Shown here: piece by piece, positions 1 to 64,000 of the stretch
Numbering within the stretch: position 1 is the stretch's first letter
Layout of the letters: the number at the start of each line of letters is the position of its first letter
Assembly (NCBI GenBank): GCA_024331045.1
Contig: JANDJC010000003.1
Location: 1 to 64,000 of the forward strand
DNA: 64,000 bases
DNA from: Nitrospira sp.
GTDB lineage: Bacteria; Nitrospirota; Nitrospiria; Nitrospirales; Nitrospiraceae
Direction: 5' to 3'
Translations under genes and position numbers: made by a program
Notes under the pieces: generated by a model
The model's input: the letters and a program-made list of their open reading frames with translations, nothing else
Told to the model about the DNA's origin: nothing
Databases searched by the model: none

Positions 1-10
1 CAGATTCTGA

Positions 11-322
11 GTGAAGACGACCACCATGCCCAAGCGCCAGACGCCTAACCATCCTTCTCGTTCCGCCCCCGAGCCCCATCGCCATCGCTCAGGGCGCTGC
101 CTCCGCATTCTTCGTGCCTTGTCGGCTTTTATCGACGACGAGCTGCCACGCCAGGTTTGCCAGGAGATCCGTCAACATCTGGGAACCTGCCCTCGATGCG
201 AGGAGTTTGTTGCCTCCCTTCGCCAGACCGTTTCCCTCTGCCGCCACATTCCCGCGCCGGTTCTTTCAGCCCACGACCGTGCCCTGATGCGAGAGAAAAT
301 TCTGGCGGCTGTCCGCCGGTGA
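11..322 (+). CDS. Zinc-finger anti-sigma-factor-like protein (zf-HC2 type)
   Basis: A 103-residue soluble protein with an anti-sigma zinc-binding signature: a His-x3-Cys-x2-Cys element at H56, C60 and C63, with C30 as the likely fourth ligand and the usual acidic stretch (FIDDEL) between them. Members of this family bind ECF sigma factors and release them on a redox or envelope signal. There is no transmembrane helix, so it would act in the cytoplasm. The first possible start is GTG at 11; ATG at 26 (MPKRQ) is an alternative. The partner sigma factor would be expected just upstream, outside the window, so the pairing is inferred and not seen. Confidence 0.75.
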   Translation: MKTTTMPKRQTPNHPSRSAPEPHRHRSGRCLRILRALSAFIDDELPRQVCQEIRQHLGTCPRCEEFVASLRQTVSLCRHIPAPVLSAHDRALMREKILAAVRR

Positions 323-455
323 TCACTCGTTGGCTGAATCGACCGCCTCCCTCTACCGGCTTTCAACGAGTTTGTGGTACGGTTAAAAGCCAATCACGTT
401 CCTCAACATGACCAAACATGTACAATCCATATACCGCAACAGAAGGACTGTTCTC

Positions 456-2156
456 ATGAGCACAACCCAACGATGGCCGATATTAGTTGCCTGGATTTGT
501 GGGATCAGCACCGTCGTCGGTTTTGACATGGCTGCGTCGGCAGCGTCCCCTTCTCAGAAGAAACAGGGGCTGGCCGAGAAGGCCGCCATTCAGACCGTGC
601 TTGCCTATGCCACCGCAATTTCGCAGGGCGATCGCGTCACGTTCGGCAGATTAGACTTCTCCTGCCAGTATCGACGGCTTACGGAATCGCAACAAGGTTC
701 CTCGGTGTCACACGTATCCCTCTATGAGCAATGTTGGCAGGAGATGGCGCACTCCCATACCCACCTCCTCAAGCGGACGGATCGTGGCATGGACGTCCTC
801 TGGCCCAGTACGGGCCCGCTGGTGTTTTATGGAGATGACCTGCCAGAGCTTCCTGCCTCCGCCTTTGTGATGGATGTGATCGGGCTCACTCCTCCTGGAA
901 GCGGACTCCACCTGACCCCCACGGCTACCAGACGCATTCCCAACGGTTCATTTCGGCTCACGCCGGACGGCCCAATCCTCAGTGTGCCGGCCACCGTCGT
1001 CGAGATGACAGTTCACTACCTGGATCCCTTGACCGCTCCCGTCACCTATGCTCCCGGCACAGTACGGTGGACGAACACGGTGAAGCGGGCCAGAGGAGCG
1101 TTGAAGTCCGTGACCACCCAATGGGTCATGTTCTCCGGACTCAAAAGATACGGATTCGCCGAGGATCGTGCCGTCGTGCTCCGTCCCGTTCCTCAAAGAC
1201 CCGACAGCGCCGGACCCTCGCCCGAGATCATCCCCTTCGCAACAGAAAAAAGCCGTGCGCTCCCAAGCTCATTGGCGTGGTGGGGTCCCCAGGATCAACC
1301 AGGCACGTTGACCGCTGCAGCAGTCAGGGCGGCGTCGTTTCCCGAGTTGCGCGACCGAGTCGCACTGCTCAACCGCGTCCTGATCATTGATCCCAACCAT
1401 ACCGAGGCCCTGACGATTTTATCCAAACACCTCTACTCCGCGCTGCTGCAGCAGGCTGCGGAGAGGCATCACGTGATTGTTAAGACCCCTGCCCTGGCCC
1501 GCCTCCTCAATGAGTTTTACTGGAACATTTATTCAGCGGCTGGCCGAGTGGAACTGGCGAGCACCATGGAGATGGGAGGCTTGACGGATCCAACCCCGGC
1601 GGATCTTCTCTACCGAATGCTGCCGGCTATGGAAACCTTGTCTCGTCTCCACCCTGAACTGTTGGATAATCGATTCCGGCTGGGGATCGCCTACCGGTGG
1701 AACAACGACCAGCTCCCCATGATCCAGACTTTCGAGGCCCTGGTCCGAGATATTCCGGACCACCACCGGCCTCAAAAGGTCGAGGCTCTGCTCCAACTCG
1801 CCTGGTCACGCATCAACAAAGTCGCGTGGAACCGGGTGTTGCACGATCCCGACAGTGTCAAAGCCTATTCGGACGCTGAGGCAGCCCTGACGCTGGCCGA
1901 GCTACCGATCGACAAGTTCTTGGCCGAATACACCATGGCCTACTGCATGATCTTCATGCCGAACTATGGAGATAAGGCGAAGTTGCTCCATCATCTGACG
2001 GAAGCCAAACAATGGTTTGACCAGATCGCCGACAAACATGAGCAGGACGAGATGGTATGGCGGTACTTCCTCCATACGGAACTCCTTAAGGCCGTGCTGG
2101 ACGCCGATCCCATGTTTAAGCCGATCGTGGCTGCCAGCGGAGAGGGACAAGGGTAA
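456..2156 (+). CDS. Unrecognised exported protein with helical repeat C-terminus
   Basis: I do not recognise this 566-residue protein. The ATG at 456 is preferred over the upstream in-frame ATG at 408, because it follows an AGAAGGA element and gives a normal signal peptide: short positive N-region, hydrophobic WPILVAWICGISTVVGF, then an AASA-A type cleavage site around residues 27-31. The N-terminal half looks like a beta-rich domain. The part after about residue 290 is alpha-helical and reads like degenerate tetratricopeptide repeats (LLNRVLIIDPNHTEALTIL and similar). It lies downstream of the anti-sigma-like gene in the same direction, so it may be a target or co-gene of that regulator. No catalytic motif is visible. 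Confidence 0.7.
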   Translation: MSTTQRWPILVAWICGISTVVGFDMAASAASPSQKKQGLAEKAAIQTVLAYATAISQGDRVTFGRLDFSCQYRRLTESQQGSSVSHVSLYEQCWQEMAHSHTHLLKRTDRGMDVLWPSTGPLVFYGDDLPELPASAFVMDVIGLTPPGSGLHLTPTATRRIPNGSFRLTPDGPILSVPATVVEMTVHYLDPLTAPVTYAPGTVRWTNTVKRARGALKSVTTQWVMFSGLKRYGFAEDRAVVLRPVPQRPDSAGPSPEIIPFATEKSRALPSSLAWWGPQDQPGTLTAAAVRAASFPELRDRVALLNRVLIIDPNHTEALTILSKHLYSALLQQAAERHHVIVKTPALARLLNEFYWNIYSAAGRVELASTMEMGGLTDPTPADLLYRMLPAMETLSRLHPELLDNRFRLGIAYRWNNDQLPMIQTFEALVRDIPDHHRPQKVEALLQLAWSRINKVAWNRVLHDPDSVKAYSDAEAALTLAELPIDKFLAEYTMAYCMIFMPNYGDKAKLLHHLTEAKQWFDQIADKHEQDEMVWRYFLHTELLKAVLDADPMFKPIVAASGEGQG

Positions 2157-2203
2157 GAAAAGGAGGGATCTGCTCTTCTCCGCCCGGTCCCGGCCTCAAG
2201 GCT

Positions 2204-2905
2204 ATGATAGTGAGACTGTCGGCTCATAACCTTCGATTCCCACCCGTCGAGCTGGCCTCCCCCGACGGTCTCTTGGCCATGGGAGGTGATTTGCGGCCAG
2301 AGCGGCTGCTTGAGGCCTATCGACATGGCATCTTCCCCTGGTACAACGAAGGCCAACCCATTCTCTGGTGGTCGCCTGATCCAAGAGCCGTGCTCATTCC
2401 ATCCAAACTCCACGTGCCGCGCAGCCTCCGACGCACCGTGCGGCACGGGTCCTTCTCCGTGACGTTCGATACCGACTTTCGTTCGGTGATGGCAGGTTGT
2501 GCTGGTCCCCGCCCACAATACCCTGGAGGTGGCACCTGGATTACCCCCGAGATGATTGAGGCCTACACACGCTTGCACGAGCTGGGCTATGCCCATTCCG
2601 CTGAAACATGGCTCAATGGTCGGTTGGTCGGAGGGCTCTATGGAGTGGCGATCGGTGGAGCATTCTTCGCCGAATCGATGTTCACCCTGGTCGACAATGC
2701 TTCAAAGGTCGCGATGGTCACGCTGGTGCGGCAATTGGCAACTTGGCAGTTCCTGTTGATGGACTGTCAGCAGGACTCTCCTCACATGCGGCGGTTTGGA
2801 GCCGAAACGATCGCTCGCGCTGATTTTCTGGCGATCTTGTCTGAAGCCCTGAAGCGGCCGGGACGACAGGGGCGATGGACGGTAGAACCTTCTTCAGCCC
2901 TCTAG
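2204..2905 (+). CDS. aat: Leucyl/phenylalanyl-tRNA-protein transferase
   Basis: A 233-residue protein, the usual length for Aat. This cytoplasmic enzyme adds Leu or Phe from charged tRNA to proteins with N-terminal Arg or Lys, marking them for ClpS/ClpAP degradation (N-end rule). Family motifs are seen in order: FPWYNEGQPILWWSPDPR near residue 43, GTWIT, HSAETW, GGLYGVAIGGAFFAESMF and a final MDCQ. The start ATG at 2204 places the conserved LRFPP segment at the N-terminus. It lies 47 bp after the preceding exported-protein gene and may be read with it. Confidence 0.95.
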   Translation: MIVRLSAHNLRFPPVELASPDGLLAMGGDLRPERLLEAYRHGIFPWYNEGQPILWWSPDPRAVLIPSKLHVPRSLRRTVRHGSFSVTFDTDFRSVMAGCAGPRPQYPGGGTWITPEMIEAYTRLHELGYAHSAETWLNGRLVGGLYGVAIGGAFFAESMFTLVDNASKVAMVTLVRQLATWQFLLMDCQQDSPHMRRFGAETIARADFLAILSEALKRPGRQGRWTVEPSSAL

Positions 2906-2953
2906 CGCACTAGACCGCCGAGGGGACCAGAGTCGAAGGCATCACCATTCAAA

Positions 2954-2993
2954 CCGGACCGGTCTCGGACGCGCCGGACCAGTCTCGGACGCG
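2954..2993. repeat. Tandem 20-bp direct repeat
   Basis: Two adjacent 20-bp copies, 2954-2973 and 2974-2993, each ending in TCTCGGACGCG and differing at one base (CCGGACCGGTC versus CCGGACCAGTC). They lie between aat and the rhodanese gene, about 110 bp before the rhodanese start. A small local duplication or a regulatory repeat are both possible. Confidence 0.8.
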
Positions 2994-3105
2994 CGGTAGC
3001 ATGGATGCCCTTTCACCTTGCCGAGCGAAGGAATGGGGCCTCAATTTGACAGCCATTTTCGCCGTCGCATATGATTTGTTCCGATCGACAAGGAGGGAAG
3101 CAGCG

Positions 3106-3426
3106 ATGAACTATGTCATCACTCCTCAAGAACTCAAAGTACGACTCGACAGGGGGGATAAGCTCGTGCTCTTGGACGTGCGTGAGCCGTGGGAACACGC
3201 GCTCGCCAAGCTGGACAATTCGATCTTGATCCCCCTCGGCACCCTGCCCTATTCGCTGGATCAATTGAATAAAGACGATGAAATCATCGCCTATTGCCAT
3301 CACGGAATGCGGAGCGGGGACGCCACGGCCTTTTTACTTCAACAGGGGTTTTCAAAGGTGAAAAATCTGATCGGCGGGATCGACGCCTGGTCGCTTCAGA
3401 TTGACAGCCGTATCCCGCGATATTGA
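3106..3426 (+). CDS. Single-domain rhodanese-like sulfurtransferase
   Basis: A 106-residue single rhodanese domain (GlpE/PspE size) that would carry sulfane sulfur as a cysteine persulfide. The active loop is CHHGMRS with the catalytic cysteine at C64; the LLDVREPWEHA element (about 22-32) and the C-terminal GGIDAW motif are also present. The ATG at 3106 is chosen because a perfect AAGGAGG lies at 3090-3096; the open frame upstream of it is not rhodanese-like. There is no signal peptide, so it is cytoplasmic. It is a single gene between aat and a convergent epimerase gene; its sulfur acceptor is unknown. Confidence 0.92.
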   Translation: MNYVITPQELKVRLDRGDKLVLLDVREPWEHALAKLDNSILIPLGTLPYSLDQLNKDDEIIAYCHHGMRSGDATAFLLQQGFSKVKNLIGGIDAWSLQIDSRIPRY

Positions 3427-3485
3427 GCCGTCGTGCTTCTCGCGGTCACGCTCAGCCCATTGGTCGAACCTGTTGACGGAACCGC

Positions 3486-4403
3486 CTACCGACCGCGGAA
3501 GTAGGCGACAGTTTTTTCGAGTCCTTCCGTCAAACCCACCTCCGGCTCCCATCCCACATCCTGCTTGAGACGCGAGGGATCGATCACACTCCGCATCGGT
3601 TCACCGGGCTTCGCTGGCCCGTGAATCTCCTTGCACGGAGCCCCGGTCAACCCGGCCAACAGGCGGAACAACTCATTGATCGAAGTTTCAACACCGGTAC
3701 CGACATTGTAGATGCCCTGCACCTCCTGGCCCATCACGGCCAAATTGGCCTGGACCACGTCGTCCACAAAGACGAAGTCTCTGGTCTGCCGGCCGTTTCC
3801 ATTGATGATCGGCTGTCCGTTGTTTAGCATCTGCTGGATAAAACTCGCGACGATGCCGGCCTCTCCATCGGTCTGTTGTCTCGGCCCATACACATGGGCA
3901 TATCGCAAGCTCACGACCTGAAGGCCGCTGACTCTCTGGTAGTAAGCCAGGTACTGTTCTCCGCAGAACTTGCTGATTCCATAAGCGGACAGCGGCTTGG
4001 GCGGATGCGATTCCGGCGCGGGATGGATTTCCTGTTCTCCATAGATCGCTCCTCCCGATGACGCGAAAATGACTTTTCGCGCACCGTGGTGCGCGGCTTG
4101 ATGAAGCACGTTCATGGTCCCCAGGATGTTAACCTGCGCATCAAGCATTGGATCCTCCATGGATCGACGTTCATTAGCCTGCGCCGCCAGGTGAAACACG
4201 ACGCTGGGCCGCTCGTTCCGAAACACCTTTTCCAGCCGACTGCTCTGGACATCCAATTTGTACAAAACAGCCTGGCGATTCAGATGCTGCTTCTTCCCCG
4301 TTGAGAGGTTGTCAACAACGATTACTTCATGGCTCTCTTCGACCAACCGATCCACGAGGTGAGATCCGATAAACCCCGCCCCCCCTGTCACCAATACTTT
4401 CAT
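3486..4403 (-). CDS. NAD-dependent sugar-nucleotide epimerase/dehydratase (GalE-like)
   Basis: A 305-residue extended short-chain dehydrogenase of the UDP-glucose 4-epimerase type. The NAD-binding TGGAGFIG loop is at residues 6-13, a serine pair at 115-116 and the YxxxK catalytic pair at Y141/K145. It most likely interconverts UDP-hexoses for surface polysaccharide; the exact sugar cannot be read from sequence. The ATG at 4403 follows a good CGGAGGTG ribosome site. It is the last gene of the minus-strand block after tlyA (43-bp gap) and converges with the rhodanese gene. No glycosyltransferase is next to it. Confidence 0.88.
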   Translation of the reverse strand: MKVLVTGGAGFIGSHLVDRLVEESHEVIVVDNLSTGKKQHLNRQAVLYKLDVQSSRLEKVFRNERPSVVFHLAAQANERRSMEDPMLDAQVNILGTMNVLHQAAHHGARKVIFASSGGAIYGEQEIHPAPESHPPKPLSAYGISKFCGEQYLAYYQRVSGLQVVSLRYAHVYGPRQQTDGEAGIVASFIQQMLNNGQPIINGNGRQTRDFVFVDDVVQANLAVMGQEVQGIYNVGTGVETSINELFRLLAGLTGAPCKEIHGPAKPGEPMRSVIDPSRLKQDVGWEPEVGLTEGLEKTVAYFRGR

Positions 4404-4446
4404 CGCACCTCCGATGAGTGGCTATCCAGGCGATCATGGCCGCCGA

Positions 4447-5223
4447 TCAACCAGGACCGGCAGGACCGGCCTCGCCACGTTTCACGATCACGAACGACTC
4501 TTGGTTGCCTTTTTTCCCCTTGAGGGGGGAATCCACCGTTGTCACGAGTGTCAGCCCCAACCCGACCGCGCAATTGACAATCCGCCGCACCGCCTCTTGC
4601 CGCAGCCTCTCGTCCCGCACGATTCCTCCCCGTCCCACATCGCCTTTCCCCACTTCAAACTGAGGCTTCACTAACGCAACCACCATCGCCTCGGAAGCCA
4701 AAAGCGGCAGCACGGCGGGAAGCACCTTCGTGAGCGAAATAAACGAGACATCGATGACGGCCAGATCAATCGGCTCTGGAACGGCCGACGCCGCAAGGTA
4801 CCGGACATTAGTATGCTCCATCAACACAACGCGGGGGTCCTCCCGCAGTCGCCAGGCGAATTGGCCATAGCCGACATCGACTGCATACACGCGGCTAGCC
4901 CCCCGTTGTAGGAGGCAGTCGGTGAATCCTCCGGTGGAACATCCCACGTCCAGACAGACCAGCCCCTGTGGGTCAATTCTTCCGGCATCCAGAGCCGCAG
5001 CCAATTTTTCGCCGCCGCGGCTGACGAACCGTGAACTGCTTGAAACAAGAACGATAGAAGCTGCCGGCGAGATCGCCTTGGCTGGTTTATCAACTACCAC
5101 GCCATCCACTCTGACCTCGCCGGCCAGGATCATCCTCACGGCACGTTCCCGGCTCTCCGCCAGGCCCAAGCTCACCATCACCTGATCAAGCCGTTGTTTA
5201 TGAATCCGTGTGTGGACGCCCAT
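4447..5223 (-). CDS. tlyA: TlyA-family rRNA 2'-O-methyltransferase
   Basis: A 258-residue protein with an N-terminal S4 RNA-binding domain (RLDQVMVSLGLAESRERA, about residues 11-70) and an FtsJ-like SAM methyltransferase domain (CLDVGCSTGGFTDCLL, then AVDVGYGQF and IDVSFISL). TlyA proteins 2'-O-methylate cytidines of 16S and/or 23S rRNA. I chose the ATG at 5223, which gives MGVHTRIHKQRLD like other members. A GTG at 5307 would add 28 residues and overlap xseB. It follows xseA-xseB in the same direction, a common arrangement. Confidence 0.9.
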   Translation of the reverse strand: MGVHTRIHKQRLDQVMVSLGLAESRERAVRMILAGEVRVDGVVVDKPAKAISPAASIVLVSSSSRFVSRGGEKLAAALDAGRIDPQGLVCLDVGCSTGGFTDCLLQRGASRVYAVDVGYGQFAWRLREDPRVVLMEHTNVRYLAASAVPEPIDLAVIDVSFISLTKVLPAVLPLLASEAMVVALVKPQFEVGKGDVGRGGIVRDERLRQEAVRRIVNCAVGLGLTLVTTVDSPLKGKKGNQESFVIVKRGEAGPAGPG

Positions 5224-5285
5224 GAATGGGGGATGATGGGTCGGCTGCGCGAGCGCTTCGCCCGACGGCCCAGCAGACGGAATCG

Positions 5286-5537
5286 TCAGGAGTTGGATTC
5301 TTCCCACTCTCCGTCGCCCGCCATGAAGGCACGGAGTTGTTTTTTGCCGTTTTTGTCCTGGACCAAGATCTCGATTTTTCGCTCGGCCTCTTCCAGAACC
5401 TTCAAACAGTGTTTTGAAAGGCGAACGCCTTCCTCAAAGATCTTGAGTGACTCATCCAGCGACAACTCACCTTTTTCCAGTTCGGCCACAATGGCCTCCA
5501 ATCGGGCCATCGCCTGTTCAAATTTCACCGCGGCCAC
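5286..5537 (-). CDS. xseB: Exodeoxyribonuclease VII small subunit
   Basis: An 83-residue helical protein of typical XseB length. It contains the family core FEQAMARLEAIVAELEKGELSLDESLKIFEEG (described here as about residues 6-37), which forms a helical hairpin that binds the large subunit. Several XseB copies assemble along XseA to make the nuclease that degrades single-stranded DNA. Its 5' end overlaps the 3' end of xseA by 13 bp, so translational coupling is likely. The C-terminal 15 residues are acidic and variable. Confidence 0.93.
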   Translation of the reverse strand: MAAVKFEQAMARLEAIVAELEKGELSLDESLKIFEEGVRLSKHCLKVLEEAERKIEILVQDKNGKKQLRAFMAGDGEWEESNS

Positions 5538-6997
5538 TGTTCGTCCCCTTCGTAAATGGATGGTTTATTGTATAACGAGTCGCCCTGTTCCGTGCAGCGT
5601 GATTCCGTCAGAATTTGCGATACCCGGCACCGAAACGCTCCTCTTGCCAATCGAGCCACGAGGTCCTGCCCCACCGTGACCTGACGGACATCGTGCACCA
5701 CCGAACGCTCCGGCACCGTTTCGATGAGACTGTACCCCCGGCTCAGAACGGCCATCGGACTCAGGGCATAGAGCCTCGCCAGAGAAGAATGGGCCGCTCC
5801 GGTCCGCTGTTCCAAGTACAGACGCATGGCCTGCTTCAGGCGCAACGCCGACTGCGATACCGAGGCCACGGCGTGACGAATACGAGGACCCGGGCTTTTG
5901 ACGGCGGCCTCATGCTGCAAGGCATGGAGCCGCTCCTTTTGGAGCCGCAGCGCATCGTGCATGGCCTGACGCATGCGAATCACCGCCCCGTCCACCCGCT
6001 GCATAGTTTCCAGCACCCGAAATCGAACATTCCCCAACTCCGCTTGAGCCGCGCACAGCCGTCGCCGCTCGCTCTCACAACGGCGCACCAGATATTGCCG
6101 ACATCGGGCCACCCATCCGGCCAGACGATCCACAACCTCACGCAGCACCGGCGCCACCGCCTCGGCGGCAGCCGAGGGGGTTGGAGCCCGAAGATCCGCA
6201 GCAAAGTCGGCCAGGGTCACGTCGATCTCATGACCAACAGCGGAGACGACCGGCACCGACGATGCAGCAATGGCCCGCACGACCCGTTCATCGTTGAACG
6301 GCTGGAGATCTTCCACCGAGCCACCCCCACGCCCGACGATAATCACATCCACGATCCCGAGTTCATTTAATGAATCAAGGGCGGAGACGATTTGTTGTGC
6401 GGCTCCCTCTCCCTGTACCAACACAGGAGCCAGTATGATCCGTATAATTGGACACCGGCGGTGCAACACCGTGAGGATGTCCCTGACAGCGGCACCGGTC
6501 GGCGACGTCACAATTCCCACGGTGCGAGGAAACGCCGGCAGAGATTTTTTCCGATCCGGATCGAACAGTCCCTCGGAGGCCAAGCGTTTCTTGAGTTGCT
6601 CCAGCGCCAGCTGCTGGGCGCCCCATCCCTTGGGCTCCACCTGCTCCAAGACAATTTGATACTCACCTCTCGGCTCGTAGATCGTCACGCGCCCCCTTCC
6701 AATGACGTGCAATCCATCTTCCAAGGCGAATCCTAGTCGGAGCGCCGTGGAGCGAAAGATCACCGCCCGAATCTGGCCGGTGGGATCTTTGAGCGTGCAG
6801 TAGAGATGCCCAGACCCGGGAGCGCGCAGATTGGAAATTTCTCCTTCCAGCCACACATCAGCCACCTCGTTCTCAAGGCAGGCACGGACCAACGCATTCA
6901 GTTCAGAGACAGTGAGAATCCGCCTCGACGAGCCGGCAAGGGGGGAAACGAACAATGACGAAGCGTCCGTAGGGTTTTCCTCCTTCTCACTAATCAA
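5525..6997 (-). CDS. xseA: Exodeoxyribonuclease VII large subunit
   Basis: A 490-residue XseA with an N-terminal OB-fold (TVSELNALVRACLENEVADVWLEGEISN, about residues 29-56), the catalytic domain containing GIVTSPTGAAVRDIL and GRGGGSVEDLQPFND, and a long coiled-coil region that binds XseB. With XseB it makes a ssDNA exonuclease acting in both directions. The longest frame begins with TTG at 6997, which overlaps the ymdB stop (ymdB ends at 6990); no ATG lies between that point and the conserved OB-fold, so a non-ATG start is likely. It is part of the rny-ymdB-xseA-xseB-tlyA run. Confidence 0.93.
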   Translation of the reverse strand: MISEKEENPTDASSLFVSPLAGSSRRILTVSELNALVRACLENEVADVWLEGEISNLRAPGSGHLYCTLKDPTGQIRAVIFRSTALRLGFALEDGLHVIGRGRVTIYEPRGEYQIVLEQVEPKGWGAQQLALEQLKKRLASEGLFDPDRKKSLPAFPRTVGIVTSPTGAAVRDILTVLHRRCPIIRIILAPVLVQGEGAAQQIVSALDSLNELGIVDVIIVGRGGGSVEDLQPFNDERVVRAIAASSVPVVSAVGHEIDVTLADFAADLRAPTPSAAAEAVAPVLREVVDRLAGWVARCRQYLVRRCESERRRLCAAQAELGNVRFRVLETMQRVDGAVIRMRQAMHDALRLQKERLHALQHEAAVKSPGPRIRHAVASVSQSALRLKQAMRLYLEQRTGAAHSSLARLYALSPMAVLSRGYSLIETVPERSVVHDVRQVTVGQDLVARLARGAFRCRVSQILTESRCTEQGDSLYNKPSIYEGDEQWPR

Positions 6998-7769
6998 TCA
7001 GACGGATCCGTTCAAAGTGAAGTGTTTTGCCTATCCGTACATCCAGTTCGAGGAAGACTCCGCAAAAGACGACCGGGCCCGACGCCACCTCGAATCGCCG
7101 CGGCATGCCGGTCAAAAACTTTTCGATGGCGAGCTCTTTTTTGACGCCAATCACGGCGTGCAACGGCCCCGTCATCCCAATGTCAGTGATATAGGCCGTT
7201 CCCTTGGGAAGGATCTGCTCATCCGCCGTTTGCACATGGGTGTGGGTACCGACCACGGCTGTCGCATCGCCGTCCAAGAAATGGCCCATGGCCATTTTTT
7301 CGGAGGTTGCCTCCGCATGCATTTCGACGATCACCGCCGGGGTCTGCTGTTTCAGGCGAGGCAATTCTCGCTGCGCCGTCCGGAAGGGACAGTCGATCGT
7401 AGGCATGTGGGCACGCCCCATTAATTGGAGAACAGCCAATCTCTCGCCTCCCGCTGTTTCCACGATGACGCTCCCGTTTCCAGGCACACCGGGAGGATAA
7501 TTGGCGGGACGCAGCAAACGTGTCTGGCGTGGGAAGTACTCCAAGACTTCTTTTTTGTCCCATGCATGGTTGCCCGTCGTGATGACCGACAATCCCATAT
7601 CGAACAGCTCTTCGGCCAACTCGGGCGTGATGCCGAATCCGCCCGCCGCGTTCTCACCATTGCCGATCACGACATCGATCTGCCGTTGGGCCACCAGCCG
7701 GGGGACGGTGCGGGCGACCGCCCGCCTCCCCGGTTCGCCCATGATATCGCCGATGCACAGCACCCTCAT
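6990..7769 (-). CDS. ymdB: YmdB-family metallophosphoesterase (TIGR00282)
   Basis: A 259-residue calcineurin-like phosphoesterase. Metal-binding motifs are seen in order: GDIMGEPGR (D8), GNGENAAGG (E39-N40), TTGNHAWD (N67-H68), and late histidines in VEMHAEAT and GTHTHVQTAD. Members hydrolyse 2',3'-cyclic nucleotides, and in Bacillus YmdB affects biofilm choice through RNase Y. Its ATG at 7769 overlaps the rny stop (ATGA), so rny and ymdB are translationally coupled as in Firmicutes. This arrangement supports a shared RNA-turnover role. Confidence 0.93.
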   Translation of the reverse strand: MRVLCIGDIMGEPGRRAVARTVPRLVAQRQIDVVIGNGENAAGGFGITPELAEELFDMGLSVITTGNHAWDKKEVLEYFPRQTRLLRPANYPPGVPGNGSVIVETAGGERLAVLQLMGRAHMPTIDCPFRTAQRELPRLKQQTPAVIVEMHAEATSEKMAMGHFLDGDATAVVGTHTHVQTADEQILPKGTAYITDIGMTGPLHAVIGVKKELAIEKFLTGMPRRFEVASGPVVFCGVFLELDVRIGKTLHFERIRLID

Positions 7770-9361
7770 CTTGCGTATTCCACAAATCGGCTTTCACGAA
7801 TCACTGTGACCTTAATCTGACCAGGATATGTCAGTTCCTGTTCGATCTTCTTGGCCAAATCACGGGAAAGTTGGAAGGATTCGGCATCCGTGACATCTTC
7901 CTGGCGGACAATCACTCGAATTTCCCTCCCTGCCTGAATGGCGTACGCCTTTTGGACGCCCTTTTGCCCCGACGCCAACGCTTCGAGCTTCTCCAGCCGC
8001 TTCACATAGGACTCGAGCGCTTCCCTCCTGGCCCCGGGACGGGCCGCAGACAGCGCCTCAGCGGCCGCCACCAAGACGCTCTCCGGACAAATTGGCTCGA
8101 CCTGCTCATGGTGCGCAGCGATGGCATTGACGACCTTGGGCGATTCCCCATATTTTTTCGCCAGCTCGGCCCCCAACATGGCATGGGGCCCTTCCTCCTC
8201 ATGGCTCACCGCCTTGCCGATGTCATGGAGCAACGCGCCCCGACGGGCTAATTTCACGTCCAGTCCCAGCTCCGATGCCATCATGCCACAGATATAGGCG
8301 GCCTCCCGCGCATGGTACAGATTGTTCTGACCGTAACTCGTTCGATACTTGAGCCGGCCCAACACCTTGATCAATTCCGGATGAACATCGGACAGCCCCA
8401 GTTCAAAGATGATTTTTTCCGCTTCCTCGTACATCAGTTTATCGATGTCGCTTTTCACTTTTTCGACAATTTCTTCAATGCGGGTCGGATGAATGCGGCC
8501 GTCCTGCATCAGGCGTTCGAGCGAGACCTTGGCGATCTCACGTCGCAACGGGTCAAACCCGGAGATAATCACGGCTTCCGGAGTTTCGTCGATGATCAGA
8601 TCGATACCGGTGGCCGCTTCGATCGCCCTGATGTTGCGGCCCTCGCGACCGATGATACGCCCCTTCATTGCGTCATTCGGAATCGCCACCACCGAGATTG
8701 TCGACTCCGACACATAATCCCGGACCACCCGCTGAATGGAATTGGTGATGATTTCTCGCGCTTCCCGCTCAGCGTTTTCACGGGCCTCCTCGATGGTGCG
8801 TTTGGCAATACCCGCCGCATCGAGTCTCGCTTGGGCCTCCATCTCGGCGAGCAACTGTCGTTTGGCTTCCTCCGCCGTCATACCGGCGACACGTTCCAGA
8901 GCCTCGCGATGATCACGTTCAGCCTTGGCACAGGCGGACTCCCTTGCCGCCAGCCCAGCTTCGCGTTTTGCCAGTTCCTGTTCTCGTTTTTGCAACTCGC
9001 TTTCCCGCTTTTCGAGCGAGGCAAGCTTGCGATCGAGAATCTCTTCCCGTTGCAGCACTCGCTTTTCTATGTCGGAGAGTTCGGCCAGTTTAGCCCTGTG
9101 CTCTTTCTCCCATTCCGCCTTCGCCTGAAAGACCAAATCCTTGGCTTCAAGCTTTGCCTCCTTCAGCACACTGTCTGCCTCTCGCTGAGCATTTTGGACG
9201 ATTTGCTTGGCCTGTTCCTCCAGATCCACCCGTCTCGCAGCCGCCATCTGACGACGAATCGCCTCGAAGATGCCGACCCCGACCACCGCACCGAGTATCC
9301 CTACCAGGATATATGCGACGATTGCCGTAGAAATACGCCTCACCCCCCTCTCATGTCCCAC
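7766..9361 (-). CDS. rny: Ribonuclease Y
   Basis: A 531-residue membrane-anchored endoribonuclease that starts mRNA decay. It has one N-terminal transmembrane helix (IVAYILVGILGAVVGVGIF, about residues 14-32), a long charged coiled coil (about 40-215), a KH RNA-binding domain (RIIGREGRNIRAIEAATG) and an HD domain with ALLHDIGKA and AHHEQ metal ligands. The longest frame starts with GTG at 9361; an in-frame GTG six codons later is an alternative. It is the first gene after the 680-bp non-coding region and is coupled to ymdB. Confidence 0.95.
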   Translation of the reverse strand: MGHERGVRRISTAIVAYILVGILGAVVGVGIFEAIRRQMAAARRVDLEEQAKQIVQNAQREADSVLKEAKLEAKDLVFQAKAEWEKEHRAKLAELSDIEKRVLQREEILDRKLASLEKRESELQKREQELAKREAGLAARESACAKAERDHREALERVAGMTAEEAKRQLLAEMEAQARLDAAGIAKRTIEEARENAEREAREIITNSIQRVVRDYVSESTISVVAIPNDAMKGRIIGREGRNIRAIEAATGIDLIIDETPEAVIISGFDPLRREIAKVSLERLMQDGRIHPTRIEEIVEKVKSDIDKLMYEEAEKIIFELGLSDVHPELIKVLGRLKYRTSYGQNNLYHAREAAYICGMMASELGLDVKLARRGALLHDIGKAVSHEEEGPHAMLGAELAKKYGESPKVVNAIAAHHEQVEPICPESVLVAAAEALSAARPGARREALESYVKRLEKLEALASGQKGVQKAYAIQAGREIRVIVRQEDVTDAESFQLSRDLAKKIEQELTYPGQIKVTVIRESRFVEYAR

Positions 9362-9594
9362 GGAGCCGAGATAGCCCAGCCCCCTTTGAGTAGTAGAGCT
9401 GTTATGATGAACCGTAACCTTACAACGATCGAACGAGGTTCGGCGGGAGAGAACGGTCGGAGAAGAACCGAACAGAGAACAGGTTAGAATGGACCAGCGT
9501 TACAACTTGCCAGACCGGCTGCAGATAATACCCCTCCACACACACGAAACTCTTGTCTTTTTGGAAGGTAGCTTCTCTTGTAACCTGTCAATTC

Positions 9595-9931
9595 CGCTGA
9601 GAGGCGGGTTTTCTCGGGGGAATATTGTCGGCCTCTCCGGCACCAGTTTGCTGGCACCGTCATGGCCGTTCCCTTGCACCAGTCGGACGCCCGTTCCATG
9701 CGTCCCCGCAATCTTTCCTTCTCGCCCTCAACCTGAATCGAATATTGGTTGAAACTCAACTTCCCAAAAGTTTCGCGGTCTTGCACACACCTGCTTGCAC
9801 TCATCTGGCTCGCTTGGGATTCCTCAAACATTATGAAATGGCTCGTAAGTCGAACCCTCTCCGCTGATTGCTTCGTCAAAATTTCCATCGACCTGTCGCA
9901 ATGTTCTCTCCCGGAACATTCGTTCCTCTGT
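9595..9931 (-). ncRNA. Candidate structured RNA of unknown class
   Basis: Read on the minus strand, three hairpins follow each other: GGACGC/GCGTCC (9705-9700 with 9690-9685, 9-nt loop); a 9-bp stem at 9659-9638 with loop CAAA; and GAGAGGC/GCCTCTC (arms 9637-9631 and 9605-9599, 25-nt loop). The 9-bp stem is complete on the minus strand only through two adjacent G-U pairs, which become A-C mismatches on the plus strand. This points to a minus-strand transcript. The 5' limit is set by the candidate promoter; the 3' limit is arbitrary. It could also be a long 5' leader of rny. Confidence 0.35.
9914..9925. promoter_or_regulatory. LexA-like palindrome GAAC-N4-GTTC
   Basis: A 12-bp palindrome GAACATTCGTTC (14 bp with flanking G and C, 9913-9926). 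It matches the GAAC-N4-GTTC operator core known for LexA of Firmicutes and Actinobacteria. It lies just at the predicted transcription start of the minus-strand promoter at 9937-9965, where a repressor would block transcription. A second inverted repeat, AATGTTC-N7-GAACATT (9900-9920), shares one arm. LexA recognition in this organism is not known to me. Confidence 0.4.
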
Positions 9932-9936
9932 TTTCC

Positions 9937-9965
9937 ACGATAACAAAGGGTTAGGGGGAAAGCAA
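9937..9965 (-). promoter_or_regulatory. Possible sigma-70 promoter reading toward rny
   Basis: On the minus strand TTGCTT (9965-9960) and TATCGT (9942-9937) are separated by exactly 17 bp. The -10 hexamer keeps the three most conserved bases (first T, second A, last T). The predicted start is near 9930. No protein gene begins nearby except a doubtful frame from 9888, so the product would be the candidate RNA or a long rny leader. Confidence 0.4.
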
Positions 9966-10041
9966 GGTGAAACTTGTTCGCATCGCAATACCGAGCAGAG
10001 AAGTGGAGGATGAAACATGAGATGGCCGCGAAACAACAAGA

Positions 10042-10338
10042 TCAGCGGAAGAGTGAGGTCGGAATCTGCTCCTCGATTGACTCCATCAAGACCTCCATGC
10101 GCCGCTCAAGGTCAGCTTCCCCCTGCCGTCGCTTCTTCTCGGATTCAAACAGTTGATGAGCCAGATTCACAGCCGTCAACACCGCCAGTTTGACCGGAGT
10201 CGCCGTCCTCATGCCAGCAGCCAGGCGCTTCATGTGGTCATCCACATAATGGGCCAACCGGCGGATATATTCGTCATCGGCCTCGCCACGAATGGCATAC
10301 CGTTGGCCGTAAATTTCGACCTCGACCGTCCTACTCAT
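10042..10338 (-). CDS. zapA: Cell division protein ZapA
   Basis: A 98-residue ZapA. This protein binds FtsZ filaments at midcell and bundles them. The N-terminal domain (VEVEIYGQRYAIRGEADDEYIRRLAHYVDDHM, about residues 5-36) is followed by the alanine/leucine helix (KLAVLTAVNLAHQLFE) and a C-terminal coiled coil that gives the tetramer. The ATG at 10338 is preceded by a strong GGAGGT and overlaps the upstream zapB-like gene by 8 bp; an upstream in-frame start (10365) lacks such a site. It is followed by the non-coding region and rny. Confidence 0.93.
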   Translation of the reverse strand: MSRTVEVEIYGQRYAIRGEADDEYIRRLAHYVDDHMKRLAAGMRTATPVKLAVLTAVNLAHQLFESEKKRRQGEADLERRMEVLMESIEEQIPTSLFR

Positions 10339-10585
10339 GGGCCACCTCCTTAGCTTCGTCCGCACATTCTAACATCTCGATTTCACTGATGACCCGCTCA
10401 ATCCGTGCCTTAATATCGAGGCGCTCTCTTTCCCACCGTTGATTCAGCTCGTCCTGGCTGGCCAGCCGCTGTCGAACGGCTTTCAGTTCCTCCTCCAGCG
10501 AGGCGTTGCGTCGCTTCAACTCCTGAATCAACTTGACCAAATCTTTGATGCGCGCTTCCAGCGCATCGAGACGATCCAATGACAT
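10331..10585 (-). CDS. Small coiled-coil protein, ZapB-like
   Basis: An 84-residue, almost fully helical, charged protein (MSLDRLDALEARIKDLVKL at the start, then heptad-like LEEELKAVRQRL and RLDIKARIERVISEIEML). Small coiled-coil proteins encoded just before zapA are usually ZapB-like partners in Z-ring assembly. The assignment comes from size, structure and position, since coiled coils carry little family signal. The ATG at 10585 fits the start of the coiled coil; an upstream frame to 10642 adds 19 unrelated residues. It overlaps zapA by 8 bp. Confidence 0.75.
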   Translation of the reverse strand: MSLDRLDALEARIKDLVKLIQELKRRNASLEEELKAVRQRLASQDELNQRWERERLDIKARIERVISEIEMLECADEAKEVAHE

Positions 10586-10649
10586 CACGGCACCAGAGTG
10601 CTCATCAGACAACAATCGACGCGCACTATAGAAATTCCCCAACCCATTG

Positions 10650-13001
10650 TCAAGAAAGGGACTTTCGGAGACCGTTCAGACGGCGATATTCCTTATAGCT
10701 GCGGAGCACCCGCTTCACGTAGTGCCTCGTTTCCTGGAAGGGAATCAATTCGACAAATTCGTCATCGCTTCGCCCTCGATACGCCACCACCCAACTTTGC
10801 ACGACGAGTGGACCGGCGTTATAGGCGGCGATGGCATGCACAAGGTTACCGTAAAACCGGGCGAGCAAGTGCTCAATGTACCTGACACCGATTCGCACAT
10901 TCGTTTCCTCATCAAAGAGATCATCCCTCGTTACAGGAGGGAATCCGTAACGTTGTGCCACTTCTTTAGCGGTAGCCGGCATGATTTGCATCAATCCAAT
11001 GGCCCCCACCCGAGACACCGCCCGCCGATCGTATTGGCTTTCTTCTCGAATAATGGCCGCAACGAGAAAGGGATCGACCCCCGCGACGTTCTGTCGAGTA
11101 ATCGTTGGAATCAGTCCCACCGGATAGGCCACCTCCCACAAGGCCTCATTGACCAGCGATCCTCCTCTTCGTTCAAGCTGTTCGCGAAACTTGGTCCGCG
11201 CAAGTCGTAAGGCGTCATGATAGGCCCCGACTCCATTGAGCCGCACAGCTACTGACGCCAACGAGTCAACGTCATTATTGGTGGCATAGAGTTCCACCAG
11301 CTGAGTAAGTTCCCTCGCCGCCTCCTGTTCAAGACCCAAGAGGTGGAGCTCAGCTGCCCGCCGATAGGCTGGGTCTTGCTCCCTGTCCCACTGACCCCTG
11401 CGAGCGTCGGTGACCAAATCGCTCCGGTCGACTGTAGGTAACGGGGTTACTGCTGTCGGCTGATCGTCACATTTCGCCCCCTCCTGGTCCACCACAGTTT
11501 TGTTGGCGGAGACGCCCAGGCGCTCCCGCGCCAGTTGGCAATAGTAGGTGTATGGGTACCGTTCACACAGCGACTCGAACAGCTCTTTCGCTTGAGGATT
11601 TCCGATCAATTCAGAAGCCCGCCCCATCCAGTAGAGCACCTGCGGCTCCCAGTCACCGTTTGGCTGTTCCACCATCGGCTGCCAAACCCTCAGAGCCGAA
11701 CGATACTGCCCCACACGATAGAGAACCCACCCTTGCCGCCAACGCGCCTCCAGTCGCTGGGATGCCGGATCCCCCATCTTGGCCACCAGTCCATACTGTG
11801 CGATAGCTTCCTCGAACTGAGCCTGATCCTCTAGCCACATCCCCACAAACAGGTTGATGAGTCCCTTCTGCTCTGCCGACAGAGAGCGTTTGGCGATGGT
11901 ACGGCTCAGCGCCAACAGTTTGTCACCAAGTCCTTGGCGGAGATACACCCTCGCCAACCACACGAGGGCGTCGTTGGATTGCGCTGTGCGCCCTTCCGCC
12001 AGTTCCTGAAAGGTCTCCCGCGCTTGCTCATACCGTTTAAGTCGCACGTGGGCGATACCCAACTTGAGTTTGGCCTCGCTGGCAAGGGCCGGGGGTGGAT
12101 TCTGAGCAAGAAACCGCTTGAGTTCCTCGATCGCTTCCGCGTGCAACGCTTGCCCGAGCAACGCCTGGGCCCTGGCATAGACATCCTCCGGTTTGGGCAC
12201 CCATGGTTCCCGCCTATCATCCCCCTGCGCCAACAATGGGGCCACCCGTTTTGCCTCTTCCGTAAAGGGAAACTTGACCCAGATTCTGATCAACGCTTCC
12301 CTGGCCTCGCCTCCTTGATTGGTCCGCGCATAACAATCCGCCAATCGAAACCAAATGCGAGCCATGGCTGGATCCTTCTCATTGACCGAAAACGCGAGGG
12401 CTTTCTTCGCCCAGGTAATCGCTTCCGGGCACCTGGAGGCTTGATACCAGGCTTCTGTCGCCCGCAACGCCGCTTGAGGGCGCAAACTACTTTCGGGCAT
12501 GGACTGGAAGACGGACTCAAACGCCAGGGCCGCTTCCTGTGCCTCCCCCGCGGCCGCCAGCGCTTCGCCGGTCCAATACCATACATAATCTTGGAGAATT
12601 GGGAACTCCTGCTGAACCGCGCGGAGATTCGTTCGTGCCTGGGCAGGGTCCCGTTGGATCAGCAGCACGCCCACCAGCAATCGGGCCCGCTTGGCCCACA
12701 GAGAGTCTGGAAATCGTTCCATCACCCACCGAAGCCGCTCAAGTTTCAACGTGAGAACCTGTTCCTTTGTCAAGGTGTTCTCCAGCCGCTCCTTGGGCCA
12801 GACAGCGGCCCTGAAACAGTCTTCGGCCGTCTCACACCACTCAGCTGATGGCTCCTCCCTATCCCCCGTTTGGGCCGAAGAACCGTCCGAGGCAAAACCA
12901 GCTATGGTTAGCAGTACCGTGGCAAAGAGTCCTATCTGTCTGCAGAGCAAACCATTGGGAAAGAGGTATCTCCAAGCAACCTCAGCGGGCCGATTCTTCA
13001 T
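10650..13001 (-). CDS. slt: Soluble lytic murein transglycosylase (Slt70-like)
   Basis: A 783-residue periplasmic enzyme that cleaves the glycan strand of peptidoglycan with formation of 1,6-anhydro-MurNAc. There is a signal peptide (IGLFATVLLTIAGFASDGSSAQ, about residues 22-43), a long array of helical TPR-like repeats forming the superhelical ring (about 60-600), and a C-terminal SLT domain with IIREESQYDRRAVS (catalytic Glu in REES), GLMQIMPATA and AIAAYNAGP. ATG at 13001 is preferred; ATG at 13010 and a distant start at 13103 are in frame. It is divergent from rlmN and 64 bp upstream of the zapB-like gene. Confidence 0.93.
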   Translation of the reverse strand: MKNRPAEVAWRYLFPNGLLCRQIGLFATVLLTIAGFASDGSSAQTGDREEPSAEWCETAEDCFRAAVWPKERLENTLTKEQVLTLKLERLRWVMERFPDSLWAKRARLLVGVLLIQRDPAQARTNLRAVQQEFPILQDYVWYWTGEALAAAGEAQEAALAFESVFQSMPESSLRPQAALRATEAWYQASRCPEAITWAKKALAFSVNEKDPAMARIWFRLADCYARTNQGGEAREALIRIWVKFPFTEEAKRVAPLLAQGDDRREPWVPKPEDVYARAQALLGQALHAEAIEELKRFLAQNPPPALASEAKLKLGIAHVRLKRYEQARETFQELAEGRTAQSNDALVWLARVYLRQGLGDKLLALSRTIAKRSLSAEQKGLINLFVGMWLEDQAQFEEAIAQYGLVAKMGDPASQRLEARWRQGWVLYRVGQYRSALRVWQPMVEQPNGDWEPQVLYWMGRASELIGNPQAKELFESLCERYPYTYYCQLARERLGVSANKTVVDQEGAKCDDQPTAVTPLPTVDRSDLVTDARRGQWDREQDPAYRRAAELHLLGLEQEAARELTQLVELYATNNDVDSLASVAVRLNGVGAYHDALRLARTKFREQLERRGGSLVNEALWEVAYPVGLIPTITRQNVAGVDPFLVAAIIREESQYDRRAVSRVGAIGLMQIMPATAKEVAQRYGFPPVTRDDLFDEETNVRIGVRYIEHLLARFYGNLVHAIAAYNAGPLVVQSWVVAYRGRSDDEFVELIPFQETRHYVKRVLRSYKEYRRLNGLRKSLS

Positions 13002-13123
13002 GGCCGGCATTATATCTAGTTCGGAGCAGAAGAGAAGCAGTTGCGGAATTGGTTTCCCCACCGCCGTCTGTGGTACGCTGTGCCGTGCCCTCGTTGCAAC
13101 CATTGATCGCTTGTCTACTACCG

Positions 13124-14218
13124 ATGCCCGAGTCGCTGATCAATCTGCTCTCGCTTGATGAACCCCAGATGGTAAAACTGGTTCGCTCGCTGGGGTGGCC
13201 AAGTTATCGGGCCGGGCAGATCCTTCGCTGGCTGTACCGGCGTCGGGTGCGTGACATCGGAAAAATGACCGACCTTTCCCTGCGCGATCGCACAACGTTG
13301 GCCGCCATTGCGACCATTCGCCGGTCCTCCTGCCACACGGTTCTTTCCTCTCAGGACGGCACGCGAAAATTGCTCCTGACGTTGGCTGATGGCATGGCGA
13401 TCGAATCAGTCCTGATCCCCAATGAAGACCGTCTTACCCTCTGTGTCTCAACTCAGGTGGGGTGCCTGTTGGACTGCACGTTCTGTTTGACCGGTACCCT
13501 GGGGCTGCGTCGCAGTTTGAAAGCCCATGAAATCATCGACCAGGTGCTGACCGCCCACGAACAATTGGAGATGGAAGAGGGAGACCGGCCAATCACGAAC
13601 CTCGTCTTCATGGGGATGGGAGAACCACTCGCCAATTACGAGGCGTTGGAGACCGCCATCATGATCTTAACCAACAAATCGTGGGGCTTGGGGTGGTCTC
13701 CCCGCCGCCTGGTCGTCTCGACGGCGGGATTGGTTTCTCGACTTGAGAAGGTGGCATCGCTGGGCGTCAATATCGCTATCTCGCTGAATGCCACCACCGA
13801 AGCGCAGCGTCAATTCCTAATGCCCGCCGCCAGCCGCATCGCTTCCCTCCAATCGCTGTTGAGGACATGCCGGCATGTTTCCGCTACTGCACGTCGGCGA
13901 TTGACGTTCGAGTACGTGTTGCTCGCCGGCGTCAATGACCGGCAAGCCGATGCCCAACGATTGATCGCACTGCTACGAGATCTGCCTTGCAAGGTAAATC
14001 TCATCCCCTTTAATGAATTTCCCGGCAGCCGTTTTCGTCGTCCGTCGGATAGCGAGGTGTCTCGATTTCAAACCTTGTTGCGGCAAGGAGGGCTCGATGC
14101 GTTCGTGCGCAAACGTAAGGGGCCTGATATCCTCAGCGCTTGTGGACAGCTGGGAAATCTGTCCGCCACCATTGCCACAGCACCGCTCACCTTGACAGTT
14201 CCAGAATCCCGTTGCTAG
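13124..14218 (+). CDS. rlmN: Dual-specificity RNA methyltransferase RlmN
   Basis: A 364-residue radical SAM enzyme that makes 2-methyladenosine at A2503 of 23S rRNA and A37 of some tRNAs. The radical SAM triad is CLLDCTFC (Cys-x3-Cys-x2-Cys), and the C-terminal catalytic cysteine lies in DILSACGQL. The substrate region FMGMGEPLANYEA is intact. The ATG at 13124 gives the normal family start MPESLINLLSLDEP; the frame is open farther upstream over the slt promoter area but that part is not RlmN-like. It is divergent from slt. Confidence 0.95.
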   Translation: MPESLINLLSLDEPQMVKLVRSLGWPSYRAGQILRWLYRRRVRDIGKMTDLSLRDRTTLAAIATIRRSSCHTVLSSQDGTRKLLLTLADGMAIESVLIPNEDRLTLCVSTQVGCLLDCTFCLTGTLGLRRSLKAHEIIDQVLTAHEQLEMEEGDRPITNLVFMGMGEPLANYEALETAIMILTNKSWGLGWSPRRLVVSTAGLVSRLEKVASLGVNIAISLNATTEAQRQFLMPAASRIASLQSLLRTCRHVSATARRRLTFEYVLLAGVNDRQADAQRLIALLRDLPCKVNLIPFNEFPGSRFRRPSDSEVSRFQTLLRQGGLDAFVRKRKGPDILSACGQLGNLSATIATAPLTLTVPESRC

Positions 14219-14241
14219 CATGCCATGGGCTTCTGTTCAGT

Positions 14242-15630
14242 ATGATCCTTCCAATCCTGCATCGTCCCCACGTCGTGAGCCTCCTGCTGGTAGGAATTTT
14301 TTTCCTCGCTCCCAGCCTCTGCCGCAGCGCCCACGGGACCGAGCCCCACGAGTACATGCTCTCAAACGGCATGAAGGTGCTCCTGGTTGAGGTCCCCAAG
14401 GCGCCTGTTGTCACCGTGCAGATTTGGTATAAAGTCGGATCTCGCAATGAACTCATGGGCCGCGCGGGCCTCTCTCATATGCTGGAACACATGATGTTCA
14501 AAGGCACAGCCAAGTACCCGAAGGGGGCATTTTCCCGCCTGATTCGAAAAAACGGCGGAGTTGATAACGCCTTCACTGGCCAGGACTTCACCGCTTATTT
14601 TGAGAACATCGCGGCCGATCGAGTGGGGCTGGCCCTGGAACTGGAAGCGGACCGTATGCAGGGGCTGGCGCTCGATTCCCAAGAGTTTCAGGCGGAACGG
14701 GACGTGGTCAAGGAGGAGCGGCGACTGCGGACCGAGGATGACCCTCAAAGCGCGCTCGTGGAGATCCTATTCGCCCAGGCCTTCATAAGTCATCCCTATC
14801 ACTGGCCGGTCATCGGCTGGTTTTCTGATCTCGACGCCATGTCACTAGAGGACCTCCAACGCCATTACGACACATTTTATTCTCCCAACAATGCCACGCT
14901 CATCGTGGTGGGCGACATCAAGGCAGAGACCTTGATCCAGACCATCAAGGCTTTCTTTGAACCAATTCCACGAGGTCCCTCTCCTCACCTCTCGATCCCG
15001 CACGAGCCTCCCCAGCGAGGCGAACGTCGCTTCGTGCTGAAACGAGAGGCACAGGTTCCTTTCGTGATGATGGGGTTTCACGTTCCCAACTACGCCAGCG
15101 AGGACGCCTACGCCTTAAGCCTCCTCGAAACTCTGCTCTCAAAGGGGAAGAGTTCGCGCCTCTATCAGAGTTTAGTGTACGACCAGAAGCTCGCCCTCTC
15201 GGTGGGAGCGGACTATAATCCGCTCCAGGCTGATCCCGGCCTCTTCTACTGCTACGCGCTGGTGAAGCCAGGCACGAAGCCCGATGCCGCCGAAGAGGCG
15301 TTGCACCGCGAAATCGTGAGACTGCAGCAGGAACTCCCCACCGACCTCGAATTGCAACGGGCCAAAAATCAACTAGAGGCTGCTCACATCTTTGAGCAAG
15401 ACTCCAACTTCCGTCGCGCCATGTTACTTGGAGAAGCCGAGACCGTCGGCGCCGGCTGGCGATGGGGGCAGCACTTCTTGGATCGAATCCGGGCCGTCAC
15501 GCCGCAAGACATTCAGCGCGTGGCGAAACGCTACCTTACCGTCGATAACCGGACGGTTGGTCTTCTCATCCCGACGCCTCCTCTCGAACAGTCCTCCTCA
15601 TCCGCCGTCCTGACACCACGTCGCTCATAA
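14242..15630 (+). CDS. M16 zinc peptidase, catalytic subunit, exported
   Basis: A 462-residue pitrilysin/processing-peptidase family protein. The inverted zinc motif is complete: H79-M-L-E82-H83, with the third ligand E159 in ERDVVKEER, 76 residues later as in family M16. A signal peptide (VVSLLLVGIFFLAPSLCRSAHG) puts it in the periplasm. ATG at 14242 is chosen because the hydrophobic signal follows at once; the upstream frame lies inside rlmN. The next gene encodes a homologue without the zinc motif, as in known active/inactive M16B heterodimers. The substrate is unknown. Confidence 0.93.
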   Translation: MILPILHRPHVVSLLLVGIFFLAPSLCRSAHGTEPHEYMLSNGMKVLLVEVPKAPVVTVQIWYKVGSRNELMGRAGLSHMLEHMMFKGTAKYPKGAFSRLIRKNGGVDNAFTGQDFTAYFENIAADRVGLALELEADRMQGLALDSQEFQAERDVVKEERRLRTEDDPQSALVEILFAQAFISHPYHWPVIGWFSDLDAMSLEDLQRHYDTFYSPNNATLIVVGDIKAETLIQTIKAFFEPIPRGPSPHLSIPHEPPQRGERRFVLKREAQVPFVMMGFHVPNYASEDAYALSLLETLLSKGKSSRLYQSLVYDQKLALSVGADYNPLQADPGLFYCYALVKPGTKPDAAEEALHREIVRLQQELPTDLELQRAKNQLEAAHIFEQDSNFRRAMLLGEAETVGAGWRWGQHFLDRIRAVTPQDIQRVAKRYLTVDNRTVGLLIPTPPLEQSSSSAVLTPRRS

Positions 15631-15642
15631 AGAATCAGTGGT

Positions 15643-17049
15643 ATGGCTTTTACGGGTTCAGCACCCAGACACCGGAGCGCACACCCAAGGGCATTGGCCC
15701 GCGCACTGCCTGGAATGCGGAGGAGCGCGGTACTCTGCGCCATGATCATAAGCCTTGTCACGGCTGGACCGCATCGCTCCATGGCCACGGAGATTGCTCC
15801 AGTCAAAACCCTCCTGACGAACGGCCTGACGGTGATCGTGCTGGAGCAACACGATCTTCCCCTGGTTCATATCCAGGCCCTGATCAAAGCCGGGTCCGCC
15901 CATGATCCCCCAGAAAAAGCCGGTCTCGCAAACCTGACGGCCAGTCTTTTGGACGAGGGGACCACGACCCGGTCGTCGAAGCAACTCGCTGAGCAGATCG
16001 ATTTTATCGGCGCAGCGCTCGAAATCGACACGAGCGAAGATTTCACGACCGTTTCGATGCGCGTGCTTAAAAAAGATGTGGGGCTTGGCTTCACTCTGCT
16101 ATCAGACGTGCTGCTCCATCCGATCTTCCCTCAGCGAGAATTCGAGCGGGTCCGTGCTCAGATCTTGGGGGAAATTGCTAGCGACAACGACGATCCGACC
16201 CGCCTTGCCATGAAGACGTTCCATCAACTGGTTTTCCCGAATCATCCCTATTACTGGCCGGTGATTGGGTTCGAGGACACGGTCTCACACATCGAGTGGC
16301 GAGACATCCAACATTTTTACACAAAGGAATATCTTCCCAATCAAACCATTCTGGTCATCGTCGGCGACATCACGGTGGAGCAGGCAACAGGGCTCGCCCG
16401 TACCCACTTTGGCTCGTGGAAAGCGGGGCCCCTTCCAGCTCGACCGGCCAAGAGGCCTGCCAGCCTCGACAAGAAAATCGTCCGGCTAATCGACAAAGAC
16501 CTCACGCAATCCACAATTGTCCTGGGCCATGGAGGCATTAGCCGCACCAACCCAGATTTCTACGCCATCACGGTGATGAACCACATCCTGGGCGCTGGCG
16601 GATTCTCCTCGCGGCTCATGGACACCGTCCGCGACAAACAAGGGCTTGTCTATGGAATTACAAGCCATTACGACGCGAGGGTCATGCCCGGTCCGTTCTG
16701 GGTCAGTCTTCAGACCAAGACGGACACGACAAACCAGGCGATCGAGGCGGTGCTGGCCGAGATCAAGGCCATACGCGACGCCCCCGTCAGCGATCAGGAA
16801 CTCGCCGAAGCCAAAGCGTTTCTGATCGGCAGCTTTCCGCTTCGATTCGACACCACGGCGAAGCTGGCGCGCCTACTGGCGCAGGTGGAGTTTTATGGAT
16901 TAGGATTTGAATATTTCTCCCTCTACCCCAAGTTGATCGAACGTGTCACCAAGGAAGACGTCCAGCGGGTGGCCAAGCAGTATCTCAATCCCCGGCACTA
17001 TGCCCTGGTGGTCGTCGGCAACCTCACGAAGGCCAATGTGCGGCACTAG
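15643..17049 (+). CDS. M16-family peptidase homologue, non-catalytic partner
   Basis: A 468-residue M16 protein in which the HxxEH motif is lost: at the matching place (GLANLTASLLDEG) all three key residues are replaced. The second-domain features are kept, including VRDKQGLVYGI, which is typical of the partner subunit in M16B pairs. It has a hydrophobic segment (AVLCAMIISLVTAG) after 28 residues; an internal ATG at 15715 would give a more ordinary signal peptide. It lies 12 bp after the catalytic gene, so the two are co-expressed and probably form one heterodimeric periplasmic protease. Confidence 0.9.
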   Translation: MAFTGSAPRHRSAHPRALARALPGMRRSAVLCAMIISLVTAGPHRSMATEIAPVKTLLTNGLTVIVLEQHDLPLVHIQALIKAGSAHDPPEKAGLANLTASLLDEGTTTRSSKQLAEQIDFIGAALEIDTSEDFTTVSMRVLKKDVGLGFTLLSDVLLHPIFPQREFERVRAQILGEIASDNDDPTRLAMKTFHQLVFPNHPYYWPVIGFEDTVSHIEWRDIQHFYTKEYLPNQTILVIVGDITVEQATGLARTHFGSWKAGPLPARPAKRPASLDKKIVRLIDKDLTQSTIVLGHGGISRTNPDFYAITVMNHILGAGGFSSRLMDTVRDKQGLVYGITSHYDARVMPGPFWVSLQTKTDTTNQAIEAVLAEIKAIRDAPVSDQELAEAKAFLIGSFPLRFDTTAKLARLLAQVEFYGLGFEYFSLYPKLIERVTKEDVQRVAKQYLNPRHYALVVVGNLTKANVRH

Positions 17050-17088
17050 TGAACCATGGCCGCTCGTTACAGCCTAGCGGAGGGCATC

Positions 17089-17922
17089 ATGCCCCCTACG
17101 GAACTTCGGAGCAAACTGGACCGTCTCAAGGCCATCCTGTCCGAGCTGGGCTCGGTGCTGGTGGCCTACTCCGGCGGCGTTGACAGTAGCCTCCTCCTGA
17201 AGGTCGCCCATATGCAATTGGGCGCCCGGGCGATCGGTGTCACCGCCGTCTCGCCTACATTTCCTGCCATTGAACTCGAAGAAGCTCTGCGGATTGCCGC
17301 AGAGATCGGCGCGCGCCACGAGATTGTGCATACCAATCAGTTGGAGATTCCCTCGTTTGTCATCAATGACGCAACCCGTTGCTTCCATTGTAAATCGGAC
17401 CTCTATCAACTGTTGAGGGCGCGACAGCCATCGAATATCGCCGCTCACATCGTTGATGGAACTCACCGAGACGACTTAGGAGACGATCGGCCCGGCATCG
17501 CGGCAGCGCGCAAGTGGGGAGTCCTGAGCCCCCTCGTTGACGCCGGCTTAACGAAGGCCGACGTTCGCAATTTGGCCCGTGAGCTCGGACTCTCGAACTG
17601 GGACAAACCGGCAGCCGCCTGCCTGGCCTCCAGAATCCCGCGTGGCACACCAATCACGATTGAAAAATTGACCCGCGTCGAACGGGCCGAGGCCGTTCTT
17701 CGACAGGAAGGATTGCGGCATGTCCGTATTCGCGACCATGGGGAACTCGCCAGGATCGAAGTCAGCCCACCGGACATCCCGACACTTCTCGACCCTGAAC
17801 GGCGGGAGAAGATCGTCGCCGCCATCAAGAAGACTGGATTTGTGTTCGTGACGCTCGATCTTGAGGGATACCGTGCCGGAGGAGTCGGTCTCTCGCCTCT
17901 CCGGTCATGCTCGCCTCACTGA
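17089..17922 (+). CDS. larE: LarE-type ATP-dependent sulfur transferase
   Basis: A 277-residue PP-loop protein. The adenylation loop SGGVDSS is near residue 30. RCFHCK gives a CxxC pair, and the conserved cysteine in AACLASRIPRG corresponds to the LarE sulfur-donating site. LarE proteins thiolate the pyridinium dicarboxylate precursor of the nickel pincer cofactor of lactate racemase and relatives. ATG at 17089 follows GGAGG and is preferred to ATG at 17056. No larA, larB or larC is nearby, so the cofactor pathway is only inferred. Its 3' end overlaps the convergent atpF by 7 bp. Confidence 0.87.
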   Translation: MPPTELRSKLDRLKAILSELGSVLVAYSGGVDSSLLLKVAHMQLGARAIGVTAVSPTFPAIELEEALRIAAEIGARHEIVHTNQLEIPSFVINDATRCFHCKSDLYQLLRARQPSNIAAHIVDGTHRDDLGDDRPGIAAARKWGVLSPLVDAGLTKADVRNLARELGLSNWDKPAAACLASRIPRGTPITIEKLTRVERAEAVLRQEGLRHVRIRDHGELARIEVSPPDIPTLLDPERREKIVAAIKKTGFVFVTLDLEGYRAGGVGLSPLRSCSPH

Positions 17923-18422
17923 TGAGGCGATCGTGAAAGGGCGGCAAGGGCTTCGTCCGCCAATCGCCGATGATCGGCGTCGGTCAGGCTCCGCTGAAGA
18001 ACCTGTTCCGCCACCATGAGAGCCAAGTCGGTGGTTTGGGAGCGGATTTCCTGCACGGCCCGCCGGCGTTCTTGCTCAATCTCGCGCAGAGCATCGCCCT
18101 TGATCCGCTCAGCGTCCGCCGTCATTCGTTGCTCGTTCTCTTCCATAAGGCGTTGCGCCCGCTCTCTGGCGGCGGCTAGGATAGTTTCGGCTTCCTTGGA
18201 AACGGCGGCCAATTTGGCTTCATACTCTCTGAGGATCCGTTCCGCCTCGGACCGATGTCGCTCGGCTTCATCCAAGCTGTCTTTGATCTTCCGCTCACGC
18301 TCTTCGAGTACTCTCAAAAGAGGAGGGAACGCATACTTGTACAGGATGAAAAATAAAATGGCGAAGGAGACAATTTCCCAAAAAATCAGCGAGGAGTAAA
18401 AGTGTGTTTCGAACTGTGGCAT
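17916..18422 (-). CDS. atpF: ATP synthase F0 subunit b
   Basis: A 168-residue b subunit: one N-terminal membrane helix (LIFWEIVSFAILFFILYKYAF, about residues 12-32), then a long charged coiled coil typical of the peripheral stalk that ties F0 to F1. It is the last gene of the atpI-B-E-F run. Only one b-type gene is present (no b/b' pair), and no delta subunit or other F1 gene follows, because the next gene is the convergent larE. The F1 genes must be elsewhere. Confidence 0.93.
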   Translation of the reverse strand: MPQFETHFYSSLIFWEIVSFAILFFILYKYAFPPLLRVLEERERKIKDSLDEAERHRSEAERILREYEAKLAAVSKEAETILAAARERAQRLMEENEQRMTADAERIKGDALREIEQERRRAVQEIRSQTTDLALMVAEQVLQRSLTDADHRRLADEALAALSRSPHQ

Positions 18423-18491
18423 TCCACTTTTCAGGAAGGTCCAACCAGGGAACGGCCGGCCAGCCGTCCCGGCTTGGACCTACACCTGCTC

Positions 18492-18722
18492 CTACTTGCG
18501 AAGCCCCATGATGATAAACGCGATGACGAGGCCGTACAAGGCAATGGCCTCCACCAAGGCGAAGCCAATCCACATGTATTTTCCGACCCGGCCTTCGGCC
18601 TCCGGTTGACGAGCGACCGCCTCTATCATTTTCCCGAAAATATAGCCAATCCCGACGCCGGCGCCGGCGAACCCCGCCGCCGCCAATCCCATACCCAACA
18701 ATGCTGCTGCCGCTGAATCCAT
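18492..18722 (-). CDS. atpE: ATP synthase F0 subunit c
   Basis: A 76-residue two-helix c subunit. Helix 1 has the glycine/alanine-rich packing motif (GLAAAGFAGAGVGIGYIFG), the polar loop is ARQPEAEG, and helix 2 carries the ion-binding glutamate in GFALVEAIALYG. The first helix has no glutamine of the sodium-binding signature, so proton use is likely. ATG at 18722 has a good AGGGAGGA site; an upstream in-frame start would add only a non-family leader. It lies 36 bp after atpB. Confidence 0.95.
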   Translation of the reverse strand: MDSAAAALLGMGLAAAGFAGAGVGIGYIFGKMIEAVARQPEAEGRVGKYMWIGFALVEAIALYGLVIAFIIMGLRK

Positions 18723-18758
18723 CGTCGTTCGTTCCTCCCTTGTCTGTTCCGGCACACG

Positions 18759-19508
18759 TCAGTGCGCCTGCTCATCATGACCATGCAAATGAAATGCATC
18801 ACCCAAGTAGACGCAGGTCAACACGGTGAAAATATAGGCCTGAATAAACGCGATGCCAAGCTCCAGTCCGTTCATCGCGATGGTAAACGCAAAGGGCAAC
18901 CATCCAATCAGCACTCCGCCGCTGACCGTGAGCCCAAACAACACGCCGAGGATGACATGTCCCGCGGTCATGTTGGCAAACAACCGTACCGCCAAGGAAA
19001 TAGGGCGGGCCAATTGACTGATCAACTCAATGGGAATCATGAGCGGCACGAGCCATGCCGGCGTTCCCGGTGGCACTAAAATTCCGAGAAACTTCGCTCC
19101 ATGGAGCGCGACGCCCATCACCAGACTGAGTCCATAGACAGCAAACGCAAAGAGGGCGGTCACGATAATTTGGCTGGTCACGGTGTAGGAGCCGGGAACC
19201 AGTCCAATCAAATTGCAAAACAGGATAAACAAAAAGAGCGTGGCGACGAGAGGAAAGAATTTCATCCCTCTTTCGCCCATCGTATCCAAAATGATTCCTC
19301 GGATGAACTCAACCAGCATTTCCGCTAGACTTTGAAGTTTGCTGGGAACCAGCCTGCGCGCGGAGCCGGCCATCACCATCAATACCGCCACCAGTGCCAC
19401 CACAATCCACATGGTCAAAACGGCTTTGTTGATAGAAATGTCCACTCCGCCAACCTCAATCGGTATGAAGTTGTGCAATTCAAACGGATGTAGCGGATTT
19501 TCCTCCAT
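18759..19508 (-). CDS. atpB: ATP synthase F0 subunit a
   Basis: A 249-residue a subunit with about five or six membrane helices. The proton half-channel helix contains the essential arginine in ISQLARPISLAVRLFANMTAGH. The last helix ends in a His-rich tail (FHLHGHDEQAH). ATG at 19508 gives the family-like start MEENPLHPFELHNF; the open frame farther upstream overlaps atpI and is not conserved. It sits between atpI and atpE in the standard F0 order. Confidence 0.95.
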   Translation of the reverse strand: MEENPLHPFELHNFIPIEVGGVDISINKAVLTMWIVVALVAVLMVMAGSARRLVPSKLQSLAEMLVEFIRGIILDTMGERGMKFFPLVATLFLFILFCNLIGLVPGSYTVTSQIIVTALFAFAVYGLSLVMGVALHGAKFLGILVPPGTPAWLVPLMIPIELISQLARPISLAVRLFANMTAGHVILGVLFGLTVSGGVLIGWLPFAFTIAMNGLELGIAFIQAYIFTVLTCVYLGDAFHLHGHDEQAH

Positions 19509-19533
19509 AGACGAATGGCCCTTCCAACTATGT

Positions 19534-19782
19534 TTATTGCTTTGTCTGATCCGTCTTGCCCGCTCCCCCCTGCCATCGTTGCGCAAGCCGATAAGCGTTG
19601 CGCACCCCAGCAATGGCGCCCAACATCAACCCGGTCACAAGTCCCCACGGCTCAGTTTCCAACACATATTCATCAACCGCCCACCCCAATCCTCCTCCTA
19701 CAATCAACGCGGCGATCAGTTCCGTTCCAAGACGAACGGCCTGGCCCAGCCCCGCGTAGAATGGATCATCTGAATGGGGCAT
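19534..19782 (-). CDS. atpI: AtpI/AtpZ-like ATP synthase accessory protein
   Basis: An 82-residue protein with two hydrophobic helices: GTELIAALIVGGGLGWAVDE, then WGLVTGLMLGAIAGVRNAYRLA. This is the F0F1-gate/AtpZ pattern. These small proteins help c-ring assembly or cation supply. ATG at 19782 is preferred; a TTG two codons earlier is in frame. It is the first gene of the F0 run and divergent from pabB, so the operon promoter should lie in 19783-20007, where I see no clear consensus. Confidence 0.85.
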   Translation of the reverse strand: MPHSDDPFYAGLGQAVRLGTELIAALIVGGGLGWAVDEYVLETEPWGLVTGLMLGAIAGVRNAYRLAQRWQGGAGKTDQTKQ

Positions 19783-20007
19783 TCCCAACCCACGGAAGGC
19801 ACGTCAGCGTGCGGGACCCTCGGAAGGCGATGTCACAACAGCACGTGAGTAGACCCTACCTACGATGGGCCACCGATTTAAGCAGAACCCTCTTCGCGAA
19901 GTCAAGCCAGCGACCAGCGGCACTAACCTCAACTGGGGAAAATGAAGCTGGCAAAGGAGCATGCTCTGTCTAGTGACGCAGACGCGCCCGAAACGGTAGA
20001 GTACAGT

Positions 20008-21492
20008 ATGCTCACAACTTCCCTGCATTCTCTCCCTTTCCTGCAAGGTCCCCCGACCCCCCTGTCGATGACCATGGATCGTCTCCCCTGTTCTCCCTTC
20101 GAACTCTATACGAAGGTGGCATCGACCCACCGGCCTTCCTTTCTATTCGAAAGCGGCGTCCACCTTCCTTCAACAGGCCGGTATTCGTTTTTTGCCTGCG
20201 ACCCTTATCTGATTGTGAGGGGCACATCGCTCCATTCTGTTCAACAGACGGCCGATGGGCACGAGCAACAAGGCGACGCTCCCTTCCTCCATCTCAGCAG
20301 ACTGCTCAGCCAATCATATATCACCCGCCCTCCCCATCTCCCCCCCTTCTTCGGCGGCGCCGTGGGCTATTTCAGTTACGATCTGGCTCGGCAGTTTGAA
20401 CGGCTTCCTACCCTCTCGCATGACGACCTGGCAACGCCAGACCTGGAATTCGCTTTCTTTGATCTGGTGGCGGCGGTGGATCATGAGCAGAATCGCCTGA
20501 TCTTGATGTATTGCCCACCGCTCGAACGGTTCTTGGGGGAGCCTCGTGAAAAGCTGTTTCGAGAAGGACGTGACCGTTTGACGGCGCTGGCGGCACGCTT
20601 GTCAAGCCCAACGCCGGCCGAGCTTTTCAACGCCCCGTTGCGCTTCACTTTCGAGCCGGAACAATCCCGGTCGTCCTATATCGACCGAGTCCGACGCTGT
20701 CAAGCCTACATTGCAGCCGGTGACATCTATCAGGTCAACCTTTCGCACCGCTTTACCGTCACTGGTCTCATCGACTCCGTGCTCCCTCCCTTGCTGTGGG
20801 ATCTGCTCGCCTACCGGCAAGTGCGCGCCTTGAACCCTTCGCCGTTTTCAGGCCTCCTCCGCTTCCCGCACACCAGCCTGATTAGCTCATCACCGGAACG
20901 GCTGGTCCGTCTCAGGGGCCGCCGGGCCGATACCCGGCCGATCGCCGGCACCAGACCACGCGGCAGAGACGTCGCTACCGACCAACGGCTTGCTCACGAG
21001 TTGCAAGCCAATGAAAAAGAACGGGCGGAGCATATCATGTTGGTTGACCTTGAACGGAATGACCTTGGTCGCGTGTGTGAATTCGGCACCATCCAAGTTG
21101 ACGAACTGTTGAGCCTGGAACGATACTCCCACGTGGTCCATTTGGTCTCCAACGTGTCCGGCTTGTTGAAACCCAACGCCACCGGTTTTGATCTCCTACG
21201 GGCCATGTTCCCCGGTGGGACGATCACCGGCGTCCCCAAAGTCCGTTGTATGGAGATCATTGAGGAACTGGAGCCGGTTCGCCGCGGCCCCTACTCTGGA
21301 TCAATGGGGTACATCTGTTGGAGCGGCGACTTGGACTTTAACATCTTGATCAGGACACTCATCCGACGACAGGGGGTGGGGTATCTCCAGGTCGGCGCCG
21401 GAATTGTGACGGACTCAGACCCCGCTCGCGAGTATGAGGAGACCCTTCATAAAGCCCAGGCGTTTTTTCAGGCATTCTCCTCGTCATTTTAA
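20008..21492 (+). CDS. pabB: Aminodeoxychorismate synthase component I (chorismate-binding)
   Basis: A protein of about 494 residues with the anthranilate synthase component I N-terminal domain and a chorismate-binding C-terminal domain. Motifs are SSPERLVRLRG, RPIAGTRPRGRD, ERAEHIMLVDLERNDLGRV and FPGGTITGVPK. The pabB call rests on the next gene, a class IV aminotransferase (PabC type). The PIAGT motif has Ala, as in TrpE and some PabB, and not the Lys of E. coli PabB. ATG at 20008 is chosen; 19942 and 20068 are also in frame. The glutaminase PabA is not in the window. Confidence 0.85.
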   Translation: MLTTSLHSLPFLQGPPTPLSMTMDRLPCSPFELYTKVASTHRPSFLFESGVHLPSTGRYSFFACDPYLIVRGTSLHSVQQTADGHEQQGDAPFLHLSRLLSQSYITRPPHLPPFFGGAVGYFSYDLARQFERLPTLSHDDLATPDLEFAFFDLVAAVDHEQNRLILMYCPPLERFLGEPREKLFREGRDRLTALAARLSSPTPAELFNAPLRFTFEPEQSRSSYIDRVRRCQAYIAAGDIYQVNLSHRFTVTGLIDSVLPPLLWDLLAYRQVRALNPSPFSGLLRFPHTSLISSSPERLVRLRGRRADTRPIAGTRPRGRDVATDQRLAHELQANEKERAEHIMLVDLERNDLGRVCEFGTIQVDELLSLERYSHVVHLVSNVSGLLKPNATGFDLLRAMFPGGTITGVPKVRCMEIIEELEPVRRGPYSGSMGYICWSGDLDFNILIRTLIRRQGVGYLQVGAGIVTDSDPAREYEETLHKAQAFFQAFSSSF

Positions 21493-21505
21493 TGAATCAG
21501 CCCAG

Positions 21506-22408
21506 ATGTGGATCTATCTCAACGGCCGATTTGTTAGGCAGGAAGAGGCGCTGATCTCCGTCTACGATCACGGCTTTTTGTATGGAGACGGGGTCTACGA
21601 AACCCTCCGTTCCTATGGAAGCCGCCTCTTCATGGGCACTCAGCATATTGAGCGGCTCTTTCGATCAGCCGATGCGATCGGTTTGACCATTCCAATTCCC
21701 CCTGCACAGTGGCCAATGCTGCTCTATGAAGCGATGGCCCGCAACGCATTGGGACGGGGCGAGCAGGACGCCTATCTGCGCCTGACCGTCTCGCGTGGCG
21801 TCGGAGCCGTTGGATTGGATCCCTCGCTGTGCTCTTCACCAACGGTCGTTATTATGGCGAAACCTCTTGTCGCTCCCGAGCCGACTCTCTACGAAACCGG
21901 TGTCGCCTTGATCACTGCCACCACGAGGCGGAACCTGCCGACCGCGTTGCCACCCCATATCAAGAGCGCCAATTTTCTCAACAACATCCTCGCCAAACGC
22001 GAGGCCATCGCTGCCGGCGCCTTCGACAGCATCCTGCTCAACTGGCAAGACCAGCTAGCGGAATGCACGGTCAGCAACCTTTTTTTTGTCACCAACGGAC
22101 GTCTCTGTACACCTTCCGTCGAATGCGGCATCCTGGACGGCATTACGCGATCCGTCGTGCTCCAGATCGCCAGGGGAGACGGCATTCCAACAGAAGAAGG
22201 CTGTTACGCGGCGGCCGAACTCCGAGAAGCCGATGAGTGTTTCATCACTAACACCAGCATGGAGATCATGCCTGTCACCTCTGTGGATCGGATGGTAATT
22301 GGGAACGGGAGGCCGGGGCCCTTGACTCGCAGGTTACAACATCTGTTTGCTTCCTCGCGCGATCGTTTTCTGGATCCTTTGCCTGCTCCCAATCCTTTCA
22401 GCCCCTGA
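21506..22408 (+). CDS. pabC: Class IV aminotransferase, probable aminodeoxychorismate lyase
   Basis: A 300-residue fold-type IV PLP enzyme. The start is typical (MWIYLNGRFVRQEEALISVYDHGFLYGDGVYETLR), the PLP lysine lies in HIKSANFLNN, and the phosphate-binding part AECTVSNLFFV follows. The family also contains branched-chain and D-amino acid aminotransferases; the gene lies 13 bp after pabB, so 4-amino-4-deoxychorismate lyase (p-aminobenzoate, folate pathway) is preferred. The ATG at 21506 matches the conserved N-terminus. Confidence 0.83.
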   Translation: MWIYLNGRFVRQEEALISVYDHGFLYGDGVYETLRSYGSRLFMGTQHIERLFRSADAIGLTIPIPPAQWPMLLYEAMARNALGRGEQDAYLRLTVSRGVGAVGLDPSLCSSPTVVIMAKPLVAPEPTLYETGVALITATTRRNLPTALPPHIKSANFLNNILAKREAIAAGAFDSILLNWQDQLAECTVSNLFFVTNGRLCTPSVECGILDGITRSVVLQIARGDGIPTEEGCYAAAELREADECFITNTSMEIMPVTSVDRMVIGNGRPGPLTRRLQHLFASSRDRFLDPLPAPNPFSP

Positions 22409-22539
22409 CCAGTCCGTTTTCCCACACAATTTCAATACCCTCCACACTCAATGACGGGAAGATGGACTGATTCCACGCCCTCTCATGCATAAAACAGGCT
22501 CTTCCTTGACAACCATCAGGAGGCTGCTATCGTTGACAC

Positions 22540-23283
22540 ATGAAGACTCACCGGGCGGCCGTCACTTCCCAGTCATATCTCCGTCATGCTTTCACGCGAC
22601 GAGCAGGAATGGGCGTGCTGACCGCGTGGCTAATCTTGTGGCTAATCGTGCTAAACGGTTTTCCCGTTGTCCTCTCGGCAGCGTCCGAGATGGAAGTCTA
22701 TCAGTACATCGACGCCCAAGGGGTCATCGCCCTCACAAACGTCCCTTCCGATGCACGGTATCGCCGGATCGACCGCTCGGCTAACCCTGTCCACCACCTG
22801 CTCTCTGAAGCAGAGCTTGAACCGACCATCCTCCGATTCTCAAATCGCTATCAAGTGCCTCCCGCACTCATCCGGGCCGTGATCAAGGCCGAATCGGACT
22901 TTAATGCTCACGCAGTCTCTCGAGCAGGAGCGGTTGGGCTCATGCAACTGATGCCCCAGACGGCCGTTCGTCTCGATGTCAAGGATCTCTACGACCCCGA
23001 AGCTAACATTGAAGGAGGAACTAAGTACCTGCGGTTTCTGTTAGACAAGTTTCGCGGTAACCTTCCCCTCGCCCTCGCCGCTTACAACGCGGGAGAACAT
23101 GTCGTCGACCGCTACCACACCCTTCCCCCGATCGAAGAAACTCAGCGCTATGTCCGGAAGGTACTGAAATATTACCGGGCTTTCCTCATGCGGGACCGCT
23201 TAGCCGCCGAGAGAGAGCCGACCTCCTCTGTGGCCTTTGCGCTTCGACCGGGCTTTCAGACGATCGACGCTCTGTCCCCCTGA
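22540..23283 (+). CDS. Lytic transglycosylase with N-terminal DUF4124-like segment
   Basis: A 247-residue exported protein. It has a hydrophobic signal (VLTAWLILWLIVLNGFPVVLSAAS, about residues 26-49), a short DUF4124-like segment (EVYQYIDAQGVIALTNVPSDARY), then an SLT domain with VIKAESDFNAHAVSRAG (catalytic Glu in KAES), GLMQLMPQTA and LALAAYNAGE. It cuts peptidoglycan glycan strands in the periplasm. The last 98 bp are shared with the 3' end of nadB on the other strand. Confidence 0.92.
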   Translation: MKTHRAAVTSQSYLRHAFTRRAGMGVLTAWLILWLIVLNGFPVVLSAASEMEVYQYIDAQGVIALTNVPSDARYRRIDRSANPVHHLLSEAELEPTILRFSNRYQVPPALIRAVIKAESDFNAHAVSRAGAVGLMQLMPQTAVRLDVKDLYDPEANIEGGTKYLRFLLDKFRGNLPLALAAYNAGEHVVDRYHTLPPIEETQRYVRKVLKYYRAFLMRDRLAAEREPTSSVAFALRPGFQTIDALSP

Positions 23284-24874
23284 AGGGTTCTCCGTCCTCA
23301 TTGATCGATTTTCCGAGGCGGATTTCACTGTGCCGATTCCAACCGGGGCGCTTGGAATCGGGAAAATCTGAGCGGAAATGAGCGCCGACACTGTTTTCTC
23401 GCCACAAGGCCGCTTCGGCGACACAACGCGCCACTTGCACCATGTTCTTGACCTCTAGTTCGGCTCTTGTCCCAAACGGCCTCGCAACCATCCGTTCCCA
23501 GCGAGAAAGCTGCGCTACCGCCCGAATCAGTGATTCGCGAGATCTGACAATGCCCACCTGCCCCCACATGACCCGCCGAAGAGAACTGCGCAGCTTCTCC
23601 GCATCTTCCAACCGATGAAATTCAACCTGTCGCAATGCGGCGGCCTGGCGAGTCAGCTCGGGCATAGGTTGACCAGCGGCCCAGGCAACAGCCGCTGCCC
23701 CGGCCCGCATACCGAAGACCAACGCTTCCAATAATGAATTGCTGGCCAACCGGTTGGCGCCATGCACACCACTGCAGGCCACTTCCCCAGCAGCATAGAG
23801 GCCCGGCAACGACGTGGCTCCATGGAGGTCGGTCCAGACGCCTCCCATCATGTAATGGGCGCTGGGGGACACCGGGATCCACTCCTCGGTAATGTCAATG
23901 TCGTATCGAAGACACGTCGCATAGATCGTGGGGAAGCGGCTTTTCACAAAGTCAGCCCCCAAATGCGTCACATCCAGATACACATGCTTGGTTTTCGTCG
24001 CGGCCATTTCCGCCCAAATCGCACGGGCGACAATGTCCCGAGGAGCCAACGCTCCCAGCGGATGGTACCGTTCCATGAACAGTTCGCCCTTGTGATTTCT
24101 AAGCTGTCCTCCCTCGCCCCTCATCGCCTCCGACAAGAGGAACGGTGGACTCGACGGCATGTAGAGGGCGGTCGGATGAAACTGCACAAATTCCATGTCT
24201 TGCAGAAGCGCGCCGGCCCGATAGGCCATCGCCATGCCATCACCGGTGGCGCTCGGCGGATTCGTAGTCCGGGCATAAATCTGGCCGGCTCCACCGGTTG
24301 ACAACACCACCGCCTTGGCTGGCAGCAGGAAGAGCTCGCCGGACCGTTCATTCAGCACCACCACTCCACAACACCGTCCCTCCTCCACGATCAAATCCAT
24401 CGTGCAATGGAAATCCATCCGCTGGATTCCAGGCTGTCGGGCTGCGTGGGCCATCAATGCCCGCACCATCTCATTTCCGGTTGCGTCGCCTCGCGCGCGA
24501 AGAATTCGACTTCGACTATGGGCTGCCTCCCGGGCAAATGCAAACTTGCCTCCGATTTTGTCGAAGTTGGCGCCCCACCGAATCAGTTCTTGAATACGAT
24601 CAGGGCCCTCCTCAACCAACACCCGCACCGCATCAAGACGGCACAGCCCATGACCGGCATTCACCGTATCCGTCAAATGGATAGAAACATCGTCCTCCTC
24701 ACTGAGCGCTACAGCCACCCCTCCTTGCGCAAAGGTTGAGGCACTCTGGAACGGATCCCCCTTGGCCAAGATGGTGACCCGACCGGCGCGGCTCAACTCG
24801 ATGGCGGCCCGGAGGCCGGCCACGCCGCTTCCAATGACAAGGAAATCCGTGGGAGGCAAGACAGACCACTGCAT
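23186..24874 (-). CDS. nadB: L-aspartate oxidase
   Basis: A 562-residue flavoprotein that oxidises L-aspartate to iminoaspartate for NAD synthesis. Motifs are the FAD loop VIGSGVAGLRAAIEL (residues 13-27), STFAQGGVAVAL, STGGAGQIY, FVQFHPTAL, and the C-terminal FAD contact GEVACSGVHGANRLASNSLLEALVFG (described here as around residues 370-395). The final 40 or so residues (after SEIRLGKS) are beyond the usual end and are the part antisense to the lytic transglycosylase gene. The start ATG at 24874 is normal. nadA and nadC are not here. Confidence 0.95.
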   Translation of the reverse strand: MQWSVLPPTDFLVIGSGVAGLRAAIELSRAGRVTILAKGDPFQSASTFAQGGVAVALSEEDDVSIHLTDTVNAGHGLCRLDAVRVLVEEGPDRIQELIRWGANFDKIGGKFAFAREAAHSRSRILRARGDATGNEMVRALMAHAARQPGIQRMDFHCTMDLIVEEGRCCGVVVLNERSGELFLLPAKAVVLSTGGAGQIYARTTNPPSATGDGMAMAYRAGALLQDMEFVQFHPTALYMPSSPPFLLSEAMRGEGGQLRNHKGELFMERYHPLGALAPRDIVARAIWAEMAATKTKHVYLDVTHLGADFVKSRFPTIYATCLRYDIDITEEWIPVSPSAHYMMGGVWTDLHGATSLPGLYAAGEVACSGVHGANRLASNSLLEALVFGMRAGAAAVAWAAGQPMPELTRQAAALRQVEFHRLEDAEKLRSSLRRVMWGQVGIVRSRESLIRAVAQLSRWERMVARPFGTRAELEVKNMVQVARCVAEAALWRENSVGAHFRSDFPDSKRPGWNRHSEIRLGKSINEDGEPFRGTERRSSESPVEAQRPQRRSALSRRLSGPA

Positions 24875-24879
24875 CGAAG

Positions 24880-25404
24880 CTATCGCAGAACGGGCTGGGA
24901 GGGGAACGACTCCGACAACGTTTGCTTGATGGTCATGCCGAAGGGCAAATCACCCTGCACGCCACGGAGAAGGGGAGACGTGCTGCCAGTCCATTGTAGG
25001 CGAGCGGACCCCCGCTGGCGGGCGCCTATCTCCTCACCTTTTTTCTTCCAGACGCCCTGCCAATGCACATACACATCGGCATCGCTGCCTTCTATCACCA
25101 TCCGCTCGATTTTGAATTCAAGTCGGATGGTCTCAAATGCTTCGAAATCGGCTTGGACCTCCCCTCGCAGTCGATCAAGCGATTGATCCGGCTGAAGTAG
25201 GGAGCGAAACGCCGATATATTTTTCTCTTGATACGCTTCCCGCAAAGCCTCGACCGCCTGGTCGATCATCTGAATCCGCTCATGGTCCGCCGGATACTGA
25301 AACGGTTTCTTTGACGAGCAGGCTTGTACGGAGAGAGCAAGGAGCAGACCCACCCCGGCCCACACCACGTTCTCCGCCATACCACGTTGAAACATTCTCA
25401 CCAT
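24880..25404 (-). CDS. Small lipoprotein with NTF2-like fold (putative)
   Basis: A 174-residue protein with a signal helix (VVWAGVGLLLALSVQA) ending in a lipobox-like VQAC, so it is probably a lipoprotein with Cys29 as the anchored residue. The rest (IQMIDQAVEALREAYQEKNISAFRSLLQPDQS, then beta strands with IRLEFKIERMVIEGSDADVYVHWQG) resembles a DUF4440/SnoaL-type NTF2-like fold. No active-site residues can be assigned. It lies 5 bp upstream of nadB on the same strand and is likely co-transcribed, but a role in NAD synthesis is not implied. Confidence 0.7.
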   Translation of the reverse strand: MVRMFQRGMAENVVWAGVGLLLALSVQACSSKKPFQYPADHERIQMIDQAVEALREAYQEKNISAFRSLLQPDQSLDRLRGEVQADFEAFETIRLEFKIERMVIEGSDADVYVHWQGVWKKKGEEIGARQRGSARLQWTGSTSPLLRGVQGDLPFGMTIKQTLSESFPSQPVLR

Positions 25405-25570
25405 GGCGCAGTATAAGAAGAGGCCGGAGAACCGGTCAAGGGACCATAACGGTACCCATCCTTTTCACTGCTCACAGCATACGTTCTCTCTCTGTCCTCC
25501 TCCCCTAAAATTCCTTCATTCACCCCTCTCGTGCTCATGCTTCTTTAAGGCAGGACGTCCTCCCGCAACC

Positions 25571-25599
25571 TTGACTTAAGCACTCACCAGCAGTTACCC
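25571..25599 (+). promoter_or_regulatory. Weak promoter-like sequence upstream of midA
   Basis: TTGACT (25571-25576) and TTACCC (25594-25599) are spaced by 17 bp in the 299-bp gap before midA. The -35 is good; the -10 is poor. A CATGCG-N3-CGCATG inverted repeat (25617-25631) lies just downstream, near the expected transcription start. This could be the promoter of midA and possibly the nuo block. Confidence 0.25.
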
Positions 25600-25703
25600 T
25601 GTTCGTCTCTGTGAAACATGCGGAACGCATGGTGGGAGGTCATCCCGTGTGTTCGTGGTGTCGCCTGAGTTGGCGTTGAATCACCGAGCAAGGCAGGTCG
25701 TTC

Positions 25704-26906
25704 GTGACAAGTGGGCACCCTGAACTCATCGCCGCCATCGTTGCGGACATCGCAGCGAAGGGTCCGATTCCTTTCGCACGTTTCATGGAGTTGGCTCTGT
25801 ATCATCCCCAATTCGGATACTACACCAGGGTGGGAGGAGAAGAGAAAGTCGGAGCGGAACGGATCGGAGAACGGATCGGATGGGCGGGCGATTACTATAC
25901 AAGCTCGGACGTTCATCCCATCCTGGGTCGAGCATTGGCGCGACAGGCCAAGCAGATCGATGACCTGTTGGGGGGACCCACCCCTTTTACAGTGGTCGAG
26001 GTAGGCCCCGGTAAAGGGCTACTCGCCAGGCAGATAATCGAAGCCTGTGCAACCGAATGTCCATCGCTCGTGAGGCGACTTCGTTACGTTCTCATTGACC
26101 GGAGCCCCGCCATGCGCAGCGAGCAGCACCGGACCCTCGCCCATCTTCCTCAGAGGATGCTCGTCTGGATGAATAGTCTTGAGGACATCCCGCCCAACAG
26201 CCTCATTGGACTGGTTTTGAGCAACGAATTGCTGGATGCCTTTCCCGTGCACCGGCTGCGCGTGAGCGAAGGGCGCATCTATGAACTCCACGTCGACTAT
26301 CGACAAGGGGAATTCGTGGAATGCCTGCGTCCTCTTTCATGCGATGCTCTTGCGGTACATCTCCGGCGACTCAATCCCGAGTGGCCGAATGGGTATCAGA
26401 CAGAAGTCAACCTCGAGGCCTTGACGTGGATCAAGCAAGTGGCCCATCGCCTCCAGCGAGGCTTTGTCCTCACCATCGATTATGGCCATACCGCTCAAGA
26501 CCTCTACAGTCCGGCTAGAAGAAATGGCACCTTCCTTTGTTACTTCCGACATTCGATCAACGAGACGCCGTTCCTGCGAGTTGGCTTTCAAGACATGACC
26601 GCCCATGTGGATTTTTCTAGCCTCGCTGAGGCTGGCAAAGCGGAAGGGTTGAGCGTGACGGGGTTCACCAACCAACTGAGTTTCCTTGCCGGTCTGGGAG
26701 TTGAGGCCATGATCGCGGAGTTGGAACCAGAGAGTCCCGAGTTTCGGGCCGCGCTTCATCTTCTGAAACCTCACGGGATGGGCGGCATTTTCAAAGTCTT
26801 GATTCAACAAAAAGGCATCGGGCATGTTCGACTCGACGGCCTCAGGTACCGGCCATTTTGGGAAACAGCATTGACGAGAGGAGAGACACGTTTCCATGCC
26901 GCCTAG
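25704..26906 (+). CDS. MidA/NDUFAF7-family SAM-dependent methyltransferase
   Basis: A 400-residue class I methyltransferase of the COG1565 (DUF185) family. Seen are the N-terminal GPIPFARFMELALYHPQFGYY, the WAGDYYTSSDVHP segment, the SAM loop VVEVGPGKGLLARQI (near residue 97), and NELLDAFPVHR. The mitochondrial member NDUFAF7 methylates an arginine of the 49-kDa subunit (NuoD) during complex I assembly. This gene ends 61 bp before nuoA, so the same role is likely here. The start is GTG at 25704 after AAGGCAGG. No midA gene symbol is standard in bacteria, so I leave it blank. Confidence 0.92.
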   Translation: MTSGHPELIAAIVADIAAKGPIPFARFMELALYHPQFGYYTRVGGEEKVGAERIGERIGWAGDYYTSSDVHPILGRALARQAKQIDDLLGGPTPFTVVEVGPGKGLLARQIIEACATECPSLVRRLRYVLIDRSPAMRSEQHRTLAHLPQRMLVWMNSLEDIPPNSLIGLVLSNELLDAFPVHRLRVSEGRIYELHVDYRQGEFVECLRPLSCDALAVHLRRLNPEWPNGYQTEVNLEALTWIKQVAHRLQRGFVLTIDYGHTAQDLYSPARRNGTFLCYFRHSINETPFLRVGFQDMTAHVDFSSLAEAGKAEGLSVTGFTNQLSFLAGLGVEAMIAELEPESPEFRAALHLLKPHGMGGIFKVLIQQKGIGHVRLDGLRYRPFWETALTRGETRFHAA

Positions 26907-26967
26907 CATTGCTCCAGCTCAACAGATGGAGACAGCGAGTGCGAGCTTAAAAATAACGGGATGACCC

Positions 26968-27339
26968 ATGTCCAGCGACGAGATACCGATGAATTACGTT
27001 CCCATTCTCATTTTTATCGGGCTTACGCTCCTCGTCGGCACCATCAGTCTATTGATCGGCAAATTGTTTCGTCCCAACCGCCCGTATCGCGCGAAGCTCG
27101 CGCCGTATGAAAGTGGCAGTCCGCTCTTTCAGGATGCTCGCGTCCAATTCCCCATTCGGTATTACATCATCGCAATGTTGTTCGTCATCTTCGACGTGGA
27201 AGTCGTCTTTCTGTACCCCTGGGCCGTGGCGTTCACCTCCCTGGACGTGGCCGGCGTCCTCGGGATGGGATTTTTTCTCTTCATCTTGATTGTCGGCTTT
27301 TGGTACGAATGGAAAAAGGGGGCGTTGGAATGGGATTAA
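26968..27339 (+). CDS. nuoA: NADH-quinone oxidoreductase subunit A
   Basis: A 123-residue membrane subunit with three helices. The conserved loop YESGSPLFQDARVQFPIRYY and the helix IAMLFVIFDVEVVFLYPWA carry the acidic residues near the quinone site (FDVE). ATG at 26968 or 26989 (MNYVP) could be used. It is the first gene of the nuo block and lies 61 bp after the midA homologue. Confidence 0.95.
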   Translation: MSSDEIPMNYVPILIFIGLTLLVGTISLLIGKLFRPNRPYRAKLAPYESGSPLFQDARVQFPIRYYIIAMLFVIFDVEVVFLYPWAVAFTSLDVAGVLGMGFFLFILIVGFWYEWKKGALEWD

Positions 27340-27418
27340 CGAACCAGAGACCTGAGCTTTTCGTGCGCGAGCGGCTTTGGCAAGCCGACCACCGTGGTTT
27401 CGTAGCGGAGCACAGCAC

Positions 27419-27898
27419 GTGAGCCTGCTTGAACGGCAATTCGAGCCCAACATCATTACGACAAACCTCGATGCGGTCGTGAGTTGGGCCAGAAAGTCGG
27501 CGCTCTGGCCGATGACTTTCGGATTGGCCTGCTGCGCGATTGAAATGATCGCCAGCGTCTCCTCGCGCTACGACCTCGATCGATTTGGCGCCGGGGTGTT
27601 TCGGGCCTCGCCCCGGCAATCGGATCTCATGATCGTTGCCGGGACCCTATCCAGAAAGATGGCTCCGGTGGTCCGTCGCATCTATGATCAAATGGCCGAG
27701 CCTCGCTATGTCATCTCGATGGGCTCCTGCGCCACTTCCGGCAACCACTACAACAGCTATGCCGTCGTCCAAGGCGTCGATCAAATCGTGCCAGTGGACG
27801 TCTATGTGCCAGGCTGCCCTCCCAGGCCCGAAGCCCTGTTGGACGGGATTCTCAAACTGCAGGAGAAGATCCAACGCGAGAAGGTCTTTGTCAGGTAG
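27419..27898 (+). CDS. nuoB: NADH-quinone oxidoreductase subunit B
   Basis: A 159-residue peripheral-arm subunit holding cluster N2, the last electron carrier before quinone. The ligands are visible as the tandem cysteines in GLACCAIEM, the cysteine of SMGSCATSG and that of [13 protein letters not shown] at 27419 follows CGGAG and gives the family start [11 protein letters not shown]; a TTG at 27377 would add a non-conserved leader. It lies 79 bp after nuoA. Confidence 0.95.
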
Positions 27899-27934
27899 CC
27901 GAGTGGGGGTCAGCCAGGCCGCTCCGGAACCGGC

Positions 27935-29725
27935 ATGGCTTCTCCACCAGACACGGTAACCCTGTGTGATGCGATGCAAACGTTGATCGAGACCTTGCGA
28001 AAGAAATTTCCGGACGGTGTGCTCTCCGTGCACACAGACTCGGCCAGATCCGAGGTCACCGTGCAGGTGGCGGCGTCAAAAATCTTGGAGATCGCCCGTT
28101 ATCTGCACGATGCACCGGAAGCCCGGTTCGATCACATCACCGACATCTGTTCCGCCGACTATCCCGACCATCCGCAACGATTCGAGGTGATCTACCACTT
28201 TCTTTCGATCCCCTACGGCCGACGCATTCGCCTAAAAGCGCGCGTCACCGAGGATCATCCCGTCATCGACTCGGTCACCAGCGTCTGGCGCGGCGCGGAA
28301 TTTATGGAACGCGAGGTCTACGACATGATGGGGATCCGTTTCGCTGGCCATCCGGACCTCCGCCGCATTCTCTTGCCCGAGGACTATGCAGAGGGTTATC
28401 CGTTGCGGAAGGACTTTCCCACGGAAGGCAAGGGGTGGCGCAGCCAATTCGACTTTTTGCCGAGACTGGACGAACCACCTCCGGAGCACATTGACGGGGA
28501 AATTCCGGAAGAACAGAAAAAGCCCTTTCTCGCCGATCCCCATCTCTCCGACAAGAGACGGCGGGAAGAGCTCCTGCTCAACATGGGACCGCAACATCCT
28601 AGCACACACGGTGTCGTGCGCGTCGTCCTTGAACTCGACGGCGAACGAATCATCAAGGCGACCCCGGACCTCGGATATCTCCACCGCGGCGTGGAAAAAT
28701 TGGCCGAGGGGCTCGCCTACATGCAGATCATCCCCCACACCGACCGGTTGGACTATGTGTGCGCCATGGCGAATAACTACGCCTATGTGCGGACAGTGGA
28801 AAAGCTCCTGGGGATCACCGTGCCCGAGCGGGCGGAATACATTCGAACGATCGTGGCGGAAATGCAGCGGATCCTCGGCCACCTTTTCTGGCTGGGGGCC
28901 CAGGCACTGGACATTGGCGCCATGACGGTATTTTTCTGGACATTTCGTGAGCGCGAGACCCTACTCGACATGTTCGAGCAACTGTGCGGAGCTCGACTGA
29001 CCTTGAATTACTATCGGATCGGCGGTGTGGACAGCGACTTTACTCCCGAACTCATTCAGCGACTCAGAGCCTTCTTGAGCACGTTTCCCCAAAAGCTCAA
29101 CGAGTACGACGCCCTGCTGGTCTCAAACCGTATATGGCTGGGACGCACCAAGAATGTGGCGGTGATCTCAGGAGAAGACGCGGTCAATTTTGGCTTGACC
29201 GGGCCACCACTGCGGGGGTCCGGCGTGGCCTATGATGTCCGCAAGATGGAGCCGTATGGCGCCTATCACAAGGTAGAGTGGGAAGTGCCGGTGGGGAAAA
29301 ACGGCGATACCTACGATCGCTATTGGATTCGTGTCGAAGAAATGCGCCAAAGTGCCCGCATCATTTCCCAATGTCTTGACCAACTGCCGCCTGGTCCGAT
29401 CATGGCCGACAAGCCCCAGTACATTCCGCCACCCAAGCGGCACGTCATGCGCGATATGGAAAGCCTCATTCATCACTTCATTCTGTTTACGCAGGGCTTC
29501 AAGCCGCCGAAGGGGGAAACCTATTGCGCGACGGAATCGCCCAAAGGAGAGCTGGGATTTTTCATCATCAGCGATGGCAGCCCCCGCCCCTATCGGCTGA
29601 AGATTCGCGCTCCGTCGTTCGTTCATATGGGCGCCTTTGATCACATGGCGCGAGGCTATTTGATTTCCGATATCATCACGATTTTTGGTACCTATGACGT
29701 GGTGATGGGAGAGTGCGACCGATGA
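27935..29725 (+). CDS. nuoCD: NADH-quinone oxidoreductase fused subunits C and D
   Basis: A 596-residue fusion. Residues 1 to about 190 are NuoC (ending with MEREVYDMMGIRFAGHPDLRR and DYAEGYPLRKDFP). After a short linker, about 213-596 are NuoD (NMGPQHPSTHGV, LGYLHRGVEKLAE, TDRLDYVCAM, and the C-terminal GECDR). NuoD forms the quinone pocket with NuoB. Arg251 in LHRG matches the arginine next to cluster N2 that is dimethylated in mitochondria. The fused arrangement also occurs in E. coli and others. ATG at 27935 lies 36 bp after nuoB. Confidence 0.95.
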   Translation: MASPPDTVTLCDAMQTLIETLRKKFPDGVLSVHTDSARSEVTVQVAASKILEIARYLHDAPEARFDHITDICSADYPDHPQRFEVIYHFLSIPYGRRIRLKARVTEDHPVIDSVTSVWRGAEFMEREVYDMMGIRFAGHPDLRRILLPEDYAEGYPLRKDFPTEGKGWRSQFDFLPRLDEPPPEHIDGEIPEEQKKPFLADPHLSDKRRREELLLNMGPQHPSTHGVVRVVLELDGERIIKATPDLGYLHRGVEKLAEGLAYMQIIPHTDRLDYVCAMANNYAYVRTVEKLLGITVPERAEYIRTIVAEMQRILGHLFWLGAQALDIGAMTVFFWTFRERETLLDMFEQLCGARLTLNYYRIGGVDSDFTPELIQRLRAFLSTFPQKLNEYDALLVSNRIWLGRTKNVAVISGEDAVNFGLTGPPLRGSGVAYDVRKMEPYGAYHKVEWEVPVGKNGDTYDRYWIRVEEMRQSARIISQCLDQLPPGPIMADKPQYIPPPKRHVMRDMESLIHHFILFTQGFKPPKGETYCATESPKGELGFFIISDGSPRPYRLKIRAPSFVHMGAFDHMARGYLISDIITIFGTYDVVMGECDR

Positions 29726-29792
29726 CCGTCCATCCAACCATGACCGTTTGTGCAAACCAATAGCAACCTGCTGGGGAGGGGCGAACGGAACC

Positions 29793-30320
29793 ATGACGCT
29801 GTCCGAAAAGTATCGAGACGAGATCGCAGCGATTCTGGCACGCTATCCGGTCAAGCGATCGGCGCTCATTCCGCTCCTCTACCTTGCTCAACGGGAGCAG
29901 GGTTACGTGACCGAGGAAGCAATGGTCGAAATCGCCCGCATTCTCGGCCTGACGCCTCCACAGGTCTATGAAACCGTCACGTTTTACACCTTGTTTAACC
30001 TCAAGCCAGTCGGCAAGTTCCATATTCAGATCTGTAAGTCGCTCATGTGCGCGCTGGTCGGATCGGATACCGTGATCGAGTGGATCAACGCCAAGCTCGG
30101 CATCGGCCCCGGGGAGACCACGCCCGACGGTCTTTTTACCCTGAGCCTTGTGGAATGTCTGGCGTCCTGCGGCACCGGACCCATGATGCAGATCAACGAA
30201 GACTATTACGAGCGTCTCACGGAAGAAAAAGTGGATCGGATCTTGGCCGACCTCCGGTCGACGGGGTCCAGCAGTTTAAAAAGCGGCCCCTTCATGTGGC
30301 CGGAACCGATGAAGACATGA
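29793..30320 (+). CDS. nuoE: NADH-quinone oxidoreductase subunit E
   Basis: A 175-residue thioredoxin-like [2Fe-2S] subunit that binds cluster N1a. The ligands are C-x4-C in ICKSLMCAL and C-x3-C in VECLASCGTGP. The helical N-terminal domain (PVKRSALIPLLYLAQREQGYVTEEAM) is standard. ATG at 29793 is preferred over an in-frame start at 29748, because it matches the family start and follows GGGGAGG. It pairs with NuoF in the NADH-binding tip. Confidence 0.95.
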   Translation: MTLSEKYRDEIAAILARYPVKRSALIPLLYLAQREQGYVTEEAMVEIARILGLTPPQVYETVTFYTLFNLKPVGKFHIQICKSLMCALVGSDTVIEWINAKLGIGPGETTPDGLFTLSLVECLASCGTGPMMQINEDYYERLTEEKVDRILADLRSTGSSSLKSGPFMWPEPMKT

Positions 30321-30438
30321 ATCGGCAAAGCCTTATACCCTTTTCGATCACTGGACTAGGCACGCCACATGACGGCAGAACGCGAGACCGTCACAGAAGA
30401 GGCCGAGCTCTCTTCACCGACGATGAACGGACGCAACC

Positions 30439-31746
30439 ATGCCACAACATGAACTGATCCTGTTGAAAAATATGATGCGGCCGGGATATGGAGGTTCCCT
30501 GGCCGAATACGAGCGGGCCGGCGGTTACCAGGCTATCCGCATGACGCTCGGCAAGATCCCCCCAGCGGACGTCACCACAGCAGTCCGCAAATCCGGCTTA
30601 CGCGGACGCGGCGGAGCTGGGTTTCCTACCGGCGTCAAATGGGGCTTTTTGCCAAAGGATTACCAAGGTCCCCGCTATCTCTGCTGCAACGCCGACGAAA
30701 GCGAACCGGGCACGTTCAAAGATCGTCAATTGATGGAGCGCGATCCCCATCAGGTGCTCGAAGGCATCATTCTGGCTTGCTATGCCATCGGAGCAGAATC
30801 CGCCTACATCTACATCCGGGGAGAATTGGTATTGGCCGCCACGATTCTCGAACGAGCGATCGGCGAGGCCAGAGCCGCCGGTTACATCGGCAAAAACATT
30901 TTGGGCACCGGCGTCAATGTGGACGTGTGGGTCCACCGGGGAGCTGGCGCCTACATCTGCGGCGAAGAAACGGCACTGCTCGAATCATTGGAAGGCAAAC
31001 GTGGTCTGCCGCGCGTCAAACCGCCTTTTCCGGCCACGCACGGACTCTACGGCAAGCCAACCGTGGTAAACAACGTCGAAACTCTGGCCAATCTGCCGCA
31101 CATCCTGACCCGCGGCCCCGAATGGTTCGCCTCGATCGGATCGCCACCCAAAAGCACTGGCACTAGAATCTTTTGCGTGAGTGGACACGTCAAGCGGCCA
31201 GGCAACTATGAACTCCCTATGGGAGTAACGGTCCGCGAGCTGATTTATGAACATGCTGGCGGGATGCGATCGGATAAACCACTCAAGGCCTTCATTCCAG
31301 GAGGCGCATCAGCCCCCTTTCTCACCCCAGCTCATCTGGATGTCAAATTGGATTTCGAGTCGGTGGCGGCGGCGGGATCCATGCTGGGATCCGGTGGGGT
31401 GACTGTCATGGAAGAAGGCACCAGCATGGTGTGGGCCGCTTTGCGACTGATGGAATTTTTCTATCACGAGTCCTGCGGCAAGTGCAGTCCTTGCCGGGAA
31501 GGCAGCTCATGGCTCGTTCAAATCATGCGCCGGATCGTCGCAAAGAGGGGCCGTATGGAGGACCTTGAAACCTTGTCCGATCTATGCAAGAACATCGCGG
31601 GACGAACAGTCTGCGCCTTCGGCGACGCGGAGGTCGCTCCCATTCAAGGGACGTTGAAATATTGGCGGGACGAATATGTGGCCCTCATCCGCGAAGCGGA
31701 GAGCGCCAACCTGATCATGCCGGAACCGGCCGGCGCCAAACGGTAA
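30439..31746 (+). CDS. nuoF: NADH-quinone oxidoreductase subunit F
   Basis: A 435-residue flavoprotein that binds NADH, FMN and the [4Fe-4S] cluster N3. Motifs are GLRGRGGAGFPTGVKW (FMN/NADH), CNADESEPGTFKDR, GAGAYICGEETALLES, and the cluster ligands ESCGKCSPCREGS plus a later cysteine in GRTVCAFGD. ATG at 30439 is in the middle of a 118-bp gap after nuoE; that gap holds a 27-codon frame (30369-30452) overlapping nuoF, which I do not think is a gene. Confidence 0.96.
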   Translation: MPQHELILLKNMMRPGYGGSLAEYERAGGYQAIRMTLGKIPPADVTTAVRKSGLRGRGGAGFPTGVKWGFLPKDYQGPRYLCCNADESEPGTFKDRQLMERDPHQVLEGIILACYAIGAESAYIYIRGELVLAATILERAIGEARAAGYIGKNILGTGVNVDVWVHRGAGAYICGEETALLESLEGKRGLPRVKPPFPATHGLYGKPTVVNNVETLANLPHILTRGPEWFASIGSPPKSTGTRIFCVSGHVKRPGNYELPMGVTVRELIYEHAGGMRSDKPLKAFIPGGASAPFLTPAHLDVKLDFESVAAAGSMLGSGGVTVMEEGTSMVWAALRLMEFFYHESCGKCSPCREGSSWLVQIMRRIVAKRGRMEDLETLSDLCKNIAGRTVCAFGDAEVAPIQGTLKYWRDEYVALIREAESANLIMPEPAGAKR

Positions 31747-31781
31747 CCATCTCGCGTAAACGGTAGCGGGCAGTACTCATA

Positions 31782-34484
31782 ATGACGACCCTCGCATCAC
31801 AGTCCACCGGTCAAACCGGTCAGCAAACCGGTCAAATGGTGCGTCTCACCATCGATGGGATCACTGTCCATGTTCCCAAAGGGACCTTGGTCATTGAGGC
31901 AGCCCGCCGCGTTGGCGTCATGATCCCCCATTTCTGTTATCACCCCAAGCTCAAGCCCGATGCCAACTGTCGCATGTGTTTGGTGGAAATCGAAAAAATG
32001 CCCAAGCTCCAAACGGCGTGCAGCACGCCGGTGGAAGAAGGGATGAATGTGCGGACCGCCACCACCGTCGTCAACGACGCCCACAAGTCGGTGCTCGAAT
32101 TCATCCTGGCCAACCATCCACTGGACTGTCCCGTCTGCGACCAAGGGGGACGGTGTGATCTCCAGGATTTCTCCCATCAATACACGCCCACGACTAGTCG
32201 CTTCATTGAAATCAAGCGCATTTTCCCCAAAGAATATTTCAGCCCCTTGATCGAAACGCAGATGAATCGCTGTGTCCAGTGCCTGCGTTGTGTCCGGTAT
32301 TGCGAGGAGGTCATGGACGTCAAGGCATTGGCCCCCGTGGGACGCGGCACCATGACCGAGATCAAACACTTCGGCCCGCACCCTCTGGACTGCGAGTTCT
32401 GTGGCGGGTGCGTCCAAATTTGCCCGGTCGGCGCCATTACCAGCCGACTGTCGATGTACGAGTACCGTCCCTGGATGTTGAAACGCAGCGATACCATTTG
32501 CGGGTATTGCGGTGACGGGTGCCAGCTGACGGTTCAAACAAAAGGGCAGGAGCTCATCGAGGTCAATTCGGCTCTTGGAGCGGGACGCAACAATGGTGAT
32601 CTCTGCGTGAGGGGCTTTTTCGGCTTTCATGCAGCCAGTCATCCAGCCCGGCTCACTCAGCCGCTCATTCGGCGCAATGGCACGCTCACTCCGGCAACCT
32701 GGGAAGAAGCGTTAGAGTTTGTCGCCGAACGGGTCAGCACAATCAAGCAGACTCATGGAGGGCAAAGTATTGGCGGATTGATCTCGGGCCGCTGTACCAA
32801 TGAAGAGATATACGTGTTTCAAAAGTTCTTGCGTGTGACGATCGGTACCAACAACATCGACAGCAGCGCGCGCTATGGCCTCCTCAACGCCGTCCAGGCC
32901 ATGCGGGATGTGCAAGGGGTTCACCGATGGACGGTCAGTTTCGAGGACATTGTCGCGGCCGACGTCCTGTTGCTGGTGGGAACCAACATCACTGAAACCA
33001 ATCCGGTCACGGGGTTGAGGGTCAAGGAGGCGATTAAAAAACGGCGCGCGTCGTTGATCACGCTCGAGCCGCTGGAACCCTCGATCGAGCCGATCAGCAA
33101 CATCGCCAACCTCTCGTCTGTGCATTTCTGTGTCCCACCGACGTATATGCGCAATGCCATTCTTGGCCTTCTGAAAGCCGTCGTCGAGAACAACTGGATC
33201 CACCCGGACTTGGCCCATCGTCATCCTCTCTACGTCCGTGACCTTACGGAGGCCCTCACTTTGGTCACGTGGGACGATCTCCAGGCCACCACCGGTAAGG
33301 ATGCCGCGTCGTTTGCCGCAGCGGCAAAACTGCTTGCGGAGGGACAGCGTGTCGTGGTGCTGACCGGACAGTCTCTCTTGCGCCAGACAGGGAGCTACGG
33401 CAATTGTCTCAATCTTTTCGATTTACTCCTTCTAACCGGCAAATTGGATCGAGCCGGTTGCGGCTTCGCCCCGCTCGCAGAGGAAAACAACGAACAGGGC
33501 GCCATTGAAATGGGGGCCGCCCCTGAGTTTCTGCCAGGCCCTTGCGACAGTACCAACCGCACGGAGCGGGAACGGATCCTGTCGTCGTGGAAGAGCGACC
33601 TGCCCGTTGCGGGCGGCGCTTCTCTGGTCGAGATGTTGGATCGAGCTGGAGCCGGGATCCTGAAGGCCATGTTTATTGTTGGCGAAAATCCCGTGGCTAG
33701 CCTCCCGGCCCACGTGCGCGCCCACGATTCCTTGCGAAAATTGGAGCTGTTGGTCTGCCAGGAACTCTTCTTGACGGACACTGCCGCCCTTGCTCACGTG
33801 GTCCTGCCGGCAGCTTCTTCCATGGAAAAGGCCGGCACCTTCACGAACACGGAGGGCCATGTCCAAGCCGTTCGTCCAGCCATTGAACCTATCGGAGAAA
33901 GTCGTCCCGATTGGGAAATCATTGCTGCTTTGTCTGGTCTGTTGGGGACTCCGATGGACTATGCGGAGAGCCGGGACATTCTGAAGGAGATCCGGGAAGT
34001 GATTCCTGGTTATGGGGTGCTCGGACCATCACCGATGATGCCGCGAGTGGAGGCTTCGGCTGTCACTCGCTACCTGACCGACGGCTACAAGCGTAACCTC
34101 GGCGACCGCTATTGCCTCCTCCCCCACCAGAAGACCCCTGATGGAACCCTGCAGCTTGAATTGACGCACAGTTTGTTTCATTCCGGTAAGCTGTCCGCCA
34201 AAGCAAAGGGCCTGCTCCTTGTGGAACCGGAGGGAACACTGCGGATCAATCCCCGTGATGCAGCTCGCTTCATGCTGAACAACGGCGATCGGGTACGGCT
34301 GTCGAACGTGCGGGGAGAATTCACCACCACGGTCAAGATCATGAACAGAGTCCCTCCAGGATGGGCCTGGTTTCCAAATCACTTCGGTTCCGAGGTCATG
34401 CAGTTGTTTGATTGTACCATCGATCCGGTCACCCGCGTGCCGGCCTTCCGAACGACTTCGGTCTCTATCGTGAAGGTTGCATAA
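31782..34484 (+). CDS. nuoG: NADH-quinone oxidoreductase subunit G, with an extra cluster motif
   Basis: A 900-residue NuoG of the molybdopterin-oxidoreductase-like type. Cluster ligands can be read in order: N1b [2Fe-2S] C52, C63, C66, C80; N5 H112, C116, C119, C125; then two full ferredoxin motifs, C164-C167-C170-C174 and C204-C207-C210-C214; then the N7 motif C240-C243-C247-x27-C275. The E. coli type has only one cysteine of the second ferredoxin motif, so an additional [4Fe-4S] cluster next to N4 is likely. The C-terminal half is the pterin-free molybdopterin domain ending in a DMSO-reductase-like barrel. Confidence 0.94.
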   Translation: MTTLASQSTGQTGQQTGQMVRLTIDGITVHVPKGTLVIEAARRVGVMIPHFCYHPKLKPDANCRMCLVEIEKMPKLQTACSTPVEEGMNVRTATTVVNDAHKSVLEFILANHPLDCPVCDQGGRCDLQDFSHQYTPTTSRFIEIKRIFPKEYFSPLIETQMNRCVQCLRCVRYCEEVMDVKALAPVGRGTMTEIKHFGPHPLDCEFCGGCVQICPVGAITSRLSMYEYRPWMLKRSDTICGYCGDGCQLTVQTKGQELIEVNSALGAGRNNGDLCVRGFFGFHAASHPARLTQPLIRRNGTLTPATWEEALEFVAERVSTIKQTHGGQSIGGLISGRCTNEEIYVFQKFLRVTIGTNNIDSSARYGLLNAVQAMRDVQGVHRWTVSFEDIVAADVLLLVGTNITETNPVTGLRVKEAIKKRRASLITLEPLEPSIEPISNIANLSSVHFCVPPTYMRNAILGLLKAVVENNWIHPDLAHRHPLYVRDLTEALTLVTWDDLQATTGKDAASFAAAAKLLAEGQRVVVLTGQSLLRQTGSYGNCLNLFDLLLLTGKLDRAGCGFAPLAEENNEQGAIEMGAAPEFLPGPCDSTNRTERERILSSWKSDLPVAGGASLVEMLDRAGAGILKAMFIVGENPVASLPAHVRAHDSLRKLELLVCQELFLTDTAALAHVVLPAASSMEKAGTFTNTEGHVQAVRPAIEPIGESRPDWEIIAALSGLLGTPMDYAESRDILKEIREVIPGYGVLGPSPMMPRVEASAVTRYLTDGYKRNLGDRYCLLPHQKTPDGTLQLELTHSLFHSGKLSAKAKGLLLVEPEGTLRINPRDAARFMLNNGDRVRLSNVRGEFTTTVKIMNRVPPGWAWFPNHFGSEVMQLFDCTIDPVTRVPAFRTTSVSIVKVA

Positions 34485-34543
34485 ATGCGTCGTTCTGTTT
34501 CATAGTGTGGGGGCCACGGGCCCTGTAGCCAGGGAGTTGTCTT

Positions 34544-35617
34544 GTGAGTGAACTAGGTTTGCGCTTCACCCTCTCATTGATTCAAATTGCCGTTGTTGTC
34601 GCGATCGTCATTGTGACCGTGCTCATTCTGACTCTAGCCGAACGGAAGGTGCTGGGTTGGATGCAGGACAGGATGGGCCCGATGGAGGTAGGTCCCTACG
34701 GGATCCTTCAGCCGTTCGCCGACGCCATCAAGTTGTTTTTCAAGGAAGACATCGTGCCAGCCGGGGCGAATAAGTTTCTTTTCACAGCAGCGCCGTTGCT
34801 CGCCTTGATCCCCGCATTCATCGGATTCGCCGTAATCCCCTGGGGGCCGGATTGGACGGTCGAATTCAACGGCATCGTCATCAAGCCGTTTGTGATCAGC
34901 GACATCAACATCGGCATCCTCTACATCCTGGCCTTCGCCTCCCTCGGAGCTTATGGGATCATCTTGGGGGGATGGGCGTCCAACAGCAAATATTCGCTGC
35001 TTGGTGGTCTTCGATCGGCAGCCCAAGTGATTAGTTATGAACTGAACGTTGGGCTCGCAATCATTGGAGTGATCATCCTGGCCGGCTCGTTGAGCCTGGT
35101 GAAAATTACCAACGCTCAATCCGGATGGTTCTGGCATTGGTACCTGTTTGCCTTGCCGGCTCCCCAAGTCTTTGCGTTCGTGGTCTATGTGATTTCCGCC
35201 GTGGCCGAAACCAACCGCGTTCCGTTTGACCTGCCCGAAGCCGAAAGCGAATTGGTGGCGGGCTTTTTCACCGAATACAGCGGCCTGCGTTTTGCCTTTT
35301 TCTACCTCGCTGAGTATGCCAATATGATCTTGGTTTCGTGCATCGCGGCCGCGATGTTTCTGGGAGGGTGGAATGCGCCCTATCCCGGCACCATCTTTGA
35401 TCTATTGGGATTACCCTCCCTAGCGTGGATAGAGAACACGATGTGGTTTGCGGCCAAAACCTATTTCTTCTTGTTTCTCTTCTTCTGGCTGCGCGCCACG
35501 TTGCCGCGCCTGCGCTACGACCAGTTGATGCGGTTCGGCTGGAAGGTGATGCTACCAATCGCGTTGGCGAATATTGTGATCACATCCATTGCCGTTTACT
35601 TGTTTCCAAACGCCTGA
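34544..35617 (+). CDS. nuoH: NADH-quinone oxidoreductase subunit H
   Basis: A 357-residue membrane subunit with eight or so helices that forms the quinone entry channel. Conserved pieces are AERKVLGWMQDRMGPMEVGPYGILQPFADAIKLFFKED (about residues 29-66), AETNRVPFDLPEAESELVAGFFTEYSG and the last-helix RATLPRLRYDQLM. GTG at 34544 is used after AGGGAG. It lies 59 bp after nuoG and 18 bp before nuoI. Confidence 0.96.
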   Translation: MSELGLRFTLSLIQIAVVVAIVIVTVLILTLAERKVLGWMQDRMGPMEVGPYGILQPFADAIKLFFKEDIVPAGANKFLFTAAPLLALIPAFIGFAVIPWGPDWTVEFNGIVIKPFVISDINIGILYILAFASLGAYGIILGGWASNSKYSLLGGLRSAAQVISYELNVGLAIIGVIILAGSLSLVKITNAQSGWFWHWYLFALPAPQVFAFVVYVISAVAETNRVPFDLPEAESELVAGFFTEYSGLRFAFFYLAEYANMILVSCIAAAMFLGGWNAPYPGTIFDLLGLPSLAWIENTMWFAAKTYFFLFLFFWLRATLPRLRYDQLMRFGWKVMLPIALANIVITSIAVYLFPNA

Positions 35618-35635
35618 CGGCTGAGAGCGAGTGGT

Positions 35636-36178
35636 ATGGACAAGCTCAAACAATGGCTCAAAACCATCACGCTCTATGAAATTCTCGTGGGCATGAAGAC
35701 GACGCTCGCGCACCTGCTGCACTACAAGCCGATCACGTTGCAATATCCGCATGAAAAGCGCACCTTGCCGGAGAACTATCGCGGCATGCTGGCCTTGTTG
35801 CGCTACGACGACGGAACGGAGAAATGCGTCGGCTGCGATCTTTGCGAGGCGGCTTGCCCCTCCCGCGTGATCCGCGTGGTCAGTGCCGAAGTGCCCGGCG
35901 AGCCCACCAAACGCTACGCCAAAGAGTATTACATGGACATGACCCGTTGCCTGTTTTGCGGAATGTGCGTGGACGCCTGCCCCGTCGACGCACTGGGCAT
36001 GACACGGGAATTCGAATGGGCAGTGTACGACAAACGGCAGCTCCACCTGAACAAACAGCAGCTACTGGCGATCGGCGACCGTTCCTTCCCCGTCCGCGAG
36101 AAACGCTTGGAGCTCCAACACCCCAACACGGCATTCTTCAACGTGGCGTTCAAGCACGTGCCGCAAAAGCCGGCATAA
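35636..36178 (+). CDS. nuoI: NADH-quinone oxidoreductase subunit I
   Basis: A 180-residue ferredoxin-like subunit carrying clusters N6a and N6b. The two motifs are CVGCDLCEAACP and CLFCGMCVDACP. An amphipathic N-terminal helix contacts the membrane arm. The start ATG at 35636 lies 18 bp after nuoH; ACGGCTGAGAGCGAG upstream contains a GAGAG ribosome site. Confidence 0.96.
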   Translation: MDKLKQWLKTITLYEILVGMKTTLAHLLHYKPITLQYPHEKRTLPENYRGMLALLRYDDGTEKCVGCDLCEAACPSRVIRVVSAEVPGEPTKRYAKEYYMDMTRCLFCGMCVDACPVDALGMTREFEWAVYDKRQLHLNKQQLLAIGDRSFPVREKRLELQHPNTAFFNVAFKHVPQKPA

Positions 36179-36254
36179 TGGCCCGTTGCCCTTCAAGGCT
36201 GAACAGAGAATGCCGTCACAGGTGTGTGCCGTCGGTCAGAGAGGAGCGTAACTT

Positions 36255-36767
36255 GTGGAGCAGTTGGTCTTCGGATATTTCGCAGGAGTGATCGCCGTCG
36301 CTGCCGTGCTGGTGGTGGCGCTCCGCAACCCTGTCTACAGCGTTCTTTCGTTGCTGGTCATGTTCTTCCACGTCGCAGGGCTGTACATCACCCTCCACGC
36401 GGAGTTCCTCGCCGCAGTCCAGATCATCGTGTACGCTGGCGCCATCTTAGTCCTCTACCTGTTCGTCCTCATGCTGCTGAACATCAAACAAGATGATCGG
36501 TATCACCGTCAGTGGCGGACGGCCGCGGCGCTGTGCCTTCCTCTGTTCCTGGAACTGCTGGTGCTGTTTGCCGGAGCGGACCCGGAAGCAATCGATCCGC
36601 TCGCCGCTGCTCCCATGAACTCCGGAGAAGACAACACCCGCGCGATCGGCCTGACACTGTTCTCAACGTACCTGTTTCCTTTTGAAGTGGCGTCGTTGAT
36701 CCTCCTGGTAGCCATGATCGGCGCCATCGTGCTGGCTAAGCGGGGCATTGGCGGACAGGGAGCTTAG
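36255..36767 (+). CDS. nuoJ: NADH-quinone oxidoreductase subunit J
   Basis: A 170-residue membrane subunit with five helices. The third helix (AAVQIIVYAGAILVLYLFVLMLLNI) has the pi-bulge region important for coupling. The GTG at 36255 is preceded by GAGGAG. It sits 76 bp after nuoI and 146 bp before nuoK; the latter gap shows no gene. Confidence 0.94.
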   Translation: MEQLVFGYFAGVIAVAAVLVVALRNPVYSVLSLLVMFFHVAGLYITLHAEFLAAVQIIVYAGAILVLYLFVLMLLNIKQDDRYHRQWRTAAALCLPLFLELLVLFAGADPEAIDPLAAAPMNSGEDNTRAIGLTLFSTYLFPFEVASLILLVAMIGAIVLAKRGIGGQGA

Positions 36768-36913
36768 CCATGCAGTGGGATCACACGACCCATTCGGTGT
36801 GAGGTGAAGAGGTGAAATGGATTGGCAACAGCCATGACAACCGGGGCGTGTGCCTTAAGGCCCTCGAAGCATGAACCATTGTTCAACGAGTCTTCAGTGA
36901 CGTCGGTTACCCT

Positions 36914-37219
36914 ATGACGATTCCTCTCTCATACTATGTCATCTTGAGCGCCGTGGTTTTTTTGACGGGGGTGCTTGGCGTATTGATTCGCCGCAACATC
37001 ATCGCCATTCTTCTGTCGGTCGAGTTGATGTTGAATGCCACGAATATCAATTTCGTGGCGTTTTCTCGATATTTGGAGGATTTGGGGGGGCAGGTCTTCG
37101 TGTTCTTCGCCTTGACAGTGGCGGCGGCCGAGGTCGCGGTCGGCCTGGCGATCATCATCGCCCTTCATCGATCTAGAGAATCGATTAACGTCGAGGATTT
37201 CAAACTGCTGAAATGGTAA
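36914..37219 (+). CDS. nuoK: NADH-quinone oxidoreductase subunit K
   Basis: A 101-residue three-helix antiporter-like subunit (MrpC relative). Conserved glutamates for proton transfer lie in [19 protein letters not shown] and [17 protein letters not shown]. Its length is normal. ATG at 36914 is used. It precedes nuoL by 106 bp. Confidence 0.95.
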
Positions 37220-37325
37220 CGCTCCCGTCCTTGAGAAATATTCGAACGCCGTTTACGCTCCTTGTCGCAATCGCGGCAGAATTTTCCCACGTGCCGCTCG
37301 ACGGGTCACCCATGCCGAGATCGAC

Positions 37326-39251
37326 GTGCTGACCATGCCCTATGTTCTGATCCCCCTTCTACCCTTCGCGTCGTTTCTCATCCTTGGCCTGGCCGGCCAT
37401 TGGATTAAGGATAAGGCACACCTGGTCGCCGTGCCCGCTGTGATGTTGTCGTTTTTGTTGTCCATCACTGTGTCCCTTGATGCAATTGACGGACACAACA
37501 TCACCATCCCGCTCTATAGCTGGCTGACTGCCGGTTCGCTGGACATTCATATCGGCCTGTCGATTGATCGGCTCACGGCCGTGATGCTCTTGTTGGTCAC
37601 CGCCGTCAGCTCGCTTGTCCACGTCTACACCATTGGGTACATGCACGGCGAACCGGGATACGCCCGATTCTTCAGCTACATCGCATTGTTCACTTTTTCG
37701 ATGCTCATGCTCGTGCTGGCTGACAATCTGCTGCAACTGTTCATTTTTTGGGAAGCCGTCGGCCTCTGTTCTTACCTGCTGATCGGCCATTGGTACGAAC
37801 GCCCATCCGCCTGCGCGGCGGCGACCAAAGCGTTCCTGGTCAATCGCATCGGCGATTTTGGGTTTTTGCTTGGTGTACTGTTGGCATGGGCCACGTATGG
37901 TTCGTTAAACTATGACGACCTTTTCTCTGCGGCCCGCAACACGGCGGGACAGACGATCAACCTCCTCTCCCCTTTCGGCGGAAGCTGGGACGTCTCGGTC
38001 CTGACCCTGCTTTGCCTCCTTCTCTTCACCGGCGCGATCGGCAAGTCGGCACAGATTCCCCTCCATGTATGGCTACCGGATGCGATGGAGGGACCAACGC
38101 CCATCTCGGCTCTGATCCATGCGGCAACAATGGTCACCGCCGGCGTCTTTATGGTGGCCCGGCTGGCGCCGATTTATAATCTCTCCCCCTTCGCCATGGA
38201 CGTGGTCGCCGTCGTCGGCGCTGTGACGATGGTCTTTGGCGCAACCATCGCGCTGACCCAAACGGATATCAAGCGCGTGGTGGCATACTCGACGGTCAGC
38301 CAACTTGGCTACATGATCATGGCCTGCGGGCTTGGCGCATACGTGTCTGGCATGTATCACCTGCTGACCCATGGCGCCTTCAAAGCATTGCTGTTCTTGG
38401 GGTGCGGATCGGTCATCATCGCCCTGCACCACGAACAAGACCTGCGCAAGATGGGTGGGCTCAAAGACAAACTGCCGATCACCTATTGGACGTTCGTCGT
38501 CGGCTCCCTGGCCTTGGCCGGATTTCCCCTGACAGCGGGGTTCTTCAGCAAGGACGAGATTTTAGTCGCCGCCTGGTCTTCGGGCCCCCTCGGACAGGTG
38601 CTCGCACTCGCTGGCCTCCTCACCGCCTTCCTGACGGCTTTTTATAGTTTTCGGCTGGTCTTTGTGATGTTTTGGGGACCGTCGCGCGTCGATCCGCACC
38701 ATGCCCCTCACGTGCATGAACCGTCCGGCGTCATCACCGGACCTCTCATCATCCTGGCGGCGTTGAGCATCCTGACCGGCTATCTCGGGATCCCATCGTT
38801 ATTGGAACCCGTATTCGCGAGCGACTCTCTCTCGGCATCGCCCGGCACCGCCGGAGAATCCCACGGCGCCGCCGGCATCGGCATCATGGTCGCAGCAACC
38901 CTAGCCAGTCTTGCCGGTCTCGCCGGTGCCTACTATCTCTACGTGCTCCACCCCCATCTGCCGGACCATCTGGCCCGGCAGTGGAACAGTCTGTACCAGG
39001 GATCCTTGAACAAATGGTACGTGGACGAAGCCTACGACCGGCTGTTTGTGCGCACGACTTTGTCCGCGGCTTCCTCCTTATGGAAGAGGATCGACGTTGG
39101 TGTGATTGATGGCGCCGTTAACGGCGTGGGGCAGGCCGCAGTGGGAGGGGGATGGCTTCTTCGCTTGCTACAAAGCGGGGAAACGCAACACTATGCGTTG
39201 GCGATGGCGGCCGGGCTCGTTGTGATGGTAACGATCGTTTTACTGTTGTAA
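37326..39251 (+). CDS. nuoL: NADH-quinone oxidoreductase subunit L
   Basis: A 641-residue antiporter-like proton-pumping subunit. It has the core fold with FWEAVGLCSYLLIGHWYERP (key Glu), GKSAQIPLHVWLPDAMEGPTPISALIHAATMVTAG (key Lys and His), and a C-terminal extension with the lateral helix and last membrane helix (LAMAAGLVVMVTIVLLL). GTG at 37326 or ATG at 37335 can start it. Its length is normal for NuoL. Confidence 0.96.
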   Translation: MLTMPYVLIPLLPFASFLILGLAGHWIKDKAHLVAVPAVMLSFLLSITVSLDAIDGHNITIPLYSWLTAGSLDIHIGLSIDRLTAVMLLLVTAVSSLVHVYTIGYMHGEPGYARFFSYIALFTFSMLMLVLADNLLQLFIFWEAVGLCSYLLIGHWYERPSACAAATKAFLVNRIGDFGFLLGVLLAWATYGSLNYDDLFSAARNTAGQTINLLSPFGGSWDVSVLTLLCLLLFTGAIGKSAQIPLHVWLPDAMEGPTPISALIHAATMVTAGVFMVARLAPIYNLSPFAMDVVAVVGAVTMVFGATIALTQTDIKRVVAYSTVSQLGYMIMACGLGAYVSGMYHLLTHGAFKALLFLGCGSVIIALHHEQDLRKMGGLKDKLPITYWTFVVGSLALAGFPLTAGFFSKDEILVAAWSSGPLGQVLALAGLLTAFLTAFYSFRLVFVMFWGPSRVDPHHAPHVHEPSGVITGPLIILAALSILTGYLGIPSLLEPVFASDSLSASPGTAGESHGAAGIGIMVAATLASLAGLAGAYYLYVLHPHLPDHLARQWNSLYQGSLNKWYVDEAYDRLFVRTTLSAASSLWKRIDVGVIDGAVNGVGQAAVGGGWLLRLLQSGETQHYALAMAAGLVVMVTIVLLL

Positions 39252-39288
39252 TGTCGGCGACCGTTGGTCGTCGCTCGATAGGAATCGC

Positions 39289-40950
39289 ATGGCGGATTCA
39301 TTTCCCTGGCTCACGGTCTTGATCTTCCTGCCGATAGCTGGTGCTGCGGTGTTGTACGTGGCAGGAGAGGCCGCCGCTCGCGCACTCGCCTTGGGGATCA
39401 CAATTGCCGAGTTGGTTGTCGCGGCACCCCTCTGGTGGCAATTCGACGCCTCCTCTGCCGCCATGCAGTTCACCGAACAGGTCGCGTGGATCCCCTGGCC
39501 ACCTATTCACTACCACGTGGGGCTCGACGGGATCAGTCTGCCACTTGTCTTGATGACGACGGCGTTGATGCCCTTGTGCGTCTTGGTCTCTTGGCATTCA
39601 ATCGAAACGCGAATCAGAGGCTTTCTGGCTCTGCTCTTGGTGATGGAGGGAGCCATGATCGGGGTGTTCGCCGCGCTGGATTTCGTCCTGTTTTATATTT
39701 TCTGGGAAGCGATGCTGATTCCCATGTATCTCCTCATCGGCATGTGGGGCGGCCCCCAGCGACTGTACGCCACAGTGAAGTTCGTGCTCTATACCCTTGC
39801 CGGCAGTATCTTGTTGCTCGTCGCGATTTTGGTCCTGTACGCCCAGACTGACACCTTCGACATCCTTCGCCTAAGCCGCGCATCCTATTCTCCTACCCTC
39901 CAGATGTGGTTGTTTGTCGCCTTCTTCGCCGCCTTTGCGGTCAAGGTCCCAATGTTTCCGTTTCATACCTGGCTCCCCGATGCCCATGTCGAGGCTCCCA
40001 CGGCGGGCAGTGTCATCCTCGCTAGCGTGCTGCTCAAAATGGGCACTTACGGCTTCCTGCGGTTCAGCCTGCCCATGCTTCCGGACGCTTCCCAGGCGTT
40101 CACTCCCCTTATGATCACGTTGTCGATCATCGCGATCATTTACGGAGCCTACATGGCGCTCGCCCAAACCGACCTCAAAAAACTCATCGCCTATTCGAGC
40201 GTGAGCCATATGGGTTTCGTCACTCTGGGACTCTTTACATTTAACCTGCAGGGGATCGAAGGGGCCGTGATGCAGATGGTTAATCACGGCATCACCACCG
40301 GTGGCCTCTTTCTCTGCGTCGGCATCATTTACGAACGGACCCACAGCCGACTCATTGCCGACAATGTTGGGCTCGCCAAACCGATGCCCCGCTATGCAAC
40401 CTGCCTGGTCATTTTTGCCCTCTCATCGCTCGGCTTGCCGGGAACCAATAGTTTCGTTGGAGAATTCTTGGTGCTGGCTGGTACTTTCCGCGCCAACAAG
40501 TTCGCCGCGACCTTGGCATCGTTGGGGATCATTCTTGCCGCCGCCTATTTACTCTGGATGGTCCAACGGGTCGCCTTCGGCGCTCCCTCGTCCACCTTTC
40601 TGCCGAAACTTCGCGACATGAACGGCCGTGAGATGGCGACGTTAGTCCCTCTCGTCGCATTCGTCTTCATGATTGGTATTTTCCCCAATCCCTTGGTAAC
40701 CCGTATGCATCCCAGTGTCAATCAGGTGCTGGCCCGCTTGGTTCCAGCCCCCGCTTCGGTCGAGGCCACCACACAGCATGGCTCCGCGTTGCCATCGTCG
40801 GCTCCTGCCGACTCTGGCGAACCGTCGGACTTCGTGAGATGGACGAGAGGCTTGGCCGAGTCTTCCTCCTCCCATGCCTCCCCCTCCGTCGGACCACCCC
40901 CCCCGGACCAGGGCGGTTCTGGCGTCCAGTTGAGGGAGGATCACCCATGA
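39289..40950 (+). CDS. nuoM: NADH-quinone oxidoreductase subunit M
   Basis: A 553-residue antiporter-like subunit with about 14 membrane helices. Motifs are YIFWEAMLIPMYLLIGMWGG (key Glu), VKVPMFPFHTWLPDAHVEAPTAGSVILA (key Lys) and YSSVSHMGFV. The last 60 residues after PSVNQVLARLVPAP are low-complexity (Ser, Pro, Gly) and longer than in most NuoM. The stop overlaps the nuoN start as ATGA. Only one nuoM is present, so this is not a two-NuoM type of complex I. Confidence 0.95.
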   Translation: MADSFPWLTVLIFLPIAGAAVLYVAGEAAARALALGITIAELVVAAPLWWQFDASSAAMQFTEQVAWIPWPPIHYHVGLDGISLPLVLMTTALMPLCVLVSWHSIETRIRGFLALLLVMEGAMIGVFAALDFVLFYIFWEAMLIPMYLLIGMWGGPQRLYATVKFVLYTLAGSILLLVAILVLYAQTDTFDILRLSRASYSPTLQMWLFVAFFAAFAVKVPMFPFHTWLPDAHVEAPTAGSVILASVLLKMGTYGFLRFSLPMLPDASQAFTPLMITLSIIAIIYGAYMALAQTDLKKLIAYSSVSHMGFVTLGLFTFNLQGIEGAVMQMVNHGITTGGLFLCVGIIYERTHSRLIADNVGLAKPMPRYATCLVIFALSSLGLPGTNSFVGEFLVLAGTFRANKFAATLASLGIILAAAYLLWMVQRVAFGAPSSTFLPKLRDMNGREMATLVPLVAFVFMIGIFPNPLVTRMHPSVNQVLARLVPAPASVEATTQHGSALPSSAPADSGEPSDFVRWTRGLAESSSSHASPSVGPPPPDQGGSGVQLREDHP

Positions 40951-42425
40951 CATTTTCGTCCGGAGATCTGCTGCTGGTCTTACCCGAATTGCTGGTGGTC
41001 CTGGCAGCGTGCACCGTGCTGGCGGTCGAGCCGCTCCTGGCCCCTCCCCAACGGGATGGATTGGCTTGGCTGAGCCTCGGTACGCTCGCCGTGTGCATGG
41101 GCCTCATCGCTTCCCGCATCGGACACCGAGCAGAAGCATTCGGCGGCTTGGTGACCATCGACGACTATGGATCCTTTTGGAAGCTCCTGCTGTGTTTTGT
41201 CGCTGGCCTGACAGTCTTGCTGTCCTATTCATATCTCAAAGAAGAACGGTTGCACATCGGCGAATACTATGCCTTCGTACTGTTGGCCCTCTCCGGAATG
41301 ATGGTGATGGTGTCAGCCACAGATCTCCTCACCATCTATCTGGGCACAGAATTGATGTCGTTGTCCCTCTATGTGATGGCCGGACTAAAACGGTCGGAAC
41401 CCCGTTCACTTGAAGCGTCCGCGAAATATTTTGTTTTAGGAGCGTTCTCTTCCGGCATCATGCTCTACGGCGTGTCGCTGCTCTACGGGGCAACGGGCAG
41501 CACGAGGCTGACGGTGATCGGGTCGGCCATCGCCAACACCGGATCGGACGCGCCGCTGCCTCTAGTGGCCACAGTGCTCCTTGCGGCCGGATTTGGTTTC
41601 AAGTTGGCTCTGGTGCCGTTTCACATGTGGACACCCGACGTCTATCAAGGCGCGCCTACCTCGGTCACAGCCTTCATGGCCGTCGCGTCAAAGGCCGCCA
41701 GCTTTGGTGCGTTCCTCCGTGTCTTTCTAGAGGGACTGGGCGGTCTCAAAACCGACTGGTCCGTCCTGCTGCTTGTCCTCTGTGTCGCCACCCTCGTGCT
41801 GGGGAACAGCGTGGCCTTGGTCCAGACCAACATCAAACGGATGTTGGCCTATTCAAGCATCGCCCACGCCGGCTATGCCATGATCGGAGTCGTGGCGGCA
41901 GGATGGGCAGCGGAGGGGGGACGCGATGCAGCCAGCGTGGCCAGCGTGCTGCTCTATATCGCGGTGTATGTGTTCATGACGTTCGGCGCGTTCGCCGTTG
42001 TTGCCATGCTGCGCAAGGGCGATGTCGAGGGAGAGGAGATTGAGGACTTCACCGGCTTAGCCAAGCGTCATCCCCTTGGCGCCTTCATGATGCTTGTATT
42101 CATGGTGTCCCTCGCCGGTATTCCCCCCACGGCCGGCTTTATCGGAAAATTTTATGTGTTCATGTCTGCGGTGGAAGCGGGACTCGCGTGGTTGGCGGTG
42201 ATTGCACTGATCTTTGCTGTCGTGTCCGCCTACTACTACCTACGGGTGGTGCTGGTGATGTACATGCGGGAACCGACAGAGGGCACGGAGACCTCGCCTC
42301 GCTTGGTTCTTTCCCCTACCCTCTCGATCGTGCTGGCCTGCGCGATCGCTGGTGTGGTGATGCTGGGCCTTTATCCCAGTCCGCTCGTAAGCCTCGCGAC
42401 TCAAGCCGTTCGTGCTCTTCAATAA
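40947..42425 (+). CDS. nuoN: NADH-quinone oxidoreductase subunit N
   Basis: A 492-residue third antiporter-like subunit. It has STYLGTELMSL-type segment (TIYLGTELMSLSLYVMAGL), FGFKLALVPFHMWTPDVYQGAPTSVTAFMAVASKAA and YSSIAHAGYAMIG. ATG at 40947 follows GGGAGGA and overlaps the nuoM stop; a farther upstream frame is inside nuoM. It ends the nuo block and overlaps the convergent protease gene by 7 bp. Confidence 0.96.
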   Translation: MTFSSGDLLLVLPELLVVLAACTVLAVEPLLAPPQRDGLAWLSLGTLAVCMGLIASRIGHRAEAFGGLVTIDDYGSFWKLLLCFVAGLTVLLSYSYLKEERLHIGEYYAFVLLALSGMMVMVSATDLLTIYLGTELMSLSLYVMAGLKRSEPRSLEASAKYFVLGAFSSGIMLYGVSLLYGATGSTRLTVIGSAIANTGSDAPLPLVATVLLAAGFGFKLALVPFHMWTPDVYQGAPTSVTAFMAVASKAASFGAFLRVFLEGLGGLKTDWSVLLLVLCVATLVLGNSVALVQTNIKRMLAYSSIAHAGYAMIGVVAAGWAAEGGRDAASVASVLLYIAVYVFMTFGAFAVVAMLRKGDVEGEEIEDFTGLAKRHPLGAFMMLVFMVSLAGIPPTAGFIGKFYVFMSAVEAGLAWLAVIALIFAVVSAYYYLRVVLVMYMREPTEGTETSPRLVLSPTLSIVLACAIAGVVMLGLYPSPLVSLATQAVRALQ

Positions 42426-43621
42426 AATCCCCCGTTCCCACGCGCTGCTGGATCACCTGGTTTTGGCCCTTCCCCCCGTTGCAGGAATCTCATAATCACC
42501 GAGCGGGTCACCAGACCGATCATGTGGTGATCGTGCATGACCACGAGGCGATCCCATCCTCCCTGAGCCATCTGCGCCATGGCCTGCATGATGGGCGCTT
42601 CCGGCCCCACACATAACGACGCCGTGACAGGGCGCATGACTTCTTGGACCTGTCTTCTGGACCAGAGAAACGGTGGCACCGCCTGAATATCATGGACGGT
42701 CACCAGCCCTACCAATTGCCCATTGTCCACGACGGGGAACCCTCCATGACCATAGACCTGAAAATGTCCATTGACCGCCTCATCCAATGAGCTGGCAGGA
42801 GAAAGGACCCGGACCGTTCTGACCATCAGTTCCCGAACCGGGACAGTCGTCAACATATGATAGAGAGTCGCCTGCCGCCGGCTGACCATCGCCGCAGCGT
42901 AGAGAAATGTGCCGATCAGCATGGCCCATCCCCCTCCTGAGGACGCTGAAGCAGGTAAGCGGCCAGTCATTGCACCGAGGAAGACCATCAAGCCTACCAG
43001 GCCGAATAGGGCTCCGAAGCCTAGACCAGCCCACGCGGCCTGTTTTGTCGCTTGGTGAAAATTCTGTCCCCACTTCCATAGCCCAGCTCGTAACACTCGC
43101 CCCCCATCCAGGGGAAGGCCAGGCAGTAGATTGAACAGTCCGATCTGAATATTGACCACCCCCAGCAATGTGCCAAGCACCATGAGCCCATGCCAGGAAG
43201 GAGCTGCTCCCAGCGACTCGAGCAGGAACGTCGATCCTAGGCAGGCTCCCCCCAATCCAAAACTCACCATCGGTCCGGCCATGGCAATCAAAGCCTCCGC
43301 CCGCGGGGATGGCGCTTCTTTCCTCATATGGGCCACTCCCCCAAATACAAACAGCGTGATCCGATCGATGGGAATCTGATACCACTGAGCCACGTAGCAG
43401 TGTCCCAATTCGTGCAAGAAGACAGAGAGAAAGAGAAGAGCAGCCGCAGCACCACCCATGGCCCAGTAGCGGCCGAGAGACAGACCAGGAAGATGACCGG
43501 GCAAGAAGTCTGTCGCCAAACTCCAACTAACAAACGCAAAGACCAGAAACCACGAAACATGGAGATGGACGGGAATCCCCCTCACCTGCCCGATGCGCCA
43601 TGACAGCGACAATCTGTCCAT
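42419..43621 (-). CDS. Site-2-protease-like M50 metalloprotease with two CBS domains
   Basis: A 400-residue intramembrane zinc protease. The motif H70-E71-L-G-H74 lies in one helix, and the distal ligand Asp in NLLPGLPLDGGR (164-175). There are about six membrane helices up to residue 250, followed by a pair of CBS domains (MVRTVRVLSPASSLDEAV, then MRPVTASLCVGPEAPIMQ) that would sense adenine nucleotides. This is the SpoIVFB/Rip3-like group. The substrate is unknown; anti-sigma factors are common targets of the family. Confidence 0.9.
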   Translation of the reverse strand: MDRLSLSWRIGQVRGIPVHLHVSWFLVFAFVSWSLATDFLPGHLPGLSLGRYWAMGGAAAALLFLSVFLHELGHCYVAQWYQIPIDRITLFVFGGVAHMRKEAPSPRAEALIAMAGPMVSFGLGGACLGSTFLLESLGAAPSWHGLMVLGTLLGVVNIQIGLFNLLPGLPLDGGRVLRAGLWKWGQNFHQATKQAAWAGLGFGALFGLVGLMVFLGAMTGRLPASASSGGGWAMLIGTFLYAAAMVSRRQATLYHMLTTVPVRELMVRTVRVLSPASSLDEAVNGHFQVYGHGGFPVVDNGQLVGLVTVHDIQAVPPFLWSRRQVQEVMRPVTASLCVGPEAPIMQAMAQMAQGGWDRLVVMHDHHMIGLVTRSVIMRFLQRGEGPKPGDPAARGNGGFY

Positions 43622-43696
43622 GGATACACCCTATCAGCCGCTCCACAAACGGTCAATCGACCTCCATCCTTTCCAGGATGCGCTATACTAGCGAAC

Positions 43697-44404
43697 ATGA
43701 TACGACCGTTCTGTGTCATCCTGACCGGCCTCCTCGCTATCAGCAGTCTATCCGGTACACTCCCCGCTCAGGCCCAAGTCATCAGATCCGGTTCGCCACA
43801 TTGTCCGGGCGTGGCACTGACTTTCGATCTCTGCCCAGTCAAAAACGGGTCCGGCATTGATGAAGCCTTGTTGGACTACTTGATCACCCATCGAATCCCC
43901 TCCACCCTGTTTTTGTCCGGCAAATGGATCACCCAACACGAAGAAGCGGTGAGCCGGCTGATGAAGCCTGAATGGTTCGAGATCGGAACACACGGCCAAA
44001 CCCATGCCCACCTCCCGTTGTACGATGCCCAGAAGCAGAGGACCGAGATTTGGGGGCCCGTTGCGCACCTGAAGGCACACCATGCTCGCCAGGCCACTTT
44101 ATTCCGTCCTCCCTACGGGGAATTTGATGACGTCACCGTTCAGGTCGTCAAGGCCCTCGGTCTTCGATTTATCCAATGGGATATTGCATCGGGCGATCCA
44201 GATCCTCATCTTTCAGCCGAACAGATTCTGAACCATGTGACGGGCCGTCTCAAGCCGGGAAGCATCGTGGTGTTTCACGCCAACGGAAAGGGGAAACATA
44301 CACGGGATGTCATTGAACGGCTGACCCGCGACGTCCTTCCCCGCCGGCATCTGACTCCGATGACTGTGAGCGAGTTGCTCAATTGCAAAGGAGAAGCACC
44401 GTGA
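43697..44404 (+). CDS. Exported polysaccharide deacetylase (NodB family)
   Basis: A 235-residue exported protein with a signal peptide (FCVILTGLLAISSLSGTLPAQAQ) and a NodB fold. Motifs are T42-F-D44-L45, the H99-x3-H103 metal pair, RPPYG at 137-141, WD at 161-162 and the late H194. The second Asp of the usual TFDD motif is Leu here, which removes one metal ligand. Activity on peptidoglycan, chitin-like or other N-acetylated glycans cannot be told apart. It overlaps the next gene (GTGA). Confidence 0.87.
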   Translation: MIRPFCVILTGLLAISSLSGTLPAQAQVIRSGSPHCPGVALTFDLCPVKNGSGIDEALLDYLITHRIPSTLFLSGKWITQHEEAVSRLMKPEWFEIGTHGQTHAHLPLYDAQKQRTEIWGPVAHLKAHHARQATLFRPPYGEFDDVTVQVVKALGLRFIQWDIASGDPDPHLSAEQILNHVTGRLKPGSIVVFHANGKGKHTRDVIERLTRDVLPRRHLTPMTVSELLNCKGEAP

Positions 44405-44877
44405 ACGGGGTCCAGATCCGCCCCATGCATCCCGCCGATCGATCGGCCGTCGTGCAGATACTGGACGGATCGGATCCGTGGCAAAGGCTCAACTACACGG
44501 CTGCCGATTGGGATCGCATCTTTTGCCCCTTGCCTCAGGGAAAAGATAGCTATGTGGCCGAGCTCGATGCCCAGATCGCCGCCATCGCGGTGGTCCGGCG
44601 GAATTTTCTGGCCGGTGATTATTTGGAGCTGCTAGCCGTCGCGCCAGGGATACGTAGACAGGGCGTGGGACGGCGCTTGCTCGAATATGTTGAGCAAACC
44701 GTCTTCGTCCGGGCCAAAAACCTGTTTGCCTGCGTGTCGGACTTCAACGAGCAAGCCAGGGCCTTTTATCGCAAGCTCGGCTATCGGGAGGTGGGGTTGC
44801 TGGTGGACTTCCTCATTGCCGGCTCCTCGGAAGTACTCATACGGAAAACAGTGGGACCAGCCAGGGGAGGCCGCTAA
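44401..44877 (+). CDS. GNAT-family N-acetyltransferase
   Basis: A 158-residue acetyltransferase. The acetyl-CoA loop is in VAPGIRRQGVGRRLLEYVE (Q/RxxGxG type), with ARAFYRKLGYREVG as the C-terminal motif. GTG at 44401 overlaps the deacetylase stop and follows AAAGGAG, so it is chosen over a TTG six codons upstream. Translational coupling with the deacetylase suggests a shared process, but the substrate is unknown. Confidence 0.88.
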   Translation: MNGVQIRPMHPADRSAVVQILDGSDPWQRLNYTAADWDRIFCPLPQGKDSYVAELDAQIAAIAVVRRNFLAGDYLELLAVAPGIRRQGVGRRLLEYVEQTVFVRAKNLFACVSDFNEQARAFYRKLGYREVGLLVDFLIAGSSEVLIRKTVGPARGGR

Positions 44878-45003
44878 CCAATCATCTCTTCGGTTCGCTA
44901 TTATCCCGGCCCGCTATCCGGGGCAGCGATCCCGCCGGCAGTCTCCTGGGGCTTCACACCGGATCTTGCCACCAGCCCTCCAGCATCTGCTATAAGTGGT
45001 CCC

Positions 45004-45402
45004 ATGAAAGTGATTAAACTGCTCCACACCAGGATGCGGGTGAGTGACCTTGAGGCAACCATTCGGTTTTACACGACCGTCCTTGGGTTAGAAGTCGTCG
45101 AACGTAAGACCTCGCCGCGCGGATCGCAACTCGCCTTCTTAAAAACTCCAAACAGTGACGAACTGATCGAGCTGACCTGCTTTCCTCCCAGTGGGCCCGT
45201 TCGTGTACAGGAAGATCTCATCCATCTGGCATTTCAAGTCGAGAGTCTGGATCGCGCCATTGCATCGCTCACCGAACAGGGTATCCCCATCACGGATGGT
45301 CCCACTCAAACCTCCTCCGGTAGCCGTTTCATTTTCATCGAGGCCCCGGACGGTTACGAAATCGAATTGATTGAGCGCCCCGCTGGTGTCACGATCGTCT
45401 AA
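45004..45402 (+). CDS. VOC-family (glyoxalase I-like) metalloprotein
   Basis: A 132-residue single VOC domain close to lactoylglutathione lyase. Likely metal ligands are His8 in LLHTRMRV, Glu in DELIELTC, His in LIHLAFQV and Glu in GYEIELIE, so all four glyoxalase I positions seem filled. Whether the thiol cofactor is glutathione is unknown. ATG at 45004. It lies 36 bp upstream of the DapF homologue in the same direction. Confidence 0.85.
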   Translation: MKVIKLLHTRMRVSDLEATIRFYTTVLGLEVVERKTSPRGSQLAFLKTPNSDELIELTCFPPSGPVRVQEDLIHLAFQVESLDRAIASLTEQGIPITDGPTQTSSGSRFIFIEAPDGYEIELIERPAGVTIV

Positions 45403-45438
45403 CAAGGCACCTGACAGTATGATAGAAGGAGTCGACGG

Positions 45439-46308
45439 ATGAAAAACGGGTTCTTTCGCGGACATGGCCTGGGCAACGATTATCTCGTCATGGACCCCCA
45501 GGAGTTGACATTTAAGCTCACACCCAAGAACGTTCAACGTATCTGCGACCGCCATTGGGGACTGGGCAGTGACGGCATCCTGGTGGTGGCTCCCTCCAAG
45601 AAAGCCGACTTCGGCCTGCGGATTTTCAACCCTGACGGCAGCGAGGCCGAGAAATCCGGCAATGGACTGCGAATTTTCGCCCGCTATCTCCATGCCACTG
45701 GCAAGACGAGAAAGCGGCGGTTCACGGTCGAGACCAAGGGAGGAATTGTGTCGATCGTCGTCCATCTCGACCGCCACGGGGACGTGCGGGAGGCCACCGT
45801 AGAGATGGGGCATGCCACCTTTGAGCCGGCCACCCTCCCTTGCACGCTGAAGGTCACGGAACTCGTTCAACAGCCCATCGATGTGGCGGGCCGCAGTTTC
45901 ACCTTCACCGGCGTGAGTGTGGGGAACCCTCACTGCGTCCTGTTTAAGCCGTATGGAAAGTCGTGGTCCCGCGAAGAGCTGTTGGAGCTAGGCCCGGCCT
46001 TGGAAACCCATCCGTTGTTTCCCAAACGAACGAACGTCCAGTTGGCCGTCCCCACCGGCCGCAAGGAACTCTTCATTCTGATCTGGGAACGGGGAGCCGG
46101 GGAAACCCAGGCTTCCGGCTCTTCATCCTGTGCCGCAGCCAGCGCAGCCGTCCGGCTGGGGCTGGTCGAGAGCCCCGTCACCGTGAAGATGCCAGGTGGA
46201 ACCTTACTGATTGACGTCGCTCCAGATTTTAGCCTGACCATGAAGGGGCCGGTCGCCGAAGTCGCCCGTGGCTTCTTTAGCCCATCGTTCGTCCGAACCT
46301 TGCGATAA
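45439..46308 (+). CDS. Diaminopimelate epimerase homologue with Ser in place of both catalytic Cys
   Basis: A 289-residue protein of the DapF fold. It starts FFRGHGLGNDYLVMD and has both half-site motifs, but the first (normally AEMCGNG) reads AEKSGNG with Ser73, and the second (normally ACGTGACAA) reads ASGSSSCAA with Ser226. In true DapF these two positions are cysteines that act as the acid and base in racemisation. Other active-site parts (NPDGSEAE, VGNPH, WERGAGET) are kept. It may be a DapF-like isomerase of other function or an inactive form. I leave the symbol blank for this reason. Ribosome site GAAGGAG precedes the ATG. Confidence 0.85.
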   Translation: MKNGFFRGHGLGNDYLVMDPQELTFKLTPKNVQRICDRHWGLGSDGILVVAPSKKADFGLRIFNPDGSEAEKSGNGLRIFARYLHATGKTRKRRFTVETKGGIVSIVVHLDRHGDVREATVEMGHATFEPATLPCTLKVTELVQQPIDVAGRSFTFTGVSVGNPHCVLFKPYGKSWSREELLELGPALETHPLFPKRTNVQLAVPTGRKELFILIWERGAGETQASGSSSCAAASAAVRLGLVESPVTVKMPGGTLLIDVAPDFSLTMKGPVAEVARGFFSPSFVRTLR

Positions 46309-46399
46309 GACCAAGCCCCGGTCATCGGCGTTGACCGTCATCGGTAGAAGAAAGCGAGGCGCCGCCCTTGGTATGCTATGAATCAGGGTTTTGTGGCGT

Positions 46400-48247
46400 A
46401 TGACGCACGACGATCTCCATGCCAAGCTCGCTCGCCTTCCTGAACAGCCAGGGGTGTATCTGTTCAAAAACGCCCAGGGTGCCATCATTTATATCGGCAA
46501 GGCGGCCGTCCTAGCTGACCGGGTGCGGTCCTACTTTCAACGCAGCGCCGATCACAATCCCAAAACAGCCTTGCTCGTAAGCCAGATCGCCGATGTGGAA
46601 ACGATGGTCACCCGTTCGGAATTGGAAGCGCTGATCCTCGAAAGCAATCTGGTCAAGCGACACAAGCCTCGATTCAACATTGTCCTTCGCGACGACAAAC
46701 AATACCCCTACCTCCGGCTGCCGATTAAAGACGACTTCCCACGCCTGTCTATTGTGCGCCGGATCCAGCGAGATGGGGCCCTCTACTACGGCCCCTACAC
46801 CCCGACCAACGCCCTGCGGGAGACGTTGAAAGTCATCAAGCACGTGTTTCCGCTGGCAACCTGCTCCATTGAGATCGATGGCAAGGCGGAACGAGCCTGT
46901 CTTGAGTTTGAAATCAAACGGTGTATGGCGCCGTGCACCGGCAACCAAACAAAGGAAGAGTACCACCAGATCGTGAGACAGGTTCGTCAATTCTTGGAAG
47001 GCCGCGACCGCGAGCTCCTGGATGAGTTGCGTGAAAAAATGCACCAGGCGGCCGAACGCGAGGAATTCGAGGAAGCGGCTCGACTGCGCGACCGTCTCTT
47101 CAAAGTGGAACGGATGTTGGAAAAACAGCGGGTGACGCAGATCTCGGCCGTGGATCAAGACGTCATCGGTCTGGCGAGGCAAGGAGACGCCGTGGACTTG
47201 CAGATTCTGTTTGTCCGAGGCGGCCTATTGATCGGGCGCAAGGATTTCTTTTGGCCGCAGTCGGCCGACGCCACAGATGAGGAGCTTGTCCGTTCGGCTA
47301 TCGAGCAGTTCTACAACAGGGACGGGCAACCGCCAAAAGAGGTGCTGATCCCCACCGTCCTGGAAGACGCCCGATTGATCGAACAGTGGCTCTCCGACAA
47401 GCGGGGAGAGCCGGTTCGCGTCCTCGCTCCGGAACGAGGGGTGAAACACCAATTGGTGTTACTGGCCGAAGAAAACGCAACAGCCGCCGTGGCCAACCAT
47501 TTACACGAAGAGGAACTCGATCAACAGGCTGGCATCGAACTTCAGCGACTGTTGAGATTGGATCGTCCGCCTCGCCGCATCGAAGGGTTTGATATCTCCA
47601 ACACCATGGGCAACCTGTCCGTCGCCTCCATGGTGGTGTGGGAAGATGGCCAGATGAAGAAGGCCGACTATCGGCGGTTCAAAATCAAGACCGTCGTGGG
47701 CGCCAATGACTTTGCCAGCATCAAAGAGGCGGTCGTTCGGCGGTATGGCACGCCCGACGGCGAACCGAGCACCATGACGGAAGGCCTCTCCCGACCCGAT
47801 GTGATTCTCATCGACGGCGGTCTGGGGCAATTGTCCGCCGCCCTGGAGGGGCTTAAGGAAGCCGGCCTTTCCCATCTGCCGATCCTCGGGTTGGCCAAGG
47901 CCCGTGGAGCTAAAGAAGAACGGGTATTCCTGGCCGGCAGGAAAAACCCTATCGTTCTGTCTCCGACCGCTCCCGCCACTCATCTGCTCCAACAGATTCG
48001 AGATGAAGCGCACCGGTTCGCATTGACCTACCACCGCCGCCTGCGAAGGAAAGCCTTGACCACCTCCGAGCTTGACATAGTCCCCGGCATCGGCAAAACA
48101 AGACGGCAACGGCTGCTGGCCCGCTTTGGCAGTGTGGTGGGACTGGCCGAAGCCGATGACGCCTCGCTTGAAGAAGCCGGACTGGACCGCCATACCATCG
48201 CCCAACTTCGACGACGGCTCGACACAAGACCCACCGACCGTGCCTGA
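46400..48247 (+). CDS. uvrC: UvrABC excinuclease subunit C
   Basis: A 615-residue nucleotide-excision-repair nuclease. It has the N-terminal GIY-YIG domain (QPGVYLFKNAQGAIIYIGKA), a UVR motif that binds UvrB (EREEFEEAARLRDRLF), the RNase H-like second nuclease domain (IEGFDISNTMG, LIDGGLGQL) and C-terminal helix-hairpin-helix repeats (IVPGIGKTRRQRLLARFG). ATG at 46400 is preferred; a TTG at 46391 is in frame. It cuts on both sides of the lesion. Confidence 0.96.
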   Translation: MTHDDLHAKLARLPEQPGVYLFKNAQGAIIYIGKAAVLADRVRSYFQRSADHNPKTALLVSQIADVETMVTRSELEALILESNLVKRHKPRFNIVLRDDKQYPYLRLPIKDDFPRLSIVRRIQRDGALYYGPYTPTNALRETLKVIKHVFPLATCSIEIDGKAERACLEFEIKRCMAPCTGNQTKEEYHQIVRQVRQFLEGRDRELLDELREKMHQAAEREEFEEAARLRDRLFKVERMLEKQRVTQISAVDQDVIGLARQGDAVDLQILFVRGGLLIGRKDFFWPQSADATDEELVRSAIEQFYNRDGQPPKEVLIPTVLEDARLIEQWLSDKRGEPVRVLAPERGVKHQLVLLAEENATAAVANHLHEEELDQQAGIELQRLLRLDRPPRRIEGFDISNTMGNLSVASMVVWEDGQMKKADYRRFKIKTVVGANDFASIKEAVVRRYGTPDGEPSTMTEGLSRPDVILIDGGLGQLSAALEGLKEAGLSHLPILGLAKARGAKEERVFLAGRKNPIVLSPTAPATHLLQQIRDEAHRFALTYHRRLRRKALTTSELDIVPGIGKTRRQRLLARFGSVVGLAEADDASLEEAGLDRHTIAQLRRRLDTRPTDRA

Positions 48248-48276
48248 GACGTTGGATCAATCAAACCGCCGGGTCG

Positions 48277-49653
48277 TTAATAGAAGAGATGTAGGCCTAG
48301 CAGCCCCACATGGACCGAGGCGCGATAGGTGCCGTTGACGGTTGGACTCAAAAGGTTACCGGCTACGGTGCGGGATTCATAAAACCATTCCTGGAACGCC
48401 ACGTCCAAACCGATTCCTCTTGGCCACCACGATGAGGTTCCACTACAAGGAATGAGCCCAAACAAGCGCCCCGCCCCCTTGCACATCACTCCCGCCCCCA
48501 GAGAGAACGTGTGCGCCGTCAATGAGAGCATCGAAGGATTGAAGGTCTGGGAGGGAACAGGATCGCCCGTGTAGGTGTAGCCGGTCCGGACCGCCACTTC
48601 CCATGATGGCAACCAGGTGGGGTTCAACCATCGGTACTCGGTTCCCAGCGCAATGACCGGGACGTCGTTCCAGTTCTGCGGCTGGCGAACGATCATTCCG
48701 TTCTGAAGCCGGATATCGAGGTCTCTGTTGACACTCCATCCCACATATTCGACATCGAACTCCACTTTCCACTCTCGTTCGCTCGCACGGATCGGCCAGA
48801 TAGCGAACGCCCCGGTGACGATGTGTGGCAACACCAGATCGATAGACGCATCCACGACCTTGACTCCATTGGCCAGGATGGCCCCCTTGAGGGGCACAAC
48901 CGCTCGACTTCGATACACCACTGCAAGTGATACCAGAGGCAGCCCGTCCGCGTTTCTTAGTGGAGCATACTGGATTCCAACCGTGACGCCAGCTCCGGTC
49001 CCTCTTCCGTTGAACTCAACAGTCAGACCAGGCGGAATGCCGAACGTGAAATCGCTGATCAATTTCGTCTCCGCATGGCCCGCGCCAAGAACGCCGGCGA
49101 ACGTGTAAATATCGGCGCCCACTCCTACTGACAGGCTGTCATTGATTTGATAGGCCACGGTGGGTTTGATGTCGATCAAGGGAAGGGCGGAGGAGACCAC
49201 AATGGTGCGAAAGGGACCATCGATCGGATAGCGAATATTCAAACCGTACGGAGAGGTGACGCCGACACCGAGGGTAACCGCCGAGAGACGTGACAGGCCC
49301 AGCGTCCCCAGGTTGGCGCTGAGATAAAAGAAGCTCGGCGGAGGCCAACTCACCGTGCCATTGAAATCCCCACGGCTCTCACTGCCAGTCTGGCCGTGAA
49401 ATGTCACCGTTCCTCCCACGAGGTTGGTCCCCACCACGCTGTGCAGTCCTCGTGCTCTACTCAATCCCGCCGGGTTATAGTGAACAGCCGAGGCGTCATC
49501 GACCGACGCCGCGAACGCATTGCCCTGACCGGCGGCTCGCGCTCCCTGCGGCTGAAACCGAATCACCTGGGCCCCAGCCTCCCCCAGCTGCCCACTCACA
49601 CTCCACACCATGAGTGTCACGATAACCGCTGCAACGCCTCGTCCAGGGAACAT
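48277..49653 (-). CDS. Outer-membrane FadL/TodX-type transport protein
   Basis: A 458-residue protein with a signal peptide (GVAAVIVTLMVWSVSGQLGEAGA) and the FadL hallmark near the N-terminus: RAAGQGNAFAASVDDASAVHYNPAGLS. The rest is alternating beta strands with aromatic ends, and it ends in a C-terminal phenylalanine-tyrosine (LGLHLFY), a beta-barrel signal. FadL members carry long-chain fatty acids or aromatic compounds across the outer membrane. ATG at 49653 has a strong GGGAGGAG; the frame is open to 49677. It is divergent from luxR. Confidence 0.88.
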   Translation of the reverse strand: MFPGRGVAAVIVTLMVWSVSGQLGEAGAQVIRFQPQGARAAGQGNAFAASVDDASAVHYNPAGLSRARGLHSVVGTNLVGGTVTFHGQTGSESRGDFNGTVSWPPPSFFYLSANLGTLGLSRLSAVTLGVGVTSPYGLNIRYPIDGPFRTIVVSSALPLIDIKPTVAYQINDSLSVGVGADIYTFAGVLGAGHAETKLISDFTFGIPPGLTVEFNGRGTGAGVTVGIQYAPLRNADGLPLVSLAVVYRSRAVVPLKGAILANGVKVVDASIDLVLPHIVTGAFAIWPIRASEREWKVEFDVEYVGWSVNRDLDIRLQNGMIVRQPQNWNDVPVIALGTEYRWLNPTWLPSWEVAVRTGYTYTGDPVPSQTFNPSMLSLTAHTFSLGAGVMCKGAGRLFGLIPCSGTSSWWPRGIGLDVAFQEWFYESRTVAGNLLSPTVNGTYRASVHVGLLGLHLFY

Positions 49654-49691
49654 GGGATCTCCTCCCATTGAGGCCACTTCACATCATCTTT

Positions 49692-49725
49692 ATCGATAGG
49701 TTGATCGATAGGTACTTACCCTATC
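49692..49725. promoter_or_regulatory. Direct and inverted repeats in the divergent omp-luxR region
   Basis: ATCGATAGG occurs twice (49692-49700 and 49704-49712, 12-bp spacing). The second copy makes an inverted repeat with CCTATC (GATAGG 49707-49712, CCTATC 49720-49725). The element lies 39-72 bp upstream of the outer-membrane protein start and could be an operator for that gene. Confidence 0.4.
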
Positions 49726-49796
49726 ATGACATTTCTTCTCTTTATACAGAGTACAGAGATTAAAAGGACGAGCTAAGAGGCTAGGGCCATTTGACC

Positions 49797-49804
49797 CTGT
49801 ACAG
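49797..49804. promoter_or_regulatory. CTGTACAG palindrome upstream of luxR
   Basis: A perfect 8-bp palindrome CTGTACAG, 84 bp before the luxR ATG. CTGTA/TACAG half sites occur in some lux boxes, but the arms here are contiguous, so it does not have the normal lux-box spacing. Only weak support for autoregulation. Confidence 0.25.
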
Positions 49805-49887
49805 ATTTAACCGACCGCCATCTTGATTTGATGACTTGAACGAACTATGGTTTCCATACTTCTTTCCATAATCGGAGGTCATATCCC

Positions 49888-50709
49888 ATGTCTTCCCAGA
49901 CTCCTTTCCCCCGCGGTATTTTCAACCGTTTGTCCAAACAAGAATGTGAGTATTTTTTGGAGGTTATTCATTACACCTCCCAAGCAATGACCCCGGAACA
50001 GGTACGGGAAGTGTTGTTTCTCTTCCAGAAATACTTTCCCTTCAGCAAATCGTTGGGGGGGTTGGTTCGCCTGGGAGCAGACGGGAGCTTCGCCGGCTTT
50101 AGCAATGTCGTCAATGCCAACTTTCCTGATGAATGGCTGTACCTCTATTGGAAAAACGGCTTTGTTGAGATCGACCCTATCTTCAAATCAGCATTGGAGG
50201 CTCCGGGAACTCGGCATTGGCAAACTGTGTATCAAAGCCAATCGCCGTCGGAGCGAGAGCGACACTTCATAGAAAGCGCTCGCGAGTTCGGCCTGGGCGA
50301 CGGGATTACTACAGGGTCCCTCGATCAAACCTGCAAGCTGGCCACATTTTGCTCATTTGCCACCGAACAATCAATAGAGGCAACCGAGGCGGAACGGTTG
50401 CTACCCTTGATCGACTATTTGGGGTCTTACCTCCACCTGGCTCTGTTGCGGGTCGCACCCAAAGCTGCGCCTAAAACAAATCGATGCATCAAGGAGCTCA
50501 CCTCCCGCGAAGTCACGATCCTCAATTGGATGAAGAATGGAAAGACCAACTGGGAAATTGGCAAGATTCTCGGCGTCAGTGAGCGGACCGTCCGCTTTCA
50601 CATCGAACAAATCTTCTCCAAACTCGAGGTCACCTCACGCTCCCAGGCAGTGGCTATGGCCATTGAACATGGCCTTCCCGCCCTGCACGGCCTCCCTTCA
50701 GCCAGTTAG
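49888..50709 (+). CDS. luxR: LuxR-family AHL-responsive transcription regulator
   Basis: A 273-residue regulator with an N-terminal autoinducer-binding domain and a C-terminal LuxR-type helix-turn-helix (LTSREVTILNWMKNGKTNWEIGKILGVSERTVRFHIEQI, about residues 205-243). AHL contact residues are in place: W83, Y87, D96, P97 and W111. This indicates a true AHL receptor and not a NarL-type response regulator. ATG at 49888 follows CGGAGG. It converges with luxI, with 279 bp between the stops. Confidence 0.92.
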   Translation: MSSQTPFPRGIFNRLSKQECEYFLEVIHYTSQAMTPEQVREVLFLFQKYFPFSKSLGGLVRLGADGSFAGFSNVVNANFPDEWLYLYWKNGFVEIDPIFKSALEAPGTRHWQTVYQSQSPSERERHFIESAREFGLGDGITTGSLDQTCKLATFCSFATEQSIEATEAERLLPLIDYLGSYLHLALLRVAPKAAPKTNRCIKELTSREVTILNWMKNGKTNWEIGKILGVSERTVRFHIEQIFSKLEVTSRSQAVAMAIEHGLPALHGLPSAS

Positions 50710-50882
50710 GGGTGGCCAGCGGCGTCCTTTCACCGTCTCCGCGATGGTGGCGATCACTCGCCCAATCGTTGGGAAATGGGCCGTCAGGAAGGAACGGGCA
50801 AATCCCTGCCCACCACGACGATCAGTTATAGACAACTGACCCTGCTTGTCAGAAGTCCCTTTGCCAGCGCCACGCTCAGCCA

Positions 50883-50896
50883 CATAGCCGGCTATG
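50883..50896. repeat. 14-bp perfect palindrome between luxR and luxI 3' ends
   Basis: CATAGCCGGCTATG is a perfect 14-bp palindrome in the convergent gap. A second inverted repeat, GGAAAGAG (50920-50927) with CTCTTTCC (50942-50949), lies 24 bp on. Neither is followed by a T-run on either strand, so they are not typical intrinsic terminators. Confidence 0.5.
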
Positions 50897-50988
50897 GGTC
50901 AGAGACAGGCTATCGTTTTGGAAAGAGGTGACAGAGGCTCTCTCTTTCCCATGACAGAGAGATCATGCGGCTCATTCCTAACGTGTCA

Positions 50989-51720
50989 TTATCCGCCGTT
51001 CCCGCAACCTGCGAGTGACGCCATCTGCCCTTCTGCGGTTGAGAGCGCCAGGGTTGATGTAGAAGGCACGTTGTTGGTCTTGGTCAACCACTCCAACATA
51101 CCGGGACGGAGAATCGCTGCCTGCAAGCGAAACTCCTCAAGATCAAGCAGCCCCCCAATAGAATACACCTCCGCCGGAGGAATGGCGACCGGTTTTCCGA
51201 TCGGCTGACAGGGCCAGCCCATCCGTTGAACGACCCGCAAGAGTTTCTGTTCCACGACCATGTAGGTATACCGTACATCATGGGCAAGGCACCATTGATA
51301 CATCCCTTTGAAGATAGTCTTCACCAAGCTGGCCGATAACCCCCGATCGGTTATCGATGGATCGACCCCCAATCTCGTAATCTCCGCCGTATCAGGCGTT
51401 TTGCGAACGACGTGGGATCCTACCAGACAAGCACTGAATTCGCTTTCGATCATGAAGGGAACGGGCGCATGGGTCATGCGGACCACCCCCAGCAACCGGG
51501 CCTCTGACGAGAAAACTCCGATCAACGTGCTCCACGCATCATAAATGTCTTCTTCAAGTCGGTCGGCCCGCTCCGGAACCCATTTCAATCGTTCAGCAAA
51601 GATCCGATGCCGCAACCGGTAGGCTTGTCGCAGCTCATCTTCATTGCACAAGGTTTTGACCAACAATCCCCCTTCGTAGAACGACAGCTCCCTTGCCCCT
51701 GCCAACGCCAATTCCCGCAT
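50989..51720 (-). CDS. luxI: Acyl-homoserine-lactone synthase (LuxI family)
   Basis: A 243-residue autoinducer synthase that makes AHL from SAM and acyl-ACP. The diagnostic set is complete with family spacing: R37, F41, W47, D58, D61, R81, E113 and R116 (RHRIFAERLKW, EEDIYD, EITRLGV). It is some 25-40 residues longer than LuxI of Vibrio, mainly at the C-terminus. ATG at 51720 follows AGGAGGAAACG, a near-perfect ribosome site; the open frame to 51873 runs through the lux-box palindrome and is not coding. It converges with luxR. Confidence 0.93.
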   Translation of the reverse strand: MRELALAGARELSFYEGGLLVKTLCNEDELRQAYRLRHRIFAERLKWVPERADRLEEDIYDAWSTLIGVFSSEARLLGVVRMTHAPVPFMIESEFSACLVGSHVVRKTPDTAEITRLGVDPSITDRGLSASLVKTIFKGMYQWCLAHDVRYTYMVVEQKLLRVVQRMGWPCQPIGKPVAIPPAEVYSIGGLLDLEEFRLQAAILRPGMLEWLTKTNNVPSTSTLALSTAEGQMASLAGCGNGG

Positions 51721-51816
51721 CGTTTCCTCCTGAGTGGTGGTGCCCAACGGGCACGCCTGGTAGATGGTTGTGTCGATGGTGTGGATGGAGGAATGGTTCC
51801 ACCTTGTCTCCAAGAG

Positions 51817-51842
51817 GTCACCTGGCGGACTCGCCAGGTGAC
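51817..51842. promoter_or_regulatory. Lux-box-like 26-bp inverted repeat upstream of luxI
   Basis: Two perfect 11-bp arms, 51817-51827 and 51832-51842, around the loop GACT. The central 20 bp (51820-51839) read ACCTGGCGGACTCGCCAGGT, with the ACCTG...CAGGT ends and exact 20-bp length of the classical lux box. It lies 100 bp upstream of the luxI start, and also upstream of the divergent kinase gene. A hairpin in RNA is possible but no T-run follows. Confidence 0.65.
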
Positions 51843-52023
51843 GGGGAGCAGGCGTTTGCCTACACTGCGTCAATCGGCTGACACCGAGGAGAAAAATGAG
51901 CGGAGAAAACGATCGGAACGTGAACAGAAGCTGGACGACAGCTCAGTTGATTATCCTATATGAATAAACCTATTGAGAGCCTCTCTTGGAAGCTCTCGGA
52001 AATTCGGGGAAGGAGGAAAACAA

Positions 52024-52842
52024 GTGGAGAAACCCAAAAAGGGGCTAGGGGTCCTCAAAGGGTTTAGAACCTCACGGCCGTATGGGGAAATGTGCCCCAT
52101 GGACAGGGATGCTTCCACAAACGAACGCGACATTGTTCCCTACACGTACGTGAAATCGTACAGCAAGCATGATGTCGCAACAGCCCTCAAAGCCATGGAA
52201 CAGCGAGTCAACATGCTGCTGGAAGATCGATACAGGCTGGCCCAGGACCTTCACGATTGTATTCTCCAATCACTCTACGCCATTGGCTTGACCCTTGAGG
52301 GCGCCCGCCAATCCGAGTCTTCCCTTTCCTCAGCCGTTCAGGAAACCTATGACCAGGCAGTTACACAATTAAACCATTTGATTCGTGACGTTCGGGCCAT
52401 GATTGAGTCATTGGAGGCCGGCACCATTCGGGAATTCGACTTTTCAGCGGAGCTGAGCGTCCTGCAAGCAACTTATGAACAGGGGGGGCGCCTGACCATC
52501 AGGTTGGATCTCGATGAAACCGCGCTCAACAACCTGACGCGCGAAGAGCAACGGGAGATCTTGAATATTGTCCGGGAGGCCATCAGCAACTGTGCTCGCC
52601 ATGCCGAAGCCACCGAGGCCGTCGTGGCCATCCGTATGCGTGGATCGAGAGTCCGCGTCAGCATTGCCGATAACGGACGGGGCTTTACCCTCTCCAGCGG
52701 TTGCCGAAAAGGTTACGGCCTGACCAACATGGAAACAAGGGCGAGAAAGCTTGGCGGCTCTTTTCGGCTGTCGTCTATACTCGGCCGCGGCACCACCGTG
52801 ATGATTGACTTGCCGTTGTCATCGGTCTTGACACTCGCATGA
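52024..52842 (+). CDS. Soluble HisKA_3 histidine kinase without sensor domain
   Basis: A 272-residue kinase. It has only about 60 residues before the dimerisation helix (RYRLAQDLHDCILQSLYAIG, phospho-acceptor His77), followed by a HATPase domain with NIVREAISNCARHAEA (N box), ADNGRGF and GYGLTNMETRARKLGG. There is no PAS, GAF or membrane segment, so the input must come from another protein or from its short N-terminus. GTG at 52024 follows AAGGAGGAAAACAA and is much better than TTG at 51973 or ATG at 52090. It overlaps its regulator gene (ATGA). Confidence 0.9.
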   Translation: MEKPKKGLGVLKGFRTSRPYGEMCPMDRDASTNERDIVPYTYVKSYSKHDVATALKAMEQRVNMLLEDRYRLAQDLHDCILQSLYAIGLTLEGARQSESSLSSAVQETYDQAVTQLNHLIRDVRAMIESLEAGTIREFDFSAELSVLQATYEQGGRLTIRLDLDETALNNLTREEQREILNIVREAISNCARHAEATEAVVAIRMRGSRVRVSIADNGRGFTLSSGCRKGYGLTNMETRARKLGGSFRLSSILGRGTTVMIDLPLSSVLTLA

Positions 52843-53537
52843 AACCGTCGCTAGTTCGCCTCGTCCTCATTGATGATCACGAGATGGTACGTCAGGGCTT
52901 GCGGTCGTTCCTCGAACGGGACCGGGACCTGGCCATCGTAGGAGAAGCCGGGACAGCAGCGGAGGCCATTCCATTAGTCGAGCGCTTGCGTCCTCATGTG
53001 GTGTTGCTCGATCTTCAACTGCCGGACGCAACAGGCGTGGAGGTGTGTGGGAGGCTCCGCGCGTTAGCCCCTCAAACCCGTATTCTCATCTTGACCGCCT
53101 ACGCCGAAGACAGCACAGTCATCACGGCCCTCCAGAGTGGCGCCCATGGCTACATCCTCAAGGACATGCGATTGGAAGAACTCCTGCGAGCTATCCGTAC
53201 AGTTGCGGAGGGACGTGGCTATCTTGATCCCCGCGTGACGCAAAAAACTCTTCAGTGGGTTCGCGCCGGATCATCCTCCCGCCCCTACGGCGGAGGGCTT
53301 GCCAAGCTGTCTCGACAAGAGCGCCTGATCATGCCCCTCCTGGCGGAAGGCAAAACCAACAAAGAAATCGCCTCCCAGCTCCGCTTAAGCGACAAGACGG
53401 TCAAGAATTATCTCGCCAACATTTTTTTCAAAATCCAGGCGAAACGCCGGGCCGAAGCCGTCGCCTGGTTCATCAAGGAAACGCAATCTTCTTCCGCAGG
53501 AGCACCCCCCTCCTCCATCAACCCTAAGGACACCTGA
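52839..53537 (+). CDS. NarL-family response regulator
   Basis: A 232-residue regulator. The receiver domain shows the acidic pair in LIDDHEM, the phospho-acceptor Asp in VVLLDLQLPD and the lysine in GYILKDM; the output is a LuxR-type helix-turn-helix (LSRQERLIMPLLAEGKTNKEIASQLRLSDKTVKNYLANI). Its ATG overlaps the kinase stop, so the two form a coupled pair. Targets are not known; the 17-bp repeats downstream at 53756 are possible sites. Confidence 0.92.
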   Translation: MKPSLVRLVLIDDHEMVRQGLRSFLERDRDLAIVGEAGTAAEAIPLVERLRPHVVLLDLQLPDATGVEVCGRLRALAPQTRILILTAYAEDSTVITALQSGAHGYILKDMRLEELLRAIRTVAEGRGYLDPRVTQKTLQWVRAGSSSRPYGGGLAKLSRQERLIMPLLAEGKTNKEIASQLRLSDKTVKNYLANIFFKIQAKRRAEAVAWFIKETQSSSAGAPPSSINPKDT

Positions 53538-53755
53538 CAATGCACCAGTCCTCTAGGCACGAAATCGATCAGATCTGACATCGGCAAGATAGAACCTTTT
53601 CTCGAGGAATTCCGTGCCGTCCCCCTTTCACCGCTCGGCTGTAATTCCCCCGCAGCAGATGATTCCTTGTTCCTCCCATTTTGTCCCTCTTTCAGAAAAC
53701 CAGAAGAGCAGCGCCTTCGCATGGCAGTTCCCCCTCCTTGATCAACGTTTCATGT

Positions 53756-53789
53756 CGCATCTGATCCGTTGGCGCATCTGATTTGTTGG
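53756..53789. repeat. 17-bp tandem repeat upstream of the PAS/GAF kinase
   Basis: Two adjacent copies, CGCATCTGATCCGTTGG (53756-53772) and CGCATCTGATTTGTTGG (53773-53789), differing at two bases. A period of 17 bp is close to one and a half helical turns. They may be binding sites for one of the nearby NarL-type regulators. Confidence 0.55.
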
Positions 53790-53869
53790 ATTGTGACTGA
53801 CTGGATTTTTCCCGCTTCCAGGTTTTACACTGGTTTGTTCGTTTTCATTACGGATCGCATGCGACGCAG

Positions 53870-53883
53870 CCTTTAATTAAAGG
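53870..53883. promoter_or_regulatory. 14-bp palindrome CCTTTAATTAAAGG at the kinase start
   Basis: A perfect palindrome ending 10 bp before the ATG of the 1067-residue kinase. It contains the AAAGG part of the ribosome site, so a bound regulator or a hairpin could affect translation or transcription. Confidence 0.4.
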
Positions 53884-53893
53884 ATTACCCCTG

Positions 53894-56800
53894 ATGATCA
53901 ACGATTGCAGAGACGACCACCCTGCGCTGATCTCTCCCAACGAACTGGCAGCTCTTCGAACCCGTCTCACCGAGCTGGAACGAGAAGTCGTCCAACTCAG
54001 GTGGGCCAACGAGGCGATCAATTTTCTTGCTTCGTGCGCGGGTGGCGCCGAGGGGCGAGAGTTCCTTGTCTTGCTGGCCCACCGCCTGTCCGACATTCTG
54101 AATGTTTCCCGTGTATTGATCACGGAGCTGGTTCCTGGGCGGATGAACCGTGTGCGAATCGTCGCCGGTGTGCCTCGCAGTCAAAATATCGAGCCTATGG
54201 AGTACGAGCTCTCGAACACACCATGTGAGTTAGTGCTCACGCAGGGCTCGGCTTTTTTCCCAGAAGGAACTTGGCGGCTGTTTGCTCAAGACACATACCT
54301 GGCTCAGCACCGTATCGAGGGCTACATGGGAGAATCCCTGTTCGGTCGAGACGGCCGAAAGATGGGGCACCTTTGCATCATGGACGAGCGCCCCTTTCTG
54401 TTCGACCCGGTCCAAGGCCCTGCCATTGTGAAAGTCTTCGCCATGCTGGTGGGAGCGGAGCTGGAACGACTCCATGCGGACGAGGCTCTTCGGCAGCGTG
54501 AAACTCGGTTCCGCACCCTGTACGACGATAACCCCTCCATGTACTTTACACTTTCACCGGACGGTCTTATCGTCTCGGTCAATCGCTTTGGGGCGGCACA
54601 GCTCGGCTACACGGTGAACGAACTGGTCGGCCAATCGGTGCTGACGATCCTCGACGCAGCCGATCGAGAAACCGTTCTGACCCAGCTTCAACGATGCGCG
54701 GATCGTCCCTTTCAAGCCTTCGCGTGGGAAATCCAAAAACTCCGCAAGGACGGATCCCGCCTTTGGGTACACGAGCGGGCCAGAGCGATCGTCGACTCGA
54801 ACGGAGAGCTCATCATCCTCGTCGTCTGTGAAGACGTGACCGAGCAGCGACGAACCGGCCGGCTCCTTTCGACCTTGATTCGTGAATCTCCGCTTCCCAT
54901 CATCAGCTTGGATCGGACGGCGAAGGTCACAAGCTGGAATCCGGCGGCTACCAGACTGTTCGGTTGGACGCAAGAGGAAGTCATCGGGAACGAATTGCCA
55001 TATATCCCGCCGGGAGAAGAGGAAGCCGCCGATCGTCTATGGGAAGCGGGCGTTCGCGGAGAACTTACCGCTCCCGTTGAGTTACGCCGCCAACGCAAAG
55101 ACGGGACCTTGCTCGACCTCTTGCTTTGGCCTGTGTATGTGCGGGAGCAGGACGAAGGAGAATTTGAGACGGCCATCGGCATTCTTGTCGACCAGTCCAA
55201 CTTGATTCGGGCCGAGGCGGCCCGCAGAGAAAGCGAACGCCGCCTGCGCCTGATCATTGACAGCGAGCCGGAATGTGTCAAAACCGTCGACGTCGCCGGA
55301 CTGATCACCAGCATAAATCCCGCAGGGCTCGCCATCCTGGGGGCTGCGTCGGAACAGGATGTCCTCAGCAAACCGGTCTTTTCCTTTATTCATCCCGACG
55401 ACCGTCCGGCTTATGAACGGTTTCACCGGATGGTTTGCGCTGGAGAGCGCGGCATCTTGACATTTCGTATCATAGACCTGCGAGGCCAGGAACGATACCT
55501 GGAATCCCATTCCGTCCCCCTTCGCAACGACGCAGGTGTCACCATGGGCGTGCTCAGCATCGCCCGTGACATCACTGTTCGCAAGCAAGCTGAGGAGGCC
55601 TTGCGCGCCAGCGAGTCCCTCCTCCATCGATTTGTCGCTGACGCCCCCGTCGGGCTGGTGATTGCCGATCGAGACGGACGACTTCTGCATGTCAACCGCG
55701 CCTTCTGCGAACTCACAGGCTATAGCGAAGAAGAAATGCTCGGTCGAACGTCGTCCCTTTACACGCATCCGGACGATCTTGGTGAGAGTCTGAGCCTTGC
55801 CGCCCGGCTCGCCGCCGGCAATCAGTCGAACTGCTCGTTGGAACAGCGGTTTGTTCGCAAGAACGGCGACATGATTTGGGTATCTGTCAAGGCCACGCCC
55901 CTTCAGTTGCCCACCCACGACCGGCCGCTGCTGCTCGCCGCCGTGCAGGACATTACCGAGCAACGGAAATCCGAACGGCTGCTGGAGGAGGAGAAACGAA
56001 TTCTGGAATCCATCGCCGGCGATGCTCCCCTCTTATCAGTCCTAGAGACTATCTGTGCCATGGTCGAAGCCGCAGCCCCTCATCTGCTGTGTTCGATCGT
56101 CTTCCTGGACAGGAGACACAACTGTCTCCGGCCCGGCCCTGCCCCCAGTTTGCCCCCCGCCTACGTGGCGCTTGCCGACGGCGTTCCCATTGGACCATCG
56201 GTCGGATCCTGTGGGACAGCGGCCTACACAGGGCAGCCGGTGATCGTGTCCGATATTGCCACCGATCCCCTCTGGACCCCCTGGCGCCATATTCCGCTTG
56301 CCTATGGACTCCGATCCTGCTGGTCCATGCCGATCAAATCGCCATCGGGACAGGTACTTGGCTCCTTCGCTATTTACAGCCGAGCTCCCCGCCATCCCAC
56401 TCCCGGCGACTTAGCCCTCATGGAACGAACCGCCCATCTCGCCGGTATTGCCATGACACGGGCACGGGCGCGAGAGGAACGGGAACAATTGAGCCAGGAT
56501 CTCCACGACAACATTCTCCAATCCCTGTACGCCATTGGCATGCAACTGGAAGCCAGCCGGCTGTCATCATCCCGTTCCGCCAAGCAAGCGCGGACGCACA
56601 TGGCGCAAGCAATCGATCAACTGAATCGACTGGTCGGCGACATGAGACAGTACATCGCGTTCTTGAAACATGCGTCTCGACCGACGGTGAATTTCGGGCA
56701 GGCCTTACGACAACTGGTCGCCTCCATTCCCTCCCCTGAAGAACGTCCGCCCCAGATTGACATCCACGAGCACGTTCTTCCCCTTCTTACCGAAGAACAG

Positions 56801-57097
56801 GGCGAACATCTCCTCAATATTGCGCGAGAAGCGCTGAGCAACAGTCTCCGGCATAGCCGCGCCCGAAATCGGATCATTCGGCTGTCCCACACGGGGACGG
56901 CTATTCGCTTGGAAATCCGAGACGACGGGATTGGCTTCGATCCAAAGAAACGGCGCAAGCGAGGCCACGGCCTTAGCCACATGGCAACCAGAGCCAGACG
57001 TCTCGGCGCACGATTCATACTTGAAAGCCAGCCCAACGGAGGCACCAGCATTCTCGTCGATGTGCCGGTCACTAGGCAGATCAAGGAACACGCATGA
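53894..57097 (+). CDS. Multi-sensor HisKA_3 histidine kinase (GAF, four PAS, GAF)
   Basis: A 1067-residue soluble kinase. Reading along it: coiled coil (about 15-40), a GAF-like domain (45-195), four PAS domains (about 205-325, 335-450, 455-575, 580-705; PAS 4 has VADAPVGLVIADRDGRLLHVNRAFCELTGYS), a second GAF domain (720-870, VGSCGTAAYTGQPVIVSDI), a dimerisation helix (QLSQDLHDNILQSLYAIGM) and a HATPase domain. No membrane helices are seen, so signals are cytoplasmic. The second GAF (SCGTAA type) is common in NO/redox-type sensors, but the ligand is not known. It is coupled to the next regulator (ATGA). Confidence 0.9.
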   Translation: MINDCRDDHPALISPNELAALRTRLTELEREVVQLRWANEAINFLASCAGGAEGREFLVLLAHRLSDILNVSRVLITELVPGRMNRVRIVAGVPRSQNIEPMEYELSNTPCELVLTQGSAFFPEGTWRLFAQDTYLAQHRIEGYMGESLFGRDGRKMGHLCIMDERPFLFDPVQGPAIVKVFAMLVGAELERLHADEALRQRETRFRTLYDDNPSMYFTLSPDGLIVSVNRFGAAQLGYTVNELVGQSVLTILDAADRETVLTQLQRCADRPFQAFAWEIQKLRKDGSRLWVHERARAIVDSNGELIILVVCEDVTEQRRTGRLLSTLIRESPLPIISLDRTAKVTSWNPAATRLFGWTQEEVIGNELPYIPPGEEEAADRLWEAGVRGELTAPVELRRQRKDGTLLDLLLWPVYVREQDEGEFETAIGILVDQSNLIRAEAARRESERRLRLIIDSEPECVKTVDVAGLITSINPAGLAILGAASEQDVLSKPVFSFIHPDDRPAYERFHRMVCAGERGILTFRIIDLRGQERYLESHSVPLRNDAGVTMGVLSIARDITVRKQAEEALRASESLLHRFVADAPVGLVIADRDGRLLHVNRAFCELTGYSEEEMLGRTSSLYTHPDDLGESLSLAARLAAGNQSNCSLEQRFVRKNGDMIWVSVKATPLQLPTHDRPLLLAAVQDITEQRKSERLLEEEKRILESIAGDAPLLSVLETICAMVEAAAPHLLCSIVFLDRRHNCLRPGPAPSLPPAYVALADGVPIGPSVGSCGTAAYTGQPVIVSDIATDPLWTPWRHIPLAYGLRSCWSMPIKSPSGQVLGSFAIYSRAPRHPTPGDLALMERTAHLAGIAMTRARAREEREQLSQDLHDNILQSLYAIGMQLEASRLSSSRSAKQARTHMAQAIDQLNRLVGDMRQYIAFLKHASRPTVNFGQALRQLVASIPSPEERPPQIDIHEHVLPLLTEEQGEHLLNIAREALSNSLRHSRARNRIIRLSHTGTAIRLEIRDDGIGFDPKKRRKRGHGLSHMATRARRLGARFILESQPNGGTSILVDVPVTRQIKEHA

Positions 57098-57861
57098 CCG
57101 CCCTCAAGAACGCCGCCACCACCAAACTGAAAACGACTCGTGTGGTTATCGTGGATGATCATGAGGTTGTGCGCATCGGTCTTCGGGCGGTGCTCAACCT
57201 GACTCCCGGCATCAAGGTCGTCGGCCAAACTCCTTTCATGAAGGAAGCGACGAGCCTGTGCCTGCGCCTCCGGCCTGATGTTGCTCTTCTCGACATTCGC
57301 CTTCCGGATGGTAGCGGCATCGAAGCGGCGCGCGCTATTCTTTCCGATTCGCCGGGCACCAAGGTTTTGTTTCTGACGAGTTTCGCGGACAGCCATACGG
57401 TCACAGAGGCGATCCTCTCTGGCGCCCACGGCTACGTGCTCAAAGATATTTCTTCCAAGGGACTCGTTCGCGCCATTCGGACCATCGCCGCTGGCCACAC
57501 CTTGATCGACCCACGCTTGGTCGATCACTCGCAACCATGGCTCATGACTCACCGCTCCTCGACGAAACGGATCAAACGCCCCTTGCTGTCTCCCCAGGAG
57601 CAACGGCTGTTGCCATTGGTTGCGGATGGTCTGACCAACAGGGAAATCGCCATCGCCCTCCGCTTGAGCGAAAAAACGGTGAAGAATTACCTCGCCAAGC
57701 TGTGCACGAAGCTCAAGATCGGGCGGCGGTCGCAGCTTGCCGCCTTTTACGCGGCCAGTTTCAAAGGGTCGGGAGGGCCCTTTGCCTCTTCCTCCCCTCA
57801 AGATTCGGCCCTCTCTGCCGATAGAATCAATGGCATTGATAAGCCAGAAAACAAGGCGTAA
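57094..57861 (+). CDS. NarL-family response regulator
   Basis: A 255-residue regulator with receiver motifs IVDDHEVV, VALLDIRLPDGSG and GYVLKDI, and a C-terminal LuxR-type helix-turn-helix (LSPQEQRLLPLVADGLTNREIAIALRLSEKTVKNYLAKL). It is clearly a paralogue of the regulator at 52839; the recognition helix differs only slightly. It is encoded in overlap with the large kinase gene. A Ser/Gly-rich tail of about 30 residues follows the output domain. Confidence 0.92.
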   Translation: MTALKNAATTKLKTTRVVIVDDHEVVRIGLRAVLNLTPGIKVVGQTPFMKEATSLCLRLRPDVALLDIRLPDGSGIEAARAILSDSPGTKVLFLTSFADSHTVTEAILSGAHGYVLKDISSKGLVRAIRTIAAGHTLIDPRLVDHSQPWLMTHRSSTKRIKRPLLSPQEQRLLPLVADGLTNREIAIALRLSEKTVKNYLAKLCTKLKIGRRSQLAAFYAASFKGSGGPFASSSPQDSALSADRINGIDKPENKA

Positions 57862-57956
57862 GGGACCCCTTCCACAGCCAGACGAGGCGAGTATGCCCCT
57901 CTGCGACTCAAGGGAGTCGCCCTTCTGCCTTTCACACATAGTGCACAGCCATTCTC

Positions 57957-60410
57957 ATGGTTGTCTCGCAGTCCGAGATACAGCACGTCGCCTTCAACAC
58001 CGCGTTTGAAGAGGCCGCCATCGGAATGGCCTTGGTCGCCCCCGATGGTCGGTGGCTCTTCGTCAACCGCGCCCTCTGCGACATCTTGGGCTACTCGGCG
58101 GAGGAACTCACTCGTACCACCTTTCAGGCGTTGACCCACCCGGCTGACCTCGCCCCAGACCTCGCCCTCGTTGAGCAAACCCTCAAGGGAGACATCGCAA
58201 GCTATCAAATGGAAAAACGCTACATTCACAAGGCCGGTCATCTAGTATGGGCACACCTCAGCGTCACCTTGATCCGCCATCCTGATGGAACGCCGCGTTT
58301 TTTCTTTTCGCAGGTCAAAGATATTACCGACCATAAACGAGAGGAGATCGTCCGGATTCGTCTCCAACAAGCCATCGATCGGGCACAGGAAGGGCTCGCA
58401 CTTTTAAGTTGCGATGGTCTCCTCACATACCTAAACCCTTCTTATGCGGCCATCTTTGATTACACGGTGTCAGAGCTGCTGGGCACCAACTGGGCCCGGC
58501 TGTTTCCTCCACAAGATACCTCCCTGCTGCACAATGTCTGGCTACCGACGGTCGTGAAAGAAGGCCATTGGCAGGGGGAATGTTTGGGGCTCAAACGAGG
58601 CGGCGAAACCTTTTCTCTTGATCTCTCCCTAAGCCTTCTCCCCGCGACGGGGGAGGAAGAAGGCGCGATCCTCTGCGTCTGCCGGGATGTGACGACCCGC
58701 AAGCAGATGGAAGAGGATCTCATCCTTGCCAAACAGCAAGCGGAAGCGGGTGCCCGCGCCAAGGCCGAATTCTTGGCCACCATGAGCCATGAAATCCGCA
58801 CGCCCATGAACGGCGTCATCGGCATGACCGATTTGCTCCTGGACACCAACTTGACCGCCGAGCAACGAGACTATGTGCGGACGCTGCGCACGTCGGCGGA
58901 TACGCTGCTATCGATCATCAACGACATTTTGGATTTCTCCAAGATCGAAGCGGGCAAACTGACGATTGAACAGATCCCGTTCGATCTTCGAGTCACCATC
59001 GAGGATACATTGGAAATGTTGGCACCTCTGGCCCACAAAAAAGGGCTGGAGCTGGCCGCCTTGATCGACTCGGGTGTTCCAACGTGGGTAAAAGGCGATC
59101 CCGGCCGGTTGCGCCAAATCCTCACGAATCTCGTCGGCAATGCAATCAAGTTTACCGACAAGGGTGAAGTCTTGGTGCAGGTGTTTCCGTTACAGCAACA
59201 CGACGACACCGTGCACCTGCAGCTGGAAGTCATCGACACCGGCATTGGGCTGACCGAAGAAACAAAGGCCAAGCTCTTTCAGGCCTTCTCCCAAGCTGAC
59301 AGTTCCACCTCGCGCAAATACGGTGGGACAGGCTTGGGCTTGGTCATATCCAAGCGGCTGGTCGAACTCATGGGCGGCGAAATCGGGCTTCATTCCTTTC
59401 CCGGTTCCGGAACGCAGGTCTGGTTTACGCTCAGGCTGGGACTTGCACCCACCGACTCCCATCCTCCCAAACCGGCGGTGGAGAGTCTCCGCGGCTTGCG
59501 TCTTTGCATCGTGGATGACAACGCCACCAACCGCACCGTCCTCCAGTACCATGCCACCGCCTGGGGGATGGATTATGAGACGGCGGAGAACGGCCCGGCA
59601 GCGCTTGCGCTCATACGCACCGCTGCGACAGAAGGGCGCCCCTTTGATTTAGCCATCATCGATCACCACATGCCCGGTACTAACGGCATGGATGTCGGCC
59701 GGGCGATTCGTGCTGATCCTGCGCTCGATCGTACGAAACTTGTTTTGCTGACCTCGTTGGGACGACGGGGTGATGCACGATTGGCCCAAGAAGCAGGTTT
59801 TGCCGGCTACCTGACCAAACCAATCCGCAAAGGCCACCTCTACGAGTGTCTCCGGCTAGTGATGAGCCAATCCCACTCCGACACTCAGCCGGCCAAGGAT
59901 GCCGCACCAACGCCATCATCATTGGTTACTCGACACTCGATTGCCGAAACCAGTGCGGACGTGAGGCTCCTCGTCGTCGATGATAACCCCATCAATCAAA
60001 AGGTCGCCGTGCGGATGTTGGAGAAATTGGGCTATCGGGCGGACGTGGCCGGCAATGGCCATGAAGCGCTGGCGGCGCTAGCCCACCGTTCTTACGATCT
60101 GATTTTCATGGATTGCCAAATGCCGGAGATGGACGGCTTCGAAGCCACGAGGCGGATCAGAAAACTCGAAACGGTTCCGCCGTTAGTCGTCAGCGATCAC
60201 ACATCTCTCCATCTCTCCCCTTCGCAGCTCCCAGACAACACGCCCCACACGACGGATCGCCGCGGTGTACCCATCATCGCCATGACCGCCAACGCGACGG
60301 AGGAAGACCGCCAACAGTGTCTGAACTGCGGCATGAACGACTTCATCAGCAAACCGATCATCCGTGAGCAGCTCGAACAAGTGCTCTCACGCTGGCTGCC
60401 TGCCAAATGA
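57957..60410 (+). CDS. Hybrid histidine kinase with two receiver domains
   Basis: An 817-residue soluble protein: PAS (about 1-125), PAS (130-255), HisKA with H in [19 protein letters not shown], HATPase (N box [13 protein letters not shown], then GTGLGLVIS), receiver 1 ([13 protein letters not shown], phospho-acceptor Asp in AIIDHHMPG) and receiver 2 ([13 protein letters not shown], Asp in [13 protein letters not shown]). There is no histidine phosphotransfer (Hpt) domain, so a separate Hpt protein is needed for relay. It is of the BarA-like domain order but lacks the HAMP and membrane part. It lies 95 bp after the second NarL regulator. Confidence 0.92.
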
Positions 60411-60592
60411 CAGTTTGCTCATTTCTCCGCCCTTCCAGGGGATGGACTCCACCCCAACCCGACTTGGAGTGGGCTCGGAGGAGGGCCTTTTCCAAACTGT
60501 CACAACCCAGTGCACGCAATCCGGATTGACACCTTTCAATCGCCCTGACTACGATACGCCCGCTTCGTCGTAGGTGTGCGAACAGGGTGTTC

Positions 60593-61174
60593 ATGGCCGA
60601 CGATTCCTTCACTCCAATCCAAGAGCGAACCCAAGAGAGAACGGCTCCGCCTCCTCCCGTGCCGCTCTCGCGCGCCGAGCACTGGTTCGAAGTCGTCGTC
60701 TTCGCCAGCCGCTGGATTCAAGCTCCGTTGTACGCCGGCCTCATCGTCGCGGAATTGCTCTACGCCTACAAATTCCTGGTCGAGCTGTGGGAGATGGCGA
60801 CTCACATCCACAAGATGGACGAAACCGTGTTCATGCTGGGAGTCTTGGGATTGATCGACGTCACCATGGTGGCGAACCTCTTGACCATGGTCGTCATCGG
60901 GGGCTATGCCACCTTCGTGAGCAAACTCGATCTCGAAACCCATCCCGATCGACCCGATTGGTTGAGCCACGTCGATCCCGGCACCATCAAGGTCAAGTTG
61001 GCCGCCTCGCTGATCGGGATCTCGAGCATCCATCTCTTGAAAGCTTTCGTGGACGTGGCGAACGAGAACCCCGAACATATCAAATGGAAAATTTTCATCC
61101 ATCTCACTTTCCTCGGCTCCGCCATTCTGCTCGCCTGGACCGACAAGATCATGCTGAAAGACAAAGGTCACTGA
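60593..61174 (+). CDS. UPF0114 (YqhA) family membrane protein
   Basis: A 193-residue protein with four membrane helices and conserved family parts (ASRWIQAPLYAGLIVAELLYAYKF, LGLIDVTMVANLLTMVVIGGYATFVSKLD, and LKAFVDV). The function of the family is unknown; eukaryotic relatives are found in mitochondria-related membranes. ATG at 60593 is chosen; a GTG two codons earlier is in frame. It converges with the HerA-like gene. Confidence 0.9.
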   Translation: MADDSFTPIQERTQERTAPPPPVPLSRAEHWFEVVVFASRWIQAPLYAGLIVAELLYAYKFLVELWEMATHIHKMDETVFMLGVLGLIDVTMVANLLTMVVIGGYATFVSKLDLETHPDRPDWLSHVDPGTIKVKLAASLIGISSIHLLKAFVDVANENPEHIKWKIFIHLTFLGSAILLAWTDKIMLKDKGH

Positions 61175-61257
61175 TCAGGGATCAGTCCTCCTCTCCTCAC
61201 ATAATCGCACGAGAACAGCGCTGTGATGTTGTTCACCCGGGGTCGCGTAGGGCTGAA

Positions 61258-63729
61258 TCAAACCCAGGCCGGTGTCAGGGATCCATTCGGCTCTCGCCAA
61301 TGAGGTGCCCAGGCAAGGGCCACCAGCCTCACGGTGATGTTCGCCTTCGTCGGTTTGATGGAGATGGATTCCAACGGTTCGCTCCAGGGATCAATGGCGG
61401 CGGCGAGCGCCGCGCTTTCCGCTTTGAACTGGGCTTCGAGGTCCGCCAACTGTTGTTGAAGGGCCGCGAGATTTTCTTCCGCCGCGCCGACGTCTTTCGA
61501 TTCCTTGATGGCTCGGCTGGCGCCGCGGATGGCGGTGGCGGCCCGCCCGACATTTGCAGCGCTGATGGCCTTGCGCCCCAGAAAGGCGCCGAGAAGGGAC
61601 GCCCCAACCGTAATCGCCGCCTGGACCTGGCTGGTGCGCGCCTCCGTTTCCTGCTTGGCCTTTATCTGCTCGGCCCGCCTGATCCGTTCCTGGAGCGTAG
61701 CGATCTTCGGCGCGTATTTCTTTCGCAGGGCCTCGACGGCCTGATCCCGTCGCTCACGACCGACCTGCTGCAGCCGGAGGCGAAAGTCCCGCTCCGACTC
61801 GCCGGGCTTGGAGACTTCTTTCGTACCGGGGCTCCTCAACACCTCCAACTGCCGCGTCCGGTACAGCCATGCAGCAAACTCCTTGTTCCACTCCCCATAC
61901 TGTTTGGCTTTGCCGGCGACGGCAGGAGGCGCAAGAAATTGCGCGCCGGCAGCGGGAGCCTGTTCGAGATCCGCGACGGCCACATCAATAGGGCTTGCCT
62001 GATCCCAATCCACCGCCACCGGCCCATCCGTTATGGGAACCAACACGGTAACCGACTCCACGGCATCGATGCCGAGTTTGGGATCGGTGAAGCGAACCTG
62101 CGACGACGCGAAGAGCATCGGCGCATAGACCATTTCGCATCCGCTCGGCTTGGCGCCGCGCAGCGGGACAAAATATTGCGGGACGTCGGGAGGCAACATT
62201 GGACGCGAGGCGTGAGCCGTAAGCCGTGAGGCGATCGAGGGAGATGCCGACCTGTCTTTTCTCTCACCCCGGCCCCCTGACGCCTGGCCCCTCACGGCAT
62301 CCATCAGTGTCTTGATCTGCGTTCTGGTGAGCGGTCCGCGCAAATAGGAGAGGCACCAGCGGGTCTCAAAGACGACGGGCTCGTCCTCGTGCACGTTGTG
62401 CATCAGGAAGATGCGGTTTCCCAGGCCGGCCAGGATCTGCTCCATGCGGGTTCGATCAAACCGCTGTCCCGAACTGGCCGAGGCCCCTTCCAGCCCTTCG
62501 AGCACGCGCGCCTTGTCCCGCTCGGTCTGGAGCCGACCGATGAACCAGGTGCCGGTGTTGGCCAGGCCCTTGTAGTCGAGATCGACCGGATTCTGCGTGG
62601 CCAGCACGACGCCGAGCCCGAAGGCACGGGCCTGTTTGAGCAAGGTAAGCAGAGGCTGTTTGGACGGCGGATTGGCCACCGGCGGGAAGTAGCCGAAAAT
62701 TTCGTCCATGTAGAAGATGGCGCGCAGGCTGGTCGTGCCCGATTGCGCGCGCATCCACCCGATCAGTTGACCCAGCAAGAGTGTGACGAAGAACATCCGT
62801 TCGGCGTCATTTAAGTGCGCGATGGAGAAAATCGCCTGGCGCGGCTTGCCGGCCGGCGTGTAGAGCAACGACTGAATGTCGAGGGCCTCTCCTTCGAGCC
62901 AGGCCTGAAATCCCGGAGCCGCCAACAGGTTGTTGAGCTTCATCGCCAAAGCGAACCGGTCTTTCGACGGCAAGAAGGATTCGACATCCAGCACGCCGAT
63001 CTTGGTCACGGGTGGCGTTTGAATGGCGTGAATCAACGAGGCGAGGTCGAGGTCTTCTTCGTTCTTCCAACAGTGGTTGAAGATCGTGGACAGGAGAATG
63101 TGTTCGCGGCTTTGGATCGGATCGGCGTCGAGGCCGAGCAGACCCAGCAGGCCCGTCACCGTCGTGTTGATCCGCTCGCGCAACAGTTCCGCATCGTCAC
63201 GGACATCGGCCGCCGGCGCCGCGAATGATTGCACGATCGAGACCGGCACACCGGCGTTGCTGCCCGGCGTATAGATCGCGACCTCCGCCGCGTCGCGCAA
63301 CCGTTGAATCCGCTCCCCGCTTTGCCCCCATGCAGCCAACCCCCTCTTCCACAGCTCGGCCTGCTGCGCCGCGTATTCGTCCGGCGAGAGCCCTTTCTTG
63401 CGCGCGTCGTCTTCATTGATCCAGGGACGGAAGTCTTCCGCCTTCAAGCCGGGGAACGTCAGCATGAGATTGCCGAGATCGCCCTTGGGATCGACGATGA
63501 TCGCCGGAATGCCGTCGATGGCCGCCTCTTCAAGCAGAGCAAGGCACAGGCCGGTTTTCCCGCTCCCGGTCATCCCGACGCACACGGCGTGGGTCACGAG
63601 ATCCTTCGAGTCATAGAGCAACCAGCCGGGCTTGGCCTGCTTCGTGGCTAACTCGTAGGGACGGCCAAGATAAAAGACGCCAAGTTTTTCGAACTCGTCC
63701 GCAGCCGGTTCTGTTCCATCGCGCCCCAT
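61258..63729 (-). CDS. HerA/DUF87-type ATPase with coiled-coil C-terminus
   Basis: An 823-residue protein with a Walker A loop GMTGSGKT at residues 52-59, a Walker B region AIFYMDEIFGYFPP near 340, and LATQNPVDLDYKGLAN, typical of HerA/FtsK-type motor ATPases. After about residue 500 there is an own C-terminal part (PPDVPQYFVPLRG) with a coiled coil (about 660-790) interrupted by a glycine-rich hydrophobic stretch (AAITVGASLLGAFLGRKA). This may touch or anchor to the membrane. ATG at 63729 follows AAGGAG; a GTG at 63738 would overlap the next gene. No NurA nuclease partner is nearby, so its DNA role is inferred. Confidence 0.85.
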   Translation of the reverse strand: MGRDGTEPAADEFEKLGVFYLGRPYELATKQAKPGWLLYDSKDLVTHAVCVGMTGSGKTGLCLALLEEAAIDGIPAIIVDPKGDLGNLMLTFPGLKAEDFRPWINEDDARKKGLSPDEYAAQQAELWKRGLAAWGQSGERIQRLRDAAEVAIYTPGSNAGVPVSIVQSFAAPAADVRDDAELLRERINTTVTGLLGLLGLDADPIQSREHILLSTIFNHCWKNEEDLDLASLIHAIQTPPVTKIGVLDVESFLPSKDRFALAMKLNNLLAAPGFQAWLEGEALDIQSLLYTPAGKPRQAIFSIAHLNDAERMFFVTLLLGQLIGWMRAQSGTTSLRAIFYMDEIFGYFPPVANPPSKQPLLTLLKQARAFGLGVVLATQNPVDLDYKGLANTGTWFIGRLQTERDKARVLEGLEGASASSGQRFDRTRMEQILAGLGNRIFLMHNVHEDEPVVFETRWCLSYLRGPLTRTQIKTLMDAVRGQASGGRGERKDRSASPSIASRLTAHASRPMLPPDVPQYFVPLRGAKPSGCEMVYAPMLFASSQVRFTDPKLGIDAVESVTVLVPITDGPVAVDWDQASPIDVAVADLEQAPAAGAQFLAPPAVAGKAKQYGEWNKEFAAWLYRTRQLEVLRSPGTKEVSKPGESERDFRLRLQQVGRERRDQAVEALRKKYAPKIATLQERIRRAEQIKAKQETEARTSQVQAAITVGASLLGAFLGRKAISAANVGRAATAIRGASRAIKESKDVGAAEENLAALQQQLADLEAQFKAESAALAAAIDPWSEPLESISIKPTKANITVRLVALAWAPHWREPNGSLTPAWV

Positions 63730-63731
63730 GG

Positions 63732-64000
63732 TCACCACTCCTTAAAGATGAGGAAGACGGCGCCGACCATCAGGCCGAAGCCGGCCAGATAGTTCCACTT
63801 GAGCGGTTCCTTGAGATAGAGCACCGAAAAGACGCAAAACACGATGAGGGTAATCACTTCCTGAATCGTTTTCAATTGCGCGGCGGTGAACTCATAGTGG
63901 CCGATCCGATTGGCCGGCACCTGAAAACAGTACTCGATGAACGCGATGCCCCAACTCACGACGATCGCCGCCCACAGGGGCGCATCCTTGTACTTCAAAT
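63732..64000 (-). CDS. DUF486/DMT-family membrane protein, 5' end outside the window
   Basis: At least 89 residues of a small membrane protein with three visible helices (AAIVVSWGIAFIEYCFQVP, ITLIVFCVFSVLYL, LAGFGLMVGAVFLIF). The strings FIEYCFQVPANRIG and FTAAQLKTIQEVIT are hallmarks of the DUF486 family. The usual length is about 110-120 residues and the frame stays open at the edge, so the start and first helix are beyond 64000. It lies 2 bp upstream of the HerA-like gene on the same strand. Function unknown. Confidence 0.87.
   Translation of the reverse strand, partial: LKYKDAPLWAAIVVSWGIAFIEYCFQVPANRIGHYEFTAAQLKTIQEVITLIVFCVFSVLYLKEPLKWNYLAGFGLMVGAVFLIFKEW

Follow-up and report, generated by a model that had tools for sequence, protein, structure and literature searches.

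Serine at both catalytic cysteine positions of a DapF homologue, the predicted diaminopimelate epimerase of Nitrospira, in a branch found in many phyla

Background

Can a homologue of the diaminopimelate (DAP) epimerase DapF serve the lysine and cell-wall pathway when both of its acid/base cysteines are serine? According to reviews, cofactor-independent amino-acid racemases and epimerases use a Cys thiolate/thiol pair, and Cys is favoured over Ser in such enzymes for its pKa and its ease of desolvation. The question is raised by a gene in a 64,000-nucleotide stretch of Nitrospira sp. DNA (hereafter, the window; contig JANDJC010000003.1 of assembly GCA_024331045.1). The first-pass annotation of the window described the product as a DapF homologue with both catalytic cysteines replaced by serine, with fold and substrate-binding motifs intact and the gene not decayed; it suggested an isomerase with another substrate or mechanism, or a non-catalytic binding protein.

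Results

The gene and its product

The features of the locus are as follows.
45439..46308, + strand: Ser/Ser DapF homologue (P0001), predicted diaminopimelate epimerase, 289 aa
45652..45654, + strand: Lys72 codon (of 152 Ser/Ser loci, 151 have Lys here and one has Arg; Lys is absent from Cys/Cys DapF)
45655..45657, + strand: Ser73 codon TCC, first catalytic Cys position (H. influenzae Cys73)
46114..46116, + strand: Ser226 codon TCC, second catalytic Cys position (H. influenzae Cys217)
46123..46125, + strand: Ser229 codon (Ser in 149 of 152 Ser/Ser loci; Gly in all Cys/Cys and Ser/Cys DapF examined)

The reading frame runs from the ATG at 45439 to the stop at 46308 on the + strand, and the translation was aligned end to end with solved DapF sequences, P. 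aeruginosa included. In this alignment, Ser73 (EAEKSGNG) corresponded to the catalytic Cys of EQCGNG and Ser226 (ETQASGSSSC) to that of TQACGTGAC, which bears out the replacement noted at first reading. P0001 passed the curated DapF cut-offs over its full length (NCBIfam TIGR00652: 228.2 bits, cut-off 114.65, residues 5-279; Pfam PF01678: E 3e-53, 179, cut-off 34.7). Since the two catalytic cysteines that mark DapF were absent, as in all 152 Ser/Ser loci, we assigned P0001 to the Ser/Ser branch of the homologous family and not to classical Cys/Cys DapF. The gene was full-length and under purifying selection (dN/dS of ~0.07-0.08 against the nearest Nitrospira, Nei-Gojobori method), in agreement with the view that it is not decayed. 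Sequencing error as the source of the serines was rejected on the ground that Ser stood at both sites in 152 of 152 loci.

The AF2 model of P0001 (pLDDT 95.1) had the double-domain fold of DapF, and the nearest PDB chains were all DapF (best, 8qzy; Z 36.9, rmsd 1.6 over 270 residues), with 34-40% identity to the best DapF structures. Ser73 and Ser226 were placed at helix N-termini in the model (helices 74-86 and 227-239); in DapF, the dipole at the helix N-terminus lowers the thiol pKa (PMC12039745).

Elsewhere in the window, a gene for a LuxR-type regulator with an autoinducer-binding domain (49888-50709, + strand; Pfam GerE, Autoind_bind) is convergent with one for a LuxI-type autoinducer synthase (50989-51873, - strand; Pfam Autoind_synth); the two likely form a quorum-sensing pair.

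Extent of the Ser/Ser branch

The alignment of 201 rows consisted of 152 Ser/Ser, 44 Cys/Cys, 5 Ser/Cys and no Cys/Ser loci; the counts of 201 and 152 take in redundant loci, and at <88% identity the Ser/Ser loci amount to 64 rows, all of which also had Ser at both sites. In the relatives covering both sites the motif EAE(K/R)SGNG...ASG(S/T) was found with no exception. A tree of Ser/Ser DapF-like proteins, proposed earlier as a check, was reconstructed with 110 rows, and all 64 Ser/Ser rows fell into a single clade (support 100/100), which persisted (100/99) after 21 columns around both motifs were removed. The closest relatives of P0001 (92-80% identity) were from Nitrospira; those at 78-44% were from records labelled Latescibacterota, Gemmatimonadota, Planctomycetes, Rokubacteria, Methylomirabilota, Dadabacteria, Aquificota (Persephonella, Sulfurihydrogenibium), Bacteroidota (Flavobacterium panacis, Apibacter), Ignavibacteriae, Bacillota, Chloroflexi and cyanobacteria, although some of these taxon labels may be wrong because many of the records are MAGs. 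The Ser73 codon was TCN in 93 and AGY in 58 Ser/Ser loci, that is, both unlinked classes of Ser codon were in use. The deepest Ser/Ser branch was formed by diverged copies (motif ASGTGASA) from G396, G406 and G415 of family f18 of the phylum, in which both DapF types are present. Thus, Ser/Ser DapF is a large, ancient, monophyletic, multi-phylum branch of DapF and no oddity of a single genome.

Each of the three f18 genomes carried an operonic Cys/Cys DapF together with its diverged Ser/Ser copy. On contig C22 of genome G570, two Ser/Ser dapF copies (L196, L207) were separated by <500 bp, in which a partial VOC gene was located.

Conserved substrate contacts and clade-specific residues

The DAP contacts of Anabaena DapF are listed in PMC12039745. 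Their counterparts N13, N64, G74, N75, N163, N199, E217, R218 and G227 were invariant in the 152 Ser/Ser loci (one truncated row did not extend to position 13), and position 228 was Ser or Thr, so that P0001 retains the whole series (Asn, Asn, Gly-Asn, Asn, Asn, Glu-Arg, Gly-Thr/Ser). Because the invariant contacts include the distal L-amino-acid site, DAP is the expected substrate; with the model above, the earlier statement that fold and substrate-binding motifs are intact holds. Other residues were specific to the clade: Tyr15 (all 151 rows covering the site; Phe in Cys/Cys), Lys72 (Met, Phe or Leu in Cys/Cys), Ile79 (Cys in Cys/Cys) and Gln201 (149 of 152; mostly Asn or Glu in Cys/Cys). 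As for a new, compensating Cys, the only near-conserved candidates were C166 and C231, neither of which was invariant, and the idea was discarded.

Number of DapF copies per genome

P0001 was the single DapF homologue of the window's genome (84.7% complete); the second, Cys/Cys DapF that the first-pass annotation had advised looking for was not found there. A family search of 35 genomes of the genus gave DapF in 33, always as one copy (that of G026 was split over two contigs, and G015, 54% complete, had none), and a second draw across the phylum gave a DapF match in 28 of 29 Nitrospira genomes; all Nitrospira copies whose sequence was read were Ser/Ser. The exception in this draw, G459 (99% complete), had no DapF match of either type, whether through a gap in the assembly or through true loss. 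No second DapF was found in 32 of 37 Ser/Ser genomes from outside Nitrospira. Four of the five second copies were read and were Cys/Cys (L132-L135, from Paludibacter, one deltaproteobacterium and two Clostridium-like hosts); the fifth genome, Neobacillus cucumis, has a copy outside the four read. A search of 296 Bacteroidota genomes, with the first 84 residues of the Flavobacterium protein as query, gave only two matches in the Ser/Ser range of identity (100% and 68%, counting the genome of the query itself); neither of these genomes had a further match, and the remaining matches listed had 45% identity or less. Being usually the sole DapF of its bacteria, Ser/Ser DapF probably performs the same reaction with a different catalytic chemistry.

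The DAP pathway and its possible bypass

The window's genome encodes DapL (TIGR03540; 620 bits, cut-off 593), DapA, DapB and LysA, all over cut-off, and MurE with the TSDNPR motif, with P0001 as the sole DapF homologue alongside them. It makes LL-DAP via DapL and uses meso-DAP via LysA, and its MurE is probably a further user of meso-DAP. LysA was present in 33 of 33 genomes of the genus; the enzyme decarboxylates meso-DAP at its D-centre, and therefore LL-DAP must be epimerized by something.

Meso-DAP dehydrogenase is the known bypass of the DapF step. Among the 29 other Ser/Ser genomes tested, and in most Nitrospira (the single-contig genomes G022 and G024 among them), no homologue rose above noise; the bypass was also rejected for the window's genome, where the one partial match (21.8 bits) was at noise level. 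Sub-threshold homologues occurred in five Nitrospira, which kept the Ser/Ser DapF too; those at L118-L121 (G014, G021, G017, G005) scored 106-141 bits (cut-off 181). These five genomes, with G459, indicate that a bypass is possible in some Nitrospira. E. coli survives mutation of dapF, so a cell that lacks DapF activity need not die. A literature search on DapX as an alternative epimerase gave no useful result.

Displacement of the operonic gene

In families f2 and f4 of the same order, the gene order was lysA-dapF(Cys/Cys)-dapA-dapB. At the nine Nitrospira loci examined, dapA and dapB came straight after lysA, leaving no space in which dapF could lie, and the Ser/Ser dapF adjoined uvrC, away from the lys operon. 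The Ser/Ser gene probably entered the Nitrospira lineage by horizontal transfer; the newcomer would have displaced the operonic Cys/Cys dapF, which would then have been lost. The Nitrospira neighbours (VOC protein, GNAT, polysaccharide deacetylase, uvrC) were considered as a functional clue and set aside as synteny only. At four Bacteroidota/Ignavibacteriota loci (L089, L113, L101, L198), the Ser/Ser gene adjoined dapL and/or lysA (neighbours identified by sequence inspection).

An operonic Ser/Cys DapF in sister genera

Five Nitrospiraceae genomes outside Nitrospira (G450, G524, G545, G587 and G604; 95-100% complete) keep dapF in the lysA-dapF-dapA-dapB operon (L190, L191, L193, L194, L197) as their only DapF. 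Its motif, EFSGNG...ACGTG, has Ser for the first Cys and retains the second (codons AGC/TGC); dN/dS was ~0.05-0.16, indicating purifying selection, and in the tree of 110 rows these sequences formed a separate group of single origin within the Cys/Cys operonic lineage. Retention of this protein as the sole DapF implies that position 73 tolerates Ser in operonic DapF too. It shares with P0001 the natural Cys-to-Ser change at 73 in a sole DapF, but differs in having the second Cys, in lacking Lys72, Tyr15 and Ser229, and in its separate origin.

Comparison with known enzymes

P0001 resembles DapF of the H. influenzae Cys73/Cys217 type (8qzy, 4ijz, 1bwz) in fold, length, DAP contacts and pathway slot, and differs from it in the two acid/base residues, in Tyr15, Lys72, Ile79, Gln201 and Ser229, and, in Nitrospira, in lying outside the lys operon. 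In the proline racemase superfamily, 4-hydroxyproline 2-epimerase has a catalytically competent Ser/Cys pair and trans-3-hydroxyproline dehydratase a Ser/Thr pair (PMC4113996); both are like P0001 in fold class and in a natural Ser at the first base position, but have only one Ser base, another substrate and ~15% identity or less. The Ser-type motif of that superfamily has Asn93 three residues after Ser90 (PMC4113996); a Ser-x-x-Asn motif of this type was not present in P0001, where residue 76 is an invariant Gly. PhzF also has the DapF fold without the Cys pair, but it catalyses an isomerization in phenazine synthesis with other residues and a different substrate (19% identity). The active-site section of a class review (PMC8142540) names Cys/Cys, Cys/Thr and other pairs and no Ser/Ser amino-acid epimerase, and we found no Ser/Ser DapF in the literature searched.

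Discussion

We consider it likely that P0001, a member of the Ser/Ser branch, converts LL-DAP to meso-DAP as the functioning diaminopimelate epimerase of this Nitrospira. The assignment is well supported by inference from sequence, conservation, genome content, operon loss, phylogeny and predicted fold. Of the earlier interpretation, another mechanism thus appears likely, and another substrate or a non-catalytic binding role less well supported.

Serine is a poor base, and it is as a hypothesis only that we assign the movement of the proton to Ser73 and Ser226, perhaps helped by Lys72 and/or Tyr15. The serines would replace the thiol/thiolate pair at the same two helix N-termini, with Tyr15, Lys72, Ile79, Gln201 and Ser229 co-varying around them; the two helix dipoles would hold the bound DAP zwitterion between them, as they do in normal DapF, the alpha-proton would pass between Ser73 and Ser226 on opposite faces, and Lys72 and/or Tyr15 may tune or share the role of base. 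Cys-to-Ser changes engineered into DapF-fold enzymes strongly reduced turnover (PMC11602996; PMC12039745). As those scaffolds are adapted to Cys, the changes specific to the Ser/Ser clade may be what makes serine workable.

It is possible, though we hold it doubtful, that the role is the same and the catalysts are others: residues unique to the Ser/Ser clade, such as Lys72 and Tyr15, might act as the pair, as in alanine racemase but without PLP, with the serines structural or orienting the substrate. Lys72, Tyr15, Gln201 and Ser229 do accompany Ser/Ser and are missing, or almost so, from the 44 Cys/Cys loci, and the class review (PMC8142540) describes PLP racemases whose two bases are Lys/Tyr or Lys/Ser. 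However, neither catalytic sulfur of Anabaena DapF has a basic residue within 4 Å (PMC12039745), and Ser73 and Ser226 are strictly invariant.

A role in isomerizing or racemizing a different amino acid seems very unlikely. Relatives of the DapF fold do use histidine, O-ureidoserine and hydroxyproline, and 5 of 37 Ser/Ser genomes outside Nitrospira have a second DapF (Cys/Cys in the four read); yet the distal contacts Asn64, Asn163, Asn199, Glu217 and Arg218 do not vary, and both the loss of the operonic gene and the proximity to dapL/lysA argue for DAP. The window's genome makes LL-DAP, needs meso-DAP and has this one homologue. These pathway facts also weigh against a DAP-binding pseudoenzyme with an unrelated racemase making meso-DAP, a reading we think very unlikely: the canonical catalytic residues are gone and the DAP contacts kept, but it needs an additional epimerase beside the Ser/Ser protein in many phyla, with Cys/Cys DapF lost each time, and sits poorly with the parallel Ser/Cys change in an operonic DapF and with Ser, not random residues, being invariant at both sites.

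Conclusions

With P0001 read as a DAP epimerase, a widespread cofactor-independent amino-acid epimerase that works without cysteine, by a Ser/Ser or a Lys/Tyr-assisted pair, has probably replaced the thiol-based DapF in many bacterial phyla, at a step important for making lysine and the cell wall. If so, a natural, phylum-crossing DapF without catalytic Cys would mean that the thiol is dispensable; the Ser/Ser DapF would be predicted to be insensitive to oxidation and to reagents that attack thiols, and whole lineages may escape DapF inhibitors that target the thiol, aziDAP among them. The Ser/Ser DapF and the natural Ser/Cys variant provide a directly testable system, and the dapF of Nitrospira a clean displacement of an operon gene.
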